Assembly (NCBI GenBank): GCA_919902495.1
Contig: CAKKRC010000025.1
Location: 17,687 to 81,686, forward strand
Source of the DNA: Nitrospiria bacterium
Lineage (GTDB): Bacteria > Nitrospirota > UBA9217
Length of the DNA: 64,000 nucleotides
Direction: 5' to 3'
The notes beneath the pieces are model-generated. The model saw only the letters and a list, made by a program, of their open reading frames with translations, did not search any database and was not told the origin of the DNA. Made by a program: the position numbers and the translations under genes. Below are positions 1 through 64,000 of this stretch, in pieces. The stretch's first letter is position 1, and each line of letters begins with the position of its first letter.

Positions 1-1016
1 GAAACGGCCATCGTGGACATCCCGGTGACACCGTGGCCGAGATTGCAGCCGCCGGCGATGACCGCGCCGATACCCATCAGGATGCTGCCGAAGAACACTG
101 TCAGGAACTCAGCTGCCGGCGGGATCTTCCACTTGAATTCCTTGAGGGCGACGGCGCTGATCCACGCGCCAAAGGGGACGGCAAGGATGAAGAACATGCC
201 CCAGGAGCCGCGGAATATGCCGAGGAAGCTGAACTCAGGAAAAGCGGAGTGCGTGCTCTTGGTCAGCAGCACGCTGAAGAACTCGCGGATCGGACCGCTG
301 ACGGCCATGCCCCGCGGCGCGCCGCCGAAATAGGAGGACACCCACCACGCTGCGATGGTCAGCAAGCCGATCAGGACGCCCGTCGTGCCCCAGGCAAACC
401 CTTTTGACTTCGATTTGAACTCCGGCTTGCCCGCGAACACGAAGGTCAGCACGCCGACCGCAAAGATCGCGATCGTGAGCCATTTGAGCGCGGGGCCGCC
501 CCCGAAGATATCCCATATGGCGGGGCTTGTCGTGCCGTTGATCTCCACCTTGAAGCTCTTCAGATAGTTATTGATCGGGCTCAGAAGACCGTCGGCGGTC
601 ATCACGGCGCCGAAAAAGAAGCCGAGGATGGCCATGAGGGCGGACAACTGGCCCTCGCCGATACGGTAGACGATGCCGCTCGCGCATCCGCCGGCAAGGA
701 CGATCCCGAGGCCGAAGAGAAAGCCGCCGAGGATGTTCGCCACCGGCACAAAGCTCTGGCGCATGAGCGTCACTGTTTCAAGACCGCCGGTGTCGGGATT
801 GATCACCTGGAGCCACCCCAGGTCCTCGAGAATATTCGAACCTACGATCGCGACGACAAGTGCAAAGAGATATGACCTGAAAAGTGTGTAGTCCTTCATG
901 AAGATGATGTCACGGAACGCCGAGTTGAGACAGAAGCGGCCCCTCTGCAGTATGTAGCCCAGGGCGAGACCGGCCAAGATTGCGGTCGAAAACGACACTA
1001 TTCCACTATGCAGCAT
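1..1016 (-). CDS. YeeE/YedE family transporter (3' end outside window)
   Basis: Inner-membrane protein of the YeeE/YedE family, whose characterised members import thiosulfate or move sulfur compounds. About 338 residues are visible, with many hydrophobic segments. The family's conserved cysteines are present in three motifs: RGRFC near residue 30, GGCASG in the middle and GGCNLGHG near the visible end. The frame is still open at base 1, so the C-terminus lies outside the window. The ATG at 1016 follows a purine-rich stretch. It is the last gene of a minus-strand run with two universal stress proteins, and a sulfur-related role is an inference from the family. Confidence 0.88.
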   Translation of the reverse strand, partial: MLHSGIVSFSTAILAGLALGYILQRGRFCLNSAFRDIIFMKDYTLFRSYLFALVVAIVGSNILEDLGWLQVINPDTGGLETVTLMRQSFVPVANILGGFLFGLGIVLAGGCASGIVYRIGEGQLSALMAILGFFFGAVMTADGLLSPINNYLKSFKVEINGTTSPAIWDIFGGGPALKWLTIAIFAVGVLTFVFAGKPEFKSKSKGFAWGTTGVLIGLLTIAAWWVSSYFGGAPRGMAVSGPIREFFSVLLTKSTHSAFPEFSFLGIFRGSWGMFFILAVPFGAWISAVALKEFKWKIPPAAEFLTVFFGSILMGIGAVIAGGCNLGHGVTGMSTMAV

Positions 1017-1089
1017 ACGTTTTTATCTCCTTCCAGCAGCTTTGATTGGATTTTTTACATCTGGTTTTTTTTGCGCCGAGACCTGGGGT

Positions 1090-1149
1090 GACGGTCAGAA
1101 CAGATCGTGATCCCTTCGTCTCATCCACTGCTATCAATGCCTTCTGCAT
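1090..1149 (-). pseudogene. Remnant of a third universal stress protein gene (first 20 codons)
   Basis: A GGAGG-containing, G-rich ribosome site followed by ATG opens a reading frame beginning MQKALIAVDETKGSRSVL. This matches the first codons of the two intact universal stress genes upstream (MKKVLIAVDETEGSKSVL and MRKILIAVDDTKGSRNVL). After about 20 codons the similarity stops and the frame runs into unrelated sequence before the YeeE gene. I read it as the surviving 5' end of a tandem copy after an internal deletion. It could still be translated as a short peptide or act as a leader for the transporter gene. Confidence 0.7.
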
Positions 1150-1159
1150 CCCCCCCCTC

Positions 1160-1206
1160 CTTATAAAAATACGGTGACGGGCGAGATAAAATATCCCGCC
1201 CGTCAC
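1160..1206 (-). terminator. Rho-independent terminator after the 1246-1761 stress protein gene
   Basis: Arms at 1174-1188 and 1192-1206 pair over 15 bp with one mismatch and a three-base loop. On the minus strand the hairpin is followed by a T-rich run. It lies about 40 bases past the stop of the universal stress gene. Confidence 0.8.
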
Positions 1207-1245
1207 TTGTTCAGATCCCGATCGACGTCCAATTTCTGATCGAAC

Positions 1246-1761
1246 TTACTTTGCGCCGACAGCCGCAGCCGACGTCCACGCGAATTTTTCGTCCGCCGTG
1301 AGGTTCTTCGCTACGAGAACCGGCACCGGTGCGTTCTTCTCGATGTCCTTGCTGATGGAGCCGGTGACCATTCTCTGCATGAAGGACTTGCCGTTGTAAC
1401 CGGTGACGATAAGGTCAACACCCTCTGCCTGGGCGATCTTCAGGACCTCCTCGGAGATGATGCCGGACCGTACGACCGTCTTTACGCTGACCAGACCGCC
1501 GTTCTCCAGTTCCTTCCGGTAGAAGTTCAGGATCTTTTCCGACTTCCGGTCCAGAGCCTCCTGGTATTCCGTGCCCTTCAGGGACTCACGGAGCGTATCA
1601 ATCTCGGCTTCCCCGAGCATATCGATCATCATGGTCTTGCCTTCGAGCTGCTGCACATGGACCAGCACCACGCTTTCCGGCGGGCGCACCATATTCTGGA
1701 ATACCGACAATACCGACTTCGAACCTTCTGTTTCGTCTACTGCGATCAAAACCTTCTTCAT
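1246..1761 (-). CDS. Universal stress protein (UspA family)
   Basis: Cytoplasmic UspA-family protein of 171 residues, one domain. The N-terminal strand is KKVLIAVDETEGSKSVL and the ATP-binding-type loop is near residues 122-140 (VTGYNGKSFMQRMVTGSIS), a variant of the usual G-x2-G-x9-G-S/T signature. The start at 1761 is chosen over the upstream ATG at 1788 because GGAGG sits five bases before it and the fold begins there. It lies about 40 bases after the stop of a paralogue in the same direction, so the two are probably co-transcribed. Stress proteins of this kind respond to growth arrest or redox change; the specific signal is unknown. Confidence 0.9.
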   Translation of the reverse strand: MKKVLIAVDETEGSKSVLSVFQNMVRPPESVVLVHVQQLEGKTMMIDMLGEAEIDTLRESLKGTEYQEALDRKSEKILNFYRKELENGGLVSVKTVVRSGIISEEVLKIAQAEGVDLIVTGYNGKSFMQRMVTGSISKDIEKNAPVPVLVAKNLTADEKFAWTSAAAVGAK

Positions 1762-1802
1762 GATATCCTCCTTTTTATTCGGGTACAAACCCGGGTACTA
1801 GG

Positions 1803-2387
1803 TTAATGGATCACTGCAGCCCGCTGGAGAAACATCCCCAGAAGGAACAGCGCAAAAACAACTGCGGTCGTAACGGATACCGCGGCCCAAGCATCCTTTT
1901 TCGTCATCGTCTCCTCGCACATGAGCGGCCTTCGTGCCACCAGCACCGGGACCGTGGCCTTGCTTTCCACGTACTTCGCGACCTGTCCGGTGATGAGCCG
2001 GTCAAACCCTATCCTGCCGCTCTGTCCGAGTATGATAAGTTCCGCGCCAACCTCTTCCGAGACCTTGAGGATCTCCTCGGAAGGGATCCCTTCCCTCCTC
2101 ATGGTCCGTATGGTGACCTGACCGTCATTGGCGAGCTCTTTCTCGTAGAAGGCCAGGATCCTGTCCGATCTCTTGTCCAGTGTTTCTTTATATTCAGTTC
2201 CGTGCAGCATCTCCTTGAGCGTCGACATTTCCGGATCGCCCAGCATGTCGATCATCATCGAACGGCCTTCAAGCTTCTCGATATGAAGCAGGATAACTTC
2301 GACGGGAAGTTGCACAAAATTATGAAAAACAGACAGGACATTCCGTGAACCCTTTGTATCATCCACTGCTATCAATATCTTTCTCAT
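1803..2387 (-). CDS. Universal stress protein with C-terminal membrane anchor
   Basis: UspA-family domain in about residues 1-150 (start MRKILIAVDDTKGSRNVL; loop LGQSGRIGFDRLITG). It is followed by a tail containing one hydrophobic segment (AAVSVTTAVVFALFLLGMF) that should anchor the protein in the inner membrane. The start at 2387 has GGAGGG six bases upstream. An in-frame GTG at 2402 overlaps that ribosome site and is unlikely to be used. The gene lies directly behind the sigma-54-type promoter at 2444-2459 and is divergent from the sigma-54 activator at 2631, which is probably its regulator. Confidence 0.88.
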   Translation of the reverse strand: MRKILIAVDDTKGSRNVLSVFHNFVQLPVEVILLHIEKLEGRSMMIDMLGDPEMSTLKEMLHGTEYKETLDKRSDRILAFYEKELANDGQVTIRTMRREGIPSEEILKVSEEVGAELIILGQSGRIGFDRLITGQVAKYVESKATVPVLVARRPLMCEETMTKKDAWAAVSVTTAVVFALFLLGMFLQRAAVIH

Positions 2388-2443
2388 TCCCATTCCCTCC
2401 ACAGTATTGCATTCACTGTGTGTCCGTAATTGATATAATACAT

Positions 2444-2459
2444 AGCAAGCTCCATGCCG
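2444..2459 (-). promoter_or_regulatory. Sigma-54 (-24/-12) promoter for the stress protein/YeeE run
   Basis: On the minus strand the sequence is CGGCATGGAGCTTGCT. The GG and GC dinucleotides are ten bases apart, matching the -24/-12 consensus. The predicted transcript start is about 45 bases before the ATG at 2387. A sigma-54-dependent activator gene starts 170 bases away on the other strand. Confidence 0.7.
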
Positions 2460-2479
2460 TTTTTAATATTTTTCAATAC

Positions 2480-2597
2480 ATTAACATATCAATTAGTTAC
2501 AATTCATTACAACATTACGATTGACAAACATATGTTAAAATGTTAGTTAATGTTAATAGTGTTAAGTTAACGTTTAACAAAACGCTAATTAACGCAT
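2480..2597 (+). promoter_or_regulatory. Clustered TTAAC/GTTAA motifs, probable activator-binding region
   Basis: This strongly AT-rich stretch contains at least six TTAAC or GTTAA words in both orientations, such as GTTAACGTTTAAC. It lies upstream of the -24/-12 promoter and of the activator gene, the usual place for upstream activating sites. A TTGACA at 2521-2526 with TAGTTA 17 bases on could be the activator's own sigma-70 promoter, in which case bound activator would also affect its own transcription. Confidence 0.5.
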
Positions 2598-2630
2598 TAC
2601 ATATTTCAACACTATATTCCAAGGTGCCCT

Positions 2631-3983
2631 ATGCCGACCATCGAACAGTTATGTAAGGAACCGAACTTCCTTATCAACGTCTTCGAGACCATGCGGGACG
2701 GTCTCATGATCGTCGATAAGGACGGGAACATCATTTTCTTTAATCATTCCGCTGAGAAGATAACGGGATATCGTAAAGAAGAGGTGATCGGGCAGCAGTG
2801 CTCCATCCTGGACACCGACACGTGCGTCATCCTGACCGACGACGGTAGAAAGAAGGATTGCGGCGTATTCAAGACCGGTTCCGTGCAGAACAAGAAATGC
2901 CGGATACGGGCAAGCGACGGGAGGTCCGTTTACCTCCTGAAGAACGCCACCGTGCTGAAAAACGAGAAGGGTGAGATGATCGGGGCAGTGGAGTCCATGA
3001 CGGACATCACGTCGCTCTATATGAAAGAGCTGGAGCTCGAAGAACTGAAGCAGGAATTGCGTCAGGAATACTGGTTCATGGGCCTCCTGGGAAAGAGCGA
3101 ACCGATGCAGCATCTGTTCGAGCAGATCAGGAACGCGGCTGGGAGCGAGGCGCCCGTGCTCATCTACGGTGAAAGCGGCACCGGCAAGAACCTCGTGGCC
3201 CAGGCGATCCACAGCCTGAGCAGGCGCAAGGACGGCCCCTTCGTTGCGTTGAACTGCGGATCGCTCAATGACTATCTTCTCGAAAGCGAGCTCTTCGGCC
3301 ACAAGAAAGGCTCCTTTACCGGGGCCATGAGCGACCGGATGGGCAGGTTCGAGGCCGCGCACAACGGGAGCATCTTTCTCGACGAGATCGGCGACATGCC
3401 GAAGACCATGCAGGTAAAGCTGCTGCGGGTCCTCGAAGAAAAGGTCGTGGAGCGCGTGGGCGACCACCGGCCGGTCCCCGTCAATGTCCGCCTCATCTCC
3501 GCGACGAACAAGGACCTGAGCAGCCTGGTCACGTCAGAGGTCTTCCGGGAAGACCTCCTGTACCGCATCAACTCCATTTTGATCAGGGTCCCTCCCCTGC
3601 GGGACCGCGTGGAAGATATTCCGGTGATCACGTTCCATTATTTGAAGAAGATCGCCCATATCAACAGCAAGGACATCCGGAGGATCAGCCCGGAAGCCCT
3701 GGATATCATCACGCACTATCGCTGGCCGGGGAATGTACGTCAGCTGATCAACGCCCTGGAACACAGCGCGATCACGTGTAAGAGCGACACCGTGGAGGTC
3801 TCCGATCTGCCGGAATATGTTTTCCTGGAGAAGAAGGCCGAGGTGAATGACAAATCACTGGACCGGGACAAGCTGGTCTCGGCGCTGGCCCAGTTCAAGG
3901 GGAACCGCACCCTGACGGCAAAGCACCTCGGGATCAGCCGGGTGACCCTGTGGAAAAAACTGAAGGACCAGGGGATAGAATAA
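2631..3983 (+). CDS. PAS domain sigma-54-dependent transcriptional activator
   Basis: NtrC-type bacterial enhancer-binding protein of 450 residues. A PAS sensor domain covers about residues 10-130. The AAA+ domain spans about 150-385, with Walker A GESGTGKN (180-187), the sigma-54-contacting loop GSFTGA (227-232, the common S variant of GAFTGA) and Walker B DEIGD (251-255). A Fis-type helix-turn-helix lies at the end (LTAKHLGISRVTLWKKLK). There is no receiver domain, so the PAS domain is the likely signal input. Its ligand or cofactor cannot be read from sequence. The divergent stress-protein promoter with a -24/-12 site is the obvious target. Confidence 0.93.
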   Translation: MPTIEQLCKEPNFLINVFETMRDGLMIVDKDGNIIFFNHSAEKITGYRKEEVIGQQCSILDTDTCVILTDDGRKKDCGVFKTGSVQNKKCRIRASDGRSVYLLKNATVLKNEKGEMIGAVESMTDITSLYMKELELEELKQELRQEYWFMGLLGKSEPMQHLFEQIRNAAGSEAPVLIYGESGTGKNLVAQAIHSLSRRKDGPFVALNCGSLNDYLLESELFGHKKGSFTGAMSDRMGRFEAAHNGSIFLDEIGDMPKTMQVKLLRVLEEKVVERVGDHRPVPVNVRLISATNKDLSSLVTSEVFREDLLYRINSILIRVPPLRDRVEDIPVITFHYLKKIAHINSKDIRRISPEALDIITHYRWPGNVRQLINALEHSAITCKSDTVEVSDLPEYVFLEKKAEVNDKSLDRDKLVSALAQFKGNRTLTAKHLGISRVTLWKKLKDQGIE

Positions 3984-4005
3984 AGTACAAGAACATTAAA
4001 TACTT

Positions 4006-4094
4006 TGCCACAGAGGTCTCCGAGGTCACAGAGAAAAGATCATATTATTTTTTCGCCGGCCCTTCTCGGTGCTCTCGTTATGCTCGGTGGCAAG
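4006..4094. repeat. Inverted-repeat element of the CAGAG/CTCTG family (copy 1, diverged)
   Basis: Left part GCCACAGAGGTCTCCGAGG and right part CTCGTTATGCTCGGTGGCA face each other between convergent genes. This resembles the better copies at 6347, 7046, 7917 and 45598. Confidence 0.5.
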
Positions 4095-4109
4095 AGATGT
4101 TAAATATAT

Positions 4110-5201
4110 TTAGTATTTGGACCGCAGAAGCAGATATTCCTTCAACAGCGAGGGGTACAGCCGGGGATTGAAGAGGATGTTGGTCATATAATAGCACTCG
4201 TGAGTGCAGAAGCATTCCTTGTTCCCTATCGCAGCATGTATCTTTCGCGCCTTCTCGGACCGGACAACTTTCCGCATATCATAACCGTAGTCGCGTACAT
4301 TTCCAAAGGACTCCTTGAGCACTTCGCAGGGGAACACGTCCCCCCCCTCTTCGAGGACCAGATTGAGCCGTCCCGCGTAACACGGGACGAGCCTTGTCCG
4401 CTCCGTCATGGTCCGATGGATGAGCCGGCGCTGGATGATGTCCTGGCCGGCTTTGATGCGCCCGCCCCCGAACCGGTAGACGCTGGACTTCCCCTCTTTC
4501 AAGTTCCGCTCAAGCCTGTGGATGGCGGCAAGATATTTATTTTGATCGACCTGCCCGTACTGTTTATTCTCAAGGCTGCCCCGGACGAGCGATATGGTAT
4601 GCGTCCTGACACCGGCTAATCCGGCCACGAACTCGATGATCCCGTCCATGGCGTCCTGGTTCTCCGAGCAGAACACCGTGTTCACCCCGAGCTCGAAATT
4701 CGGATATCGGGCGGCAAGTTCGGCGACCGCCTGGCAGGTCTCCAGGGTCTTCGCAAAGCTTCCCGGCGTTCTGCGCAGGCTGTCGTGGGCATCACCCAGG
4801 CCGTCGATGGACAGTTTGAGCGCAACAACGCTCTTGGGACAGGACGCTGCGACCGCCTCGATCCGCTCCCGGATCAAGCCGGGCAGCAGGCCGTTCGTCG
4901 GGAACAGCATGATCGCCGGCCGGTTGTTCCGGTAAAAGGCCTTTGCGATCTCAACAAGATCTTCACGCAGAAAGACCTCCCCGCCCGAGAACGCAAGCCA
5001 CAACAGTGGGCCGAGCGATGAAGAGACCTTCTCGATCTCCTCCAGGGACAGCTCAGGCCGGTCCTGAACAGCGGCATCGTCCGACCTGAGATAGAAACAA
5101 AAGGGACAGTTGGAATTACATCGCCGGGTGACAAAAAAGGTCAGATGGATCGGCCTTCTCTTCCAGGCTATGTCTGGTATGTGTCGGAATGGTGAGTACA
5201 A
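4110..5201 (-). CDS. Radical SAM protein with C-terminal SPASM-like cysteines
   Basis: Radical S-adenosylmethionine enzyme of about 363 residues. The FeS motif CNSNCPFC follows a typical first strand (HLTFFVTRRCN). A GGE-like SAM motif (FSGGEVFLRED) comes next. C-terminal cysteines (CYAG, FPCEV, CFCTHECYY) resemble a SPASM/twitch auxiliary-cluster region. Substrate unknown; family members modify peptides or small molecules. The TTG at 5201 is preferred because AAAGGG lies seven bases upstream. A longer frame from TTG 5273 would begin inside a dispersed repeat. A glycosyltransferase lies upstream in the same direction, so a joint role in making a modified surface or secreted product is possible. 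Confidence 0.85.
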   Translation of the reverse strand: MYSPFRHIPDIAWKRRPIHLTFFVTRRCNSNCPFCFYLRSDDAAVQDRPELSLEEIEKVSSSLGPLLWLAFSGGEVFLREDLVEIAKAFYRNNRPAIMLFPTNGLLPGLIRERIEAVAASCPKSVVALKLSIDGLGDAHDSLRRTPGSFAKTLETCQAVAELAARYPNFELGVNTVFCSENQDAMDGIIEFVAGLAGVRTHTISLVRGSLENKQYGQVDQNKYLAAIHRLERNLKEGKSSVYRFGGGRIKAGQDIIQRRLIHRTMTERTRLVPCYAGRLNLVLEEGGDVFPCEVLKESFGNVRDYGYDMRKVVRSEKARKIHAAIGNKECFCTHECYYMTNILFNPRLYPSLLKEYLLLRSKY

Positions 5202-5250
5202 TGTATTTCCCTTTAACAGGCTGCAACAAATCCGCACTATTTCAGAACTC

Positions 5251-5336
5251 ACCCTAAAGGGTGCGGCTACCAATTATTCTCAACGCATTCGATTAGGTAG
5301 CCGCAGGCTTTAGCCTGCGTAATGGTTTTTCAACTG
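5251..5336. repeat. GTGCGGCTACC palindromic repeat (copy 1)
   Basis: It contains ACCCTAAAGGGTGCGGCTACC, and then GTAGCCGCAGGCTTTAGCC, giving nested hairpins. It is closely similar to 44908-45002. This copy supplies the last codons of the glycosyltransferase at 5310 and the extreme 5' frame of the radical SAM gene. Confidence 0.75.
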
Positions 5337-6317
5337 TTTATAATAATACTGGTACATCCCCCTGAAAAACCCGGTCCATATTGCCGCAGGATATATAAGG
5401 GAATAATAGGCGCCGGCTTTGACCGCGAACCAGGCCCCTTGCGCTTTCGAGAATGCACGATAGAGGTGACGGTTCACGAACATGCTCGCGGCCGACACGA
5501 TCGGCACGGGGGCCAGAAGCGATGGTTGTCCAAATATGAGATAGAGCAACGCCAGAGCAACCGTGACCATCCATGCTGCGCCATTGACCTTTATTTCCGC
5601 AGATGCTGTCCCCGAATCCGCGAACAGGTCCCTGTTGGCCAGTGAATATTCCGTCCAGTACCGCGTTTTCTTGACGGCGTTCCGGAGCGACCGCACAAAA
5701 GTATGATGGAAGATGTGCCGGACCTGGAGGTCAGGGTCCATGATCAGCTTGAAGCCGTTCCTAGTCAAGCGGTGGCTGAACTCCACATCCTCGAGGATCG
5801 GGAGAAAATCCTCGTTGAACCCGCCGGCCTTTTTAAACGCTTCGGCGCGGATCACCAGGGCATGGGTGGCAAGATAGTCCGGATCGTGTACGTTCTTGGT
5901 CTCAGAATAATTGATGAACGCGGACTGAAAGGAGCTGAAGAACCCCGTATCATGGGGAACTGGAGTATACGTACCCCCGACAACGACATCGGCCGGCTGT
6001 TCGGAGAGGTTCTTCCTCACCCTGGGGATGGTGCCATCGGTCACGATGCAATCATTGTCAATGAAGAAGAGGGCCTCGCCCGTGCTGGCCGATACACCTG
6101 CGTTTCGCGCAGCGGATGCACCGGCGTGTCCCGAAAGGCGGACAAGATTGACCTGATGTCGCCTGATGACATCGACGGACCCATCGTACGAGCCGTCATC
6201 AACGACCACGATCTCGCACCCATCGTCGCGGAAGGCCATGAACGCCTCAAGGCAGGCGCCGATCGTGCGCACACCGTTGTAGTTGGGAATGATGATCGAC
6301 AGGGATTGTTTCGACAT
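5310..6317 (-). CDS. Glycosyltransferase family 2
   Basis: GT-A fold glycosyltransferase of 335 residues. The N-terminus SLSIIIPNYNG, the nucleotide-binding EIVVVDDGS and the DxD-type metal motif FFIDNDC (near residue 94) are all present. ILEDVEFSHRL provides the ED motif with the probable catalytic base. Hydrophobic segments around residues 250-275 and 295-325 suggest membrane association at the C-terminus. Such enzymes add sugars from nucleotide donors to lipid, polysaccharide or protein. The final codons lie within a dispersed repeat, so the native C-terminus may have been altered. Confidence 0.9.
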   Translation of the reverse strand: MSKQSLSIIIPNYNGVRTIGACLEAFMAFRDDGCEIVVVDDGSYDGSVDVIRRHQVNLVRLSGHAGASAARNAGVSASTGEALFFIDNDCIVTDGTIPRVRKNLSEQPADVVVGGTYTPVPHDTGFFSSFQSAFINYSETKNVHDPDYLATHALVIRAEAFKKAGGFNEDFLPILEDVEFSHRLTRNGFKLIMDPDLQVRHIFHHTFVRSLRNAVKKTRYWTEYSLANRDLFADSGTASAEIKVNGAAWMVTVALALLYLIFGQPSLLAPVPIVSAASMFVNRHLYRAFSKAQGAWFAVKAGAYYSLIYPAAIWTGFFRGMYQYYYKQLKNHYAG

Positions 6318-6346
6318 TTCACCACGCTGAATACGGCAAAAGCATA

Positions 6347-6498
6347 AGGCATCTCTCGCAAAGCCGCAAAGGACGCAAAGGAAATCATTAAACCTGATTA
6401 AAATAACACTAAACGATGTGACCTTTCTTTACGAGCTTGGCGTCTCGTTTCTCTTTCGATTATTGCCGTCCTCTGCGTCCTCTGCGGTGAAAAAAGGT
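6347..6498. repeat. Inverted-repeat element of the CGCAGAG/CTCTGCG family (copy 2)
   Basis: The left end reads GCCGCAAAGGACGCAAAGG. The right end reads CCTCTGCGTCCTCTGCGGTG. They are inverted relative to each other around an AT-rich centre. The element sits between the glycosyltransferase and the cytochrome subunit gene. Confidence 0.75.
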
Positions 6499-6603
6499 TC
6501 ACAGTTTGCTGTTGCTTCTTGTTCGATCCATAAGATCAGAAGCATTACCGTGTTAATCTGTGTTCATCTGTGGTTGAATAATTACTAAGGATTATACATT
6601 CTC

Positions 6604-6990
6604 TCAGAGCAACGACAGTATCGTCAATCCGATCACCGACGCCAGCAGGCCGAATCCGACAACCGCCGCCACCGGACGCTTTCCGAGCGAGCGTTCCTTG
6701 CTGCTGTCCAGGAAGGGCGCCAGGAGCAGAGCGCTGAAACCGAGCCCGGGCAGCAAGACGGCGCCCACGAACGTCCATTTTCCCGGAAAGAACTTTGTGA
6801 GCTCATAGAGAAAGAGAAAATACCATTCGGGCCGGGGGCTGAACTGGGCGGAGAAGTCTATCTCCCTGCCGATGGCCGGCGGGAACAGGACCGCCAGGAT
6901 CAGCACCGCTTCGATCGTGAACAGCGCAACCACGGTTATCTCGAAGAAGTAGTAGGGAAAGAATGTTTTTTCGTTTGCTTTATGCTGCAT
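6604..6990 (-). CDS. Cytochrome b6f subunit IV-like protein (C-terminal half of cytochrome b)
   Basis: Membrane protein of 128 residues corresponding to PetD, the C-terminal part of cytochrome b. The quinol-site motif PEWY is present (RPEWYFLFLYELTKFFPGK). Three hydrophobic segments follow the usual subunit IV layout. With the cytochrome b6-like and Rieske proteins upstream it forms the quinol-oxidising core of a bc complex. No cytochrome f or c1 gene is adjacent, so the electron acceptor subunit is missing or encoded elsewhere. It is separated from the b6 gene by about 245 bases filled mostly with an inverted-repeat element. Confidence 0.9.
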   Translation of the reverse strand: MQHKANEKTFFPYYFFEITVVALFTIEAVLILAVLFPPAIGREIDFSAQFSPRPEWYFLFLYELTKFFPGKWTFVGAVLLPGLGFSALLLAPFLDSSKERSLGKRPVAAVVGFGLLASVIGLTILSLL

Positions 6991-7045
6991 GGACGGTCAG
7001 ATCTCCTTACTCCATGTCATAATCGAGGAACGTAAAAAGTGCTTT

Positions 7046-7195
7046 TTTACCGCAGAGAACGCTGAGTACGCAGAGAAATAAAAATGATCTTAAGCGTTGT
7101 ATTATTTAACACAAACATAATACCTGTCTCGTTTTTGTTTTTTCTATTCAACGCCATTCCTCAGCGATCTCTGCGAACTCTGCGGTGAAAAATAG
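7046..7195. repeat. CGCAGAG/CTCTGCG inverted-repeat element (copy 3)
   Basis: The left end ACCGCAGAGAACGCTGAG and right end CTCTGCGAACTCTGCGGTG are inverted. The inner right part (CATTCCTCAGCGATCTCTGCG) closely matches the copy at 7917-8076. It lies between subunit IV and cytochrome b6 genes of one operon. Confidence 0.85.
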
Positions 7196-7234
7196 TTTTG
7201 TCTTTGCCTTTACTCGTCCCCATGTCGCTGTGCC

Positions 7235-7879
7235 TCACAATCCCCCCGATATCCCCGTTCTCCTTATCATGTGAAAATGCATCCACAGGAAAACAGCGGT
7301 GAGGAAAGGAAGCCACAGGATGTGCATGCTGTAGAACCGGAGCAGCGTCTGGCCTGACACCTCTGCTCCGCCCCGGACCAGCGACGCGAGGAACGATCCG
7401 ATGACCGGCACCGAACCCACCATGTTCGTACCGATCACCGTGGCCCAATAGGCCTTCTGGTCCCAGGGCAGCAGGTAGCCGGTGAAGCCGAAGGACAGGG
7501 TCAGGAGCAGCAGAAAGGAGCCCGCGACCCAGTGCAGTTCCCGGGGATTCTTATAGGAGCCGGTCACGAAGACCCGGAGCATGTGCAGCACGATCGTGAC
7601 CACCATGAGGTTCCCTGCCCAGTGGTGCGCCGCGCGGATGAGCGTCCCCAGCGGCACCTCCCGGTGCAGACGCTGGATGCCTGTATAGGCGTCCGCTTCC
7701 GCGGGCGTATAGTGCAGGGAAAGAAGGAGTCCGGTAAGGACAAGCGTCAGGAACAGCGTAAAGGTGATGCCGCCGAAACAGAAGAAATAATTCATCCCTC
7801 CCGGCACGGGCCGGTCCAGGATCCTGCGGTGCCGGCCGGTGAAGCCGAGGCGGTCGTTGAGATAGTCGAGGAGTCTCAT
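7235..7879 (-). CDS. Cytochrome b6-type subunit with heme c-n cysteine
   Basis: N-terminal cytochrome b subunit of 214 residues with four transmembrane helices. Heme ligands are H85/H99 and H186/H201; spacings of 14 and 15 residues are those of b6-type rather than mitochondrial-type cytochromes. C34 (NYFFCFGGITF) aligns with Cys35 of chloroplast b6, which binds the extra heme c-n covalently. The gene is therefore of the b6f type. The protein oxidises quinol and passes one electron across the membrane. It is followed by subunit IV and preceded by a Rieske gene in the same direction. Confidence 0.93.
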   Translation of the reverse strand: MRLLDYLNDRLGFTGRHRRILDRPVPGGMNYFFCFGGITFTLFLTLVLTGLLLSLHYTPAEADAYTGIQRLHREVPLGTLIRAAHHWAGNLMVVTIVLHMLRVFVTGSYKNPRELHWVAGSFLLLLTLSFGFTGYLLPWDQKAYWATVIGTNMVGSVPVIGSFLASLVRGGAEVSGQTLLRFYSMHILWLPFLTAVFLWMHFHMIRRTGISGGL

Positions 7880-7916
7880 AAGAGTTATTACAACAGAAAA
7901 TTATAAACCTTCTTAT

Positions 7917-8076
7917 TTTACCGCAGAGAACGCGGAGCACGCAGAAAAATCAATGATTACTTGAAGGTCCTGGTTTTTCAGTTGCCACTAACATAGCACT
8001 CGTCCCGTCTTTATTTCTTTACTATCCAATGCCTTTCCTCAGCGATCTCTGCGTCCTCTGCGGTGAAAAAAGGTTT
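7917..8076. repeat. CGCAGAG/CTCTGCG inverted-repeat element (copy 4)
   Basis: The left end ACCGCAGAGAACGCGGAGC and right end CTCTGCGTCCTCTGCGGTG face each other. It fills almost the whole gap between the Rieske stop and the cytochrome b6 start, and its inner sequence is related to the copy at 7046. Confidence 0.85.
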
Positions 8077-8079
8077 TGA

Positions 8080-8532
8080 TTAGACTTTGACGCCAACCAT
8101 GATCATGCCGTTCTTAATCTCCACCGGATATGACGTGAGCGGGTCCGGCGGCGGGCCATCGATGTTCCTGCCGGAAATATCATATTTCCCGCCATGGCAG
8201 GGGCAGACGAACTCTTTGGATTCCTTCCGGTAGTTCACCAGGCACCCGAGATGGCTGCAGACGGCGGACAGCACCGTGAGCTTCCCGGATGAGGAAACTA
8301 TGAAAACGCGGGCCTTCCGCTCCTTGCCGGACAGGTTGTAGACGAGCTCGGACTTTTTTACCCCGGAACGGGGCACCTCGTCCACGGGGACGAGCGGAAA
8401 CCAGGCAAGCTCCCGGTCCTGTCTGCCGGAAGGCACAAGGACCCTGATCCCCGCGAACAGGAAACCGAGGCCGAGCAGGCCAAACAGCCCGTACAGGGCT
8501 TTTGTAACGAACTCTCTGCGGGGGTATTCCAT
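8080..8532 (-). CDS. Rieske [2Fe-2S] protein of the bc complex
   Basis: 150 residues. The N-terminus YPRREF with a hydrophobic helix (residues 12-33) looks like a twin-arginine-type uncleaved anchor, as is usual for Rieske subunits. Cluster motifs are CSHLGC (C92, H94, disulfide C97) and CPCHGG (C110, disulfide C112, H113). The protein takes an electron from quinol at the b subunit and passes it to a periplasmic acceptor. It is the first gene of the Rieske-b6-subunit IV set. A near-consensus sigma-70 promoter ends only eight bases before the ATG, so the mRNA may be leaderless; no Shine-Dalgarno is visible. Confidence 0.93.
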   Translation of the reverse strand: MEYPRREFVTKALYGLFGLLGLGFLFAGIRVLVPSGRQDRELAWFPLVPVDEVPRSGVKKSELVYNLSGKERKARVFIVSSSGKLTVLSAVCSHLGCLVNYRKESKEFVCPCHGGKYDISGRNIDGPPPDPLTSYPVEIKNGMIMVGVKV

Positions 8533-8540
8533 GTGGGGGT

Positions 8541-8569
8541 ATAGTACGCCAGGGAGCGGGGGTTGTCAA
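8541..8569 (-). promoter_or_regulatory. Sigma-70-type promoter before the Rieske gene
   Basis: TTGACA (8569-8564), 17-base spacer, TACTAT (8546-8541) on the minus strand. The expected transcript start falls within two or three bases of the ATG at 8532. Almost the same sequence occurs at 9720-9748. Confidence 0.75.
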
Positions 8570-8689
8570 TCCGGGGGAGGAACAGGGAAAGCTGATGTCA
8601 AACCGCAAGACCAGGCCCTAATGCCTCTCGGGCAGGCCAACAAGTCATCAACTCAATCCTGACCCGCGACAGCACGCGAAGGCCTCTAT

Positions 8690-9646
8690 TCAGATCCGTC
8701 TCTCGTAATGGCAGGAGGGGCACCGCCAGGCCTTATCGTTCGGGAACCAGAACATTTTCTTACTGCAGACCGGACAGGTCTTTTTCCTGGACGATGGCTG
8801 GTCATCGGGCGGGGATTTCGGTGCGCTCATCGATTCGCTTTTCTCTTCGCTTGTACTCTGCACCGCATCCTCGGTTGCTTCTTCATGCGCGCAGGTATAG
8901 CACTGCCACTTTTTCTCAAGCTCAAGCAGGTTGAACCGCCCCCCGCACATGGGACATTTTCTCTCAAATTTCGTATCCACCGGCGGAGGAGCTGCCTGGC
9001 TCTCGATCTTCTGCTCGCCGCCTTCCTTCTTTCCGCCGGGAACATCGTTTTTCAGAGGATCCCTCTGCGGGATCGCCTGCGCTGCCGGAGCTTCAGCGGT
9101 AAATTCCTCCACCTTCTTTTTGATAGCGGTTACCTCCGCCTCAATATCCGCAAAGAGGTCCTTCATTGACTTCCCGGCGAGTTCCAGCTCCTTTTCCCGC
9201 GCCGCAATGCCGGTGAGGACCGTTTTTTCTTCGCTCTCAAGCTGCGTTATGCTTTCACGCAACTGCGCCATCTCGCCTTTCAGCTGCTGCGATCTGGCTT
9301 GCATACTATTGAGTTCGTCGCGCTGTCCGGGGAGCGTGGGCACCAGACCTTTCTCGAGCACCTTCAGTTCCTCAAGCTGACCGTTGACGGCCTTGACGAT
9401 CTCCTGCGGACCCAGCTTAAAGGTAGTGGACAGCGCCTGGAGAGCGGCTAGATAACGCTGTTTCTCGTCAGGAATGATCGCCCGGAACGATTCCAGGAGT
9501 CCACGGAGCCTTCCGTAAACGGTATCTTCACTTCCAATCGCTGTTTTTGCTTCCTCGCGGAGACGCTGGATCCTGGACGACGGATCTTCTCCTCCCGTCG
9601 ATCTCGCAAAGAGATCGGCAACTATCTCGGAAAGGTTCCTGCTCAT
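8690..9646 (-). CDS. Coiled-coil protein with two C-terminal zinc ribbons
   Basis: 318 residues, not a family I can name. Residues about 80-185 are predicted coiled coil (heptad-rich Q/E/L sequence). A Pro/Ala-rich linker follows. Two zinc ribbons end the protein: CPMCGG...CYTC (near 230-250) and CPVCSK...CPSC (last 25 residues). The start at 9646 has GAGGAG seven bases upstream. An in-frame extension to 9748 would begin within the promoter repeat. It lies upstream of the Rieske gene in the same direction, each with its own near-identical promoter. A role in binding nucleic acid or protein is possible but not shown. Confidence 0.75.
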   Translation of the reverse strand: MSRNLSEIVADLFARSTGGEDPSSRIQRLREEAKTAIGSEDTVYGRLRGLLESFRAIIPDEKQRYLAALQALSTTFKLGPQEIVKAVNGQLEELKVLEKGLVPTLPGQRDELNSMQARSQQLKGEMAQLRESITQLESEEKTVLTGIAAREKELELAGKSMKDLFADIEAEVTAIKKKVEEFTAEAPAAQAIPQRDPLKNDVPGGKKEGGEQKIESQAAPPPVDTKFERKCPMCGGRFNLLELEKKWQCYTCAHEEATEDAVQSTSEEKSESMSAPKSPPDDQPSSRKKTCPVCSKKMFWFPNDKAWRCPSCHYERRI

Positions 9647-9719
9647 GGTATTCTCCTCAGCGCCATCATATTCCCGTTCTTGTGAGCCCTGACATGTAAT
9701 ATACTTCGCCTTTTCTCTT

Positions 9720-9748
9720 ATAGTACGCCACGGGGCAGGGGTTGTCAA
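9720..9748 (-). promoter_or_regulatory. Sigma-70-type promoter before the zinc-ribbon gene
   Basis: TTGACA (9748-9743), 17-base spacer, TACTAT (9725-9720) on the minus strand, about 70 bases before the ATG at 9646. It is a near copy of the promoter at 8541-8569, and both share a further upstream word, GCTGATGTCAAACCGCA. Confidence 0.75.
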
Positions 9749-9876
9749 TCCGGGGTGGAACGGCGAAAAGACGGATGAAATGGCGGTAGTTGGCAGGTTC
9801 GGCTGATGTCAAACCGCAGGATGTGACCTGACTGATCTGAACAGGCACATACCGCGGGCTGTTCGCTCTCTTCGGC

Positions 9877-11742
9877 CTATAAATGACACACTCCGGACGT
9901 CACATCGCAGGTCGGCCGCTGCGTCGGGCAGACGTTTTGCGGCAGGCGGCAATCCGGAACGCATACGTCCGGTTCAACATCGGTGGCGCAGACCTTCCCG
10001 GTACCGCACACGGCGGTCCCGCAAACAACGCCTGATGCGGCGCTATCAAGAGCCAGGATCGCGTCACAGGCCGCGGGCGCGCACAGCGCGATCGATCCGA
10101 CCGTGAGCGGAACAGCCGACGCAGGGACATCGGCAACGGCCCCGTCGCTCAGCCTGGTGCTCCTGAGAGTCTCCGCCCCGAAGGTCGGCGACAGGTCCAC
10201 CGTGGCCGTCGAGGACGTTGCGCTGGCAAGCGCGAAGAGGTAGGTCGTCGGGCTCGCGGCGGAGTAGATGCCCGCCTTGAGAAGGAACACGTCCGCATCG
10301 GGAAAGGAAACGCGGGAGTCGAACCGGGCAAAGCGCAGGTATCGGTTGGCCGACTCAAGGTAGGGATAGACGCCGTAGTCTGTTGTTTCCGCCGGATAAT
10401 CGAACGAAGAAACGCCGGGATGTGCGGCTTCCCAAGCCTGATATTCGTTCCTTACGTCGATATAGGACGCGAACCGGGCGGGAGCGTTGCCGATGGCGGC
10501 ATTCGCCGTTGTCACGAACTCCTCGCTCAGCCAGGGAATAAGTTCCATGATCGCTGCCCGGGAATCCGAACCGACGTTCAGGTCCTGGGTATGGACGCCC
10601 CAGCCGAAGCTCCATACCTTCTGCGCCGCCGCCGTCCGGTTCCGTTCCTTCCAATTCGCATAGAGCTGCAGCAGCTCGGCCTTCTTCCCCGCTGCGGATC
10701 CGTCCTGCCAGATGCCCGCGTGCTCCCCGACCTGGCCGATGACCGCGCCCTGTGGTACTGTCATGAACGTCGTTGTCAGGTCCTCGGTGATCGCGGTCGC
10801 TCCCGGCCGGAAGGGATTCCAGGGGACATGGCTGAAATAGGCCGTCAGCGCCTGGTCTCCCCCGCCCTCCCGGATTGTGTAGCCGTATTCCTTCATCAAC
10901 TGGTTGTGGTCCGCAAGCTGCGCATGTGACTCGGCCGCTGTATTGACGGCCGCGATCGCCGCGGCGTCCGTGAGACCAAGGGCCAGGCCTATCGCGTTGT
11001 CCGTGAACTGCTTCCCACTCTCCCAGACCAGCCTGACATCGGCCGCCGCGGGGTTCGCATAAGCATTGGGGATGTCCGGCCAGTCGTGCGGGCCGCGGGA
11101 GTATTGCACATGCTGATGCGTACCGAGCATACCGCCGCTCGCCTGCAGGCGGGCGAGAAGCGGCAGGCACGTTGCCGCCTCGGAGGCATCGGTGCAGTAT
11201 TCGTAGCATTCGCCGACGGCAAGGAACGATACCTTGATACCATAGGGTTCGACGAAGTCCAGCAGCCAGGTCGCGTTGGCGACCTGCGTCCTGAAAAGGT
11301 CCCTGCGTGCGCCGTCGGCCGGCAGGAGCTGGCTCAGGGGATCGCAATGGAGGTCCATCGTGATATTGATCTGCGGCTGAGAGGCCGCCGCTCCCGCCAC
11401 GATTACGGCGAGGGTCGCGCTTCCGGACACGCCGCCTGATTTCGCCGTGATCGTCGCCGTGCCGGACCCGATCGGAGTTGCCAGCCCCGCGCTGTCGATC
11501 GTGGTGACCGATGCGTTCGACGACTTCCAGGTTGCGGACGACGTCAGGTCCCTGGTGCTGCTGTCCGAATAGGTCCCGGTAGCCGTGAACTGCTGGCTTG
11601 TCCCGACCGCAACGCTCGGGTTCGCAGGTGAGAGCGCGATCGAAACAAGGGTCCGGGACAGCGGGGTCTCACCGCCGCTCGTACAGCCCGTCACCGACGG
11701 GACAAGTGCAATAAGTGCAAAGATGAACGTACGCCAGATCAT
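9877..11742 (-). CDS. Lipoprotein with BIG2-type Ig domain and putative deacetylase-like domain
   Basis: 621 residues. Start MIWRTFIFALIALVPSVTGC gives a type II signal peptide with the lipobox cysteine at residue 20. Residues about 30-115 form a bacterial Ig-like (BIG2) domain (IALSPANPSVAVGTSQQFTA). A large domain follows (DLHCD near 130, then FLAVGE and GTHQHVQYSRGPHDW). It resembles the NodB/polysaccharide deacetylase fold, with possible metal histidines, but the standard motifs are not exact. The last 50 residues are cysteine-rich. The start at 11742 has AGGAGG eight bases upstream. Probably cell-surface; substrate unknown. Confidence 0.75.
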   Translation of the reverse strand: MIWRTFIFALIALVPSVTGCTSGGETPLSRTLVSIALSPANPSVAVGTSQQFTATGTYSDSSTRDLTSSATWKSSNASVTTIDSAGLATPIGSGTATITAKSGGVSGSATLAVIVAGAAASQPQINITMDLHCDPLSQLLPADGARRDLFRTQVANATWLLDFVEPYGIKVSFLAVGECYEYCTDASEAATCLPLLARLQASGGMLGTHQHVQYSRGPHDWPDIPNAYANPAAADVRLVWESGKQFTDNAIGLALGLTDAAAIAAVNTAAESHAQLADHNQLMKEYGYTIREGGGDQALTAYFSHVPWNPFRPGATAITEDLTTTFMTVPQGAVIGQVGEHAGIWQDGSAAGKKAELLQLYANWKERNRTAAAQKVWSFGWGVHTQDLNVGSDSRAAIMELIPWLSEEFVTTANAAIGNAPARFASYIDVRNEYQAWEAAHPGVSSFDYPAETTDYGVYPYLESANRYLRFARFDSRVSFPDADVFLLKAGIYSAASPTTYLFALASATSSTATVDLSPTFGAETLRSTRLSDGAVADVPASAVPLTVGSIALCAPAACDAILALDSAASGVVCGTAVCGTGKVCATDVEPDVCVPDCRLPQNVCPTQRPTCDVTSGVCHL

Positions 11743-12057
11743 TGCGGCATCCTCCTGAACAGCACTGTGAGCAATCCGCTGAGCGGGAAACGAACATTCC
11801 TTCGGCAACGACGGATCCTCATGGACGCGCCGCGCTGTTGAAGAGACACGTTTTCCGGAAAAAGGTTGAACAATGGAGAGGACATCAGGATGTGAATATT
11901 TGTGACACCAGAGGCCATGGAACCTCGCGAGAGAATGATATTGCACCCGTTGCGTTAAGGGTCATAACTATACTGTTTCAAGCCCTGGCCCAAACTGTCC
12001 TGCGCAAAATGATACCGGACTTCAAAATACAGGACGTGACCCCGGAGAGTTCAAAAC

Positions 12058-12089
12058 GAACGCCCGGCAGCTTAAACTACCGGGCGTTC
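12058..12089 (-). terminator. Hairpin terminator after the glycine-rich lipoprotein gene
   Basis: GAACGCCCGG and CCGGGCGTTC pair perfectly over ten bases around a 12-base loop. On the minus strand GTTTTG follows. It lies about 55 bases past the stop at 12144. I see nothing else in the remaining gap to 11743. Confidence 0.65.
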
Positions 12090-12143
12090 AGCATCCATTT
12101 CATCAATTGCAATTCCAGAGCGTATGGTTTCTGCTGCCGGAGT

Positions 12144-14492
12144 TCAATTGGTCGCCAATAGAGACCCGGCAAAGCCGCTTTGTCCTGCGTTACCGAAAGT
12201 GTATCTTGATCCGCCTGCGCCCCCACTACCCGCAGTACCACCCTGGTAGTTGACGGTACCTGCGGTTACCCCAGTGGTGGTGCCGGACTTGTAAATGCCG
12301 TACACCGAACCGCCTGCTCCGCCGCCGCCGCCGCCGCTTTCACCGCCCCTTCCGCCAAATCCTCCATCGCCGCCCGCCGCAGAATCACCAGAAGCCAGCC
12401 CCCCTGTCCCGCCGATTCCCCCGGGCTGTCCATTGCCGCCCCTCCCGCCGTACGCGCCTGTGCCGCCTATTCCTCTCGTAATATTCGTATTGCTCACCGT
12501 AACATATGATGCTGAATTATGGACAAAGACGCCGAAACTGGCGCCGCCGCCGCCGCCGCCTGTTCCGCCGGCAGACGATCTCGCTCCGCCTGCGCCGCCG
12601 CCTCCGCCGCCCGCGCCATAGCTGTCCGTGCCAATATCACATCCTCCGCTTCCGCCTCCACCGCCGCCGCCGCGGCCATTTGCTCCGACGCCGCCGTTTG
12701 TGCCGGAAGCCGGGACCCAGAGACCGCTGCTAATTGATCCGCCGCTGCCGCCTGCGCCGCTTGATCCGGGGAACCCGGAACCACCATCGGATCCTCGCTG
12801 GCCCGCAAGGCAAACACCGCCGCCTAAACCACCGGAGCCGCCGTTGCCAAGGCCAATGCTCCCAGGTGAACCCGCGGTTGCGTCATAGTTGTTACTTAAA
12901 CCACCGGGGCAAGCCGTATCCATCGTACCGCCATTCCCGCCGCTGCCTCCTGCATTGAGACCACTCCCTGTCCCTCCGGCTCCGCCTGTGCCAAAGCTCG
13001 TATCGTTACAGGTCGTAGCGAATTGACTGGCATCTCCACCCGGATTTCCGGCGCCGGCGTACGTTTGGCTTGCATCTATTCCGTCTGTGCTATTGGAACC
13101 GTTCGCCCCGTTCCCGGCAAAGATTTCCAGCGACTGCAGGTTGACCGATGCAGCCGCGTTCAGGACCCGGACCGCGTAGGAACTTTCCGAAGGCACGGTC
13201 GCAGTCACTCCGTCCACGCGTACCGTCGCGACGGTCACCACCTGCGTGTTGTTCTGGATGATCAGGGAGCCGCTGCTTGAAGCGCCGACAATGCGGGTCG
13301 CCGTGGATACGACGTCTGCGGCCGTCCAATTGGTATCGTAGCTTCCTTTCAGGGTCTTCCCGTCCGGCATCGTGACCGTTTCATTGAACGTGCCGCCCTG
13401 AGCATGCACTTCGGGGAATCCTGTTTTTGCCAGGGCCGCGGTGATCGTCTTAAGCGGCGCGGACTTCTGGCCGGAGTCCGAATCGTTCCCCGTCGTCGTG
13501 ACAAAGATGATGCCCGCATCGTAGGTCAGGTTCAGCGTCGTCAGGGGATTCCCCAGCGTGTCGCTGGCATCGATGGTCAGGGTCTTTGCCCCACCGACAG
13601 ACCACGTTGCGGCCGGGCTGATGGTAAGGGTATCGTCCGTCAGCGTTGTCGTGCTCCACGCAGGAGCCCCGGACGCTGCTGCAAGCGTTCCTCCGGTGAC
13701 CAGCGTTGCGGTATTCATCGCTTTGGAGAACGTGACCACGATCGCCTCGTTCGTTGCGAGCGAACTGCCGTTGGCGGGCGACACCGCCGCCGAGACGAGC
13801 GACGTGTCCACAAAATAGGACAGGTTGACGGCCGGGACCGCGTTCCCCGCAAGGTCGGTCACATTGATCGTCAGCGTCCTGCCGCTCCCGCCCGTCCAGG
13901 CGGTTGCCGGTCCGATAGTGAGTGTGTCATTGGTGTTCGTCGTCGTCGACCAGACGCCGCCGTCATGCTGTGAAGCCATGGACCCGGTGAGGACCAGCGA
14001 ATTCGTGTCCATGGTCTCACTGAAGGTAATGATGATCTGGCCATATTTGTCGATGGTGGCCGAGCTCGATGAAACCAGGGATGTCGGCGCGGCAAAATCA
14101 AAGGAATAGGTCATGGTCAGACGGGAAAGAGGGTTCCCGGCAAGGTCCGTGGCATCGATCGTAAGCGTCTTTGCGCCGCCGCCCGCCCAGGCCGTCAGGG
14201 GCGCGATCGTGATCCGGTCATCCGAACTGCTCGCGGTCGACCAGGTCCCGGCGTCGGCCTCTGCCTGCAGAGAGCCGCCGATGACAAGCGACGTCTTCTT
14301 CATGCTCTCGGAAAAGGTTATCTGGATCTGCTTCGATCCATTTATCGGCGATCCCGATGCCGGAGAGACCAGGGCGGTGGGCACGGTCGTATCGGGTGCG
14401 GGTGCGCTCGCGGCCCCCCCGCCGCCGCTGCATGAGTTCACCAGAAGTGCCGAAAGAAACGCCAAACACAAAACAGTCAAGCGCTTGTTCAT
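12144..14492 (-). CDS. Large lipoprotein: three Ig-like domains, DUF1565-like region, glycine-rich tail
   Basis: 782 residues with lipoprotein signal (LLVNSC). Three Big_5-type Ig-like repeats occupy about residues 35-325; each carries a variant of VVTFSKAMNTATLV and ends near DLAGNPL. Next is a DUF1565-like stretch (TTGNDSDSGQKSAPLKTI). The last 300 residues are mostly Gly, Ser and Ala in GGSGG-type runs, like PE_PGRS or collagen-like surface proteins. AAGGAGG precedes the start at 14492. It is probably an exposed adhesin or matrix component. The repetitive tail makes assembly error possible, but the frame is intact throughout. Confidence 0.8.
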   Translation of the reverse strand: MNKRLTVLCLAFLSALLVNSCSGGGGAASAPAPDTTVPTALVSPASGSPINGSKQIQITFSESMKKTSLVIGGSLQAEADAGTWSTASSSDDRITIAPLTAWAGGGAKTLTIDATDLAGNPLSRLTMTYSFDFAAPTSLVSSSSATIDKYGQIIITFSETMDTNSLVLTGSMASQHDGGVWSTTTNTNDTLTIGPATAWTGGSGRTLTINVTDLAGNAVPAVNLSYFVDTSLVSAAVSPANGSSLATNEAIVVTFSKAMNTATLVTGGTLAAASGAPAWSTTTLTDDTLTISPAATWSVGGAKTLTIDASDTLGNPLTTLNLTYDAGIIFVTTTGNDSDSGQKSAPLKTITAALAKTGFPEVHAQGGTFNETVTMPDGKTLKGSYDTNWTAADVVSTATRIVGASSSGSLIIQNNTQVVTVATVRVDGVTATVPSESSYAVRVLNAAASVNLQSLEIFAGNGANGSNSTDGIDASQTYAGAGNPGGDASQFATTCNDTSFGTGGAGGTGSGLNAGGSGGNGGTMDTACPGGLSNNYDATAGSPGSIGLGNGGSGGLGGGVCLAGQRGSDGGSGFPGSSGAGGSGGSISSGLWVPASGTNGGVGANGRGGGGGGGSGGCDIGTDSYGAGGGGGGAGGARSSAGGTGGGGGGASFGVFVHNSASYVTVSNTNITRGIGGTGAYGGRGGNGQPGGIGGTGGLASGDSAAGGDGGFGGRGGESGGGGGGAGGSVYGIYKSGTTTGVTAGTVNYQGGTAGSGGAGGSRYTFGNAGQSGFAGSLLATN

Positions 14493-14721
14493 GTCATCCT
14501 CCTTAGGATGTAAAGCTGTTGATGCATCGGGTTTGATCGTGGGTGGGTGTACGCTGATGAGGATCGCATTATGAATGGAGCAAGCGGTGAAGTCAAGATT
14601 TCTGATGGGGTATTTTCGGGGTATTGCCGCGCGGGCCGAAAAATGAGCGTTTACATAAAATCATAATTTGAGGAGGCTCGCGTCAGGGATCAGCAGAGCA
14701 AGGAGCCTCGCGGATGGCAAT

Positions 14722-14745
14722 ATATCAGGTTATCATGTCTGACCC
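14722..14745. repeat. ATATCAGGTTATCATGTCTGACCC direct repeat (copy 1)
   Basis: 24-base word repeated exactly at 15072-15095. It forms the 3' end of the AbrB-like gene. Shorter related words (ATGTCTGACCCC) occur near 47690, at the edge of the AT-rich island. Confidence 0.8.
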
Positions 14746-14903
14746 TCTACCGTCCTCAGAAGGGACTCCGCGGGTTTGATCACGAACGTATTATTTTCCT
14801 GCTCGAAAACGACCACGCCGCCCTCCCGAAGATGCAGGATATCCCGCACTTTCTTGGGAAGCGTGATCTGGCCTTTCGATGTTATCTTCGCGGTAACGGT
14901 CAT
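14733..14903 (-). CDS. AbrB/MazE-type swapped-hairpin protein, no toxin partner
   Basis: 56 residues (MTVTAKITSKGQITLPKKV...). The ITSKGQITLPKKVRDIL core is the SpoVT-AbrB DNA-binding hairpin seen in VapB/MazE antitoxins. GGAGAAGG precedes the ATG at 14903. No PIN or MazF toxin gene follows. Instead the last codons (EGQT and the stop) lie inside the dispersed word found again at 15072-15095. The original 3' end, and perhaps a toxin gene, may have been lost to that repeat. Confidence 0.75.
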   Translation of the reverse strand: MTVTAKITSKGQITLPKKVRDILHLREGGVVVFEQENNTFVIKPAESLLRTVEGQT

Positions 14904-15071
14904 ATCCCTTCTCCTTACCTGGTGTGTGTCTCCTTACTTTATTTTAACCAATGACCGGAAAATTATCAAGCGAATATCAGGGACCGGGATGGCTAATCAA
15001 TTGGAGGAATACGGCATGAGGAGTATGCGTTGAGTTGAGCAAAACAAGAAGGTGGGGAGGTTTCAGGAGAA

Positions 15072-15246
15072 ATATCAGGTTATCATGTCTGACCCCGAAA
15101 GGTCCCGAAAGGTCCTTGGTACTAGTGAAGTACCCCGCAGCAGAGCTGCGGGGCATCAAATTCGCAACCTTAAAACACATCGAAACCAAAAACTAATCCC
15201 GACTTCGTCAGGATGTCCTTTTCATCCCAGCAGCAGAGCTGCTGGG
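15072..15246. repeat. Direct repeat copy 2 plus two hairpins with identical CAGAG loops
   Basis: 15072-15095 repeats the 24-base word of 14722. Hairpins at 15133-15153 (CCCCGCAG-CAGAG-CTGCGGGG) and 15226-15246 (CCCAGCAG-CAGAG-CTGCTGGG) share the loop and stem length. No gene is visible between 14904 and 15435. Confidence 0.75.
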
Positions 15247-15435
15247 TATTTCAGGACGCTTTTATAAAATCATTTATCTCTTTTTCCAGTGCCGCCATTT
15301 TGTCACGTATAACACTCTTTAATTCCCTCCCGTCACGGGTACCTGGAAACCTCATGCTTTACCCATATATAACGTTGTTTCTATCTATGCTTTCCGCACT
15401 AATGACCTGGACATGTCGTAACAGCGCCAACGGAA

Positions 15436-16008
15436 TCATTTCCGGTAGTATCGATAGCACTCCCTCTCAAGCCACTCCTTATTCTTATTCACAACCTGAG
15501 CGAGATCGTTTTCTTTTGTTAAAATATAGGGACAGGCAACAAGTTGTTTCCTGCCCTTATCATAGCCCAGCCAGTAGCCTTTCAGAAATCCCAGTTTTGG
15601 ATCACCCTCAAGAACGCCGGTTCCTACCCCTTTTATCTCGGGGTCGCTATGCTCATACCTCATGACGAGCATCGAATTCTTATATACTCCCGAGTACGTC
15701 CAATCTCGTACTTTTCCGAGCGCCGATGTTTTCACCATTCCGCTGATGTGCGAACCGCGTTCTTTGAATAACACAAACTCGCTGCTGATCATTTCTTTCT
15801 TAGTGGTACTGTCGTATTCCCTGAAAACACCGTTCCACTCTCCGACGATCGCCGATGGCTGCTTCAATCCGGCTATCTCGACAAATACCGGATAGAGCCT
15901 GTCAATGTTGGTAATGAGAGCGCCCAGCAATCCGATGACAGCGAGAATTATCTTGGCAAGCCAAGGTCCTTTCTTCTCATCAGACTGCTGATCTTTCTTA
16001 TTATTCAT
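15436..16008 (-). CDS. Hypothetical membrane-anchored protein
   Basis: 190 residues, not recognised. A charged N-terminus is followed by one transmembrane helix (about residues 18-38, IILAVIGLLGALITNI). The rest is a soluble domain beginning with a VGEWNGVFREYD strand, which resembles small beta-barrel ligand-binding domains in general pattern only. The start at 16008 has GGGAGGG upstream and the helix follows it. The frame extends upstream, but that part has low coding character. Confidence 0.6.
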   Translation of the reverse strand: MNNKKDQQSDEKKGPWLAKIILAVIGLLGALITNIDRLYPVFVEIAGLKQPSAIVGEWNGVFREYDSTTKKEMISSEFVLFKERGSHISGMVKTSALGKVRDWTYSGVYKNSMLVMRYEHSDPEIKGVGTGVLEGDPKLGFLKGYWLGYDKGRKQLVACPYILTKENDLAQVVNKNKEWLERECYRYYRK

Positions 16009-16304
16009 GTTCCCTCCCGAAGTTGCGTGCCATTTGATGTCAAGGACACTTTGGGGCAATTGTTTAGGACGGTCTGAGGTCAGACATGATTTCCTCTTAT
16101 GTTTCCAAAACTTCGGGGGCGTCAGAAGTGGAGGGGCGTGATGGGAAAGCCGGGCAATCCCCCGATGGCGTGAGACGAGGATATTCCAAAATAGTGCAGG
16201 AGTCAAGAAAACAAGGGCATGGGACAGGGCGAGGCCGACACGGGGACACGTAGACGCGGGGACAATAAAAAAAATGGGTCATGGGTCAGGGGTCAGGTTG
16301 AGCA

Positions 16305-16814
16305 TCAATACGCCACCATAACCGCCGCCCTTTCGAACATCTCCACCATTTTCTCGATGGCGACGGGCGTCACAGCGTGATCGAACCGGTCCCCCCCGAT
16401 ATTCCTGAGGTCCATGGCGACCTTGTTGGCAAAGAGTTCCACCCCCCTCCCTTTCAGGAAGCGGAGAAAGTCCCCATAATTGCCGGGAATGTTCGCCGGG
16501 GGGACGCCGAGCCGGGCTGAGAGCGACCTGAGCTCCTCCTCCGGCAGCGGTGTCTTGTCCAGAGGCGTCGTGTGCCCGCCGTACCAGTGGCCGATCTTGA
16601 TCGCCTGGACGCCTTCGTCATCGAACAGGATGATCACCTTGTAGCCCTGCAGCAGCGCGGCCACGGCAACATGCGGCATGACGACGGTCCGGGAGTCGTG
16701 TTTGTTCATGGCGTTCTTCACGTGGATAAGGAAGGTCTTCGGCGTATCGGACCCGGCAAACGCCGCCGACGGCAAGAACATCAGGATAAGGACCACCAAT
16801 AGCGCGCGTCTCAT
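16305..16814 (-). CDS. Exported DsrE-family-like protein
   Basis: 169 residues with a cleavable signal peptide (MRRALLVVLILMFLPSAAFA). The mature part has the alternating alpha/beta pattern of DsrE/DsrF-like proteins (TFLIHVKNAM; AVAALLQGYKVIILFDDEGV). It contains no cysteine, so it cannot carry sulfur the way DsrE or TusD do and may be a partner or scaffold. It is the third gene of an operon after two UGA-containing rhodaneses, which supports a role in periplasmic sulfur or selenium handling. That role is an inference. Confidence 0.75.
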   Translation of the reverse strand: MRRALLVVLILMFLPSAAFAGSDTPKTFLIHVKNAMNKHDSRTVVMPHVAVAALLQGYKVIILFDDEGVQAIKIGHWYGGHTTPLDKTPLPEEELRSLSARLGVPPANIPGNYGDFLRFLKGRGVELFANKVAMDLRNIGGDRFDHAVTPVAIEKMVEMFERAAVMVAY

Positions 16815-16877
16815 GGCATTGCTCCTGGCCGCGGCAGGACAGCCCGTCTCCGGCCGGCCTGCGAAGGCGTCATTGCA

Positions 16878-17297
16878 TCACTTGGCCTCGACCGGGTATC
16901 CTGCGCCGACCCACTCCCACCAGCCGCCCTTCAGCGCAGATACCTTCGTGAATCCCCGCTCCATCAGGTTGAGCGCCACACTGGCGCTCGTTTGCTCGTT
17001 GGGTCAGTCGCAGTAAAAGACGAGCACCTGGTCCTTCTTGTACTTCCCGGCCCAGGAACTGATCTCGTTCGGTTCCTCGCGCACGGCCCGGGCGATCTTC
17101 TGGTTGCTCTTTTTCCAGTTCGCTTTGTACCGCACATCGATCACGGTGACTGCGGGATCGCCCAGTTTCGCTTTCAGCTCCTCCTTCGTTATGAGGGGGG
17201 CGTCGTCGTCCGCGGCAATGGCCGGACCGGGAACCAGCCAAGCGAGCGCCAACATTGTCAAGAAAGCCCCGGTCAATAGAGAGGTCCTGGATTTCAT
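16878..17297 (-). CDS. Exported selenocysteine-containing rhodanese (1), UGA read as Sec
   Basis: 139 residues if the UGA at 17006-17004 is read as selenocysteine (position 98). The signal peptide is residues 1-29. A single rhodanese domain follows (VTVIDVRYKANWKKS; ALKGGWWEWVGAGYP). The active-site loop reads YC-D-U-PNEQTSAS, where C96 is the usual persulfide-forming cysteine and U98 sits where homologous proteins that I recall have a second Cys (YCxCPNEATSA). C96 is the only cysteine. Homology continues in frame for 41 residues past the UGA, and a SECIS-like hairpin follows at the proper distance. GAGGAG lies seven bases before the ATG. The second gene of its operon; a paralogue with the same UGA lies 46 bases upstream. 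Confidence 0.9.
16971..17006 (-). promoter_or_regulatory. Bacterial SECIS-like hairpin 1 (with UGA)
   Basis: After UGA come 14 bases, then GAGCGCC-AGTGT-GGCGCTC, a perfect 7-bp stem. The loop starts 21 bases after the UGA and has G as its second base, as in known bacterial SECIS elements such as that of E. coli fdhF. Confidence 0.8.
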
Positions 17298-17343
17298 GCT
17301 CGTTCTCCTCGAATCGTTGATCGCCTGCGGACCGCTCCGCGGC

Positions 17344-17754
17344 TTACTTCGGTTCCGTGGGATAGCCGGCCTTGACCCAGTCGTTCCACCCGCCCTTGAG
17401 CGCAAATGCGTTCGTATAACCCCGCTCCCGGAGATTGAGCACCACACTGGCGCTCGTGGCCTCGTCCCCTCAGGCGCAGTACACGATGATCTTTTTGTCC
17501 TTGGGATACGTTCCCACCCAGGCCCCGACGTCAAGGGGATCGACGCGGACGGCCCCCTTGATCTTCTTGTCGCTCTTTTTCCAGTCCGGCCTGATCCTCG
17601 CGTCCAGGATGGCGACGTTCGGGTCGTTCAGAAGGGCCTTCACTTCCTCTTTCGCGATCCGCGGAGCTTCATCTGCGGCGTAACCAGGCGCGCAGAATAT
17701 CCAGGCGGCTGCGAAGAGGGCAACTGCGGCTGTCCAGGCTGTTTTTCCGCTCAT
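17344..17754 (-). CDS. Exported selenocysteine-containing rhodanese (2), UGA read as Sec
   Basis: 136 residues with UGA at 17472-17470 read as selenocysteine (position 95). Signal peptide residues 1-26 (ending GYAA). The rhodanese domain reads VAILDARIRPDWKKS and the active loop YC-A-U-GDEATSAS. The tail ALKGGWNDWVKAGYP lies in frame after the UGA. C93 and U95 form the same C-x-U motif as the downstream paralogue, and the SECIS-like hairpin has the same position and loop. AAAGGAG precedes the ATG at 17754. First gene of the operon behind a strong sigma-70-type promoter at 17862-17889. Two independent copies keeping the UGA argue against nonsense mutation. Confidence 0.9.
17437..17472 (-). promoter_or_regulatory. 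Bacterial SECIS-like hairpin 2 (with UGA)
   Basis: UGA, 14 bases, then GAGCGCC-AGTGT-GGTGCTC. It has the same stem length and loop as hairpin 1, with one G-C pair replaced by a G-U pair that keeps the stem. Confidence 0.8.
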
Positions 17755-17861
17755 AGGCTTGTCTCCTTTGCTGTAGGGTAAGATCACACTTCGGCGAGAT
17801 CGCTCTCGTGAAGTTTGGTTATGCCTTATTGTTCGGGGACCCTGAATTTTCTTATAGTAAC

Positions 17862-17889
17862 AGTATATCCCTGCCATTCGAAGTGTCAA
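17862..17889 (-). promoter_or_regulatory. Sigma-70-type promoter of the rhodanese-DsrE operon
   Basis: TTGACA (17889-17884), 16-base spacer, TATACT (17867-17862) on the minus strand. It leaves a leader of about 100 bases before the ATG at 17754. Confidence 0.75.
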
Positions 17890-17932
17890 GCCGGCACAGA
17901 AGCGGCGAACGGGATAGATCAGGGGATGGAAC

Positions 17933-17969
17933 AAAAAAAGAGCTGCCTGCCCCTTTGGGTAAGTAGCTC
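17933..17969 (-). terminator. Terminator after the PpnP-like gene
   Basis: On the minus strand GAGCTACTTACCC and GGGCAGGCAGCTC pair with two mismatches and a G-U, and are followed by seven T. It lies about 30 bases past the stop at 18001. Confidence 0.7.
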
Positions 17970-18000
17970 ATGGAGCGGTTTTAACTGTTTGAAACTCTGG

Positions 18001-18315
18001 CTACTTCACGAAGGAGCAGCAGTAATCGGAGAGCGTCCGGACCTTCATCGTGAACTTGGAATTGGCGGGAACATCGAAGGACTCGCCGCCCTTGACCGCC
18101 TTCCAAGCCTTCGCCCCCGGCAGCATCACATCCAACTCGCCCGACAGGATCTCCATGATCTCCTTGTCGCCCGTCGAGAACTCATACTCTCCCGGCTGCA
18201 TGATGCCAAGGGTCTTCTTTGACCCGTCGGGGAACAGGACCGTCCTGCTCACGACCTTCCCGTCGAAATAGACATTGGCCTTTTTCACTACTGTTACATT
18301 CTTGAATTCAGACAT
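18001..18315 (-). CDS. ppnP: Pyrimidine/purine nucleoside phosphorylase (UPF0345)
   Basis: 104-residue cupin-fold protein of the YaiE/PpnP family, whose E. coli member cleaves a broad range of nucleosides with phosphate. The family pattern is clear along the whole length ([35 protein letters not shown]). Full family length. The start at 18315 has GGGGGAT upstream; the frame further upstream runs into a dispersed repeat. A terminator separates it from the rhodanese operon downstream. Confidence 0.92.
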
Positions 18316-18345
18316 GATATCCCCCATATTTATGTTATCGCATTT

Positions 18346-18404
18346 GTAGGGGCGGCCCTGTGTGGCCGCCCAAAGAAGGGCAACCACGCAGGGTTGCCCC
18401 TACC
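18346..18404. repeat. GTAGGGGC...GCCCCTAC palindromic element (copy 1)
   Basis: Two hairpins in one unit: GGGCGGCCCTGTGTGGCCGCCC, in shortened pairing GGGCGGCC/GGCCGCCC, then GGGCAACC/GGTTGCCC. Outer ends GTAGGGGC and GCCCCTAC pair. It is almost identical to 19884-19942 and related to 32231-32289 and 32989-33048. Confidence 0.9.
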
Positions 18405-18433
18405 GGAATCCAATATCCGCAATCGGATCATTG

Positions 18434-19072
18434 CTATTTCGTCGGAGGCAGGACAACCGGGGTCGCGCTGCTGGAAACGCCTGCGTTCGGAGCGCCGGTG
18501 CGTGAGAACGCAGTAACGAAGGCATCCCCAAACACGTCTACTTTGGGCATACCTTTCATTTTCGGCAAAAGCTCCTCCAGCTTCGCTGTCGTTCCGGCAA
18601 AGTCATTCGCTATCTTATTCATCCGCCATTCACTCGCAGTGAAAAGCACCAGAAATGTACTTTTCGTAGTGCCGTCAAAATCCCCGAGATAATAAGCTTT
18701 GCCCGCCTCTACGTTAATTACGCGGCCGGACAGTTCATAGGGAAATGGTTTCCTCTGGTCATTGCCGCCCCCGCCTTGAAAAACAATGTGCGTTGTGTGG
18801 TAGTCTCCCGGCTCAACGGCAATAGCATAGGGATCGAGTGTCGGCTCGAACCTCAGGCCGATCTCACGTTTCTTGTCCACCGATGTTACGACAATTCCAA
18901 TCTGCGTAGAGATCAGATTGAATCCCCGCGCATCGCTGAACCTGCCATACAAATATCCTTTTGACGGCTCTATCATGTCGTCCGGATATATCGCCGGCGC
19001 ATATCTCAAGCAGCCGGTCATCAGTACCACTGCAAGAACGAAAAGGAACGAATTGCGGACAATCTTTATCAT
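18434..19072 (-). CDS. Lipoprotein of unknown function
   Basis: 212 residues. The signal peptide ends in lipobox MTGC. The mature protein has a beta-rich pattern (GYLYGRFSDARGFNL; YELSGRVINVEAGKAYYLGDF) reminiscent of DUF2846-type lipoproteins, though I cannot assign it. GGAGAATAGG precedes the ATG at 19072. It is divergent from the lipoprotein gene at 19305, with about 230 bases between them that must hold both promoters. Confidence 0.75.
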   Translation of the reverse strand: MIKIVRNSFLFVLAVVLMTGCLRYAPAIYPDDMIEPSKGYLYGRFSDARGFNLISTQIGIVVTSVDKKREIGLRFEPTLDPYAIAVEPGDYHTTHIVFQGGGGNDQRKPFPYELSGRVINVEAGKAYYLGDFDGTTKSTFLVLFTASEWRMNKIANDFAGTTAKLEELLPKMKGMPKVDVFGDAFVTAFSRTGAPNAGVSSSATPVVLPPTK

Positions 19073-19304
19073 CCTATTCTCCTTTCGGTCCGTCACAGGG
19101 ATGGACAATAAACAACAGCAAAACTTGGAACTTCTTCTCACCGCACTGCCGCAGGGAGCCACAGTTCAACACCTTGACAATCCCGCGGATTCTGCAATAC
19201 TTCCATTATATAGATTACGTACTATAGCACATCATTATGCGAAATCAACCAAACTTTCAATCCATTACGGCACCGATAAACCGATACGCAGAAAGGAGAA
19301 CCCA

Positions 19305-19769
19305 ATGAAAAAGAATCGTATCGCATCGAAGACAGTTGTAGGTTTAGCCGTTCTCGCGCTCGTTCTTTCAACCGCCTGCGCCTCTATGTTCATGAAGGGC
19401 GGGTCCCTGGCCCCGGCGGGATATCAGCCGCAAAAGGTGCTGATCACCTATCGCGCCGAAGGCGCCGTGCCGCCGGGCGCCACCTATCTCCTTGTCCTGA
19501 CCGAGAAGGGCGAGGCGCTGTTCGAGCGAAGCGCTGACGGAAGCGGCGCGTTGTTCGAGACCCGCTGGACCGACGACAAGGGCGATCATTTCGCCGGATG
19601 GGTCGCCACCAGTCATGCCTACGAGTTCGTCGTTCCGAAGGACCGCAAGCAGGCTGCAAAGCGCTATGTCTATCCCGCCGGATTCTACACCCTCCAGAGC
19701 ATTGGTGGTCAGGAACGGCCAATACCTGTCGCGGCAGTGGACCCGGTCGCAACGTTGATCCCGAAATAG
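19305..19769 (+). CDS. Small lipoprotein of unknown function
   Basis: 154 residues with a lipoprotein signal (LALVLSTACAS). The mature part has no family I recognise. It contains VLITYRAEGAVPPGATYLLV and a later YVYPAGFYTLQSIGG, suggesting a beta-rich domain of about 100 residues like that in the divergent lipoprotein at 18434. AAAGGAG lies seven bases before the ATG. A terminator follows at 19801. Confidence 0.75.
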   Translation: MKKNRIASKTVVGLAVLALVLSTACASMFMKGGSLAPAGYQPQKVLITYRAEGAVPPGATYLLVLTEKGEALFERSADGSGALFETRWTDDKGDHFAGWVATSHAYEFVVPKDRKQAAKRYVYPAGFYTLQSIGGQERPIPVAAVDPVATLIPK

Positions 19770-19800
19770 CTCCGGTCGCGCCCCCCGTTCCGGAATACGC

Positions 19801-19838
19801 AAAAGCCGCCTACTCCTGCAGGTAAGCGGCTTTTCTTT
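19801..19838 (+). terminator. Rho-independent terminator after the 19305-19769 lipoprotein gene
   Basis: AAAAGCCGC and GCGGCTTTT pair perfectly around a 16-base loop, followed by CTTTG. Confidence 0.85.
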
Positions 19839-19883
19839 GTTCTCCATCAGCGTTGAACGGTGTCGCCTTTGCCTCAATACTAT

Positions 19884-19942
19884 GTAGGGGCGGCCCTGTG
19901 TGGCCGCCCAAAGAAGGGCAACCACGCAGGGTTGCCCCTACC
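19884..19942. repeat. GTAGGGGC...GCCCCTAC palindromic element (copy 2)
   Basis: Almost base-for-base copy of 18346-18404, same orientation. It ends one base before the stop codon of the EttA gene at 19944. Confidence 0.9.
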
Positions 19943-19943
19943 G

Positions 19944-21626
19944 CTATCTCGTCAGGTGTCTGTATTTAATGCGGTGCGGCTGGTCCGCCTCTGCGCCGAG
20001 CCGCTTCTTCCGGTCTTCCTCATACTCCGTGAAGTTCCCGTCGAAGAACGCCACCTTGCTGTCTCCCTCGAAAGCGAGGATATGCGTCGCGATCCTGTCC
20101 AGAAACCACCGGTCGTGGCTGATCACCACGGCGCAGCCGGCGAAGTTCTCGAGGCCCTCTTCGAGCGCCCGCATGGTGTTCACGTCGATGTCGTTCGTCG
20201 GCTCGTCGAGCAGCAGCACGTTGGCCTCTTCCTTCAGGATCCGCGCGAGGTGCACCCGGTTCCTCTCTCCTCCCGAGAGAACGCCCACCTTCTTCTGCTG
20301 GTCCGTGCCGCCGAAGTTGAAGCGCGACACGTAGGCGCGCGAGTTCATCAGGAGCTTGCCGAGCTGGATCTGCTCCTGGCCGCCGGTGATCACTTCCCAG
20401 ATGGTCTTGTTCGGATCGAGCACGTCGCGGCTCTGGTCCACATAACCCAGCTTCACGGTCTCGCCGACCCGGATCGTGCCCTTGTCCGGCTTGTCCTGAC
20501 CCGTGATCATGCGGAAGAGGGTTGTCTTGCCCGCGCCGTTCGGACCGATGACGCCCACAATGCCGCCCGGCGGCAGCATGAAGGACATGCCCTCGACGAG
20601 GATGTTGTCGCCGTAGGCCTTGGTCACATTGTCCGCCTCGATGACGACCTTGCCGAGCCTGGGTCCCGGCGGAATGTATATCTCCAGTTCCTTGCCGCGA
20701 GCCTCGGTCTGCTGGCGGAGCAGCTCTTCGTAGGAGCTGATGCGCGCCTTGGACTTGGCATGCCTGCCCTTGGGCGACATCCTGATCCATTCGAGCTCGC
20801 GGGCCAGCGTCTTCTGGCGTTCGCTTTCGGTCTTCTCCTCGAGCTTCAGCCGGTTGCCCTTCTGTTCGAGCCACGACGAGTAGTTCCCCTTCCACGGGAT
20901 GCCCTGTCCGCGGTCGAGTTCCAGGATCCAGCCGGCGACGTTGTCCAGGAAGTAGCGGTCGTGGGTCACGGCGATCACCGTTCCCTCGTACCGCTGGAGA
21001 TGATGCTCCAGCCAGGCAACTGACTCGGCGTCGAGATGGTTCGTGGGTTCGTCGAGGAGCAAGATGTCCGGCTTCTGGAGCAGCAAGCGGCAGAGCGCAA
21101 CGCGCCGTTTCTCGCCGCCCGACAGGACCTTCACCTTTGTCTCCCCGTCCGGACAGCGGAGCGCGTCCATGGCCATCTCGAGCATGCTGTCCAGCTCCCA
21201 GGCGTTCAGGTGGTCCAGCTTCTCCTGCACCGTGCCCTGCCGCTCGATCAACTTCTGCATCTCGTCGTCGGACATGGGATTGGCGAAGCTTTCGTTGATC
21301 TTGTTGTACTCATGCAGAAGGTCGACGGTCTGCTGCACGCCCTCTTCCACGCACTGGCGCACGGTCTTTTCGGGATCGAGCTTCGGCTCCTGCTCAAGGA
21401 ACCCGACGGTGTAGCCCCCGGAGAGCACAGCCTCGCCCACGAACTCCTTGTCCGCGCCCGCCATGATCCGGAGCAGCGAGCTCTTGCCCGAGCCGTTCAG
21501 GCCCAGGACCCCGATCTTCGCGCCGTAGAAATAGGACAGGTAGATGTCCTTCAGGACCGGCTTCTTGTCGTGGAACTTCCCCACGCCGACCATGGAATAG
21601 ATGATCTTGTTCGGTTCAGCAGACAT
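19944..21626 (-). CDS. ettA: Energy-dependent translational throttle protein EttA (ABC-F)
   Basis: 560-residue ABC-F protein, close to the normal EttA length. Two ATPase domains have Walker A GLNGSGKSS (near 39) and GPNGAGKTT (near 358). Signature motifs are LSGGEKRRVALC and LSGGERNRVHLA, with Walker B ILLLDEPTNHLD and VLLLDEPTNDID. There are no membrane segments. The interdomain linker is the EttA type. It binds the ribosomal E site and gates entry into elongation according to ATP/ADP ratio. Stand-alone gene; a dispersed repeat abuts its 3' end. Confidence 0.93.
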   Translation of the reverse strand: MSAEPNKIIYSMVGVGKFHDKKPVLKDIYLSYFYGAKIGVLGLNGSGKSSLLRIMAGADKEFVGEAVLSGGYTVGFLEQEPKLDPEKTVRQCVEEGVQQTVDLLHEYNKINESFANPMSDDEMQKLIERQGTVQEKLDHLNAWELDSMLEMAMDALRCPDGETKVKVLSGGEKRRVALCRLLLQKPDILLLDEPTNHLDAESVAWLEHHLQRYEGTVIAVTHDRYFLDNVAGWILELDRGQGIPWKGNYSSWLEQKGNRLKLEEKTESERQKTLARELEWIRMSPKGRHAKSKARISSYEELLRQQTEARGKELEIYIPPGPRLGKVVIEADNVTKAYGDNILVEGMSFMLPPGGIVGVIGPNGAGKTTLFRMITGQDKPDKGTIRVGETVKLGYVDQSRDVLDPNKTIWEVITGGQEQIQLGKLLMNSRAYVSRFNFGGTDQQKKVGVLSGGERNRVHLARILKEEANVLLLDEPTNDIDVNTMRALEEGLENFAGCAVVISHDRWFLDRIATHILAFEGDSKVAFFDGNFTEYEEDRKKRLGAEADQPHRIKYRHLTR

Positions 21627-21880
21627 AGGCTATTCAATACCTCCGATGGAGCCCCTCCGGAAGGAACCGGAGGTTTTCGATGATGAACGACATCCCGCAT
21701 CAGCGGGACCAAAATGGTAAGCCCTTTTGTACACTGTATTGCAGGGATGTGTCAACACCTAAAAGAGAGACCAACGGGGTAGGAATTGACTGAGGGAAGG
21801 AGGAAACAGAGAAAGGCATGAGTACGAAGTTCACCTACTACGTACGGCGCAATTTCAATGAAATGGAACTATCATCAAGT

Positions 21881-22020
21881 ACTAATACAAACGCACTTAC
21901 TATTGTGTCCTTGCGAGGAGCGTAGCGACGAAGCAATCTTTTATTTTACAACGAGATTGCCGCGCTCCCTTCGGTCTCTCGCAAAGACAACGTAACAAAA
22001 CTTTATGCGTTTGTATTAGT
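21881..22020. mobile_element. 140-bp MITE-like element with 15-bp perfect terminal inverted repeats
   Basis: Left end ACTAATACAAACGCA (21881-21895) and its exact inverse at 22006-22020. The interior contains TGCGAGGAGCGTAGCGACG and an inverted AGATTGC...CTCTCGCAA partner, forming a long imperfect hairpin. No reading frame. No clear target-site duplication is seen. A related internal sequence occurs at 53980-54095. The rest of the 21627-22197 gap holds nothing I recognise apart from a small GC hairpin near 21690. Confidence 0.7.
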
Positions 22021-22197
22021 TGTAACTTGCACATGAACATCATGCTGTGCGGCGGGCCCGCACGGTGATGAAAGATGGCACGAAGCTGCCGGCCCGTCCG
22101 CACCAGCTACGGATTAGGACGCAAATCCATTTGATTGCCGGGAGCACCGGCAACCCCAAGACAAAACTCACTCGTCGCTGCCGGGCCAGCGCTGATG

Positions 22198-22434
22198 TCA
22201 GACCCTCTTCCCGAGAATAAAGCTAAGCAAGAGAAGTGTTACCGGCCAGAGTCCGACGAAGATTCCCCAGCGTTCTGCGTGAGCTTCCTGTAGCGCCGCC
22301 TTCAGCGCGGGATCGGTGATTTTACCGAGTACGTGCCGTTTCATCTCGATTTGCGGTCCGAAAAACCACATCAGCCATGACAGCGGGATCGAAAGCAATC
22401 CGACCCAAAACAAGACTTGCGATAGCGTTTGCAT
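22198..22434 (-). CDS. Small membrane protein, two transmembrane helices
   Basis: 78 residues, not recognised. Hydrophobic segments at about 6-27 and 56-74 flank a charged middle (KITDPALKAALQEAHAERW). AAGGAGG precedes the ATG at 22434 by about six bases, which supports a real gene. It stands alone. Confidence 0.65.
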   Translation of the reverse strand: MQTLSQVLFWVGLLSIPLSWLMWFFGPQIEMKRHVLGKITDPALKAALQEAHAERWGIFVGLWPVTLLLLSFILGKRV

Positions 22435-22608
22435 GTCGTCCTCCTTATAATTATTGACATAATATAACTAACTGTGCTCCTATATCAGGCAGATGTCAAC
22501 TTAATAAAGAATGCAACATGATATGGTTCAAGCAAATGCAACTTCAACGAGTACAGGAAGTACTCTGCAGCTCTCCATCATCTCTTCGAGATTCATCTTC
22601 ACGAATCT

Positions 22609-23421
22609 TTAGGGCTCCGGCAGGCTGTCGATGGCCTCGCGGATGAACTGCGCCGGCACCACCGCCGCCAGCTGAAGACGCTGGCCGTCGATCGCCGCGT
22701 GCTGGCTCACGAGGCCGGCGATGAAATTGACCGGCACGGCAGCCCTGCCGCCGAACGCGCGCGAACCCGTATAGTACACGGGTCCGCCGCTGTTCCCCTC
22801 GTACACCTGAAAATCATAGAGGAAGGTGTGGTGTTGTTTGGCCGGAACGAGGGGATAGGAGGCGATCTTGCCACTCCGGAGGATCGGGAACCCGGCGGCG
22901 TTCGCGGCCAGGCCGAAGGGAAAGCCAAGCGAGAGCAGTTCGTCGCCGGGATGGACCTCGTACTGCGTCATCATCTGGTCGGTCGCCAGCAGCTCCTTCG
23001 AAAGCAGCACCACGTGGGCCTCGTTCGGCAGCGGCGCGTACATGACGGCGACATCCGCTCCCGGGGGCTGGGTCCAGAGCGGTGCGCCTTTGCTGCGTAT
23101 CCGCAGCCGGTGCTCCAAGCCTTCGAATGTTCCGTCCGCCTTCTTCCGACGCAGCCACAGGACCGCCTCGTCCCCGTTGATGTTCTGCAGCACGTGGCCT
23201 GCCGTCACCATGACGTAGGATGCCCGGTTCGGGTTGCTCTTGAGCGGGCGGCCCACGAAGAACACCGTCCCGACCGATATTTTACCTTCCCCTTTGGCCG
23301 GCCCTGCGATGCGGAAGGTCGATCCCATAAGAAGGACGTTCAGGTCCTCTGCACCGGCGATGCTCGGCGATGACAGGACAAAGCACAGGACAGCCAGGAC
23401 CATTTGCTTGAACTTCTGCAT
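22609..23421 (-). CDS. Exported trypsin-like serine protease
   Basis: 270 residues. Signal peptide residues 1-24 (ending SIAGAED). Chymotrypsin fold with a complete triad: His in VTAGHVL (near 75), Asp in GADVAVMY (near 122) and Ser in EGNSGGPV (near 210). There is no PDZ domain, so it is unlike DegP/HtrA. Periplasmic or secreted; substrate unknown. AAAGGAG precedes the ATG. The same-strand HDAC-like gene upstream ends about 50 bases away, so co-transcription is possible. Confidence 0.85.
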   Translation of the reverse strand: MQKFKQMVLAVLCFVLSSPSIAGAEDLNVLLMGSTFRIAGPAKGEGKISVGTVFFVGRPLKSNPNRASYVMVTAGHVLQNINGDEAVLWLRRKKADGTFEGLEHRLRIRSKGAPLWTQPPGADVAVMYAPLPNEAHVVLLSKELLATDQMMTQYEVHPGDELLSLGFPFGLAANAAGFPILRSGKIASYPLVPAKQHHTFLYDFQVYEGNSGGPVYYTGSRAFGGRAAVPVNFIAGLVSQHAAIDGQRLQLAAVVPAQFIREAIDSLPEP

Positions 23422-23473
23422 TGTTCAACTCCTTTGTGCTCGGAGAGCCCGGAAATTCGGCCCCGTTCCGGAC

Positions 23474-24391
23474 CTAGTGCTTCAGCATCTCTTCGATCGT
23501 GATCTTCACTGATTCACGCAGCGATGGAAGGTCGTACCCGCCTTCGAGAGCGAATACCATGGGGACCTCGGCGCTCGTGAGGATGCTCCGGACGATCCCG
23601 TGGATCCCTTCGTGGGTGACGCGGATGTTCGCGTGGGGGTCCTGTGCATGGATGTCGTAGCCGGCCGATACAAGGATGATGTCCGGCCCGAAGCGCTCCA
23701 CCACGCCGGGCAGGATATCCTGATACACGGAGAGGTAGTCCTTGTTGCCGGAGCCGGCGAGGATCGGCACGTTGTACGTATACCCCTCGCCCTTCCCTCT
23801 CCCCCGGTCCATATCCTTGCCCGTATCAGGGTAGTAGGGATACTGGTGGGTGCTGAAGTAGAAGACCGTGTCGTCCTCTTCAAAGATGTGCTGGGTTCCG
23901 TTCCCGTGATGGGCGTCGAAATCGATGATAAATACCTTGTTGTAGCCGCTCCGCTGAGCGTGGCGCGCGCCGACAGCGATATTGTTGAAGAGGCAGAAGC
24001 CCATGGACCTGCCGGCTTCGGCGTGGTGCCCCGGAGGCCGGACAGCGCAGAACACGCGCCGCATGCCGTTGTTCCGGCACTGTTCCACGGCTTCCATCAC
24101 CGCGCCCGCGGCAAAGGACGCGGCAGCGAAGCTTTCCACGGAGGTGAACGTGTCCGGGTCCACCTCGCCGGCGCCAAGGCTCCTGATCCGCTCTATGGCC
24201 TCGGGCGTGTGGACGAGCGCGAGGTCCTCGGGTGTCGCCTTGCGCGGCTTGAGATGGACAAGCTTACCCCAGAGGTCGACTGCTTTGAGGGAGGAATTGA
24301 TCGACAGAAGGCGGTCCGGGGTATCGGGATGCCAGGACGGGGGTGCGTGAAGGAGGAAGACCTCGTCGTAGATATAGCCGACCCTGTTCAT
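23474..24391 (-). CDS. Histone deacetylase family amidohydrolase
   Basis: 305 residues, full-length arginase/deacetylase fold. Motifs are RPPGHHAE (two active-site histidines), IIDFDAHHGNGT (zinc Asp and His) and SAGYDIHAQDP. Bacterial relatives deacetylate acetylpolyamines or act in acetoin utilisation (AcuC); the substrate here is unknown. The start at 24391 fits the family N-terminus (RVGYIYDE) but lacks a clear ribosome site. Longer starts overlap the upstream MocA-like gene, whose stop is 35 bases before this ATG, so translational coupling is likely. Confidence 0.88.
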   Translation of the reverse strand: MNRVGYIYDEVFLLHAPPSWHPDTPDRLLSINSSLKAVDLWGKLVHLKPRKATPEDLALVHTPEAIERIRSLGAGEVDPDTFTSVESFAAASFAAGAVMEAVEQCRNNGMRRVFCAVRPPGHHAEAGRSMGFCLFNNIAVGARHAQRSGYNKVFIIDFDAHHGNGTQHIFEEDDTVFYFSTHQYPYYPDTGKDMDRGRGKGEGYTYNVPILAGSGNKDYLSVYQDILPGVVERFGPDIILVSAGYDIHAQDPHANIRVTHEGIHGIVRSILTSAEVPMVFALEGGYDLPSLRESVKITIEEMLKH

Positions 24392-24425
24392 GGGACCAGT
24401 ATACTCACATTTCCCGCTTTCTGCA

Positions 24426-25013
24426 TCATGAGAAGCGTCCCCTGGCCCGTTCATAGTCTTCCGGCGTGTCCAGATCTTGAACGACACCTTCGTCATCCAC
24501 CTCGAGCGTGCGGACCGTGTCTGCGTGGGCCGTGATCACGTCGCGGAGCGTTGCGCTGCGAACAATGTCGCCGATGACCTCGCGCGGGAACAGGGTGGGA
24601 TGTCCGCGTCTGCCGTGATACGCCGGGATGATGACGTGGGCGGTGAATGCATGGTGGGCATGAACGATGGCCGAGATCGTGGCAGGTGATACCAGGGGGT
24701 GGTCGGACAGGCAGACCAGGACGCCGCTCGAGTCGGGGGCGACCTGCCGGAGCCCCAGCCGAACGGACCCGGCCATGTCGCTTGCTGGATCGCCATTGAT
24801 CATGGTCCTGACCGGCAGCCCGCTGATGGCCGCCTTGATCTCTTCGCTGCCTGCGCCGAGCACGACGACAATGTCGGTTATTCCCGCGGCGATGACGCTG
24901 TCCAGGCAATGGCGGATGACCGGTTTAGGACCGAGGGGAAGGAGCTGCTTGGAGCGGCCCATCCTGCGCGACGACCCCGCCGCAAGAACGACCGCCGATA
25001 CCTGTAGGGGCAT
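24426..25013 (-). CDS. Molybdenum cofactor cytidylyltransferase-like protein (MocA family)
   Basis: 195-residue nucleotidyltransferase. The N-terminal signature LAAGSSRRMGRSKQLLPL is the NTP-binding loop, and CLSDHPLV carries the metal-binding Asp. MocA-type enzymes attach CMP to molybdopterin for enzymes of the xanthine dehydrogenase family, which fits the molybdenum hydroxylase at 26367-28996. Its first 89 bases overlap the 3' end of the xdhC-like gene in another frame, so the pair is probably translationally coupled. Confidence 0.88.
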   Translation of the reverse strand: MPLQVSAVVLAAGSSRRMGRSKQLLPLGPKPVIRHCLDSVIAAGITDIVVVLGAGSEEIKAAISGLPVRTMINGDPASDMAGSVRLGLRQVAPDSSGVLVCLSDHPLVSPATISAIVHAHHAFTAHVIIPAYHGRRGHPTLFPREVIGDIVRSATLRDVITAHADTVRTLEVDDEGVVQDLDTPEDYERARGRFS

Positions 25014-25770
25014 GCTCTCTCCTGTGCTGGATGATCTGGGCCATGATGCTCACGGCGATCTCTTCGGGAGTGACCGAGCCGATGGGAAGCCCGACGGGGA
25101 TGATGACGCGTGCGATGTCCTCCTGAGAGAGGCCGGTATCGCGAAGGGCGTTCATCAGGAGGCCCTTTTTCCGTCTGCTGCCGAGCAGGCCGATGTAGGC
25201 TGCATCGGTTTTGAGCGCCGCCTTCACCGCGTCGAGATCGTGGTTGTGCCCCCGCGTGGCGATCAGGAGGAAGGTGCCCCTGTCAACAAGCACCCGGTCG
25301 AACACCGTCCCGAACTCGTGCACCACGATCTCATGGGCGTCGGGGATGCCGTCCCGGTTCGCGTGCTCCGGCCGGTCGTCCGCCACGGTCACGCGAAATC
25401 CCGAGAACCGCGCAAGCCGGGCGACCGCCTTGCCCACATGGCCGGCCCCAAGGATCACGAGCCGCGGGTCAACGAGCACCGGTTCGATGTATACCAGGAG
25501 CGTCCCGCCGCATACCAACCCGCCCTCTTTTTCGGTAAGATCGAAGGGGACCGTACGGGGCTGCCCGTCCCGCAGGGCCATGAGGCTATACTGGACCACG
25601 TCCGCTTCGAGGCACCCGCCGCCGAGCGTGCCCATCGCGGAGCCGTCGTCCCGCACCAGCATCTTGGCGCCCTGCTTCTGCGGCGACGAGCCCTTGCACT
25701 CCACGATGGTGGCGAGGGCGGATGCGCGGCCAAGCTTGTTAAGCCTCACGATCTCTTCATAGATGTCCAT
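24925..25770 (-). CDS. xdhC: XdhC/CoxI family molybdenum enzyme maturation factor
   Basis: 281 residues. The N-terminal XdhC/CoxI region (ATIVECKGSSPQKQGAKMLV; LGGGCLEADV) is followed by a Rossmann domain (VILGAGHVGKAVARLA) and GLLGSRRKKGLLM. XdhC proteins bind and help sulfurate molybdenum cofactor and insert it into xanthine dehydrogenase-type enzymes. The last about 30 residues lie in the unusually long overlap with the MocA gene and may be a non-native extension. Separated from its likely client genes by the four-helix-bundle cassette. Confidence 0.9.
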   Translation of the reverse strand: MDIYEEIVRLNKLGRASALATIVECKGSSPQKQGAKMLVRDDGSAMGTLGGGCLEADVVQYSLMALRDGQPRTVPFDLTEKEGGLVCGGTLLVYIEPVLVDPRLVILGAGHVGKAVARLARFSGFRVTVADDRPEHANRDGIPDAHEIVVHEFGTVFDRVLVDRGTFLLIATRGHNHDLDAVKAALKTDAAYIGLLGSRRKKGLLMNALRDTGLSQEDIARVIIPVGLPIGSVTPEEIAVSIMAQIIQHRREHAPTGIGGRSCGGVVAQDGPLQAAPSPRS

Positions 25771-25789
25771 GGAAACCTCAGTCTAAAAG

Positions 25790-25866
25790 CAGTCGGCAGT
25801 CGTCTGTCGGCAGTCGAATGCGAAATCACTATTGACTACGGCAATAGCTCAGGTCTCGGCAGTCAA
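25790..25866. repeat. GTCGGCAGTCG repeat cluster, left of the four-helix-bundle gene
   Basis: Several copies of GCAGTCGGCAGTCG-type words on the plus strand. It is inverted relative to the CGACTGCCGACTG words at 26250-26362. Confidence 0.75.
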
Positions 25867-26220
25867 ATACTGTATAAAACCGGTTATTAAGCGAGCCGTC
25901 TCCGATGCAGCCTCATACAAGTCCTTGAATTCAATGTCCACAATATATCCTTGATCAAGCGCCACATACAACTGGCTTTGGACCTCGGCAGTGGAGCCAA
26001 GAGCCATGTAGAGAAATCTTCCGAAATCTTTGTCCGTCCTCCTTGCAAATCCTTCCGCGATGTTGCTCATGACGGATACGGAAGCTCTTCGTATCTGATC
26101 TTTCAAACCATAATCACTGCCGAATTTTGTTTTACCGTTTGTTACCTCATAGATCGTCCTGGTCAGAACCCTCGCTTTCTGCCAGGCTTGAATATCTTCG
26201 AACCGTTGTATTTTCGCCAT
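25849..26220 (-). CDS. Four-helix bundle protein (23S rRNA intervening-sequence protein family)
   Basis: 123 residues with the family pattern: FEDIQAWQKAR, YGLKDQIRRASVSVMSNIAEGF and FLYMALGSTAEVQSQL. First described in intervening sequences of 23S rRNA genes and related to the Avd accessory proteins of retroelements; free-standing copies are common and of unknown function. The start at 26220 has AGAGG upstream. It lies alone between inverted clusters of a GTCGGCAG repeat, separating xdhC from the molybdenum hydroxylase genes, and the left cluster overlaps its 3' end. This looks like an inserted cassette. Confidence 0.88.
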   Translation of the reverse strand: MAKIQRFEDIQAWQKARVLTRTIYEVTNGKTKFGSDYGLKDQIRRASVSVMSNIAEGFARRTDKDFGRFLYMALGSTAEVQSQLYVALDQGYIVDIEFKDLYEAASETARLITGFIQYLTAET

Positions 26221-26249
26221 TCGACCTCTTTCCAATTATTATTTGACCG

Positions 26250-26362
26250 CCGACTGTCGTCTGTTTTATTAACTGCCGACTATCTTCCCGACTGCCGACT
26301 TGTTTTTTGACTCTCGACTTTTTTCCCGACTGCCGACTGTCGACTGCCTCATGACTATCGAC
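26250..26362. repeat. CGACTGCCGACTG repeat cluster, right of the four-helix-bundle gene
   Basis: Six or more degenerate copies of GACTGCCGACT or GACTNTCGACT. It ends four bases before the stop codon of the molybdenum hydroxylase gene. Confidence 0.75.
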
Positions 26363-26366
26363 TGTA

Positions 26367-28544
26367 TTATCCTTTCATTGCAGCCAATACGGCGGCCGGC
26401 GTCATCGGCAGGCTCCTGAGCCTGACCCCCGTCGCCGCGAAGACCGCGTTCGCAACTGCCGGGGCAGCGGGCGGCACGCCGGGCTCGCCGATGCCGCCGA
26501 GCGGGTCCTTGCCGGTCACGATATGCACATCGATCTCCGGCGTCTCGCTCATGCGCAGGAGGTCGTAATCGCCGAAGTTCGTCGTCTTGACACCGCCGCC
26601 GGCGAACTCGACCTTTTCCTTGAGCGCGGCAGAGAGGCCCATGATGATGCCGCTCTCCATCTGGGCGGCCACGGTGTCAGGATTGATGACCGATCCGCAG
26701 TCCACGGCGCACGTGATCTTATGGACCTTTATCGTTCCGGTCGCCCTGTCCACCGAGACCTCCGCCACCTGGGCGACGTAGGTCCCGAAGGAGAGATGGT
26801 AGGCGATGCCGACGGCCTGGCCTTTCGCCGGTTTCCTGCCCCAGCCGGCCTTCTGTGCCGCTGTCTCGAGCACGCGCTTCGCCCGCGGATGTTTCTGCAG
26901 CAGTCCCAGCCTGAATTCCAGCGGGTCCTTGCCCGCGGCTGCGGCCAGCTCGTCCACAAAGGACTCGATGATGAACCCGTTGTGCGACGCGCCGACGGAA
27001 CGCCAGAATCCGACCGGCACGGGCAGATCGACGCGGACATACTCGGCCAGGAGGTTCGGCACATCGTATTCCAGGTCCGTGACGCCCTCGACCGCGGCAT
27101 TGTCGATGCCGTTCTTCATCATGCCCGGGAAGACCCGGGCGAAGATGGAGGGACAGGCGATCTTGTGGGACCAGGCAGTCACCTTCCCCTTGTCATCAAG
27201 GGCGGCTTCGATCTTCGTATAGTTCGCCGGACGATAGAAGTCATTCTGAAAATCCTCTTCCCGGGTCCAGACGACCTTCACGGGCATTCCGGCGGTCTTC
27301 GCGATGTTCACCGCTTCTTCGGCGAAGTCCGTCTCGAAGCGCCTGCCGAAACCGCCGCCCAGGTAGGTCGTATGGACGAAGACCTGCTCGGGCTTGAGCC
27401 CCGTGGCCTTCACGGCCATGCCCTTGACACCTCCCTGGTTCTGCGTCGGCGCCCAGATATCGCACCGCTCGGCCGTGACCGACGCGGCGCAGTTCATGGG
27501 CTCCATGGTCGCGTGGGCCAGGTAGGGCGTCCGGTACTCCGCTTCCACCTTCTTTGTCGCGGCCGCGAGCGCTGCCTTCGCGTCACCCAGGCTCTTTGCG
27601 ACCAGGCCCGGTTCGCCGATCCTGGCTGCGATGTCCTTCTCCAGGGTCGAGGTATCAAGCGCCGGCGCCTTGGCGTTCTGCCAGGTGATGTTCAGGACTG
27701 CCCTCCCCTTCCACGCCGCGTCCAGCGTGTCCGCGACAACGGCGATGCCGCGCGGACCTTCGATCACCGCCTGGACGCCCTTGACCTGCTTCGCCGCTTC
27801 CTTGTTGACGGCTGCGGGCTCGGCACCGTACTGGGGCGGTCGTGCCATCACGGCGTACAGCATGCCCGGTGCGAAGGTATCGATGCCGAACATCGCCTTG
27901 CCAGTGGACTTCTCCGGCACATCGAGGCGCGGCATGGCCTTGCCGATATACTTGAATTGGCCTTCCTTCTTGAGGGTCGGATTCTGCGGCACCGGAAGGC
28001 GCGATGCCTCGAACACCAGCTTCCCGTACGAGAGGCCCTTGCCCGTCCGCATGTGCCGGACCACGCCGTTCACGGCAGCGCACTCACGGAGCGGCGCCTT
28101 CAGAGCCTCGGAACCGGCAGCGATGAGCATCTCCCGGCCGGCGGCCCCGGCCTTCCGGAGGGTTTCGTGCATGTGGCGCACGCTCGTGCTGCCGCCTGTT
28201 GACTGCATGCCCCAGACCGGGTCCTTGTACGCGTCGGCGGCCGGCGCGGACACGAACCGCACCTGCTTCCAGTCCGCTTCGAGCTCGTCGGCGATGATCA
28301 TGGGCAGGGACGTGGTCACGCCCTGTCCCATCTCTGACTTGCTCACCACCACGGTGATGGAATCATCGGGTGCAATGCGGAGATAGACGTTCGGCTTGAA
28401 CGACAGGTCCTGTTCCAGCTCGGCGGCGGAGAGCAGGCGAAGGCCCGCCGGCGTCATGACGGCGGCGATGGTCAGGCCCGCCCCGGCGGCGAGGGAGGTC
28501 TTCAGGAACTCGCGGCGGGTATATTCTTTTTTGGTCCTCTTCAT
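26367..28544 (-). CDS. Exported molybdenum hydroxylase large subunit (IorB-like)
   Basis: 725 residues, xanthine dehydrogenase/aldehyde oxidase superfamily, molybdopterin cytosine dinucleotide-binding subunit. The N-terminus [16 protein letters not shown] is a twin-arginine signal, so the folded enzyme is exported. Cofactor motifs include GGGFGRRFE and the C-terminal [17 protein letters not shown] with the catalytic Glu. The layout resembles isoquinoline 1-oxidoreductase IorB and periplasmic aldehyde dehydrogenases; the substrate is unknown. Its ATG overlaps the stop of the FeS subunit gene (ATGA). The [2Fe-2S] subunit lacks a signal and would be co-exported as a complex. Confidence 0.92.
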
Positions 28545-28996
28545 GGCCGTTTGCCCTCCTTTGCCGCCGACCTGACGGCCAGCTTGATGCGCGGATAGGT
28601 CCCGCACCGGCAGAGGTTGCCGTCCATGGCGCGCACGATCCTGTCGTCCGAGGGGTTCGGTTCCTCGGCCAGGAGCGCCGCGGCCTGCATGATCTGGCCC
28701 GACTGGCAGTAGCCGCACTGGGGGACCTGCTCCTTGATCCATGCCCTGACCACCGGATGGCTCTCGGCGAGGCCCTCGATGGTCGTTATCCTCTTTCCCG
28801 CTACGGACCCCACGCGGGTCTGGCAGGAGCGCGCCGCCTTGCCGTCGATATGGACGGTGCAGGAGCCGCAGGCGCCGATACCACAGCCGAACTTGGTGCC
28901 CGTAAGCTTCAGGTGCTCGCGGATGACCCAGAGGAGCGGAACGTCCGGACCCGCATCCACCTGGTAAGCCTTCCCGTTGATATCAAGCGAGATCAT
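28541..28996 (-). CDS. [2Fe-2S] small subunit of the molybdenum hydroxylase (IorA-like)
   Basis: 151 residues. The N-terminal plant-type ferredoxin cluster is CGIGACGSC plus a later C (AARSC). The C-terminal second cluster is CGYCQSGQ and CRCGTY. Transfers electrons from the molybdenum centre to an acceptor. There is no flavin subunit nearby, so a cytochrome or quinone acceptor is likely, as in IorAB enzymes. It overlaps the large subunit by four bases and is the first gene of the pair. Confidence 0.92.
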
Positions 28997-29028
28997 AGAT
29001 GCCTCCTTTTAATGAGATTACATACTCG

Positions 29029-29125
29029 CGCCACTAAGGCACGAAGACACGAAGGGGGGGGTCTTGAATTCTTGCGTAATGAACAAAACGCCCCCATCCT
29101 GCATTTCTTCGTGTCTTCGTGGCAG
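29029..29125. repeat. Inverted-repeat element of the CCACTAAGGCACGAAGACAC family (copy 1)
   Basis: Left end GCCACTAAGGCACGAAGACA and right end TTCTTCGTGTCTTCGTGGC are inverted around a 50-base centre. The same ends occur at 54318-54425, where the element cuts a HEPN gene. Confidence 0.85.
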
Positions 29126-29243
29126 ATATTGTCCAGCTTGTGGGGAGATACGTTTAAGTTAATCAGATGGGAAAAGCAATGTCAAGAGGCGGAGATCGCT
29201 GCGGATGTATCTTGAACTTTTAATTTCGCATGCTGAATGATAT

Positions 29244-30422
29244 TCAGGCCACCTGCCCCGCGGCAAAGCCCGATGCCCAGGCCCAGTGCAGGTTGTATCC
29301 GCCAAGCTCCCCGGTCACGTCGACGACCTCGCCGATAAAATAGAGGCCGGGGACCTTCTTCGCCTCCATCGTTTTCGACGACAGTTCGTCCGTGTCCACG
29401 CCGCCCGCGGTCACCTCCGCGGTCGCATATCCTTCGGTGCCCTTGGGGAGCACGTTCCAGGCATGGAGCCCGTCAGCGAGCGCCTTTAACGCCCGGTCCG
29501 AGGTCTGGTCGAACGGCTTCGAGATCGTCATCTGGTCGCACCACGCCTCGGCAAACCGTTTCGGAAGCCAGGACGCGAGCATAGTGCGCAACTCGATCCT
29601 GCTCCGGCGTCTGGCCATGAACTCACGGAGAATGTCCGTATCGGGAAGAAGGTCTATCGTGAGCAGTTCGCCGGGCGTCCAGGAGAGCGATGCCTGGAGC
29701 GCCGCCGGACCGCTCAGGCCGCGGTGGGTGAACAGGATGTTCCCACGGTACCGCTTCGTGCCGCAGGAAACCGCCGTATCGAGGGAGATCCCTGCGAGCC
29801 CTTGAAAGACCTTTTGGTCGCGTGCCGCGAACAGAAAGGGCACGAGACCCGGCCTGGGCGGGACGACCTTGAGGCCGAACTGCTTGCCGACGGCGTGCCC
29901 AAGACCGCTCGCCCCGAGGTCGGGATAGGAAAGTCCGCCGGTGGCGATGACGAGCGACTCCGCCCGGAACGCCCCCTGGTCGGTTGCGACCATGAAGTTC
30001 TGACCGCGGGCGATCTCCGTCACGCTGCATTTCAGGCGTATCTCCACGCCATATTGGGCGCACTCTGCTTCCAGCAGGGCGATGATCTCAGCTGCGCTTT
30101 TTACGCAGAAAAGCTGGCCCGCTTCCTTTTCCTGATAGGCGATATGGTGCTGCTCGATAAGGTCGAGCACGTCACGGGGGGTGAAGCGCGCGAGGGCGGA
30201 TCTGCAGAAGTGGCTGTTGCGGGAGACATAGTGTCCGGCGGTCACGTGCAGGTTCGTGAAATTGCACCGGCCGCCGCCGGATATGCGGATCTTCGAGCCG
30301 GTCCTGCGTGCATGGTCCAGGACGAGCACCGAGCGGCCTCGCTTTCCGCATTCAATGGCGCAGAGCAGGCCTGATGCCCCTGCGCCGATAATGATGACAT
30401 CCTTCGCTGTTCCTTCACTCAC
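29244..30422 (-). CDS. FAD-dependent oxidoreductase, HI0933/BaiN family
   Basis: 392-residue flavoprotein of the YhiN/HI0933 family. The FAD-binding motif is IIGAGASGLLCAIECGKRG; the family signature GSKIRISGGGRCNFTN and the C-terminal GEVVDVTGELGGYNLHWAWASG are clear. Function of the family is poorly defined; one member (BaiN) reduces bile-acid intermediates. Full length. Followed on the same strand by a triheme cytochrome gene 40 bases upstream of its own start region, but no operon logic is evident. Confidence 0.9.
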   Translation of the reverse strand: MSEGTAKDVIIIGAGASGLLCAIECGKRGRSVLVLDHARRTGSKIRISGGGRCNFTNLHVTAGHYVSRNSHFCRSALARFTPRDVLDLIEQHHIAYQEKEAGQLFCVKSAAEIIALLEAECAQYGVEIRLKCSVTEIARGQNFMVATDQGAFRAESLVIATGGLSYPDLGASGLGHAVGKQFGLKVVPPRPGLVPFLFAARDQKVFQGLAGISLDTAVSCGTKRYRGNILFTHRGLSGPAALQASLSWTPGELLTIDLLPDTDILREFMARRRSRIELRTMLASWLPKRFAEAWCDQMTISKPFDQTSDRALKALADGLHAWNVLPKGTEGYATAEVTAGGVDTDELSSKTMEAKKVPGLYFIGEVVDVTGELGGYNLHWAWASGFAAGQVA

Positions 30423-30464
30423 GAGGACCCCGGGGTGCCGTTTTGCGTCCCGAACCTCATGCTC

Positions 30465-30854
30465 CTAATTGTGCTTTTTCTTCTTCGTGTCCTTGCGCTT
30501 GTCATCCTTCTTGTCATCGCTGGTCTCTTTCTTTTCTGCCTTATGGCATTTATGGCAATCCTTTGGTTCCGTGGTACTGAAGGCCTTTTTCCCGTTGTGG
30601 CATACGCCGCAAAATTTTCCCTGTTTCATCGCGTCCATGGTCATGATATCGGCGCCCTTTTTCGTCTTGAACAGCCCTGCGATATGGCATGCATCGCAAT
30701 GGATCTTGGCATGCTTCGTACCGTCAAAGGTCACCTTGCCTGCGCCGCCGCCCGGCCACGTAAGGGTTACTCCATCGGGAACGGCCGATGAGACCGCCGG
30801 AAACAGGAAGAACGCCAGGAATAGAATGACACTATTGAATGTGTACTTGGACAT
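30465..30854 (-). CDS. Periplasmic triheme cytochrome c (c7-like) with lysine-rich tail
   Basis: 129 residues with a signal peptide (residues 1-24). Three heme sites: CDACH (53-57), CGVCH (82-86) and CHKCH (100-104). Paired upstream histidines (H48, H52) are in the arrangement of cytochrome c7/c3 proteins. The tail from residue 105 is about half lysine. It should carry electrons in the periplasm and could serve the bc complex or the molybdenum hydroxylase; neither link is shown. GGAGG precedes the ATG at 30854. Confidence 0.88.
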   Translation of the reverse strand: MSKYTFNSVILFLAFFLFPAVSSAVPDGVTLTWPGGGAGKVTFDGTKHAKIHCDACHIAGLFKTKKGADIMTMDAMKQGKFCGVCHNGKKAFSTTEPKDCHKCHKAEKKETSDDKKDDKRKDTKKKKHN

Positions 30855-30986
30855 CTTACGCCTCCATAAGGAAACAAATCACTGAAGTGTCATTATAACA
30901 TATTGTTGAACGGGTCAATGCGGAAAAATAAAGCCCTGCAGGACGGGTGCTGCAACAGTCTGCGACACGGCGCTCCCGGCACCCTG

Positions 30987-32216
30987 TTACTCATACCGGA
31001 GCGCGTCAATGGGGTTGAGCAGCGAAGCCTTGTAGGCGGGGTAGAATCCGAAGAAGATGCCGATGAACCCGGAAAAACCGAAGGCCAGCACGATGGACAG
31101 GGGCGAGACGACTGTGGGCCAGCCGGACAGGGACGACAGGGCCATCGCGGTCGACACCCCGACGATGATGCCGACGATACCGCCGATCAGGGACAGCGTG
31201 AGCGCCTCGATGATGAACTGGAGCCGGATGTCCCAGGTCTTGGCGCCGATGGCCATGCGGATGCCGATCTCGCGCGTCCGTTCGGTGACGGACACCAGCA
31301 TGATGTTCATGATGCCGATGCCGCCGACAAGGAGCGAGACCGACGCGATAGCGCCGAGCAGAAGGGTCATGACCTTCGTGGACTCTTCACGCGCCTGCAT
31401 GAGCTGGGTGAGGTTCCGGACCGTGAAATCGTTGTCCTGTTTCGGCCCGATCCGGTGGCGCTGCTTCAAGAGGGCGGTGATCTGCTGCTCCGCGGCGGCA
31501 AGGTCCTCGGCGCTTTTCGCCTTGACCGAGATGATCCGCACCATGCCGGGGAACTGGGCGCCGAAGAGCTTCTTCTGGGCCGTCGTGACCGGGATCATGA
31601 TCGTATCATCCTGATCGCGCCCCTGGGCATCCTGCCCCTTCCGGGCCAGGACGCCGACCACGGTGAACGGCAGGTTCTTGATCCTGATCGTCTGGCCCAC
31701 GGGATCCTGGTCCCCGAACAGGTTGTCCACCACGGTCTGGCCCAGGAGGGCGACCTTGGTCGCGCTCTTCACGTCCTGGCTGGTGAAAGGCCGCCCCGCG
31801 GTCAGCGGCCATTCCCGGATGTCCAGCATGGACGGCGTCGTGCCGAGAACGCCGGTGGACCAGTTCATGTGGCTGAACACGATCTGCGCGGTGCCGCTGT
31901 GGGTCGGCGCCACGGCTTCCACGGCCGGGCATTCGCGTAGAATTGCCTCGGCATCGGCCATGGTAAGCGTGGGCTGCGTGCCCGCGCCCATGCGCACGCC
32001 CCCGGAGGTTGTGGCGCCGGGCAGGATGATCAGCAGGTTGCTCCCCATGCTCGATATCTGCTCGGCGATCTTTTGGCTCGCGCCGGCTCCCACGGCGACC
32101 ATGGCGATCACCGCGCCGACGCCGATGATGATGCCCAGCATAGTGAGGCCTGAGCGCATCTTGTTCACCCGGAGCGCCCGGATCGAGATCTTGAAGGTGG
32201 AAGGGATGTTGATCAT
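30987..32216 (-). CDS. MacB-type ABC transporter permease
   Basis: 409 residues. One N-terminal transmembrane helix (SGLTMLGIIIGVGAVIAMVAVG), a large periplasmic MacB core domain (about 45-290) and three C-terminal helices with the FtsX signature (ERTREIGIRMAIGAKTWDI). The ATPase is a separate gene, unlike E. coli MacB. Works with the MacA-like adaptor and TolC-like channel in the same operon to export substrates from the periplasm. Last gene of the efflux operon. Confidence 0.9.
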   Translation of the reverse strand: MINIPSTFKISIRALRVNKMRSGLTMLGIIIGVGAVIAMVAVGAGASQKIAEQISSMGSNLLIILPGATTSGGVRMGAGTQPTLTMADAEAILRECPAVEAVAPTHSGTAQIVFSHMNWSTGVLGTTPSMLDIREWPLTAGRPFTSQDVKSATKVALLGQTVVDNLFGDQDPVGQTIRIKNLPFTVVGVLARKGQDAQGRDQDDTIMIPVTTAQKKLFGAQFPGMVRIISVKAKSAEDLAAAEQQITALLKQRHRIGPKQDNDFTVRNLTQLMQAREESTKVMTLLLGAIASVSLLVGGIGIMNIMLVSVTERTREIGIRMAIGAKTWDIRLQFIIEALTLSLIGGIVGIIVGVSTAMALSSLSGWPTVVSPLSIVLAFGFSGFIGIFFGFYPAYKASLLNPIDALRYE

Positions 32217-32230
32217 AAATTAATAATATC

Positions 32231-32289
32231 GTAGGGGCAACCCTATGTGGTTGCCCTGATGCGGGCGGCCACGCAGGGCCGCCCCTACC
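32231..32289. repeat. GTAGGGGC...GCCCCTAC palindromic element (copy 3)
   Basis: Same design as 18346-18404 with the order of the two inner hairpins exchanged (GGGCAACC/GGTTGCCC first). It overlaps the stop codon (32285-32287) of the MacB-like ATPase gene. Confidence 0.88.
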
Positions 32290-32974
32290 GCGCTACCGCT
32301 TCATCGCTCACAATGTGCCCGTCCGAGAACCGGATGATCCGCTTGCTGTATGCCGCAATGTCGTGCTCATGGGTCACCAGGATGACGGTGATGCCGGACT
32401 CCCGGTTCAGCCTCACGAAGAGCTCCATGATCTCGGCGCTCGTTCTGGTGTCGAGATTGCCCGTAGGTTCGTCTGCGAGGATGATCGGCGCGTCGTTCAC
32501 CAGCGCCCGGGCGATGGCAACACGCTGCTGCTGGCCGCCGGAAAGCTGGTTCGGGTGATGGCCTTCCCTGCCCTCCAATCCCACGCTTGTAAGGGCGGAC
32601 ATCGCGCGCTCATGCCGTTCCGGGGCGGTGTTGCCGTTGTAGAGCATTGGCAGCTCGACATTCTCGAGCGCCGAGGTGCGGGAAAGGAGGTTAAACCCCT
32701 GGAACACGAAGCCGAGCTTCTTGTTCCGGATCTCGGCGAGCTCGTCCCGGGAGAGCCCGCCCGTGTCAACGCCGTCGAGCAGGTACTGTCCCTGGGTCGG
32801 CGTGTCGAGGCAGCCCAGGATGTTCATGAACGTCGACTTGCCCGAACCGGACTGGCCCATGATGGCGACGAACTCGCCCTGCTCGATGGCCGTCGAGATG
32901 CCGTCGAGGGCCTTTAGATCGATGTCGCCGAGCCGGTATATCTTGCTGATCGTATGTGCTTCGATGAGGGCCAT
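32285..32974 (-). CDS. MacB-type ABC transporter ATP-binding protein
   Basis: 229 residues. Walker A GQSGSGKST, signature LSGGQQQRVAIARAL and Walker B IILADEPTGNLD, with the LolD/MacB subgroup pattern (GFVFQGFNLL). Supplies ATP hydrolysis to the permease at 30987. No good ribosome site is visible before the ATG at 32974, because a dispersed palindrome (32989-33048) lies just upstream; translation may depend on coupling from the MacA gene. A second copy of the repeat supplies its stop codon. Confidence 0.92.
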   Translation of the reverse strand: MALIEAHTISKIYRLGDIDLKALDGISTAIEQGEFVAIMGQSGSGKSTFMNILGCLDTPTQGQYLLDGVDTGGLSRDELAEIRNKKLGFVFQGFNLLSRTSALENVELPMLYNGNTAPERHERAMSALTSVGLEGREGHHPNQLSGGQQQRVAIARALVNDAPIILADEPTGNLDTRTSAEIMELFVRLNRESGITVILVTHEHDIAAYSKRIIRFSDGHIVSDEAVAR

Positions 32975-32988
32975 AGAATATAGAAATT

Positions 32989-33048
32989 GTAGGGGTAACC
33001 CTACGTGGTTACCCTTTTCCCGGGCGGCCACATGGGGCCGCCCCTACC
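32989..33048. repeat. GTAGGGG...CCCCTAC palindromic element (copy 4)
   Basis: Diverged copy with inner hairpins GGGTAACC/GGTTACCC and GGGCGGCC/GGCCGCCC. With copy 3 it brackets the MacB-like ATPase gene. Confidence 0.85.
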
Positions 33049-33066
33049 AATATATAGGGTCCACCA

Positions 33067-34284
33067 TTAGAACATCCTGGGTCCGCTCTGTGCGGCCTTC
33101 GGGGCACCCTTCTTCAGTGATTCGACGATGATCTGCTGGCCTTCCTTCAGCTCGCCTGACGCGATCTCCGTATAATTGCCGTCGCTGATGCCGGGCGAAA
33201 TGCTGACGCGCTTTGGCGTCCCCTGCTCCAGCACCCAGACCGAGGGCCCCTTTTTCTCGCCGCCCCCGCCGCCGGCCCTGGCCGCCGCCCCGCTCCCCGG
33301 ACCCGATGCGCCCGCACCCGCAGGCCGGTCGGACATGCGGAACCGCAGCGCGGCGTTCGTGATCCGGAGGACGTCGCGCCTCGTCGTAATGATGATCGAT
33401 ACATTGGCGGTCATGCCGGGCATCAGCCGGAGGTCGCTGTTGTTCACCTGGATCACGGTGTCATAGGTCACGACATTCTGCACCGTGATGGGCGCCTGCC
33501 GCTTCTGCCATACCTTGCCCTTGAACGTCGTGTCGGGATAGGCGTCCACCGTGAACTCCACGTCCTGCCCGACCTTCACCGCGCCGATGTCGGATTCCGC
33601 CACGTTCGTGTCGATCTGCATCTTCGTGAGGTCCTGGGCGATCGTAAAGAGCGTGGGCGTCTGGAAGCTCGCGGCCACGGTCTGTCCCACGTCAACGTTC
33701 CGGGAGATCACGATGCCGTCCACGGGAGAATAGATCTTCGTGTAGCTCAAGTTCGTCTCGGCCGCCTGGAGCGCCGCCTTTGCCTGGGCAAGCTGCGCCT
33801 TGGCGCTGTCGTAGTTGGTCTCCGCGGCATCGTAATCGTTCTTCGCGACCAGGTTCCGCGCAAAGAGGTTCTTGTTCTGATTCATGAGGCGCTCTGCGTC
33901 GCGCAGTGCCGCCTGGGCACGGTCCGCATTGGCCTTTGCCTGGGCCAGCTGGGTCTCATAGAACGCGGGATCGATCTGGGCGATGATCTGGCCCTTCTTC
34001 ACCCGGGAATTGAAATCCGCGAAGAGGGACTTGATCGCTCCCGACACCTGGGTGCCGACCTGCACGGTGGTGACCGGATTCACGGTGCCGGTTGCCGTGA
34101 CGTTCTGCTGAACATCGCCCCGCGTGACCGGATCGGTCCGGTACGCCACCCCGTTGTTCCCGCCCCGGAAAATAACAAAAAGCGCGATGCCGAGGACGGC
34201 CGCTGCAGCGGCGATGATCGCGATCATCCGGAACCGGCTGCTTCCAAGGATCGTGCTGATGCTTGATGGTTTTTTATTATTCAT
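33067..34284 (-). CDS. macA: MacA-like periplasmic adaptor (HlyD family)
   Basis: 405 residues. One N-terminal membrane helix (MIAIIAAAAAVLGIALFVIF), then lipoyl-like halves around a long coiled-coil hairpin (about 95-185, rich in AQAKA repeats), a beta-barrel domain and a Gly/Ala-rich insertion near 350. Connects the MacB-type ABC transporter to a TolC-family channel. Overlaps the RND pump gene by eight bases. Confidence 0.9.
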   Translation of the reverse strand: MNNKKPSSISTILGSSRFRMIAIIAAAAAVLGIALFVIFRGGNNGVAYRTDPVTRGDVQQNVTATGTVNPVTTVQVGTQVSGAIKSLFADFNSRVKKGQIIAQIDPAFYETQLAQAKANADRAQAALRDAERLMNQNKNLFARNLVAKNDYDAAETNYDSAKAQLAQAKAALQAAETNLSYTKIYSPVDGIVISRNVDVGQTVAASFQTPTLFTIAQDLTKMQIDTNVAESDIGAVKVGQDVEFTVDAYPDTTFKGKVWQKRQAPITVQNVVTYDTVIQVNNSDLRLMPGMTANVSIIITTRRDVLRITNAALRFRMSDRPAGAGASGPGSGAAARAGGGGGEKKGPSVWVLEQGTPKRVSISPGISDGNYTEIASGELKEGQQIIVESLKKGAPKAAQSGPRMF

Positions 34285-37200
34285 GCGATCTCGCCTTTTT
34301 CCGCGCCTGGAATATATGCAGTGTGCCCAGCCGCCTCTGGAGCCCGTCCATGTAGAGATACACGACGGGCGTGACGTAGAGCGTCAGTGTCTGGGAAAAG
34401 AGCAGGCCGCCCACGACCGCGAGGCCGAGCGGGCGGCGGGACTCGGCGCCGGCGCCGAAGCCCAGGGCGATGGGCAGCGTTCCCAGGAGCGCCGCCATCG
34501 TGGTCATCATGATGGGCCGGAACCGGACGATGCAAGCCTTGGTGATCGCGTCATGGGGGGTCGCCGCCTCCCGGCGCTGGGCGTCGAGGGCAAAGTCGAT
34601 CATCATGATGCCGTTCTTTTTCACGAGACCGACAAGAAGGATGATGCCCACGTAGGCGTAGACGTTCAGGTCCAATCCGAAGATCATCAGGGTTACAAGC
34701 GCTCCAAAGCCCGCGAATGGCAGTGCCGACAGGATCGTGAACGGATGGATGAAACTCTCATACAGGATGCCGAGTACGATGTAGATCACGAGTATGGCGG
34801 CGAGCAGAAGCCATCCAAACCCTTTCATGGAAGCCTGAAATACCTGGGCAGTGCCCTGGAAACTCGTTGTGATCGAAGCGGGGAGTATGTTTCGGGCCAT
34901 TTTGTTCACTGCGTCAATGGCAGTGCCGAGGGACACATCGGGCCGGGTGTTGAACGAGAGCGTGACCGCGGGCAGCTGGCCCAGATGGTTCACGGACAGC
35001 GGGCCCAGGTTCTGACTGAGTTTGGAGACGCTGCTGAGCGGCACCAGCTGGCCGTTCGCCGAGCGGATATACAGCAGCGAGAGCGAGGCGGGGTCCAGTT
35101 GGAACTCCGGCAGGACCTGCATGATGACCTGGTACTGGTTGTTCGGGGCGTAAATGGTCGACACCTGCTGGGCGCTGTACGCCATCGAGAGCCCGCTCTC
35201 CACCTGGGCGGCAGTGATGCCGAGCGCGGACGCCTTGTCCCGGTCGATATCGACGTTCACCTGGGGGTTCTTGATCTGAAGATCGCTGGTCACGTCCTGG
35301 AGCATCTGCAGCTCCCGCATCTTTGCCTCGAGCTTGGGCGCAAATTCGTAGAGCTCGTTCGTGTCAGGGCTTTGCAAGGTAAATTGGTAGAGGCTTTTGC
35401 TCAGCGCGCCAAGGCGGATCGGGGGCGGGTTCTGGAGATAGGTCTGGATGCCGGGAACCTGGGCGAACTGGGGCCGAAAGTTCTGGATCATTTGGTCGAC
35501 ATGGAGTTTGCGTTCGGAGCGCGGTTTCAGCCGGAGGAATAGGCGTCCCTGGTTCCCCGATACGCTCGAGCCGCCGGCTCCTATGCTTGACATGAAACCT
35601 TCAACATTGGGGTTCTTAAGAACGATGTCGGCAATCGCCAGCTGGTGCCGCTTCATGGAATCGAATGAGACGCCCTGCGCAGCCTCAGTGGTGATGAACA
35701 GCGCGCTGATGTCCTCGCTGGGAAGAAAGCCTTGCGGCATATTCCAAAAAAGAACCACCGTTGCCGCAAAAATCAGACCGGAGACGATCATCGTGGACAG
35801 GCGGTGCTTGAGCGCGGAGGTGAGCGTCCGCTCATAGAATCCCAGCATCCCCGTGAAGAAACGCTCCGACATCTGGTAGAGCCTGCCGTGCTGCTCATCG
35901 CCCGTGTGGGCCCGGACGAAACGGCTCGCCAGCATGGGCGTGAGCGTCAGGGAGACGAAGCCGGATATGAGGATGGACACGCCGATGGTGACAGCAAATT
36001 CATGAAGGAGTCTGCCCATGAGCCCGCCCATGAAGAAGACTGGAAGAAAAACGGCGACAAGCGATATGGTCATGGACAGGATGGTGAACCCGATCTCCTG
36101 GGATCCCTTGAGTGCGGCCTCCATGACGGTCTCGCCCGTTTCGACATGGCGGATGATGTTCTCGAGCATGACAATGGCGTCGTCCACCACGAATCCGACC
36201 GATAGCGTCAGGGCCATGAGCGACATGTTGTCCATGCTGAAGTTCATGACGTACATCACGGCAAAGGTCCCCACGATCGCCATGGGCAGGGCAAGGCTCG
36301 GGATGACCGTTGCCGACAGGTTCCGGAGGAACAGGAAGATGACCATCACCACCAGACAGACGGTGAGGATCAGGGTGAACTGCACATCGTGCACAGAATC
36401 GCGGATGGACTCAGAGCGGTCGAACATGATGTTCAGGTTCACCGATGCGGGCATCTGCTCACGGAACGTGGGGATGAGCTTCTTGATGGCGTCCACCACC
36501 TCGACCGTGTTCGTGCCGGGCTGGCGCTGGATCGCGAGGATGACGGCGCGCGTGTCGCGGTACCAGCTCGCGACCTTGTCGTTCTCCACGCTGTCGATGA
36601 CATCACCGAGCTCCTGGAGCCGGACCGGCGAGCCGCCCCGGTACGCGACAATGACGGGGCGGTACGCCTTCGCGTCGTTCAACTGGCCCGATGTCTGAAC
36701 GGTGAATGCCTGGTTCGCGCCGTAGAGCGTCCCGGTCGGAAGGTTCGAGTTCGCGCGGGCGACCGCGGTCGCGACCTCATCGATGCCGATCCCCTTGCCG
36801 GCAAGCGCGCGGGGGTTCAACCGGACGCGCACGGCGTATTTCTGCGATCCGAAGACCTGGACCTGGGCGACCCCGCTGATCATCGAGACGCGCTGGGCGA
36901 TCAGGGTCTGAGCGTAGTTGTCCACGTCCGAAAGCGGCAGCGTCGGGGAACTGAGCGCGAGGTAGAGCACCGGCTGGTCCGCAGGGTTCACCTTCCGGTA
37001 CGACGGGGGGCTCGGCATGTTCTGGGGAAGCTGCTTCAGCGCGCCGGCGATGGCCGAGTTCACGTCCTGTGCAGCGGCGTCGATGTCGCGGCTCAGGTTG
37101 AACTGGATGTTGATCTGCGTGAGCCCCTGGGCGTTGACCGACGTCATGGAATCGATGCCCGCGATCGTCGAGAACTGTTTCTCCAGCGGCGTGGCAACGG

Positions 37201-37390
37201 CCGAGGCCATGGTCTCTGGTGAAGCGCCCGGCACGTTCGCCGTTACCGCGATGTTCGGGTAGTCAACGTTCGGCAGGTCGGAGACCGGCAGCAGGCGGTA
37301 GCCGGCGATGCCCGCGAAGAGGATGGAGAGCATGATCAGCGTGGTCATGACGGGACGGCGTATGAAGGGTTCGGAGATATTCATAAGCAA
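34277..37390 (-). CDS. RND efflux pump (MdtB/AcrB family)
   Basis: 1037 residues, normal for an HAE1-type RND pump. Twelve transmembrane helices in the 1+5+1+5 order, N-terminus SEPFIRRPVMTTLIMLSILF, proton-relay region GFVVDDAIVMLENIIRH, and two large periplasmic loops. LPVSDLPNVDYPNI is typical of the MdtB/MdtC branch. Driven by the proton gradient; substrate range cannot be read from sequence. It lies between two adaptor genes in one operon. An inverted repeat lies between this gene and the upstream adaptor gene. Confidence 0.94.
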   Translation of the reverse strand: MLMNISEPFIRRPVMTTLIMLSILFAGIAGYRLLPVSDLPNVDYPNIAVTANVPGASPETMASAVATPLEKQFSTIAGIDSMTSVNAQGLTQINIQFNLSRDIDAAAQDVNSAIAGALKQLPQNMPSPPSYRKVNPADQPVLYLALSSPTLPLSDVDNYAQTLIAQRVSMISGVAQVQVFGSQKYAVRVRLNPRALAGKGIGIDEVATAVARANSNLPTGTLYGANQAFTVQTSGQLNDAKAYRPVIVAYRGGSPVRLQELGDVIDSVENDKVASWYRDTRAVILAIQRQPGTNTVEVVDAIKKLIPTFREQMPASVNLNIMFDRSESIRDSVHDVQFTLILTVCLVVMVIFLFLRNLSATVIPSLALPMAIVGTFAVMYVMNFSMDNMSLMALTLSVGFVVDDAIVMLENIIRHVETGETVMEAALKGSQEIGFTILSMTISLVAVFLPVFFMGGLMGRLLHEFAVTIGVSILISGFVSLTLTPMLASRFVRAHTGDEQHGRLYQMSERFFTGMLGFYERTLTSALKHRLSTMIVSGLIFAATVVLFWNMPQGFLPSEDISALFITTEAAQGVSFDSMKRHQLAIADIVLKNPNVEGFMSSIGAGGSSVSGNQGRLFLRLKPRSERKLHVDQMIQNFRPQFAQVPGIQTYLQNPPPIRLGALSKSLYQFTLQSPDTNELYEFAPKLEAKMRELQMLQDVTSDLQIKNPQVNVDIDRDKASALGITAAQVESGLSMAYSAQQVSTIYAPNNQYQVIMQVLPEFQLDPASLSLLYIRSANGQLVPLSSVSKLSQNLGPLSVNHLGQLPAVTLSFNTRPDVSLGTAIDAVNKMARNILPASITTSFQGTAQVFQASMKGFGWLLLAAILVIYIVLGILYESFIHPFTILSALPFAGFGALVTLMIFGLDLNVYAYVGIILLVGLVKKNGIMMIDFALDAQRREAATPHDAITKACIVRFRPIMMTTMAALLGTLPIALGFGAGAESRRPLGLAVVGGLLFSQTLTLYVTPVVYLYMDGLQRRLGTLHIFQARKKARSHE

Positions 37391-37431
37391 ACCTTTTTCA
37401 ACACAGCGACACGGTGCTGGTAAAGCTTGAA

Positions 37432-37527
37432 GTTAAGAGGGTAGGAGGGTAAGAAGGTAAGCAACTTCTCCTGCTCCGCCTCTTTCTTTTCAACTTCCTA
37501 CCTTCTTAACTTCCCACCTTCTTACCT
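37432..37527. repeat. Inverted repeat of GGTAAGAAGGT/ACCTTCTTACC words
   Basis: GTTAAGAGGGTAGGAGGGTA faces CTTCTTAACTTCCCACCTTC across a 30-base centre. The right half contains the last codons (KKVGS) and stop of the adaptor gene at 37506. Confidence 0.75.
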
Positions 37528-38690
37528 TCGGACTTTTTCTCCTCAGGATTCTTGATCTCCACTTTGACACCGGGGGTGATCCTGAGCTGGCCGTCGGTCA
37601 CGACCTTCTCCCCCGCCGCGATGCCCTTATCGATGACCGTCCAGTCGCCGTACAACCTTCCCGGCGTCACGGCGCGAAGCTCCGCGGTCATATCGTCCTT
37701 GATCACATAGACATACTGGCCCTGCTGGCCGGTCTGCACCGCCTGCGTAGGTACGACGACCCGGTCCCGCTCCGTGGTCAGGGTCAGGACAACGTCCACG
37801 AACTGCCCCGGCCAGAGCGCCCGGTCCTGGTTCGCAAACGTGGCCTTCAGCGTGATCGTCCCGGTCGTGGTGTTCACCTTGTTGTCGATGAACGTAAGGC
37901 TGCCCTTGACGGGTTTCTTGCCGCTCTGCGGGATGTTCACTTCCACATGCAGGTCACCAGACGACTGGTACCGCTTGATGTTCGCAAGGTCCTGCTCGGG
38001 AACGGAGAAGGTGACGTAGATAGGCGTGATCTGGTTGATGGTCACGAGCGGCACGTCGTTGGCCTTCACGATATTGCCCTTCTGGATGGTGATGGCGCCG
38101 GTCTGCCCGTCGATGGGGGACATGATCGCCGTGTATTCCAGCTGCAGCCGGGCGTTCTCCACGGCGGCCTCGTCGGCCTGCACCACGGCGTCGAGCGCTG
38201 CGGCATTGGTCCTGACCCGGTCGTATTCCTGCTGGGACACGAAGCCCTTGCCGGACAACGACGCATACCGCCTGGCCTCCTCCTCGGCGTTCTTCGCCTG
38301 GGCCCGGTCGCGGACCAGCGCGGACTCCGCCTGCCGGAGGGCCGACTCGAAGGGGCGCGAATCGATGCGGAAGAGCATCCTGCCCTTCCGCACGTCCTGT
38401 CCTTCGCGGAAGAACACCTCGGAGATCTCGCCGTTCACCTGGGACTTGATCGTCACCGTATTGTACGCTTCCACGTTCCCGATGGCCTTGACCTGGAGCG
38501 GTACGTTCTTCCGGTCCGCGGTCTCCGCGACCACCGGCACAGTGCGCGGCGGAGGCTGCTTGGCCTTTGAGCATCCGCCGATTGATGCGACTGTTATAAT
38601 GCAGAGAAGCATCGCGACGGCAGCGCGGCGGATCTTTCCCCGTGTCCCCGTGTCCCCGTGTCCCCGTGTCGTTCCTGAAGCATTCCGCAT
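37506..38690 (-). CDS. RND efflux adaptor lipoprotein (MdtA-like, HlyD family)
   Basis: 394 residues. A lipoprotein-type signal (VASIGGC near residue 40) follows an unusual hydrophilic leader (TTRGHGDTGTRG) encoded by a tandem GTGTCCCC repeat. The body is a membrane-fusion protein: lipoyl domain (YNTVTIKSQVNGEISEVFFREGQDV), coiled-coil hairpin (about 105-165) and barrel (ITPIYVTFSVPEQDL). The start at 38690 has GGGGAG eight bases upstream. Starts at 38696 or 38699 overlap the tolC-like stop. The leader suggests that the original start was displaced by the repeat. Confidence 0.88.
   Translation of the reverse strand: MRNASGTTRGHGDTGTRGKIRRAAVAMLLCIITVASIGGCSKAKQPPPRTVPVVAETADRKNVPLQVKAIGNVEAYNTVTIKSQVNGEISEVFFREGQDVRKGRMLFRIDSRPFESALRQAESALVRDRAQAKNAEEEARRYASLSGKGFVSQQEYDRVRTNAAALDAVVQADEAAVENARLQLEYTAIMSPIDGQTGAITIQKGNIVKANDVPLVTINQITPIYVTFSVPEQDLANIKRYQSSGDLHVEVNIPQSGKKPVKGSLTFIDNKVNTTTGTITLKATFANQDRALWPGQFVDVVLTLTTERDRVVVPTQAVQTGQQGQYVYVIKDDMTAELRAVTPGRLYGDWTVIDKGIAAGEKVVTDGQLRITPGVKVEIKNPEEKKSEGKKVGS
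38637..38671. repeat. Tandem GTGTCCCC repeat inside a coding region
   Basis: Four copies of CCCGTGTC in a row encode the charged leader of the adaptor lipoprotein. Related words occur at 16242-16262 and 41371-41480. Confidence 0.8.
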
Positions 38691-38695
38691 TCGCA

Positions 38696-40048
38696 TCACT
38701 CCCCTATCGCCTTCTGAAGGGCCGCCTCGGCGATCTTGTAGTTCGCCAGCGCCGCGATATGGTTCGTCTTGGCATTGGACAGGACCACCAACGCGTTCGT
38801 CACGTCCAGGGGGCTGCCAACGCCGGCATTGTACCGCCCCGTTGCGATGTCGTAGTTCTCCTGTGCCTGCCGGATGGTCAGTTCGGCGACGGCCACCCCA
38901 TCCTCGAACGCCAGCAGGTTAAGGTATGCCTGCTGCACATCGAGCAGGATGCCCTGGCGGAGCGTTTCCTCGTTGGCCTTCTGGACGTTCAGGTTCTCCT
39001 TCGCCTCTCTGACCTGATTATTCGTCAGGAATCCGCTGAACAGGGGGATGGTGAGGGTGACGCCCGCGCTCCATCCGCTCTTCTCGGGAGGATATTCGCT
39101 GTCGGCGCGCGTGATGCTCGCATTGCCGGTCAGCGTCGGGTAATAGCCGGTCCGGGCAAGGGATATGGATTCCCTGGACGCCTCTTTCTTCGCCTGAACG
39201 GACCTGAGGTCCGGCCGGTTCGTGTAGGCCCGCTGGATGACATCCTCGAACGTGACCGGATGTTTTTGGAAGGCAAGGGTGTCTTCGATGGAAAAATCGG
39301 GGAGGTCCGGCGAGCCCATGGTGTTCTTGAGCGTTACCTGGGCTATCCGGACAGTGTTCTCTGCGCGGATCTGTGCAAGTCTTGCGTTGCTCAGGTTCAC
39401 CTCGGCCGTCGTCACGTCGTACTTGGACTTGACGCCGGCGTCAAAGAATCCCCTGGCCTGATCCAGCTGCTCCTGGTTCAGCTTCACCGTCTCGATCGCA
39501 ACGTCCCGGTTCTTTCCCGCCTGCAGGAGCGTATAGTAGGCCTGCTTCACATTGAAGATCACCTGGCTGTACACGGTCCGCCGGTCCTCGCGCGAGGCGT
39601 CATGACCTAACCGCTGGATCCGCACCTGGCTCGGGGTCTTGCCGAAATCAAAGATGTTCTGCGTAAGCGTCGCTGTTCCCTGGTACAGGTCCTGGGACGC
39701 GTTGGTCGGGTCCGTATAGGGAGAGAACTTGCTGTAGTTCCCCGCCAGGGAGACCTGGGGATAGTAGGCGGATTGTGCCTGGCCCACACGGGTCCCCGCA
39801 GCGTTCATGGTGGACTCGGCCGCGGTAAGGCTCGGGTTCCGCTTCAGCGTGATCTCGATGCACTGGTCCAGGGTCAGCCGCTGGGCGGTCGCGGCGCCTC
39901 CCGTCGGCGACGGCGCCGTTGTCACCGCCGGTCCGGCATTGGTGGTCGTCTGGCCCGTCGCCGGCGCGGGCTCCACGGCCCGCGCCGGTGCCGCCGCGCA
40001 CAGGATGATGGCCGCCGCGACGGCTCCCGTCGATCGTATGATCCTCAT
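38696..40048 (-). CDS. TolC-family outer-membrane efflux protein
   Basis: 450 residues with a signal peptide (residues 1-24) and a Pro/Thr-rich linker. Two OEP repeats follow: [22 protein letters not shown] near the start, and [23 protein letters not shown] in the second half. Forms the outer-membrane channel. It is the only channel gene of the operon, so it probably serves both the RND and the MacAB-type systems. It overlaps the TetR gene by four bases. Confidence 0.92.
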
Positions 40049-40668
40049 GTTCGTCTCCGTTTCAGGGCGCCGTTCTTACCCGCTGCCGTGCCATGGATGA
40101 AGATGTCGACGACGCCCTTCACCGCCGCGTCCATGCGGCCGCCCTTCGTGATGTCCGTGCCTCGCATGATCTCCTCGGTCCGGAAGTAGGAGAACAGCAT
40201 GCCGAGGAACATCCGCGCCGCGAGCTCCGCCGGGAAGTGCCGGAGCGCCCCCTTCTTCTGGAGCGCCGTAAAATAGGTCGCCAGCGTTTTCAGGATCTCG
40301 TCCATGAGCTGGCCGTACATGCGCCGCATCTTGCCCGGATAGCGCGCCATCTCGGACTGCATGATCATCACCATCTGCTTCCGTTCCTTGAGCGAAAGCA
40401 AAAAGCGCCTGCCGAGGGTCTCGAGCGCTTCCTCGTAGGGCAGTCCGTCGAGGTCGGGAAGGAGTTCGCGGAGGTCGGGAAGGAAGGAGCGGCTTTCCAC
40501 GCACAGTTCGAAGAGGTTCTCCTTCGAGCCGAAGTGCCGGAACAGCGTGAGCTCGGTCACGCCCGCCCTGCGGGCGATCTCGCGCGTGGTCGCGCCGAGG
40601 TAGCCCTTTTCGGACACCAGCGCGATGGTCGCGTCGAGGATCTTCTCTTTGGTTGCGGTGGGTCGCAT
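40045..40668 (-). CDS. TetR/AcrR family transcriptional regulator
   Basis: 207 residues. The N-terminal helix-turn-helix ([31 protein letters not shown]; recognition helix [16 protein letters not shown]) is followed by a helical ligand-binding domain. First gene of the seven-gene efflux operon and almost certainly its local repressor, responding to an efflux substrate. A palindrome-like stretch GTAAGTGAGTACTTAC lies 6-21 bases before the start (40674-40689) and is a likely operator. Confidence 0.92.
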
Positions 40669-40673
40669 AGGAA

Positions 40674-40689
40674 TGTAAGTGAGTACTTA
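40674..40689 (-). promoter_or_regulatory. Palindromic operator candidate for the TetR regulator
   Basis: GTAAGTGAGTACTTAC, directly upstream of the tetR ATG. GTAAGT and ACTTAC are inverse arms around GAGT, giving the size and place of a TetR-family operator. Confidence 0.6.
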
Positions 40690-40823
40690 CATTATAGCAG
40701 GGCAGGGAAAAAAGCAAGAAAAAACCTTTTGTGATGAGGCAAAAAAAGGCCGCCCCCATGATTTGGGAGGCAGCGTTTCGGATCTTACAATATATGGTAG
40801 GCTGTTTCCTCCCTGCCAGTTCC

Positions 40824-40893
40824 GTCATTCCCGCGCATGCGGGAATCCAGGGTTTTCAAGCCGCTACTGGATCCCCGTTTTCACGGGGATGAC
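40824..40893. repeat. GTCATTCCCGCG...CGGGGATGAC palindromic repeat
   Basis: The outer ends GTCATTCCC and GGGGATGAC pair imperfectly; inner hairpins are CCCGCGCATGCGGG and CCCCGTTTTCACGGGG. This is a very common dispersed repeat type in bacteria of this kind. It lies between tetR and the next gene set. Confidence 0.85.
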
Positions 40894-40949
40894 GAATTAA
40901 CTGACAATGCAGGGCCTTTCCAACCGCCTGTCAAAGGGTCGTTCTTTTT

Positions 40950-41321
40950 TCACTTCCCCGGCAGCTTGCACTGCGGGTTCTCCTCTCCCTTGTTCCACGG
41001 CATCTGCTTCAGCGCCAGCGCGATCCCGCAGCGGTCGAAGAGCACTACCATCACCGTGCCGACGGCAAGCAGCGCGTAGCAATAGACGCGGCCCGCCTCC
41101 CAGAGGCCGAGCAGGGTGTAGGCGAAGTAGACGATGCGCACCTGGGACGGAAAGGATGCAGCGCTGCCCGTCCGCACGCCGATGAAGACCGTTTGCGCCA
41201 GGCTTACCACGATCACCGCGCCGTATCCCGGCGTCCAGCCGGACAGGGCCGCAATGATGAACACCAGCGTTACCGTCCAGAACCACCACTCGATGCTCCT
41301 CACGTCGATCTTGAGCTTCAT
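40950..41321 (-). CDS. Conserved hypothetical membrane protein
   Basis: 123 residues with three or four transmembrane helices (about 12-28, 32-50, 66-82, 84-100) and a short charged C-terminal tail. I do not recognise a family. AAAGGAGG lies seven bases before the ATG at 41321, a strong initiation site. It faces away from the efflux operon across a dispersed repeat. Confidence 0.7.
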   Translation of the reverse strand: MKLKIDVRSIEWWFWTVTLVFIIAALSGWTPGYGAVIVVSLAQTVFIGVRTGSAASFPSQVRIVYFAYTLLGLWEAGRVYCYALLAVGTVMVVLFDRCGIALALKQMPWNKGEENPQCKLPGK

Positions 41322-41440
41322 AGCAATCCCTCCTTTGCATGAAGATCAGGTGAGCCCCGTCTCCATGTCGCCTTGTCTGATCTATCTGTCTCCCCATCCC
41401 CTTGTCACATTGTCGGTTCTTCTTTTTCGTTTCCTCTTTC

Positions 41441-41480
41441 CCCTTGTCCCCTTGTCACCGCGTCACCGCGTCACCGCGTC
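41441..41480. repeat. CCCCTTGTC/ACCGCGTC tandem repeat
   Basis: Two CCCCTTGTC and three CACCGCGT units in a row. It ends at the stop codon of the gene at 41480. Looser copies extend left to 41371. Confidence 0.65.
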
Positions 41481-42364
41481 TATCTTCTCAGCGGCTGGAT
41501 CTCCTTGTCAACGGGGATGTATTCCCTCACATAGTGCTTCGCGTGAAAGACGGTATAGAGCTTCTCAATGAACAGGATGATGCCGAACAGGATCACCACT
41601 GGCAGGCCTGCATCACCCTCCGCGCCCGATATCAGATTTACGAACGACGCGAGTACCATAACGATGAGAAGGGTCTCGACGATCGCGTCGCCGATGCCCA
41701 TGAACGGATGGCCCGTGTAGAAGTACCCTCCGCCGGGATACAGGATCGAGAGGTTCCGGGCTTTCTTCTCGCTCTTGAACTCCAGCTTGCAGGAGGGGCA
41801 GAGATACTCGCCGATCGTGAGCGGGTCCGTGCACTTGGGGCAGAGATGGTGCCGGATGCCGAAGGTCGTCGGCTGCTGAGCCGTCATCCGGACCTCGCTC
41901 AGGACCGCCTTAAGCTTTTTCGTGTCCTTCACGTACAGGAAGACCTCCTTTTTCCCGTTCTTGTACTTCACCGTGAACTTCCGGGAGAGGAACGTCGATG
42001 CCGTGATCGTATCCACGTCGCCGAACCGTATCTGGGCGATCGAATGGCGGGGCGAGTAGTTGCTCCTGGCGGGAAAGTGCAGGATGCGCCGGTCCGTCAC
42101 CACCAGGACACAGCGCTTGATGTAGTAGATCATCCAGCCCGAGGTGAACTGCTCCATAAAGGACATGGGCGAGCAGCCGCGCATCGTGAGCAGGACCTCC
42201 TCGCCGGGCTCCAGGAACTGCTTGAGCAGCGGCGCGAACGGCTCCAGCGTCTTGAGCTGCTGCTTCTTGAGACGTTCCTTGAACTCGCCCTTGTGGTTCG
42301 CGAAGGCGATGGACTGGTTGAGCGGAAGGCCGAAGGTCTCTGCGGATGAAGATGTGTTGATCAT
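41480..42364 (-). CDS. Membrane protein with PH-like domain and zinc ribbon
   Basis: 294 residues. Residues about 50-160 form a bacterial PH-like domain (VLLTMRGCSPMSF; RCVLVVTDRRILHFPAR). A zinc ribbon follows (CPKCTDPL...CPSCKLEF, about 175-195). Two transmembrane helices lie near the end (IGDAIVETLLIVMVLASFV and VVILFGIILFIEKLYTVF). GGAGG precedes the ATG at 42364. Function unknown. It is the first of several unknown membrane proteins on this strand (43214, 45071, 46803). Confidence 0.75.
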   Translation of the reverse strand: MINTSSSAETFGLPLNQSIAFANHKGEFKERLKKQQLKTLEPFAPLLKQFLEPGEEVLLTMRGCSPMSFMEQFTSGWMIYYIKRCVLVVTDRRILHFPARSNYSPRHSIAQIRFGDVDTITASTFLSRKFTVKYKNGKKEVFLYVKDTKKLKAVLSEVRMTAQQPTTFGIRHHLCPKCTDPLTIGEYLCPSCKLEFKSEKKARNLSILYPGGGYFYTGHPFMGIGDAIVETLLIVMVLASFVNLISGAEGDAGLPVVILFGIILFIEKLYTVFHAKHYVREYIPVDKEIQPLRR

Positions 42365-42544
42365 GGATGCCTCCTGATAAGATGGGATATTTCCGAACTC
42401 TGAACTAACAGCACTGCGCAACGGGCCGGTAGAGGGTCAGACCTGGAAAGCTGGAATTTGCAGGACAAACAACCCCAGATTCAAGCCTGGCCTTCTGCCT
42501 CATCCATCGCTTTCAGACACGTCACTCGTTTGGCAAGTTGACGT

Positions 42545-43084
42545 TCACCGTTTCCCGCTCGTCCTATACACTGCCTTGCTCTCCTTGATAAACCCGATCC
42601 TCTTCTCCTTCGGCTCCGGCTCCGCCATTAGCTGCCGCAGAGCATTAAAAACTACTTTGAATTGCCCGTCATATTTCTTTTCCAATTCCGCGAGCTTGCG
42701 GCTCAGATCCTTATGGGTGGCTATCATCTTCCGGAGCTTCACGAACGTGCGAACGACCATGATATTCACTTCAACCGCCCTTTTGCTGTTCAGGACACTT
42801 GAGAGCATTGCGACTCCTTGCTCGGTAAAAGCGTAGGGCAGCGATCCGCCGAAATGCTTTCTGTGTGGTATCACATTTTGTGAGACCAGCCATTCAGCCT
42901 CGTCAGCAGTAAGCTGAAACATGAAGTCCTCCGGAAACCGCTCGCTGTTTCGTTTAACCGCCTGATTCAAGGTTCTCGTTTCCACACCGTAGAGCTCAGC
43001 GAGGTGCGGGCTTAGCATTACCTTTTCTCCATGTATCAGCAGTATCTTCCGTTCAATGACTTCAATCGGAACGAGTGCTTTCAT
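42545..43084 (-). CDS. ORF6N domain protein (phage KilA-N-type)
   Basis: 179 residues. The N-terminal ORF6N domain ([33 protein letters not shown], quoted as a family landmark at residues 14-46) is a DNA-binding-type domain of phages and mobile elements. The C-terminal half is helical (coiled-coil KLRKMI...[12 protein letters not shown]). GGAGGAAGG precedes the ATG. It is common as a free-standing gene in bacterial chromosomes and of unclear role; likely of mobile-element origin. Confidence 0.88.
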
Positions 43085-43213
43085 CCTTCCTCCTCAAGCC
43101 GTTACACAGCGGCGGAGAACCGCATGTGGTCAGATATGCTTTCCTGTTATGTTCTCCAATATTTTGACCGAGAACCCGTAGGATCGTTAGTCTTACATCT
43201 TGTCTTTTGCTAT

Positions 43214-44803
43214 CTACTCTTCCGTCAGCGATATCGATTTTACGATAGTCTCCCTTTTCTTCTCCCTCACCACCACCGTCTCAGCCACCAGGTCGCCGAG
43301 CCGCTGCCATTTCATGGTTCCCGCAAGCGAGATCGCCGCCACGAGATAGTAGAAGAAGGCGTCGACGATCCGCAGCAGGTTCCGCAGGAAGCCGGCGGAG
43401 AGCCCGCAGGGCGTGAAGTCCGCCTTCAAGACCCGGATGCCGCACAATTTCTTCCCCAGCGTCTGGCCGTACAGGCCTTCCAGCAGCGAGTGATAGAGAT
43501 ACCCGCCGACAAAGAAGAGCGCCATCGCGAAGAACATCATGCACATAAAACGGAGTGGATTGCCGGGGATGGCCTCGAAATCAGAGAAGAGCAGGGCGAT
43601 CACGATAGCCGAAGGCACGAGCAGCAACAGGTTGTCGATGGACGTCGCCAGGAACCGCCTGAACAGGCTCGCGAACTCGTACTCTGCCCCGTGTTCGGTC
43701 CACATGCGTTGTTTGAACTTGTTGATCAGCGCCGAGAACCCGAAGACGGCCAGCACGGTGAGCACGAGCGAGCCCGCCATGATGAGCGCCATATTCCCCA
43801 GCATGCTCGCGGGATCGAACGGGGCCTTGAGCCGGACCGGGTCGACAAGGTTTTCCTGCTCTATGGTGTGCAGTGCCTGGCTCGTGATGTGCTGGGTATA
43901 TAGCTTGAGCTTCCCCTGCTGGATGAACACGTCCCAGCTCGTGAACACTCCCGGGACCTGCAAGCGCACCGGACCTGACCATGCATCGCTCGTAAAGAGG
44001 TAATAACTGAGACTTCGGTCAGGCCCCTCCCCCTCGCGGTGGAAAAAATAGAGGCTCCGGTCATCGGCGATGACCTCGTATCCGCCGGAATACGGGGACG
44101 CCGCCGCGGACGACCAGGTAGATCCGTTGAAGACGGCCCAGGCGATCGAGTCATCGGCCGTCCAGAACAGACAAAGCCGCCCTTGGTACCAGGCCAGCCT
44201 GGAGCAAGGGCACCGGTCCTTCTTTTCCGCGGTAAGATACTCACTGGGCAGGGGAACATCGCCGGTCTTGCCGGGTCCGATGAGACTGAGACGGGGTCCG
44301 GTCTCGAAGCTGCTCAGGACATATAAGCCGTCCGGCGTGAGGATACCCCGGGGATCCCTGCCGATCCTGTCGGACCGTTCCTCGGCCCAGCGAACGCCGT
44401 CAAAGGTCCGGTAGCTCCCCTTGTTCAGGAACACCAGCCGGCCATTCGCGCCGAGCGCCTGCTCGTAGGCCGGTATCTCCTGCGAAACGCCGGGCTCCGT
44501 CCCCTCCAGGACGGTGAGGAAGTGTTTGGTCTCCGGCGGTTTCTTCTCCCGCGGGTTCACGTTGCTCATATCCAACTTCTGGACAAGGAGAAAGGTCTTG
44601 TTCCCGTCGGACAAGGCCGCGTCGGTGATGGACGGCACCGGCATGAGCTGGAACAACAGCCCGGGCCGCGTGATCATGACGGCGAAGAACAGGATGTAGA
44701 ACAGCGCGAACGCGCCGAACCCGAGGACGCCGACACCGATGGCGAGGTTCCTGTTGGTCTTCTGCGCTTCGCTGTTCTCGGACTGAATAGTTTCAGCGGT
44801 CAT
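43214..44803 (-). CDS. RDD-family membrane protein with large extracytoplasmic domain
   Basis: 529 residues. One helix near the N-terminus (IGVGVLGFGAFALFYILFFAV), a region of about 280 residues with beta-propeller-like repeats (GLYVLSSFETGPRLSL; RLCLFWTADDSIAWAVF), and a C-terminal RDD domain with helices (FRRFLATSIDNLLLLVPSAIVI; QTLGKKLCGIRVLKAD). Function unknown. The start at 44803 fits the helix position. Longer frames reach into a dispersed repeat at 44908. Confidence 0.8.
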   Translation of the reverse strand: MTAETIQSENSEAQKTNRNLAIGVGVLGFGAFALFYILFFAVMITRPGLLFQLMPVPSITDAALSDGNKTFLLVQKLDMSNVNPREKKPPETKHFLTVLEGTEPGVSQEIPAYEQALGANGRLVFLNKGSYRTFDGVRWAEERSDRIGRDPRGILTPDGLYVLSSFETGPRLSLIGPGKTGDVPLPSEYLTAEKKDRCPCSRLAWYQGRLCLFWTADDSIAWAVFNGSTWSSAAASPYSGGYEVIADDRSLYFFHREGEGPDRSLSYYLFTSDAWSGPVRLQVPGVFTSWDVFIQQGKLKLYTQHITSQALHTIEQENLVDPVRLKAPFDPASMLGNMALIMAGSLVLTVLAVFGFSALINKFKQRMWTEHGAEYEFASLFRRFLATSIDNLLLLVPSAIVIALLFSDFEAIPGNPLRFMCMMFFAMALFFVGGYLYHSLLEGLYGQTLGKKLCGIRVLKADFTPCGLSAGFLRNLLRIVDAFFYYLVAAISLAGTMKWQRLGDLVAETVVVREKKRETIVKSISLTEE

Positions 44804-44907
44804 AGGAGATTGTCCCCGACATACGTACATCGTCACCGGGTCCCGGTCCGGGCTTATGAGAGTCAGATCTGGACAGGTTGTTGAATAGGATTTCGTAACG
44901 TCAAAAC

Positions 44908-45002
44908 GCACCCTGAAGGGTGCGGCTACCAATTACAAGATCAATGCGTTACGATCTTGTAGCCGTCCCGCTTTGCGGGGCGCCATTAGTTTTTCAACAG
45001 CC
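44908..45002. repeat. GTGCGGCTACC palindromic repeat (copy 2)
   Basis: GCACCCTGAAGGGTGCGGCTACC, then ATCTTGTAGCC, then a CCCGCTTTGCGGGG hairpin and TAGTTTTTCAACAG. Clearly the same family as 5251-5336. Confidence 0.8.
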
Positions 45003-45070
45003 TGTGGAATGCTGGAATCTGCCGGGCCAATAACTTATTACGGTCACTACAAGAACGTTCTGTTCAACTT

Positions 45071-45562
45071 CTACACCTGCTTCGTAAAGGAGATCTTATA
45101 CGCTTCATAGACGGCCAATCCATAGAACAGCACATCCATGGGCTGGAAGGTTTCCTTCAATATGTCCAACGCGAGGCCCGGCGTAAGCCGCGACAGCACG
45201 GTCAGGACCTCCAGGCTCTCCTGGCGGGAGACCATGATCACGACGGTCAGCAGGTTCCCGATAATACAGCCCGCCAGGGCGATGGCCGCGCCCGCGTAAC
45301 CGAAGACCGGGTCCACGCCCTTCCCGAGCAGCTTCACCGCGTAACCGACAAGGAAACCGACGCCGATGGCCATCCAGCCGATCTGGTATCCGGTCGCGAT
45401 GGTGATGATCGCCCAGATGACCGCCCCGACCGCAGCCGCGGCAATGCCGCCGACGGCGCCCATGGACAGGTTCTGGTTGTCCCGCGCTTCCTGCAACTTC
45501 CGCTCTTCCATGCCCGACACGGTACCGATGGCCTCTTCACGCGTTCTGTTCTGCTGTTCCAT
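45071..45562 (-). CDS. Hypothetical membrane protein
   Basis: 163 residues. A charged, coiled N-terminal 30 residues is followed by four hydrophobic segments (about 34-56, 62-78, 88-112, 142-156). Gly/Ala-rich helices (MGAVGGIAAAAVGAVIWAII) resemble small multi-pass proteins annotated as zinc-ribbon or DUF families, but no motif is decisive. GGGAGG precedes the ATG at 45562. Confidence 0.7.
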   Translation of the reverse strand: MEQQNRTREEAIGTVSGMEERKLQEARDNQNLSMGAVGGIAAAAVGAVIWAIITIATGYQIGWMAIGVGFLVGYAVKLLGKGVDPVFGYAGAAIALAGCIIGNLLTVVIMVSRQESLEVLTVLSRLTPGLALDILKETFQPMDVLFYGLAVYEAYKISFTKQV

Positions 45563-45597
45563 TGTGTCCTCCCTTTCCGGCGCTTCGTAATGTCAAA

Positions 45598-45862
45598 ACT
45601 TTCACCGCAGAGGACGCGGAGGACGCAGAGAACTTCTTGAATTACAATACATTAAACTCTTTCTCAGCTCCCTCACTCTCTGCGACCTCTCAAAATCCTC
45701 TTCTTTGAATCTATATTCTTTGCCTAATGTCCGTTGAAGTTCGTTTAACCTGAATATGTAACGAATCAAGCAGATTTCTTTTACTTACTCTGCTTTTATT
45801 TCAAGATCTGCATGTCTCTGCGACCTCTGCGACCTCTGCGATCTCTGCGGTAAAATATCTTT
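45598..45862. repeat. CGCAGAG/CTCTGCG inverted-repeat element (copy 5, longest)
   Basis: Left end ACCGCAGAGGACGCGGAGG; right end CTCTGCGATCTCTGCGGT with a tandem CTCTGCGAC run before it. An extra internal CTCTCTGCGACCTCTC suggests two elements fused. No gene lies in 45563-45990. Confidence 0.85.
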
Positions 45863-45990
45863 CGTTTTTTTCATAGAACTTTTGACAGTACCCGGCGCCT
45901 GGTTTCTTTCCTACTTTTCCCTGATCACCACGGCAAGCCGCTTGACCACATCCTTCTGTGTGATCCCCGGGAAGTCACGGGGGAGAGAGT

Positions 45991-46446
45991 TTAGAAGAGA
46001 TCGTCAAGGATAAGGCTTTCAAATGCCGTGACCTTGCCGAAGACCCTGTCATTGCACACAAAGCCGGTGGCGCCGCAGGAGCTCGCCGACGCCGCCTGGA
46101 TGGCATCGGGTGTCTTGAGCCCGTATTCCGCTCGAAGCTTCGCGGCCTGGTCAGCAACGTTCAGGGTCATGGGAACCCAGTTCAGATGGGGATACGTGGT
46201 CAGCAAAGCATAGAATTTGAGGACGAGTTCATCTTTTTTCCGCCGGTAGGGTTGCACCAGGATCTCAAGCAGCGTGAGCGTGGAGGTCGATGCGTTCGTA
46301 CGGCCGGCCTCGATATCACGGAAAAGTTCTTCACAGGCGGGGAAATAGCGGGGATGCCGCTCGACAAAATAGATGAACGCGCTCGTATCAAGGTAGATCG
46401 AGCGGTGCTTTTTCAGGAATGCCGCAAGGGCGTGTTGCGCTACCAC
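45991..46446 (-). CDS. vapC: VapC-type PIN domain toxin
   Basis: 151-residue PIN-domain RNase. Acidic active-site residues appear in YLDTSAFIYF, TLLEIL, TPDAIQA and VCNDRVF. VapC toxins cut tRNA or rRNA when free of antitoxin. It overlaps the AbrB-type antitoxin gene by seven bases in the usual antitoxin-first order. The ATG at 46446 may be preceded by other in-frame starts, and the fold proper begins near residue 14. Confidence 0.92.
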   Translation of the reverse strand: MVAQHALAAFLKKHRSIYLDTSAFIYFVERHPRYFPACEELFRDIEAGRTNASTSTLTLLEILVQPYRRKKDELVLKFYALLTTYPHLNWVPMTLNVADQAAKLRAEYGLKTPDAIQAASASSCGATGFVCNDRVFGKVTAFESLILDDLF

Positions 46447-46661
46447 GCTCCGCGCTCCTTCTTGAGATAGGTCTTCGGGTAAACGCCCTTGCCCGAACCC
46501 GAGAGCGCTTCCCGATAGTTCTTCGGTTTCGGCATGATCACCGTGACATCATCCTTCACCACTACCAGGAGCTCGTCCCTCCCCTTCAGATGCATTGCTT
46601 CGCGGGCCTCGCGGGGAAGTACGATCTGGTTCTTGGAACTGAGCCGAACGGTCGTCTGCAT
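46440..46661 (-). CDS. vapB: VapB-type AbrB-fold antitoxin
   Basis: 73 residues. The swapped-hairpin DNA-binding core VRLSSKNQIVLPREAREAMH is followed by the toxin-binding tail. GGAGG precedes the ATG. It binds and neutralises the adjacent PIN toxin and represses its own operon. Confidence 0.92.
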   Translation of the reverse strand: MQTTVRLSSKNQIVLPREAREAMHLKGRDELLVVVKDDVTVIMPKPKNYREALSGSGKGVYPKTYLKKERGAW

Positions 46662-46802
46662 GTCGGTCCTCCTTGGGATGCTTTACTTATACCCTATTTG
46701 GTAAAGCGTGTCAAGAACCGCAGCCCAGGGAGGGACGGGAAAAAATCAGGTGCAAAGACGGGAGTCAAACAATATAGACCCCAAGAAGTTTGCCAACAGG
46801 TC

Positions 46803-47530
46803 CTACTTTTCCGATCCGAAGAACACGGCGATGCTGATCACGAACAGCAGGAGGTAGACGATCATCAAGACAAACCGCCAGCGCTTCGGCTTCGACCGCT
46901 CGTCCAGGTTCGGGATGCGCCGCAGTGTCCTGAGCAGGAACAGGTTCGCCGCCATCAGGACAAGGACCGCGACAGAGACCGTTGCCAGGCCTGGGTATGG
47001 TCCCTCAGGAACCCCCGGGAAAAGGCGACCAGCACCAGGGGGATCAGGAACGCCAGGAAATAGGAAAGATAGGTCCGTGAGCGGGGATAGGGTTTGATCG
47101 GCTTCCACCGGCCGAGAAGGCCCTCGACCTCGGACAGGCCGATGAGGCTCGGGGGAATGACGATGAACTTTTTCCAATCCCTGGTCTTCACCACGATCTC
47201 GCCGGCAGTGGATCTCCAGATCGCCTTCACCTCGTCCCGCGCGATCCGTATGTCCGGATAATGGGACTGCTGCTTGAGGATAGAGTCGTCGGTCATGGTC
47301 AGCATATAGGACGGCCAGGTCTCGTCCATGCGGCGCAAAGCGCGATAGAAGCCGAACCCGCCGAATACGACGACAAAGAGGGTAACGAAGCCGTAGCCCA
47401 GCGGAGCCAAGCCCCCGGGCAGGACCGTCCCGACACTTGCCAGAACGATCACCAGTGCAGCTGCGCCGAACATCAGCATGCGCTTTTTGATGGGATTGAT
47501 GCCTTCCGGTTTGACGCCGAATGTTTTCAT
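46803..47530 (-). pseudogene. Frameshifted membrane protein gene
   Basis: Two overlapping frames make one protein. The first (from ATG 47530) has two N-terminal helices, a middle domain (MTDDSILKQQSHYPDIRIARDEV) like a bacterial PH domain, and a helix (TYLSYFLAFLIPLVLVAFSRG). It then runs out of frame near 46990 and stops at 46955. The second frame continues with two further helices (VSVAVLVLMAANLFLL; FVLMIVYLLLFVISIAVFF) to 46803. A one-base shift near 46980-47000 joins them. It may be a true mutation or a sequence error. No clear ribosome site precedes 47530. Confidence 0.7.
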
Positions 47531-47744
47531 AGTTGAAAAGAAATCGAGTGAGACTGCTTCATCGGGAATTTTTTCGTTCTTAAACTACAGCCTTGCTCAA
47601 GGATGATCAGCTATGAGATATACCAAAATACATGACGCAACCCTATAATTTTACTACAGGCACCCTATGGTCAAATAACAACAGATTCATGTCTGACCCC
47701 GGACAGTCCCGGTTCTCCCTATTAGCTGCAGATGTCGTATTCAT

Positions 47745-48395
47745 CTAAGGCCTATCTAAACGCTCGTTACCAGTCGCCATGTACGGAGGAACTCTTGACT
47801 CTTTTATTAAAATGTCAAAAACAATTTGAGACCATGGCTCCAACTGGCAATATATCTTTGCAATATCAGCTAGTGTGATAAAGTGGGCTTCCAAAATGTC
47901 CTTTTCCCGAACGACTATACTGGGCTGCACTAAATCCCATATATGCAAGATTCCAAAATGAACGCGACCGACGTCATTGAAATCATCATTTAGCAAAGCA
48001 ACTATCCGTTCATAAAACAAGGATTCAATTTTTATTTCTTCCCAGACCTCGCGTCGAGATGCAGCAACGTATAGTTCATGATTTGTCGAGGATAATTTAC
48101 TATCACCTTGTTCAACATGGCCACCTAATCCTAAAGCTCGCTTACCCACCAATCTGCTCTCGCCAATGCCTTTACCACGAACATATGAAAATATGCTATC
48201 TTTGTACCTGAGCACTACATAAGAAATAATTTGTTTATACACTGGATCATATTCGACATCTGACCGGTCCTTAAATTCATTATTAGAGGGATGAAGAATC
48301 GCTGAAAGATATTTAGTAATGTTCAGCGTATATCCTTGAAAAGACCCCAAGGAGACAAGCAATTCATTTCGAAAAACTAATACCTTCTCCCCCAT
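47745..48395 (-). CDS. NUDIX-domain protein of the AT-rich island operon
   Basis: 216 residues. Residues about 60-190 form a NUDIX fold. The Nudix box is split by an insertion: GLGGHVEQGD, then about 15 residues, then AASRREVWEEIKI, with the REVWEE metal-binding core intact. NUDIX enzymes hydrolyse nucleoside diphosphate-linked compounds; the substrate here is unknown. The ATG at 48395 has AAGGG upstream, seven bases after the methylase stop; a TTG at 48416 is possible. Last gene of a five-gene operon, so it may remove or sense a nucleotide made or used by the partner proteins. Confidence 0.82.
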   Translation of the reverse strand: MGEKVLVFRNELLVSLGSFQGYTLNITKYLSAILHPSNNEFKDRSDVEYDPVYKQIISYVVLRYKDSIFSYVRGKGIGESRLVGKRALGLGGHVEQGDSKLSSTNHELYVAASRREVWEEIKIESLFYERIVALLNDDFNDVGRVHFGILHIWDLVQPSIVVREKDILEAHFITLADIAKIYCQLEPWSQIVFDILIKESRVPPYMATGNERLDRP

Positions 48396-48402
48396 ATTAT
48401 AA

Positions 48403-49491
48403 TTACCCTTCAACAACCTCGTATCCCATCGACACCAATATCTTTCTTATACGATTTACTGTTATGTATCGTGCCCCGGTCCCAGTATATTCTTTCCTAA
48501 CATGCTCCCAATTATCAATCATATCTTTGTGCAATTTATTTGCAACGGCATTATTTCGACAATGAAGTGCAATTATGCAATCAGAAAGCACAAGCGGCGA
48601 TCTCTTCTCATAAATTATCAGTTTGTGTTGACTCGGATTACAAACGCGCGGCAATAGAACGGCGGGACCACGAATTCCATTCTCATTGAACTTGATTCTG
48701 TATCTCTTTATATCAATCCCTGCTTCCTGCAATTCAGTACTATGAATGAAAGGAAGCCCTTTCTTTGATTTGCTCGATTCGAACTTGTGCATCTGCACTT
48801 TGCCGCGATGTATTCTTACTTGTTCATTGTTTTTCTGATGTGGCTCATGTAAGTGTTTATTTTGCCACGGTTCACAATTCAACCCGCTTTTCTTTCCTTT
48901 TTGAAATAATATAATTACTGAATGAGCAGTACAGCCGGAAAATGCTTTATGGCCATTTGCACCGATAATGCTAATTTTCCCGAGTCCATGGAGTAATATT
49001 CTGGCCTGTGCGTCTTTATCGCTATACAAACAACTTTCTGGCAATATCGCCACAAGCTGACCGTTGGATGACAAGAACTGGAGCGCTTTTAGAATGAAGG
49101 CAAATGCTGTGCTACATCTTACCTCTGTTTCATTAAACGTAACACTCTGGTAGGCACCTCCCCTGCAAGAAAAGGGGGGATTGAGTAGCACTAAGGAAAC
49201 CGCGCCCCTATACCTTTCCACTTCTCGCCGCTTCTTTTCTGACGGTTCATTCAAGAAATCTTGTCTGAATACCTGCCATTTTTTTTCTTTACGTTTAAGA
49301 TTCTTTACATTATTAGTACAAACGTCGATGGCAATTATGCTGCTTTTGGGCCATTGAATTCTGGCCGCCCTTAAAAGACTGCCATCACCGGCGGAAAAAT
49401 CTGCAACGCAATGGATATCGCTCCCCTTTACAGCCGATACCATTCTCAATGCAATTTCGTTGGGAGTATAATACTGGTCTCTCAAATTCAT
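48403..49491 (-). CDS. N6-adenine-type DNA methyltransferase
   Basis: 362 residues. SAM-binding motif I is VADFSAGDGSLL and catalytic motif IV NPPF (LVLLNPPFSCRG), followed by the conserved block FAFILKALQFLSSNGQLVAILP. These are typical of gamma-class N6-adenine methylases (TaqI/Eco57I type). The C-terminal part could hold a target recognition region. No restriction endonuclease gene is adjacent. Its ATG overlaps the preceding stop as ATGA, so translation is coupled. AT-rich, like its operon neighbours. Confidence 0.88.
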   Translation of the reverse strand: MNLRDQYYTPNEIALRMVSAVKGSDIHCVADFSAGDGSLLRAARIQWPKSSIIAIDVCTNNVKNLKRKEKKWQVFRQDFLNEPSEKKRREVERYRGAVSLVLLNPPFSCRGGAYQSVTFNETEVRCSTAFAFILKALQFLSSNGQLVAILPESCLYSDKDAQARILLHGLGKISIIGANGHKAFSGCTAHSVIILFQKGKKSGLNCEPWQNKHLHEPHQKNNEQVRIHRGKVQMHKFESSKSKKGLPFIHSTELQEAGIDIKRYRIKFNENGIRGPAVLLPRVCNPSQHKLIIYEKRSPLVLSDCIIALHCRNNAVANKLHKDMIDNWEHVRKEYTGTGARYITVNRIRKILVSMGYEVVEG

Positions 49492-50435
49492 ATGCTTGGG
49501 CTTACAAATGTTGAGGCATGATAAACAAGTAATTTTGATGACCCTTTTGTTCTTGAAGGTTTACGGATAGGGTGATCATATATAAGCTCCACACTTCTAT
49601 TATTCGCAATGGCAAATAATACTGCTCCAAGAGCATGAGGCTTGGTTCCAATCGGTGCGATTTTTAGCATATCATCAGGATAATCTTTCACAATATCTTC
49701 GAGCGCATAGAACAGGCTAAAGGGACAATTAGCTATTGCATATCGAACGTTTCTGTATGCGTGCGTTCTCAGTAAGGGAAGTTGATTGCCGTGATACGCA
49801 TAAAACGGATATTCAGGCCTGAATCCCGGAACGCCAATTATTGGCAATATTTTGTTTCCCGGTGGTTGAACTTGTTCTATTAGATAGGCTAATCGAGTCC
49901 CCTCAAAACCCAGCAATGGGACAAAACAGACTTTTTCTTCTTCTAGTGGTTCTCTGAACGAAATGAAACCAGGTAGCGGAGAAATTCCTAATATTCTTTC
50001 ACTGAGATCAAAAATTTCGCCCTCTTTAGGAGCGGCACTAAAGCTATATATTTCCGGTTCAACATAAACCACCAGTACTTGCTTGCGCAATGCTAGTGCA
50101 TTTCTTAATAATGGCGCCCATATATTATGTGACAATCCAGTAATATCTAAGTAAATGACACGTTCACCAACAACTTTTAATAAGGCCTCGATTTGACTCG
50201 TGTTTCGCAGTAATATTTGATAATCTATTTCTTTATAGTTTGCGACAAAACTGGACGCTTCCTGACGCACGATTCGCACAAAATCCACACCATGCAACCG
50301 ACATTCCCATGCGCTATAATGAGCGCACCGCTCTTCACCAGCAGTCCCAAATATGTAGATGCTGTCGTTATCAGGAATAAAAGCGTCAATTGTTTCGTAG
50401 GTGTCCGTCAATAACGGCTTATCACGTGTGTTCAA
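49488..50435 (-). CDS. Unknown protein of the AT-rich island operon, possible Rossmann-like sensor
   Basis: About 315 residues, no family recognised. The first half shows alternating strands and helices (DSIYIFGTAGEERCAHYSAW; ERVIYLDITGLSHNIWAPLL; QVLVVYVEPEIYSFS) like a Rossmann-type domain. The second half has KIAPIGTKPHALGAVLFAI and VELIYDHP, a pattern also seen in some nucleotide-sensor proteins of defence loci; that comparison is tentative. The TTG at 50435 has GAGGG eight bases upstream and overlaps the end of the ATPase gene; TTG 50450 is the alternative. Middle gene of the operon. Confidence 0.75.
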   Translation of the reverse strand: MNTRDKPLLTDTYETIDAFIPDNDSIYIFGTAGEERCAHYSAWECRLHGVDFVRIVRQEASSFVANYKEIDYQILLRNTSQIEALLKVVGERVIYLDITGLSHNIWAPLLRNALALRKQVLVVYVEPEIYSFSAAPKEGEIFDLSERILGISPLPGFISFREPLEEEKVCFVPLLGFEGTRLAYLIEQVQPPGNKILPIIGVPGFRPEYPFYAYHGNQLPLLRTHAYRNVRYAIANCPFSLFYALEDIVKDYPDDMLKIAPIGTKPHALGAVLFAIANNRSVELIYDHPIRKPSRTKGSSKLLVYHASTFVSPSI

Positions 50436-52326
50436 GATAATATCCCTCAAACAAAGTTAGCTGATCTGGCAAGGAATCCTCTGGATTTCTATTGTGTTGC
50501 TCTAGTAATTGCCGAATTGTTACTTTTGGGCTATTAACTAAACCCAACAGTTGTCCCGCTGCTATCACCATTTTCCTTTTTTTCCTATAACTAAAAACAA
50601 AAAATGGCGTAAAGATTGGATGCATCATATAATCATAGTCACGTATATCAGCTTCATCGGTTAGCTTATTTCCCGGGAAACGAATCAAAGCAAGATGCAT
50701 CACTGCGGATGTTAATAGCTCCTTGACATCCCTATCTATGTCTTCGGTTAACGAAGTATCTTCGCTTAAGTGAAATTGATTTAATTCGGGCGTATGACCT
50801 CCCATATCAGAAGCCATAACCTGGAATATTCTCCCAAGGCTTAGCAAAAGCTTAGTGAGACGCGCTCCATGAACAGACAAACCTTCAAGTTCCGACAAAT
50901 TTTTTCTTCCTGCGTTTTGTGCTGCAATTGTTTGTGTTTTTGGTGATACTAAATCACCCAACTTACCACCCTCATTAAGATGCGCAACCAATGATTGATC
51001 AACAAGCTCCAGTAAATAGCGAATGTTATTTGCGGATAAGCTTACAAATACATCCCATCCGGCGTAATATTTCTGAATCCCCCTTTTCCTTCTTCTGATT
51101 GTGAATAACAACGCATGTTTATAATTGTTATATCGGGTATTCCAGCCGGATTGATCCTTTGATATTTCATTAAGAACGTCTCTTACTGAAAGTCCTTTGC
51201 TTTCCGCCCAATAGTCAACGAAATATAATTCTAGCGGTGAAAGATTTTCTGCTATTCTGCATAATTCTTTCTCTTGCAATAATGCGATCTTCTCTTTTAC
51301 AGATTTAGTTACTTCTTTGACGCCCAATTCTAACGCTTCCTCATCCTCAGTTAGTCCAGGAAGAATATGCGATATATCATAATTAGCTTTCTGTCCAAGC
51401 AGGTGAACCTTTGAAAGTCTCGCGTTGCAGACATCGAGAGCAAATTTTTTGAACTTATCATCCGATAATTTTTCTGCAATATTTATTCTCACATAGTCTG
51501 CTGGATGAATTAATTGCTCATTTTCATTTAACGTTGTTTTTCGTCTCCATCCAAGTTCGCGCACTCCGATCTTGAATGAATAGTATTGACCAGCATGCTT
51601 TATTAGCGTATTGACAACCTGTTGCTGATAGTCTTCAAAATTTTCATATTCATCTAACAAGAAGAAGAAGTCTTTATTCCTGAATTGCGGCAGCTGCGAG
51701 AGGGCTTCGGCCAAGATATCAATGGGTGCTCCCTGTATCGATAATGAACGGAAAGTAGTATTTGCTACATTATTGATATGCGCCTCAAATTCAATTTTCA
51801 AATCATCTATTTTATTTGCGAGTACACGGACTGATTCCACCTCACCCGCTATATTAAGGCTTCGCGCAACCCTTTTGCATGCCTCCGCATCGAGTTGCTG
51901 TGCATTTGGTCGGTGTCTTTGATACCAGCTTAAGAAACGCAGAGTCAAATCGCATAGCAGCAGGTTAAAATAGTGTGCAAATAGATCAGCCCATTTAGAA
52001 ACTGGTAATTCATCACCACTGAAGGCTGTAACTCGATTGGTATTAACACGATAATATATACCATAGAACGCCCAACTATCAATTTGATGCGGATCATTGT
52101 TGTTTAAAGCAAATTGTCCTTCATAGGATAAACTCCTTAAGACGGTAGTTTTACCAGTCCCCCGTCCGCCGACGAGCAAGCACGGTCTGGAAGTCTTCAA
52201 TTCAGGTAGATACGTCGGCTCTGTATATAATGAGTAGATTTCATCCCTTAACCATTCCGCTTTGTAACTACCAAACAGCTGACTTAGCTGTTCTTGCGGC
52301 TTATCAGCACTTATATTGTTCACCAT
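50422..52326 (-). CDS. ORC-CDC6-like AAA+ ATPase
   Basis: 634 residues. Walker A is LLVGGRGTGKTTVLRSL (near residue 70). Walker B is FFFLLDEYENF (near 230), followed by QQQVVNTLIKHAGQYYSFKIGVREL, where the arginine-containing strand acts as sensor. The remainder is helical with a probable C-terminal winged-helix or effector region. This matches proteins annotated as ORC-CDC6 family AAA ATPases that occur next to PRTase-like genes in conflict loci (recalled, not checked). The ATG at 52326 has GGAGG five bases upstream and overlaps the PRTase stop by one base (TGATG). AT-rich. Confidence 0.87.
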   Translation of the reverse strand: MVNNISADKPQEQLSQLFGSYKAEWLRDEIYSLYTEPTYLPELKTSRPCLLVGGRGTGKTTVLRSLSYEGQFALNNNDPHQIDSWAFYGIYYRVNTNRVTAFSGDELPVSKWADLFAHYFNLLLCDLTLRFLSWYQRHRPNAQQLDAEACKRVARSLNIAGEVESVRVLANKIDDLKIEFEAHINNVANTTFRSLSIQGAPIDILAEALSQLPQFRNKDFFFLLDEYENFEDYQQQVVNTLIKHAGQYYSFKIGVRELGWRRKTTLNENEQLIHPADYVRINIAEKLSDDKFKKFALDVCNARLSKVHLLGQKANYDISHILPGLTEDEEALELGVKEVTKSVKEKIALLQEKELCRIAENLSPLELYFVDYWAESKGLSVRDVLNEISKDQSGWNTRYNNYKHALLFTIRRRKRGIQKYYAGWDVFVSLSANNIRYLLELVDQSLVAHLNEGGKLGDLVSPKTQTIAAQNAGRKNLSELEGLSVHGARLTKLLLSLGRIFQVMASDMGGHTPELNQFHLSEDTSLTEDIDRDVKELLTSAVMHLALIRFPGNKLTDEADIRDYDYMMHPIFTPFFVFSYRKKRKMVIAAGQLLGLVNSPKVTIRQLLEQHNRNPEDSLPDQLTLFEGYYLEHT

Positions 52327-53336
52327 CACGTCCTCCGCATTAAAGGCTTCCAACCATTTTTTGACCAATAAAGAATAGGTAGCGTTGCATCAGGAATAGA
52401 ATGTGCAAACGCAATAGACAGACCGAGTTTTCTAAAACCTCTCCAATCATCGACCTTCCCATTATTGTCAGGAATTCCAGCTCTTTGACTCGCCTTCTGT
52501 AAAAAACTAATCGCTGATGGCCTCAGATGATCTGGCCACAAGAATGAAGATGGGTCGAGTGCGCTATATCTACTAGGTAATATGTGCACTGGACTGATTA
52601 TGACTTCTGGACAATATCGCAGTAAATAGCGATATCCCATTTCGGTACATACTAAGGGGCAGTAATAGAAGGAGGATCCTCGTGCTTTGGCAAGGTCTTG
52701 AAAAGAAACACTTGTATTTCTATCTAATTTTATTTTTCGCTCCCATGTAGTGCGGAATTGCGCACCACTACCGACAAAGTCGTCAACAAACATTACAGAT
52801 CTCGGCCCATCAATCAAGGCCCGCAAGCACGCTTCTTGGTCCATTAGTTGTTCTTCTTTAAGATTAAGTTGCTGTCGTGCCTTTCTCGCAAAAGAAAACC
52901 CACTATCTGATATGTTTGGCTGTTCGCCTCTAACAGGAGTAACAATCACATTATCTATAAATGAATTCCATGTTATCTTTGCACTCTGATACGAAACGCC
53001 TCGACCTCTTATCCGATTACTTAGCAAATGAAAAGACGCAGCAAACATTCTATTCGTTAACTCATCAGAAAAGAACATAAAAGAATTCAATAATTGAACT
53101 GCATGTTCTATTTCATCCGGCAGGAAATTTGACAACCAGCGTTCTGGATTTAGATTGACCTTGGTCGGCCATAATTGTGCATCAACAAAATAATTACATT
53201 TTGATATCACCAGCTCTTTTGTCATTTCTGCTGGTGATATCGATGGTGAACTATAATTATCCGTTTCTATTGTCAGCGGTGGCTTTCCTTCCGCTATTTC
53301 CATCAATTTCTTTTTTATCACGCTAAAGATATTCAC
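52326..53336 (-). CDS. Phosphoribosyltransferase-like protein (PRTase-CE type)
   Basis: 336 residues. The PRPP-binding signature SVMFVDDFVGSGAQFRTTWE (near residues 175-195) is intact, preceded by TPVRGEQPNISDSG, which fits the pyrophosphate loop region. N-terminal 120 residues are helical. The enzyme class moves a phosphoribosyl group; the acceptor is unknown. The pairing with an ORC-CDC6-like ATPase is one I recall from surveys of prokaryotic conflict systems. First gene of the operon. It starts at GTG 53336 with GAGG six bases upstream. AT-rich compared with the flanks. Confidence 0.85.
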   Translation of the reverse strand: MNIFSVIKKKLMEIAEGKPPLTIETDNYSSPSISPAEMTKELVISKCNYFVDAQLWPTKVNLNPERWLSNFLPDEIEHAVQLLNSFMFFSDELTNRMFAASFHLLSNRIRGRGVSYQSAKITWNSFIDNVIVTPVRGEQPNISDSGFSFARKARQQLNLKEEQLMDQEACLRALIDGPRSVMFVDDFVGSGAQFRTTWERKIKLDRNTSVSFQDLAKARGSSFYYCPLVCTEMGYRYLLRYCPEVIISPVHILPSRYSALDPSSFLWPDHLRPSAISFLQKASQRAGIPDNNGKVDDWRGFRKLGLSIAFAHSIPDATLPILYWSKNGWKPLMRRT

Positions 53337-53431
53337 ACATTACCTCTTAAGGGCTTCACTGAAATTCCATTAGGAAGCGGGGCCGACTCGGGGACGTTGA
53401 TGCGTTTGATGCTTTCCGTCTCCGGCGTTTG

Positions 53432-53942
53432 TCATCTCATATTTCCCGATCGCCGCGTGATCTCCTCTTTATGCATTTTCACGTACTCGCAGCTCGGCTC
53501 TTCGCCGCACTTCCGGCATTTCAGGTCGTACGCGGAATTGATGGTCCCGCATGTTCGGCAGGAAAAGTGCTCGGTCATCTCAGCATACCAGGTCTCGTAT
53601 CCGGCTTCCTTGATCCGTTCATGCGATTTCCACAGCTCGATCCTGTGCGGCTTTGCCGCCTGAAAGGTCTTCAAATCGTTGCAGGGGTACTCCGTGCACT
53701 GGCCGCAAAAGTCCACGCCCTTTTCAGCGGCGCATTTCGCCATGGTGCAGACGCTCAAGCAGAAATAGCATCTCTTTTCCGTACGGCATCCATGGCATTC
53801 CAATTCCTCGACCGTACGCCCCCGTGCGACGCGCGCTCGCTTTCAGCCGGTCCGGGTCTTCCCTGGTCCCGATATATATCGTGCAGGCCGGGCAGAAGAG
53901 TCCGCAAACGGCGGCAAGTTTTTTGTCAGTGATAGCGGGCAT
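53432..53942 (-). pseudogene. DUF3795 protein gene with a frameshift
   Basis: The N-terminal frame from ATG 53942 (KKLAAVCGLFCPACTIYIGT) is lost near 53825. The second frame continues with ELECHGCRTEKRCYFCLSVC and C-terminal zinc-binding cysteines (CRTCGTIN...CRKCGEEP). Together they make a complete cysteine-rich DUF3795-type protein. The break lies in a run of five G, where a one-base indel would restore one frame. CAGGAG precedes the start. It could be a recent mutation or a homopolymer sequencing error. Confidence 0.8.
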
Positions 53943-53979
53943 GGGGTCTCCTGGAAAGGTTGCTCAAGAAGAAAAATTT

Positions 53980-54095
53980 TCTGTCATTGCGAGGGGCTGT
54001 ATCGACAAAGCAATCTCGTAGTGCATTGCGGGGTCGACACCGGTCCATCCCGAACGTCTGCAACGAGAGTGCTTCGCCTGCGGCCCGCAAAGACA
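53980..54095. repeat. GCGAGG...AAGCAATCTC repeat, related to the MITE-like element
   Basis: TGTCATTGCGAGGGGCTGT, GACAAAGCAATCTC and a distal GCAACGAGAGTGCTTCG. The first two resemble the interior of the 21881-22020 element. No terminal inverted repeat is seen here. The gap 53943-54317 holds no gene. Confidence 0.55.
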
Positions 54096-54317
54096 CTGAA
54101 GGAGACCAGCGACCACTCCTCACCCTGCTACCACCCCTCACCCCGCCCTCTCCCGCTGAGGGGCGAGGGTAAATCGGAAATGCGCTCGCTCCCGGAACCC
54201 GTTATACCGCTGCAGAAATATATTTTGTAATGCCGCTAACGAACTCCCGGGCGCCCTGTACATGCGTTGCGGCCTCCTGGGCGGTAACGTCCACCATTTC
54301 CTTAATGGAAAGGAAAT

Positions 54318-54425
54318 TTTCGCCACTAAGGCACTAAGACACAAAGAATGTCTTAAATATTCTCGATTATATTAAACATACAAGACACTCGGGCATCTCT
54401 TCGTGCCTTCGTGTCTTTGTGGCAA
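54318..54425. repeat. CCACTAAGGCAC/GTGTCTTTGTGGC inverted-repeat element (copy 2)
   Basis: Left end CGCCACTAAGGCACTAAGAC; right end CTTCGTGTCTTTGTGGCAAG. The same family as 29029-29125. Its right part encodes the last 20 or so residues of the HEPN gene. Confidence 0.85.
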
Positions 54426-54715
54426 GTTTGTTCCGGCTTGTCCGGGTTATGAAGGAGTTTTGACAGGCGGGTGTCGAGCTTGCCGGTGTGAACGAATTCC
54501 CTGTCGAAGATCGATATCACGCCGGCGTGTTTGGAGGTCTGCAGATCGGTGCCGGATTTGAGGAATAGGGCCAGGACTGCATAGAACATCGCGTAGTAGG
54601 CGCGGTTGGAGACCGACCGCGGGCTAAGACCGCTTTCGAGCATCCGCTCCGCGTCGGCAAGCGTTTCCGCCGCCTCCCTCATCCGGAAAGCGAGCAGCGC
54701 CTCCCGGTCCGTCAT
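54353..54715 (-). pseudogene. HEPN-domain protein truncated by a repeat element
   Basis: The first about 95 residues are a HEPN domain of the kind paired with MNT nucleotidyltransferases (AYYAMFYAVLALFLKSG; SKHAGVISIFDREFVHTG). The remaining residues (CHKDTKARRDARVS...) are translated from the inserted inverted repeat at 54318-54425. The C-terminal helices, which in HEPN toxins carry part of the catalytic or dimer surface, are therefore missing. It overlaps the MNT gene by four bases. Probably inactive as a toxin. Confidence 0.8.
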
Positions 54716-55029
54716 ACGGCCACCCCTTCTTCAGCGATGGACCTGACGATGGGCGAGACGCGGAGCGGAGACCGCTCGAGTTCATGACGGGTGAAGATGA
54801 GCGGCGAGATGACCGTGTAGTTCTGGTATCCCACTTCCCACACAGCTTCCGAGACCGCCTCCTGAAGCGCTGCGTCGATGGTCTCGACCTCGATGAATAC
54901 GTCCAGGTCCGAATACTCATCCGCGTCGCCCCGCGCGCGCGAGCCGAACACCTTGAAATCGACGAGCTGAACGATCCCGGAAAGGCGTTTTTTAAGCTGC
55001 TCTGCGATGGCGCGGTCTTTTTCATTCAT
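54712..55029 (-). CDS. MNT-type nucleotidyltransferase antitoxin
   Basis: 105 residues. The nucleotidyltransferase motif GSRARGDADEYSDLDVFIEV contains the GSxRxG and DxD residues. MNT antitoxins silence HEPN RNase toxins by adding AMP to them. It lies upstream of the truncated HEPN gene with ATGA-type overlap. The start at 55029 is preceded by GAGG; a longer frame starts outside the family region. Confidence 0.88.
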   Translation of the reverse strand: MNEKDRAIAEQLKKRLSGIVQLVDFKVFGSRARGDADEYSDLDVFIEVETIDAALQEAVSEAVWEVGYQNYTVISPLIFTRHELERSPLRVSPIVRSIAEEGVAV

Positions 55030-55171
55030 GAAGAAATGCCTCTTATGGAGAACAGTACTATAACTCCGGGGAAAAATCAAGCAGCAGGGAGTCTGGGATC
55101 CCGCTTGAGAATATTTAGGGTCATTTCACTTCTCAGACCCTTGCTTACGTTTTTCTATCCATGCTTTCCCT

Positions 55172-55507
55172 TCATTTTTCCGCCTGCTCCTTCTTCGTTT
55201 CCTTGAGCGTCATCTCGTCCTTCTGCTTCTGCATGTCCCTGATCATGCCGCGCAGCCAGGTATTATCTTCGATGAGCGACTCGACGTTCCTCTTGAGCTT
55301 CGCCGCATTCGGCGCGTCGAGACAATACTGCCCGTTCATCGCGGCCATGCTCCACTCGGGCGTGAAATACGGGGCCTGAGGGGGCACAGCGGGCAGGTCG
55401 GGATAGATGAACCTATCTTTGAACACCACCGCCGGCGTCGGGCAAGAACATCCGGTTAAGATCAGTAAGAACGCGATCGTTGCTCCTCCCTGAAGTGCCA
55501 GTCGCAT
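55172..55507 (-). CDS. Rz1-like outer-membrane spanin lipoprotein (nested)
   Basis: 111 residues. The lipoprotein signal ends LILTGC, and the early mature part is proline-rich (PDLPAVPPQAP), as in phage Rz1 proteins. The C-terminal half is helical and charged. Its ATG at 55507 has AAAGGAGG upstream and lies inside the end of the gene at 55413-55811, in a different frame, as in phage Rz/Rz1 gene pairs. No other phage lysis gene is near. It is longer than most Rz1 proteins, so assignment is by architecture, not by sequence match. Confidence 0.6.
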   Translation of the reverse strand: MRLALQGGATIAFLLILTGCSCPTPAVVFKDRFIYPDLPAVPPQAPYFTPEWSMAAMNGQYCLDAPNAAKLKRNVESLIEDNTWLRGMIRDMQKQKDEMTLKETKKEQAEK

Positions 55508-55811
55508 AGGATGCCTCCTTTGTGCCGGTCAGATTGTTGACCATATCCTGCAGTGCGATGATCTTCGCCTGCTGATTGCGCATGGTTTCGCTGTCCTTCT
55601 TCCGCACGAACGTCTGGTGGGACCGGTGCTTCTCCAGCGTCTCGTCATTGTTCTTCGCGACCGAGACGCATTGATCGAGGTCCTTGGTGCGGACCTTGAG
55701 CTCCGCCTTCACCGTGTCCAGCCTGCCTTCCTCGACGAACCACACGATCATACCGCCCGCGATCGCCATCGCGACATACGGCGCGGCCTTCAGCATCAAC
55801 CTGATGTCCAT
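55413..55811 (-). CDS. Rz-like inner-membrane spanin candidate
   Basis: 132 residues. One N-terminal helix (YVAMAIAGGMIVWFVEE) is followed by a predicted coiled coil (LDTVKAELKVRTKDLDQCV through ALQDMVNNL). This type II membrane protein layout is that of phage Rz. Its last 95 bases overlap the start of the lipoprotein gene at 55507 in another frame. AAAGGATGG precedes the ATG. Alternative: an unrelated small coiled-coil protein. Confidence 0.6.
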   Translation of the reverse strand: MDIRLMLKAAPYVAMAIAGGMIVWFVEEGRLDTVKAELKVRTKDLDQCVSVAKNNDETLEKHRSHQTFVRKKDSETMRNQQAKIIALQDMVNNLTGTKEASYATGTSGRSNDRVLTDLNRMFLPDAGGGVQR

Positions 55812-55923
55812 GGGACCATCCTTTCGCGAACGTTATGCGCGCTCCATCGAATACGGTCGGGGGCGCCTGTCAGGATCGCGCCGCACCAGGCGCCTCGCGG
55901 CATCCGATGTTCCTGCCCGTTCC

Positions 55924-56322
55924 TCACCCCTGCTTCTTTATGATCTTTCCCATGATCCATCCCGCGACGACAGCCTCGACCAGGCGGCCGAGGAACCACC
56001 AGAAGGCGATTCTGTACGGCAGCGGCATCACGGAATAGGACCCGTAGCCCATCGCAAAGCCGGACCCGATGCCGAACAGGACCCCGTATTGCACGGCGGT
56101 CTTCACGCTCTTGTCCGTGATCAGCCACGCATAGATGAGCACGAACGAGGCCACCTCGACCAGGACCGTCCCGTGCATGAGCCACATCTTCATCTCCTGC
56201 ATCGGTCTCCAGAGCTTCGGGGTCGCCGCGTAAGCGGCGGAGAGAATGCCCACATGGATCACGGCGTCCAGCACTGACCAGGCAACGTAAACCGCAAGCA
56301 AAGCAAGGAACGTTCTTTTCAT
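55924..56322 (-). CDS. Hypothetical four-helix membrane protein
   Basis: 132 residues with four transmembrane helices (about 4-22, 48-66, 73-92, 103-125). Small residues and Tyr/Trp cluster in the middle helices (FGIGSGFAMGYGSYSV). No recognised family. GGGGGAGG precedes the ATG at 56322. It runs towards the spanin-like pair about 110 bases downstream, with no functional link visible. Confidence 0.7.
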   Translation of the reverse strand: MKRTFLALLAVYVAWSVLDAVIHVGILSAAYAATPKLWRPMQEMKMWLMHGTVLVEVASFVLIYAWLITDKSVKTAVQYGVLFGIGSGFAMGYGSYSVMPLPYRIAFWWFLGRLVEAVVAGWIMGKIIKKQG

Positions 56323-56595
56323 GACGCGCCTCCCCCAGGATGGTGTCGGACCCACAGGGATCAGGTCCGTAGTGTGTTTAAACAGGAGCTTACAAAAGAA
56401 TGCGGTAAAGCGGTCGTGCACGGGGAGGTAGGGAAAGTGCCTAAAGCCGCTCGCTGGAGAAGTGCCTCCCGTGGAAAGAGAATAGTACAAGCGTCCTTGA
56501 AATGCAAGAATTTCGGCGGGGTATTTTCGGGGTACGGCGAACGATCAAGTCTTGTCCTGTTCCGTCGATCCAAAGCGCGAAAAAATGGTTTGCTC

Positions 56596-57387
56596 CTATG
56601 TGTTGTTCCCGTTCGGTCCGGCCTTCTTCCGCTTCTTGTCCTTGTACATCTCCTGGTCCGCTTCGTGCAAGACGTCCACGATGTCCTTTCCCTGCTCCCA
56701 GGCGGCGCAGCCCACACTGAACGAAAGCCGGTAGTCGAACGCCGAGAACTGGGTGTTCCACGCGGCGAGGTTCGTCTGGATACGCTCGAACAGGTGCCTG
56801 TTGTCCTCGCACGCGGGTTGGGGTGTCACGATCACGAATTCGTCGCCCCCGAAGCGGCACAGAAAATCGGACTTCCGGACCGACCGTTTCAGAATGTCCG
56901 CGCACGCCCGCAGGACCCCGTCCCCATGCAGATGGCCATAGGTATCGTTGATCTGCTTGAAGCCGTCCACATCGATCAGGACGAACGACAGGCGTTCACC
57001 GTACCGCTTCGCCCGCTCGATATCTCGCGCGATCGTCTCGTTGAAGTAGTTGCGGTTGTAAAGACCGGTCAGCAGGTCGCGCGTTGCCATCCGCTTGTAG
57101 CGCTCCTGCGTCGACTTCAGGGCGTCAACGAGCAGGGTCAGGTGATCATAGACCTCCCGCACCAGCGATCGATAGAGTTCCAGATCATCCTTCCCCACCG
57201 ACGCGGGCGCCTCCAGCTCGTCGACCTCCTGTTTCGCCATCTCCACGAGGTCGTTCCAGGACTTCATGTCTTCCTTCGTGGCCAGATTGAAGAGCGTGTT
57301 CAGGTCCCCTGCCAGGCGCTTCAGCGCCTGATACAGCGGGTGATCGTGGGGCCGCATCCTGTCGGCATTCGATGGGTCGTCGGTCAT
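56596..57387 (-). CDS. Diguanylate cyclase (GGDEF domain)
   Basis: 263 residues. An N-terminal helical region (about 1-95) with no recognised sensor is followed by a complete GGDEF domain with the active motif RFGGDEFVI. The inhibitory-site motif RKSD lies five residues before it, so product inhibition by c-di-GMP is likely. Soluble, no membrane helix. It makes the second messenger that favours surface attachment over motility. It is divergent from a chemoreceptor gene, a sensible neighbour. Confidence 0.92.
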   Translation of the reverse strand: MTDDPSNADRMRPHDHPLYQALKRLAGDLNTLFNLATKEDMKSWNDLVEMAKQEVDELEAPASVGKDDLELYRSLVREVYDHLTLLVDALKSTQERYKRMATRDLLTGLYNRNYFNETIARDIERAKRYGERLSFVLIDVDGFKQINDTYGHLHGDGVLRACADILKRSVRKSDFLCRFGGDEFVIVTPQPACEDNRHLFERIQTNLAAWNTQFSAFDYRLSFSVGCAAWEQGKDIVDVLHEADQEMYKDKKRKKAGPNGNNT

Positions 57388-57582
57388 GGGCCCTCCGGGG
57401 GTTTTCGCGGCGTGTACGGCGGCGGGAACAGCGGCTCACCCGGCCCGGCGGGAGCGGGCCGCATCATGCAAGAACGTACCTCTCTCACAGGGAATTTGCA
57501 AGGATTAAATGCGGTAGATACCGGGGCATCTTTTTTTTGAGATACGAGGGCCCTCGTCCCCGCGGTGTTTTTGCATACTGTA

Positions 57583-57611
57583 TTGACCTTTCCCGCATGC
57601 TCTGCTATCGT
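57583..57611 (+). promoter_or_regulatory. Sigma-70-type promoter before the chemoreceptor gene
   Basis: TTGACC (57583-57588), 17-base spacer, TATCGT (57606-57611), giving a leader of about 155 bases. The rest of the 57388-57773 gap shows only a short GAGGGCCCTC palindrome at 57547-57556. Confidence 0.55.
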
Positions 57612-57773
57612 TTCTTTAGCTGCTTGATCATCGACAGTCATCTATGGGCTATGATCAAGATGACGGTCGACCTCACGGGATCAACTCGTGATGCCGACTT
57701 TTCCTTCACGCATAGTGACTTGACCTCAACGTGTCCCAGATGAACAGCCGCGTATCTGGAAGCGAGGTGCACC

Positions 57774-59261
57774 ATGGCAACAAATAAGGTTTTCAAGACG
57801 CTCCGGGAGAGCATCAGCCTGAAGTTTCTGGCAATCGTGGCCGGCGTGTGCGTCGTCGGGATCCTCGGGTCGAGCATCGCGATCACGTCCAGGACAAAAG
57901 CGGTGCTGCGTGAATCACTCGTCTCGAAAGGACAGGGATTCGCGGCGTTCCTCGGCGGGGCAGCCAGGGAGCCGCTCCGCGCAAATGACCGGGCGAAGCT
58001 CGACGCAATCGTTCGCGGGACCGCGGGGGACCGCGAGGTGCTGTTCGCGGCGGTCCAGGACCAGGGCGGCACATTCGCAACGTCCGCCGACGCAAGCATC
58101 GGCAGCCTGCCGGACGACCTGCGAGCGGTCGTTGCGGCCATGCCGCCAAACTCCTCGCTCAAGGACCAGATCGATGCGATGAAGGCCCATGACGGGGTGA
58201 TCCTCCTGAACGCCCCGGTGATGCAGGACGGCGCGCTGCTCGGGACGGTGGTGATCGGCATGTCCGAGGCGGTCATGCGTGCCCGGATCAACGCGACCAT
58301 CGCCTTCGTTTTCATCGTCAACATGATCACCGGCGCGTTCGTGGGAGGCGCGATCTATGCCGCCTCACGGCGGCTGGTGGTGTCGCCGCTCAGGTCGCTC
58401 ACGGTCATCGCCGAACAGATCGCCCGGGGCAATCTGGGAACGCGGATCGAAGCGGGCAGTGAGGATGAGACCGGAAAACTGACCGTCGCCATGGGGACCA
58501 TGGCGGAGAAGATCGGGAGCGTGGTTTCGGACGTTAAAGAGACGGCGCAGATGCTCGCGGTGGAAAGCGGCCACATCGCCGCAAGCGCGGGGCAGATGAC
58601 CCACGGCGCAACCACGCAGGCGGCATCGTCCGAGGAGGCATCGGCCTCGATCGAACAGATGGCCGCCACGATCAAGCAGAACGCCGAGAACGCCCGGGAG
58701 ACCGAAAAGATCGCGATCAAGGCCGCAGCCGACGCTTCGGACGGCCGCAAATCGGTGTCGAACGCCGTTATGGCGATGCGGCAGATCGCGGGCAAAATAT
58801 CGATCATCGAGGAGCTTGCGCGGCAGACGAACCTCCTGGCCCTGAACGCGGCGATCGAAGCGGCGCGGGCCGGAGACCGGGGCAAGGGATTCGCCGTGGT
58901 CGCCGCCGAGGTCCGCAGGCTCGCCGAGCGGAGCGGCGCGGCGGCGGCGGATATCGGGGAGCTCTCGACGACCAGCGTCGAGGTCGCGGAAATGGCCGGC
59001 GAGATGCTCGACAAGCTCCTGCCGGACATCCAGAAGACCGCGGACATGGTACAGGAGATCAGCGCCGCGAGCAGGGAACAAGCTGCCGGCGTGGACCAGA
59101 TCAGCACGTCCATCCAGAAGCTGAACGAGGTGGCGCAGCAGAATGCCGGTTCGGCCGAGGAGCTGTCTTCGTCGTCCGAGGAACTTGCCGCCCAGGCGGA
59201 CCATTTGCGGCATGCGATCTCCTATTTCATCGTCGAGCGGATCGGTCGCATAGAGGCTTGA
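57774..59261 (+). CDS. Methyl-accepting chemotaxis protein
   Basis: 495 residues. N-terminal helix (about 16-36), a periplasmic domain of about 140 residues, a second helix ([20 protein letters not shown], near 182-202), a HAMP domain ([22 protein letters not shown]) and a signalling domain. The hairpin tip has the highly conserved motif [20 protein letters not shown]. Signals through CheW/CheA to the flagellar motor or another output. GAGGTG precedes the ATG. No che genes lie in the window. Confidence 0.93.
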
Positions 59262-59474
59262 ATGTTCAATACGCCGCATCGATCCTTACGGGCATTGATG
59301 CCTGCGGTCCTTTTACTTCGGCGCCGGCTGCCGGCCCATGATCGTTATTGAAATTTTGTTATAATTGCCGAATAGAGTTCAGTCTGCCGCGACAGTCTCC
59401 CCCATCAGGTATAGACTTCCGGTCGGGCCCTCCTGGTACGTGAAACATTTACGCCAATGCGTCTTAAGGAGACC

Positions 59475-60983
59475 ATGATGAACATCCTTCTCGTCTATCC
59501 GCAGTATCCCCTCACCTTCTGGAGCTTCACGTACGCCCTGAAATTCATCGCCAAGAAAGCAAGCCTGCCGCCCCTGGGCCTGCTGACCGTCGCCGCCATG
59601 CTGCCCCGCGAGTGGAAGCAGCGCCTCGTTGACCTGAATGTCCGGAAGCTGACCGACGCAGACCTGCGCTGGGCGGACTACGTGCTGCTGTCGGCGATGT
59701 CCATCCAGAAGGCATCGGCCGATGCGGTCATCGAACGGTGTGCGAGGCTCGGTGTGAAGGTGATCGCCGGCGGGCCGCTCTTCACCGCCCATCCCGGGGA
59801 CTACGGCCACATTGACCACCTCGTGCTGAACGAAGCGGAGATCACCCTGCCGCTGTTCCTCACGGACCTTGCGCAAGGCAGGACGCAGCGGGTCTATACA
59901 TCCAACCGCTGGGCGGACCTCACGAGGACCCCGCTGCCCCGCTTCGATCTCCTTCGGATGAAGCACTACGCCTCCATGAACATCCAGTATTCCCGGGGCT
60001 GCCCCTTTGACTGCGACTTCTGCGACATCACGGTGCTCTACGGCCGGACGCCGCGTACCAAGGACGCGGCACAGATCGTGGGCGAGCTCGACGAGCTCTA
60101 CCGGAGGGGATGGCGCAACAGCGTCTTCATCGTGGACGACAACTTCATCGGGAACAAGGCGAAGCTCAAGAAAGAGGTGCTGCCCGCCATCATCGTCTGG
60201 ATGGAGCAGCACCGTCGTCCCTTCACGCTCTTTACCGAGGTGTCGATCAACCTGGCGGACGACAAGGAGCTGATGGTGCTCATGGTCCGGGCAGGCTTCG
60301 ACCAGGTGTTCATCGGGATCGAGTCGCCCAACGAGGAGAGCCTTGCCGAGTGCAGCAAGCTCCAGAACCGGAACCGCGATCTGATCGCGAACGTCCGGAA
60401 GATCCAGCACACCGGCATCGAGGTCCAGGCTGGGTTCATCGTCGGGTTCGACAAGGACCCGGCTTCGATCTTCGAACGTCTCATCGCCTTCATTCAGGAG
60501 AGCGGCATCGTGACCGCCATGGTGGGGCTGTTGAACGCGCCGACCGGCACCAAACTGTACCGCCGCCTTGAGCAAGAGGGCCGCATCATCACCACCGCGA
60601 CCGGCGACAACACGGACTTTTCGCTCAACTTCATCCCGAAGATGAGCAGCGAGACGCTGGTTGACGGCTACCGCCGGATCCTCGGCACCATCTATTCCCC
60701 CAAGCACTACTACGCCCGGGTGCGCACATTCCTGAAGGAGTACCAGCCCCCGCAAAAGATGCAGGCCCGTTTCCGGATCATGTATATCCGGGCCATGGTC
60801 CAGTCCGTGGTGCGGCTCGGGATCATCGGCAGGGAGCGGTACCAGTACTGGAAACTCTTCTTCTGGGCACTCATCCGGCGACCGCGGCTCTTCCCGCTCG
60901 CCATCACCCTCTCGATCTACGGTTTTCACTTCCGTCAGGTCTTCCGGCGGCACGAGAAGCGGCTCAGGGCGGAGCGCGCCTGA
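59475..60983 (+). CDS. B12-binding radical SAM protein (DUF4070-type)
   Basis: 502 residues. The N-terminal cobalamin-binding Rossmann domain (about 1-150, ILLVYPQYP... VIAGGPLFTAHPGD) is followed by a radical SAM domain with CPFDCDFC at about residues 176-183, and a C-terminal DUF4070-like region with basic ends. Such enzymes methylate or rearrange unreactive carbon atoms; the hopanoid methylase HpnP belongs to the same broad group, but the substrate here is unknown. AAGGAG lies three bases before ATG 59475 and six before ATG 59478; either could start translation. Confidence 0.88.
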   Translation: MMNILLVYPQYPLTFWSFTYALKFIAKKASLPPLGLLTVAAMLPREWKQRLVDLNVRKLTDADLRWADYVLLSAMSIQKASADAVIERCARLGVKVIAGGPLFTAHPGDYGHIDHLVLNEAEITLPLFLTDLAQGRTQRVYTSNRWADLTRTPLPRFDLLRMKHYASMNIQYSRGCPFDCDFCDITVLYGRTPRTKDAAQIVGELDELYRRGWRNSVFIVDDNFIGNKAKLKKEVLPAIIVWMEQHRRPFTLFTEVSINLADDKELMVLMVRAGFDQVFIGIESPNEESLAECSKLQNRNRDLIANVRKIQHTGIEVQAGFIVGFDKDPASIFERLIAFIQESGIVTAMVGLLNAPTGTKLYRRLEQEGRIITTATGDNTDFSLNFIPKMSSETLVDGYRRILGTIYSPKHYYARVRTFLKEYQPPQKMQARFRIMYIRAMVQSVVRLGIIGRERYQYWKLFFWALIRRPRLFPLAITLSIYGFHFRQVFRRHEKRLRAERA

Positions 60984-61599
60984 ATTCGGGTTCTTCACCT
61001 TTGAACCGTGAATAGCAGGAGGCGTCTCTTTTTTCTGCACCCCGGTTCACAGGTCCGCGCAGGCATGCCAGGTTGTCCTTCTTTCTCCCGATCCATGCTG
61101 CCATCCATGAGCGCTTCGCTGCGCACGCGCAGGCACGAGCTGTGTTATACGGACTCTCTCCGGGCATGCTTGTGCGCAGACCTATTCACGGGATGCAGGG
61201 GCCTCTGGTAAGACATAAAAAACTTAATCCGTTGCCGTTGCCCTACCCCTGCGCCGGGTGGCTCTGACGCGAAAGCCGCGTTAAGGCATGCGGTGCTTAA
61301 GGATCGTAATAGAAGGGACCAAAAGCAGCGCGTCCGCAGGGGAAGCGCTGCAGGGACAGGGGAAACAGGAAGGAATTCCGAGATAGAAACTGGCATGCCA
61401 ACGCGGCAGAGCGATGAGCCACCCAATAAATACAACCTGTGCAAGAGCGACCATCGGGATGCCGGTATAGAACTCAGGAGTTGGTTCTGCTGGGAATAGA
61501 ACGGGCGGCCGGAGGACCCGGGCCGCCCATGTTTGTTTCCGGGAATAGCATTTCCCGCTCCGCCAGTCGGGGACATCAAGGTCAGTGCATAGGCGGAAC
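60984..61599. other. 616-base gap without a recognisable gene
   Basis: Short open frames occur on both strands but lack ribosome sites and family features. The only structure I can support is the hairpin at 61503-61528. Confidence 0.6.
61503..61528 (-). terminator. Hairpin after the DUF1554 lipoprotein gene
   Basis: GGGCGGCC and GGCCGCCC pair perfectly around a ten-base loop about 70 bases past the stop at 61600. The downstream side is only moderately T-rich. Confidence 0.55.
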
Positions 61600-62277
61600 C
61601 TACTGCTGGATGCAGAGCAAGTTTCTGGGTATGTCGCAGGTGCTTGCACCGCCTCCTATTGCCGAGTCGTCGGCCCGATCGCCAAAACCGTAGTCATCGT
61701 TAGAACCGCTGGTGCCATCCGTCCAGGGTGTAGCTCCGCATCTATGAGCCGCATCCGTTATGATCCAGTTCCACTCAAGGCCCGTTCTGTACCGGGAACC
61801 CGTAGTATCAAACGTTGCGGGTAAATTATTGGGATCGGTGATCGGATCCACAAAATTCCAAATGCCCGTAGTGTCGGTTATCATAACCGTCGTGGTCCCA
61901 TCGCTGCGGACATAGGTCGTACTGGCGTGGAGTACCCAGTCTATATGCTCGCTGACCCCGCCGCCGCAGTTCGCCGTGGTGCAGGCGACCCTGTTCACGC
62001 CGTCCACCAGCATAGCCTTATACGTACCGCCCCCCGCGGGCTTGCTTGCGTCAGCCATGCAGAGACTGTCGGCGCTCGCAATGGCGTTCGCCTTGCCCCC
62101 GGCCGTTTTGATGTCCCCGCTGTACGTGGCAGCGGTGACGAAGGTCATGCATGTTGTGCAGACTTGCGCAGGAGCGACGGGACTGGAACTTCCTCCGCTG
62201 CTGCAGCCGACAACCATCACTACCGCCGTGATCAAAAAGACCATCTTTATCGCTATGCTCCCTGCTCCCTGCTTCAT
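61600..62277 (-). CDS. DUF1554-type surface lipoprotein
   Basis: 225 residues with a lipoprotein signal (VMVVGC) and a Ser/Pro linker. The domain runs from CTTCMTFVTAATYSGD through ADSLCMADASKP and ends CDIPRNLLCIQQ, matching the DUF1554 pattern found in surface proteins such as those of Leptospira. Six or more cysteines suggest disulfides outside the cytoplasm. AAAGGAGG precedes the ATG at 62277. Probably surface-exposed; ligand unknown. Confidence 0.82.
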   Translation of the reverse strand: MKQGAGSIAIKMVFLITAVVMVVGCSSGGSSSPVAPAQVCTTCMTFVTAATYSGDIKTAGGKANAIASADSLCMADASKPAGGGTYKAMLVDGVNRVACTTANCGGGVSEHIDWVLHASTTYVRSDGTTTVMITDTTGIWNFVDPITDPNNLPATFDTTGSRYRTGLEWNWIITDAAHRCGATPWTDGTSGSNDDYGFGDRADDSAIGGGASTCDIPRNLLCIQQ

Positions 62278-62544
62278 GGCGCTATCCTCCTTTGGCAGAA
62301 TTATCCTACGTTTCGGTAACTTCACGAGCGCGATATGGAGCTTCTGTTATGCACATTGTTGAGGTTGTTCCTGACAAGGAATTGCTCTCTATTGCATGAA
62401 AGAGGACGCTCTATGGTGGAGGAAAACAGCGTCGTCAGTGTACTGCGATGGAGTAATTTAAGCATGCGGATAAGCAACTGTCAAGCCCGTCAAACGGCCT
62501 GAGGTACCCTAATACAGCTATCAATGCCTGTGAAAGAAGCTAAT

Positions 62545-62573
62545 AGAAAAGGCGGCCATTTGGTCCGGTCGCC
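62545..62573 (-). terminator. Terminator after the MoeB/ThiF-like gene
   Basis: On the minus strand GGGCGACC and GGCCGCC pair with one mismatch, followed by TTTTCTATT, about 30 bases past the stop at 62600. Confidence 0.65.
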
Positions 62574-62599
62574 CATGAAGATGTTTCCTTATATTGGCC

Positions 62600-63340
62600 C
62601 TACTTCTTCCCGTTCCCGCACGTCGGGCAGTCGGGGTCCTTCCGTATCTTGTACTTCTTGAAGTCTGTTGTCGCCCCTTCCCATACTAGGAGTTGGCCCT
62701 TCAGCGTCGTGCCCATGCCCGAGAGGTACTTGAGCGTCTCGAGGGCCTGGAGCGAACCGATGACCGCCGGCGTGCAACCGAGAACCGGAAAGACTTCCTT
62801 CGGCGGGGCCTCGGGGAAGATGCACTGGAGGCACGGCGTCTCGGGCGTCTGGATGAACGAAAGCCTGCCGTCGATGCCCCAGAGGCTGCCGTACACGAGC
62901 GGGATCTTCTTGCGCCTGGCCGACTCGTTCAGAAGGTACCGCGTCGGGAAGTTGTCCATGCAGTCCAGGATGATGTCCGCGTTCCCCACCAGTTCGTCCA
63001 CGTTCCCGGCCACGATCTTGTCGGTGAAGGCGGTAACCTTGATGTCCTGGTTCAGCCGCTCAAGGGTCATCTTGCCCGAGACGGCCTTGTTCGTACCGAT
63101 GCGCGTATGGTCATGGAGGATCTGGCGGTTCAGGTTCGACCAGTCGGGAGAATCGAAATCGCAGATGCGGATGTTGCCGATGCCCGCCACGGCAAGGTAG
63201 ATCGAGACCGGCGAGCCGAGCCCGCCCGCGCCGGCGATGAAGACCGTGGAGTCCTTCAGCTTCTTCTGGCCCGCTTCGCCCCACCCCTCGATCATCATCT
63301 GGCGGTTGTACCGCTTCAGCTCCTGTTCAGAAAGTCCCAT
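62600..63340 (-). CDS. moeB: MoeB/ThiF/HesA family adenylyltransferase
   Basis: 246-residue E1-like enzyme. ATP-binding Rossmann motif IAGAGGLGSPVSIYLA, catalytic region DFDSPDWSNLNRQIL and DCMDNFPTRYLLN. Zinc-binding cysteines are CLQC and CPTC (near the C-terminus). It adenylates the C-terminal glycine of a sulfur-carrier protein (MoaD or ThiS) for cofactor synthesis. The carrier gene is not adjacent, so MoeB versus ThiF cannot be decided. The molybdenum hydroxylase cluster in the window makes MoeB reasonable. Confidence 0.85.
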   Translation of the reverse strand: MGLSEQELKRYNRQMMIEGWGEAGQKKLKDSTVFIAGAGGLGSPVSIYLAVAGIGNIRICDFDSPDWSNLNRQILHDHTRIGTNKAVSGKMTLERLNQDIKVTAFTDKIVAGNVDELVGNADIILDCMDNFPTRYLLNESARRKKIPLVYGSLWGIDGRLSFIQTPETPCLQCIFPEAPPKEVFPVLGCTPAVIGSLQALETLKYLSGMGTTLKGQLLVWEGATTDFKKYKIRKDPDCPTCGNGKK

Positions 63341-63402
63341 CGGACCCCTCCCCCAATTCCGGACCAGCCGGAGAATTACGGAGTAAAAAATAACAAGTAC
63401 AG

Positions 63403-63753
63403 CTATCCGGCCGCCTGCTTTTTTTTGGCGGTCCGTATTGAGTGCTTGGTCAGACTTTTTACCTTGCGGCTTTCATTGATCAAACGCAACTCAAGGCGAC
63501 AGCCAAGAGCACGAGCGTACTTTTGCAATGTGGCCAGCGATGGCGAGTGTTTGCCGCCGCCGGATTCCAGGCGCGCTATCGCGGATTGCGTTGTGCCGAT
63601 ACGGTCGGCAACTTCCGCCTGCGTAATGCCGGCCGCAGCCCGCACCTTCAGGAATGCGTCAAAAAAAGAGAATTCCTCGGCAAGCCTCTCGTATTCGGCC
63701 TTTACATCCGGCCGTTCAAGGGCACGGGCTTTAAGTTCTTTGTGGGTGAGCAT
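63403..63753 (-). CDS. higA: HigA-type XRE-family antitoxin
   Basis: 116 residues. Helix-turn-helix of the Cro/CI (XRE) type at about 40-95 (AGITQAEVADRIGTTQSAIARLE). A long N-terminal extension and a basic tail are usual for antitoxins of HigBA/RelBE-like pairs. It overlaps the toxin gene by 23 bases and follows it, the toxin-first order typical of HigBA. Probably represses its own operon. Confidence 0.9.
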   Translation of the reverse strand: MLTHKELKARALERPDVKAEYERLAEEFSFFDAFLKVRAAAGITQAEVADRIGTTQSAIARLESGGGKHSPSLATLQKYARALGCRLELRLINESRKVKSLTKHSIRTAKKKQAAG

Positions 63754-64000
63754 CTTTGATCTCCTTCATCCGTCGTCGGGCTATTTCCAGTTCTTTGGGC
63801 GGAGTTTTGTCGGTTTTCTTGACGAACTGGTGAAGCATGACAATTTTATTTCCAACTATCGTGCAGTAAAATACCCGCGCGATACCCTCTTCGGATTTCA
63901 GCCGCAGTTCATAGAGTCCATCACCCATCGCACGCGTATGCGGCATGCCAAGATTCGGGCCGGATACCTCCATCCGGTCGGAATACCGAAGATAACGTCC
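63731..64000 (-). CDS. higB: HigB/Gp49-type toxin (5' end outside window)
   Basis: At least 89 residues are visible; the frame is open at base 64000. The pattern GPNLGMPHTRAMGDGLYELR followed by RVFYCTIVGNKIVMLHQFVKKT belongs to the phage-derived Gp49-like/HigB family of RelE-fold mRNA interferases. An ATG at 63973 lies inside the domain and is not the start. Partner of the antitoxin at 63403. Confidence 0.9.
   Translation of the reverse strand, partial: GRYLRYSDRMEVSGPNLGMPHTRAMGDGLYELRLKSEEGIARVFYCTIVGNKIVMLHQFVKKTDKTPPKELEIARRRMKEIKDAHPQRT

Follow-up and report, generated by a model that had tools for sequence, protein, structure and literature searches.

An S23 four-helix-bundle gene between inverted heptamer arrays: a probable mobile element with dispersed S23-less derivatives

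To our knowledge, no function is accepted for proteins of the S23 family apart from the rRNA intervening sequence. Many bacteria carry short tandem heptamers, on whose origin there is no agreement, and the cyanobacterial STRRs are heptamer repeats whose origin is unexplained. The intervening sequences with an S23 open reading frame in the 23S rRNA of Leptospira and Coxiella are sporadic, have been called parasitic or selfish, and have long been suspected to be mobile (PMC4990558, in its accessible sections). The family profile PF05635 resembles Avd according to the consulted part of a review (PMC10053308), which also cites the paper on the structure 2GSC under a title describing five four-helix bundles. 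In REPIN-RAYT systems, as outlined in the available portion of PMC3116915, doublets of inverted short repeats form hairpins and are dispersed non-autonomously, the same type of repeat flanks a gene, and repeat and protein co-evolve. Among heptamer repeats, the GGGAATC pairs of Xanthomonas (PMC4692102) and the paired hepta- and octanucleotide sites of Geobacter (PMC2700814) were reported, in the consulted parts of these papers, without a known agent, and the P6b motifs of Nostoc trnL introns are described in the accessible text of PMC4476775 as heptamer stems of unresolved origin in which the motif is exchanged wholesale. S23 goes unmentioned in the available sections on the MITEs of Anabaena 90 (PMC3542288) and on the TAACTGA repeats (PMC4679880). 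We found no report of S23 genes with flanking repeat arrays in the open-access literature, to which the search was confined (subscription papers and preprints fell outside its scope, and an earlier report is possible).

The S23 gene described here lies in the window, by which we mean the whole 64,000-nucleotide stretch of DNA analysed from a Nitrospiria bacterium. Profile searches place it well inside the family (119.6 bits for PF05635, whose cut-off is 33.8, and 114.4 for TIGR02436, whose cut-off is 24), and its open frame, read from a TTG start, extends to 26235. The first-pass annotation, made from the letters alone, had placed the gene between inverted clusters of short repeated words, as is indeed the case: GTCGGCAGTCG units stand on the plus strand at 25792 and 25806 and on the minus strand at 26289, 26327, and 26334 (Table 1). 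It was also right that the cassette separates xdhC from the genes of the molybdenum and Fe-S subunits. The overlap that it saw between one cluster and the 3' end of the gene is confined to a degenerate unit, and the exact words (25792-25816) lie beyond the stop codon. The upstream arm, of about 120 nt, ends beside the stop codon of the molybdenum subunit, the downstream arm is positioned just before the xdhC start, and the cassette fills the 596-nt gap between that stop and that start. The inverted repeat of 38 nt found by repeat search (25779-25816 with 26327-26364) is 76% complementary, and the cassette folded as single-stranded DNA is stabler than 100 of 100 shuffles (z -3.9). S23 is the only family gene found between the arms, and no recognisable transposase, as in an IS element or MITE, was found there. 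Upstream of the Fe-S subunit gene, positions 29036-29126 hold S23-less inverted short repeats (CACGAAGACACGAAG ... CTTCGTGTCTTCGTGG) with an architecture like that of the cassette arms.

Table 1. Features of the S23 cassette and its neighbours (positions in the window)
Feature	Position	Strand	Evidence and remarks
S23 / four-helix-bundle CDS	25849..26220	-	ATG start; PF05635 E 8.9e-35, TIGR02436 E 2.7e-33
Upstream arm, degenerate CAGTCGG heptamers with A-rich spacers	26243..26364	-	Sequence; repeat family D1; inverted repeats I1, I4, I8, I19; arm alignment
Downstream arm, two GTCGGCAGTCG words, inverted relative to upstream arm	25779..25816	+	Repeat search, word count, alignment
Downstream arm, third degenerate unit	25856..25868	+	Repeat family D5; overlaps 3' end of S23 gene
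xdhC (XdhC_CoxI + XdhC_C)	24925..25770	-	Profile matches; insertion neighbour
Molybdopterin-binding subunit, Tat signal	26367..28544	-	PF02738, PF20256; start inferred from Tat signal; other insertion neighbour
[2Fe-2S] subunit of the same enzyme	28541..28996	-	PF01799, PF00111

The AlphaFold model of the window S23 protein (pLDDT 94.2) is a four-helix bundle whose best PDB match by Foldseek is 2GSC (E 1.4e-6, TM 0.86), followed by 2RLD and then by the Avd protein of a Bordetella phage DGR, both alone (4DWL) and in the DGR ribonucleoprotein. Against the 4DWL chains, the model reaches a TM of 0.70-0.75 at a sequence identity of 9-12%. Although the fold is thus that of DGR Avd (4DWL, 8UB7), no reverse transcriptase is present among the five neighbouring proteins scanned at the cassette. 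With the 23S rRNA intervening sequence, as far as the accessible sections of its description go, the cassette shares the protein family and an open frame bounded by terminal inverted repeats, but it lies between protein genes, with no Rfam match at gathering scores in positions 20000-34000, it ends on either side in tandem arrays whose 7-8-nt unit is specific to the lineage, and its S23-less derivatives are dispersed through the genome. With REPIN-RAYT it shares dispersed inverted doublets of the repeat that flanks the gene, and a repeat that co-evolves with the protein. In contrast with RAYT, a Y1 (HUH) tyrosine transposase, the flanked gene here encodes an S23 four-helix bundle with no known catalysis, and whereas REPs are single palindromes in the part of the literature consulted, the units here are tandem heptamers. 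The STRRs and the trnL P6b, Xanthomonas, and Geobacter repeats resemble the arrays, according to the portions available to us, in their degenerate 7-8-nt tandem units, often in oppositely oriented pairs, and in their presence in many copies per genome or their wholesale exchange. The consulted parts of PMC4476775, PMC4692102, and PMC2700814 do not tie any of them to S23.

Within the window, GTCGGCAGTCG with at most one mismatch occurs seven times, five of them at the cassette, against an expectation of 2.07 (sd 1.43) and with none of 100 shuffles reaching seven. The whole 3.67-Mb genome has ten exact copies, of which four are at the cassette; by eye, five of the six other sites (L008, L009, L010, L015, and L016) are in arrays of that unit, which sit away from the seven S23 matches of the genome and several of which have an inverted partner. 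Six of these seven PF05635 matches are above the cut-off. GACTGYC units are absent from the flanks of the other S23 copies, which rules out one repeat common to all S23 copies of the genome. All six above-cut-off copies nevertheless have flanks that are complementary beyond the 99th percentile of the cross-pair null, with sequences that differ from copy to copy (GAAGTTGG, GACGCGGG, ATTGCGG, CAAATTG, and CAGTCGG; the repeat of L005 is non-tandem). The seventh match (L007) scores under the cut-off and belongs to a longer frame, and its flanks do not exceed this null. The census of gene copies and repeats that the first-pass annotation had proposed thus gives arrays particular to each above-cut-off S23 copy, but GTCGGCAGTCG is not common to the other S23 genes. 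That annotation had also held that repeats unrelated to those of other copies would speak against its idea; taken literally, this is what the absence of GACTGYC elsewhere amounts to, but it misses the point, since each copy has its own arrays.

In the window's family, xdhC is adjacent to the molybdenum subunit gene in all nine genomes with xdhC, including that of the window (xdhC was not found in 5 of the 14 genomes), and S23 is absent from the gap in the eight others. The window copy thus has empty counterparts at the level of gene order (8/8), but the intergenic DNA does not align. In relatives without the cassette (L194, L195, and L200), the gap upstream of xdhC contains other short-period repeats, of the CACAGAGGACACAGAGG, GACGCGAAGGACGCAAAGG, and GCAAAGCCGCAAAG types, as if this intergenic gap were a hot spot.

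For a wider comparison, S23 loci were taken from the genus, the family, and the phylum, from the best 80 of 587 named contigs (many phyla), and from viral contigs. Ten named loci were dropped as fragments, duplicates, below cut-off, or of other architecture (L007, L018, L029, L037, L047, L050, L061, L068, L354, and L355), as were loci whose flanks were shorter than 120 nt, those with frames outside 270-560 nt, and those with identical frames. Interrupted S23 frames were retained for the flank test. Among the resulting 218 loci, 165 have inverted 7-8-nt arms above the 99th percentile of cross-pairs, with a unit period of 7 nt in 125 and of 8 nt in 27 of them; a quarter (53/218) have no arms at this threshold. 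In direct orientation, 41 of the 218 also pass. Flanks displaced outwards were positive in 1/178 cases and a same-spacing control upstream in 1/203. Together with the excess of the word in the window, these displaced-flank controls reject a chance origin of the repeats. Arms are found at an archaeal locus (L085, narrowly), at two of five CPR loci (L144 and L158, the other three being negative), at 24 of 33 IMG/VR loci with flanks, and on 9 of 10 named cyanobacterial plasmid cassettes (two of the ten being near-identical). Phage records, searched with one query, gave no S23 match. In an earlier set of 150 arm-positive loci among 198, the upstream arm is C-poor on the coding strand (13.8% against 26.2% in the control) and ends at a median of 28 nt before the start codon, and the downstream arm starts at a median of 6 nt after the stop.

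The unit follows the relatedness of the S23 proteins. Among non-orthologous pairs, those of at least 65% protein identity share it in 21 of 37 cases (2.7% in a wrong-arm pairing control of this class), those at 55-65% in 8.6% of 221, and those below 55% in 0.4-0.9%, with a 5% sample taken of the classes under 45%. In some genomes, such as G000, G001, and G013, two S23 subfamilies whose units are distinct, [AT]TGCGGA and AAATTGN, are found together. At orthologous sites, an arm matches its partner within the locus better than the opposite arm of the orthologue (means 34.8 against 27.8, p 5e-8, for 68 pairs that are not independent and were taken without a score filter). Comparison across loci thus indicates an array unit particular to each S23 protein lineage. 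In four Rhizobiales records ranging from Bosea to Rhizobium (L095, L106, L108, and L151), an S23 cassette is apparently kept at one site, while its arms alternate from record to record between the CAGTCGG type and the CAATAGG type; this cassette may have a host function.

The first-pass annotation had suggested that free-standing members of the family might move together with repeats of this sort, and three kinds of observation bear this out for the family, namely, matches restricted to the element, empty sites precise to the nucleotide, and S23-less elements with the same ends. Two cassettes from two genomes of one genus (L060 and L076) are 94% identical within unrelated flanks. Two others in a single genome (L201 and L202), both with a stop codon within the S23 frame, are 95% identical and differ in the sequence outside the element, with other repeats in common further out. 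Of 35 genomes in the genus of Brucella pseudintermedia, 14 have a cassette between a glutamine-synthetase-like gene and an oxidoreductase gene, names given by inspection of the sequence. The cassette is full-length in 12 of these, in two pieces in one, and cut by a contig end in one, and it is absent from this site in the other 21 genomes. The stop and start codons of the neighbours are 10 nt apart in all 16 empty sites read, and the remaining five gave split matches only, with 137 nt of other DNA in G158. Purifying selection on the S23 orthologues in this genus is strong (median dN/dS 0.054, for the 44 of 78 pairs with usable dS). Three genomes with the cassette at this same site (G157, G175, and G171) carry an S23 allele that is 83-97% identical among themselves and about 79% identical to the others, with arms mostly of the GGCAG type instead of the GGGAG type, and the genomes nearest to them in flank sequence (91.6-96.6%) have the other kind of S23 and arm. 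Since the S23 allele changes along with the arms, concerted change of one inherited cassette was dropped, and exchange of the whole gene-arm unit is the better reading of these differences.

Cyanobacterial plasmids give a similar picture. The Trichormus variabilis cassette is cleanly absent from Tolypothrix and Nostoc linckia plasmids with flanks 97.5-99.8% identical; at the same site, Nostoc C052 has a decayed remnant consisting of an array and a gene fragment (L434:1246-1377). In Nostoc ATCC 53789, one small gene that belongs to a conserved cluster has an S23 cassette on one side in one plasmid and on the other side in a second plasmid. These two cassettes differ from each other, as do their units, and each of the two sites is empty in related plasmids. 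At the junctions read (Brucella genus, Nostocales plasmids, and Nostoc N6), there is no consistent target-site duplication, and the cassettes lie between genes, leaving both neighbouring reading frames usable. Taken together, the comparisons indicate that the S23 gene and its arms move and are exchanged as one unit.

Comparison also shows shorter elements, with the same arms and no S23 gene, scattered through these genomes. In 420 kb sampled from the window genome, five pairs of short-period arrays were inverted and one was direct, an undercount, since the detector missed the window cassette itself. Two S23-less pairs have the ATTGCGG arms of another S23 copy of this genome (L004) around unrelated interiors devoid of genes. 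With at most one mismatch and overlapping units counted, the genome has 173 ATTGCGG motifs (0 in the backward control), and of 54 arrays examined, 27 have an inverted partner within 800 nt (22 inward and 5 outward, members counted singly) and 27 have none. The interior of one S23-less element contains a further palindromic repeat, GATTGCTTCGTCGCTTCGCTTCTCGCAATGAC (L244:19772-19803). In the Brucella genus, arrays of RGGSAGTA are present in 14/14 genomes with the cassette (8-59 matches, cassette arms included), all of which also have such arrays outside the cassette, against 2/21 without a cassette at that site, a comparison uncorrected for phylogeny and in which S23 genes elsewhere were not excluded. 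These two exceptions have seven matches with a full inward pair (G165, L399) and one match in a single array (G174), the backward control is 0 in all 35 genomes, and three empty genomes that fall inside the occupied group in the locus tree (G150, G182, and G167) have no arrays. The first-listed array belongs to an inward pair in 15 of 16 genomes, and one of these pairs (L397) is that of the S23 cassette. Interiors without S23 measure 34 to about 140 nt and fall into a few sequence families. In Nostoc sp. N6, an S23 gene is interrupted by a 182-nt S23-less element (L440:1348-1529), whereas Nostoc C052 has this gene, in almost the same surroundings, annotated as intact. The element has the same GTCAGAATTCAG arms as the gene that it interrupts, and sequence related to it occurs at 98 places in 43 plasmid records. 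On pNsp_c of Nostoc ATCC 53789, an S23-less heptamer element (L435:1229-1488) occupies the place where N. edaphicum has an S23 cassette. In the window's family, three genomes (G003, G004, and G011) have many ATTGCGG/AGTGCGG arrays and no S23 gene of that subfamily was found in them; across the 14 family genomes, the association between the number of these arrays and the presence of S23 subfamily A is only suggestive (Mann-Whitney p 0.08). A comparison of open frames of at least 450 nt was uninformative, with 42/50 array rows and 172/180 random positions falling in such frames.

From these sequence comparisons, we consider it likely that the window cassette belongs to a widespread kind of mobile element, of which it is one copy and in which an S23 gene lies between inverted 7-8-nt arrays, S23-less derivatives share the arms, and the S23 protein acts in mobilisation. 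An unrelated enzyme, for example an HUH transposase of the IS200/IS605 or RAYT type, might instead mobilise the arrays, with S23 as a frequent passenger between two of them. That S23-less elements are common and differ in their interiors, and that some genomes have arrays but no matching S23 gene, would agree with this, but a passenger should hardly be accompanied by arms in 165 of 218 cases across many phyla, nor would the unit be expected to follow S23 relatedness, gene and arms to be exchanged together, or arrays to be found in all 14 Brucella-genus genomes that have the cassette and in just 2 of the 21 that lack it at that site, and we regard this explanation as unlikely. Somewhat less probable still is that S23 is an RNA-binding protein and the arrays RNA stem-loops for processing or regulation, the S23-less arrays forming a regulon and their spread being secondary. 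The intervening sequence of Coxiella is, in the accessible text of PMC4990558, an S23 open frame looped out by a terminal inverted repeat of 28 bp, which RNase III cleaves, the S23 fold also matches Avd inside the DGR ribonucleoprotein, and the cassette folds well, although this was computed as DNA. However, the arm mismatches have no excess of G-U over A-C (155 against 175, p 0.30, in the earlier set of 198 loci), so that nothing points to selection on an RNA stem, a candidate that we therefore consider unsupported, and both the patterns of presence and absence and the insertion into an S23 frame look like those of a mobile element; the missing G-U bias is compatible with an RNA intermediate. 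Finally, that the arrays are ordinary slippage-born minisatellites in which S23 genes happen to sit, a view already disfavoured, is very improbable. Heptamers are over-represented among the simple repeats of many bacterial genomes (PMC4692102, in its consulted part), but insertion into a tandem array would give arms of the same orientation instead of the inverted arms observed, arms match better within a locus than across the 68 orthologous pairs, and the displaced controls are positive only once each.

If S23 does act in mobilisation, the element would be comparable to REPIN-RAYT with an Avd-fold protein in the place of the transposase, and by this analogy REPIN-RAYT is its nearest working model. 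The S23 protein, a pentamer in the solved relative, would recognise the array, probably when single-stranded DNA or RNA folds into a hairpin, and would deliver it to a host enzyme for copying or pasting. The S23-less elements would depend on S23 in trans, in the way proposed for REPINs and RAYT. Since there is neither a clear target duplication nor a transposase, a single-strand or templated route fits better than a DDE transposase. More tentatively, and with somewhat less than even confidence, S23 might stand for a class of mobile DNA without a transposase, in which an Avd-fold pentamer and a host polymerase, reverse transcriptase, or repair enzyme copy any segment between inverted arrays of its own heptamer, and which may be a common source of the heptamer repeats of bacteria, including cyanobacterial STRRs, trnL P6b stems, the GGGAATC pairs of Xanthomonas, and ACACAGAGG-type repeats. 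Apart from the arms observed on the cyanobacterial plasmid S23 cassettes (9/10), this link between S23 and heptamer repeats of unknown origin is one that we infer. It predicts that the S23 gene XCC0516 of Xanthomonas campestris, whose protein is that of PDB 2GSC, lies between inverted GGGAATC arrays.

If S23 genes and arrays form one element with non-autonomous derivatives, the function of S23 and the origin of the heptamers would become a single testable system, composed of a protein of ~120 residues, an array accessible to synthesis, and strains that have or lack it. Such an element would add a mobility protein that is not a transposase and has the fold of DGR Avd, and it would explain intergenic repeats in many genomes.
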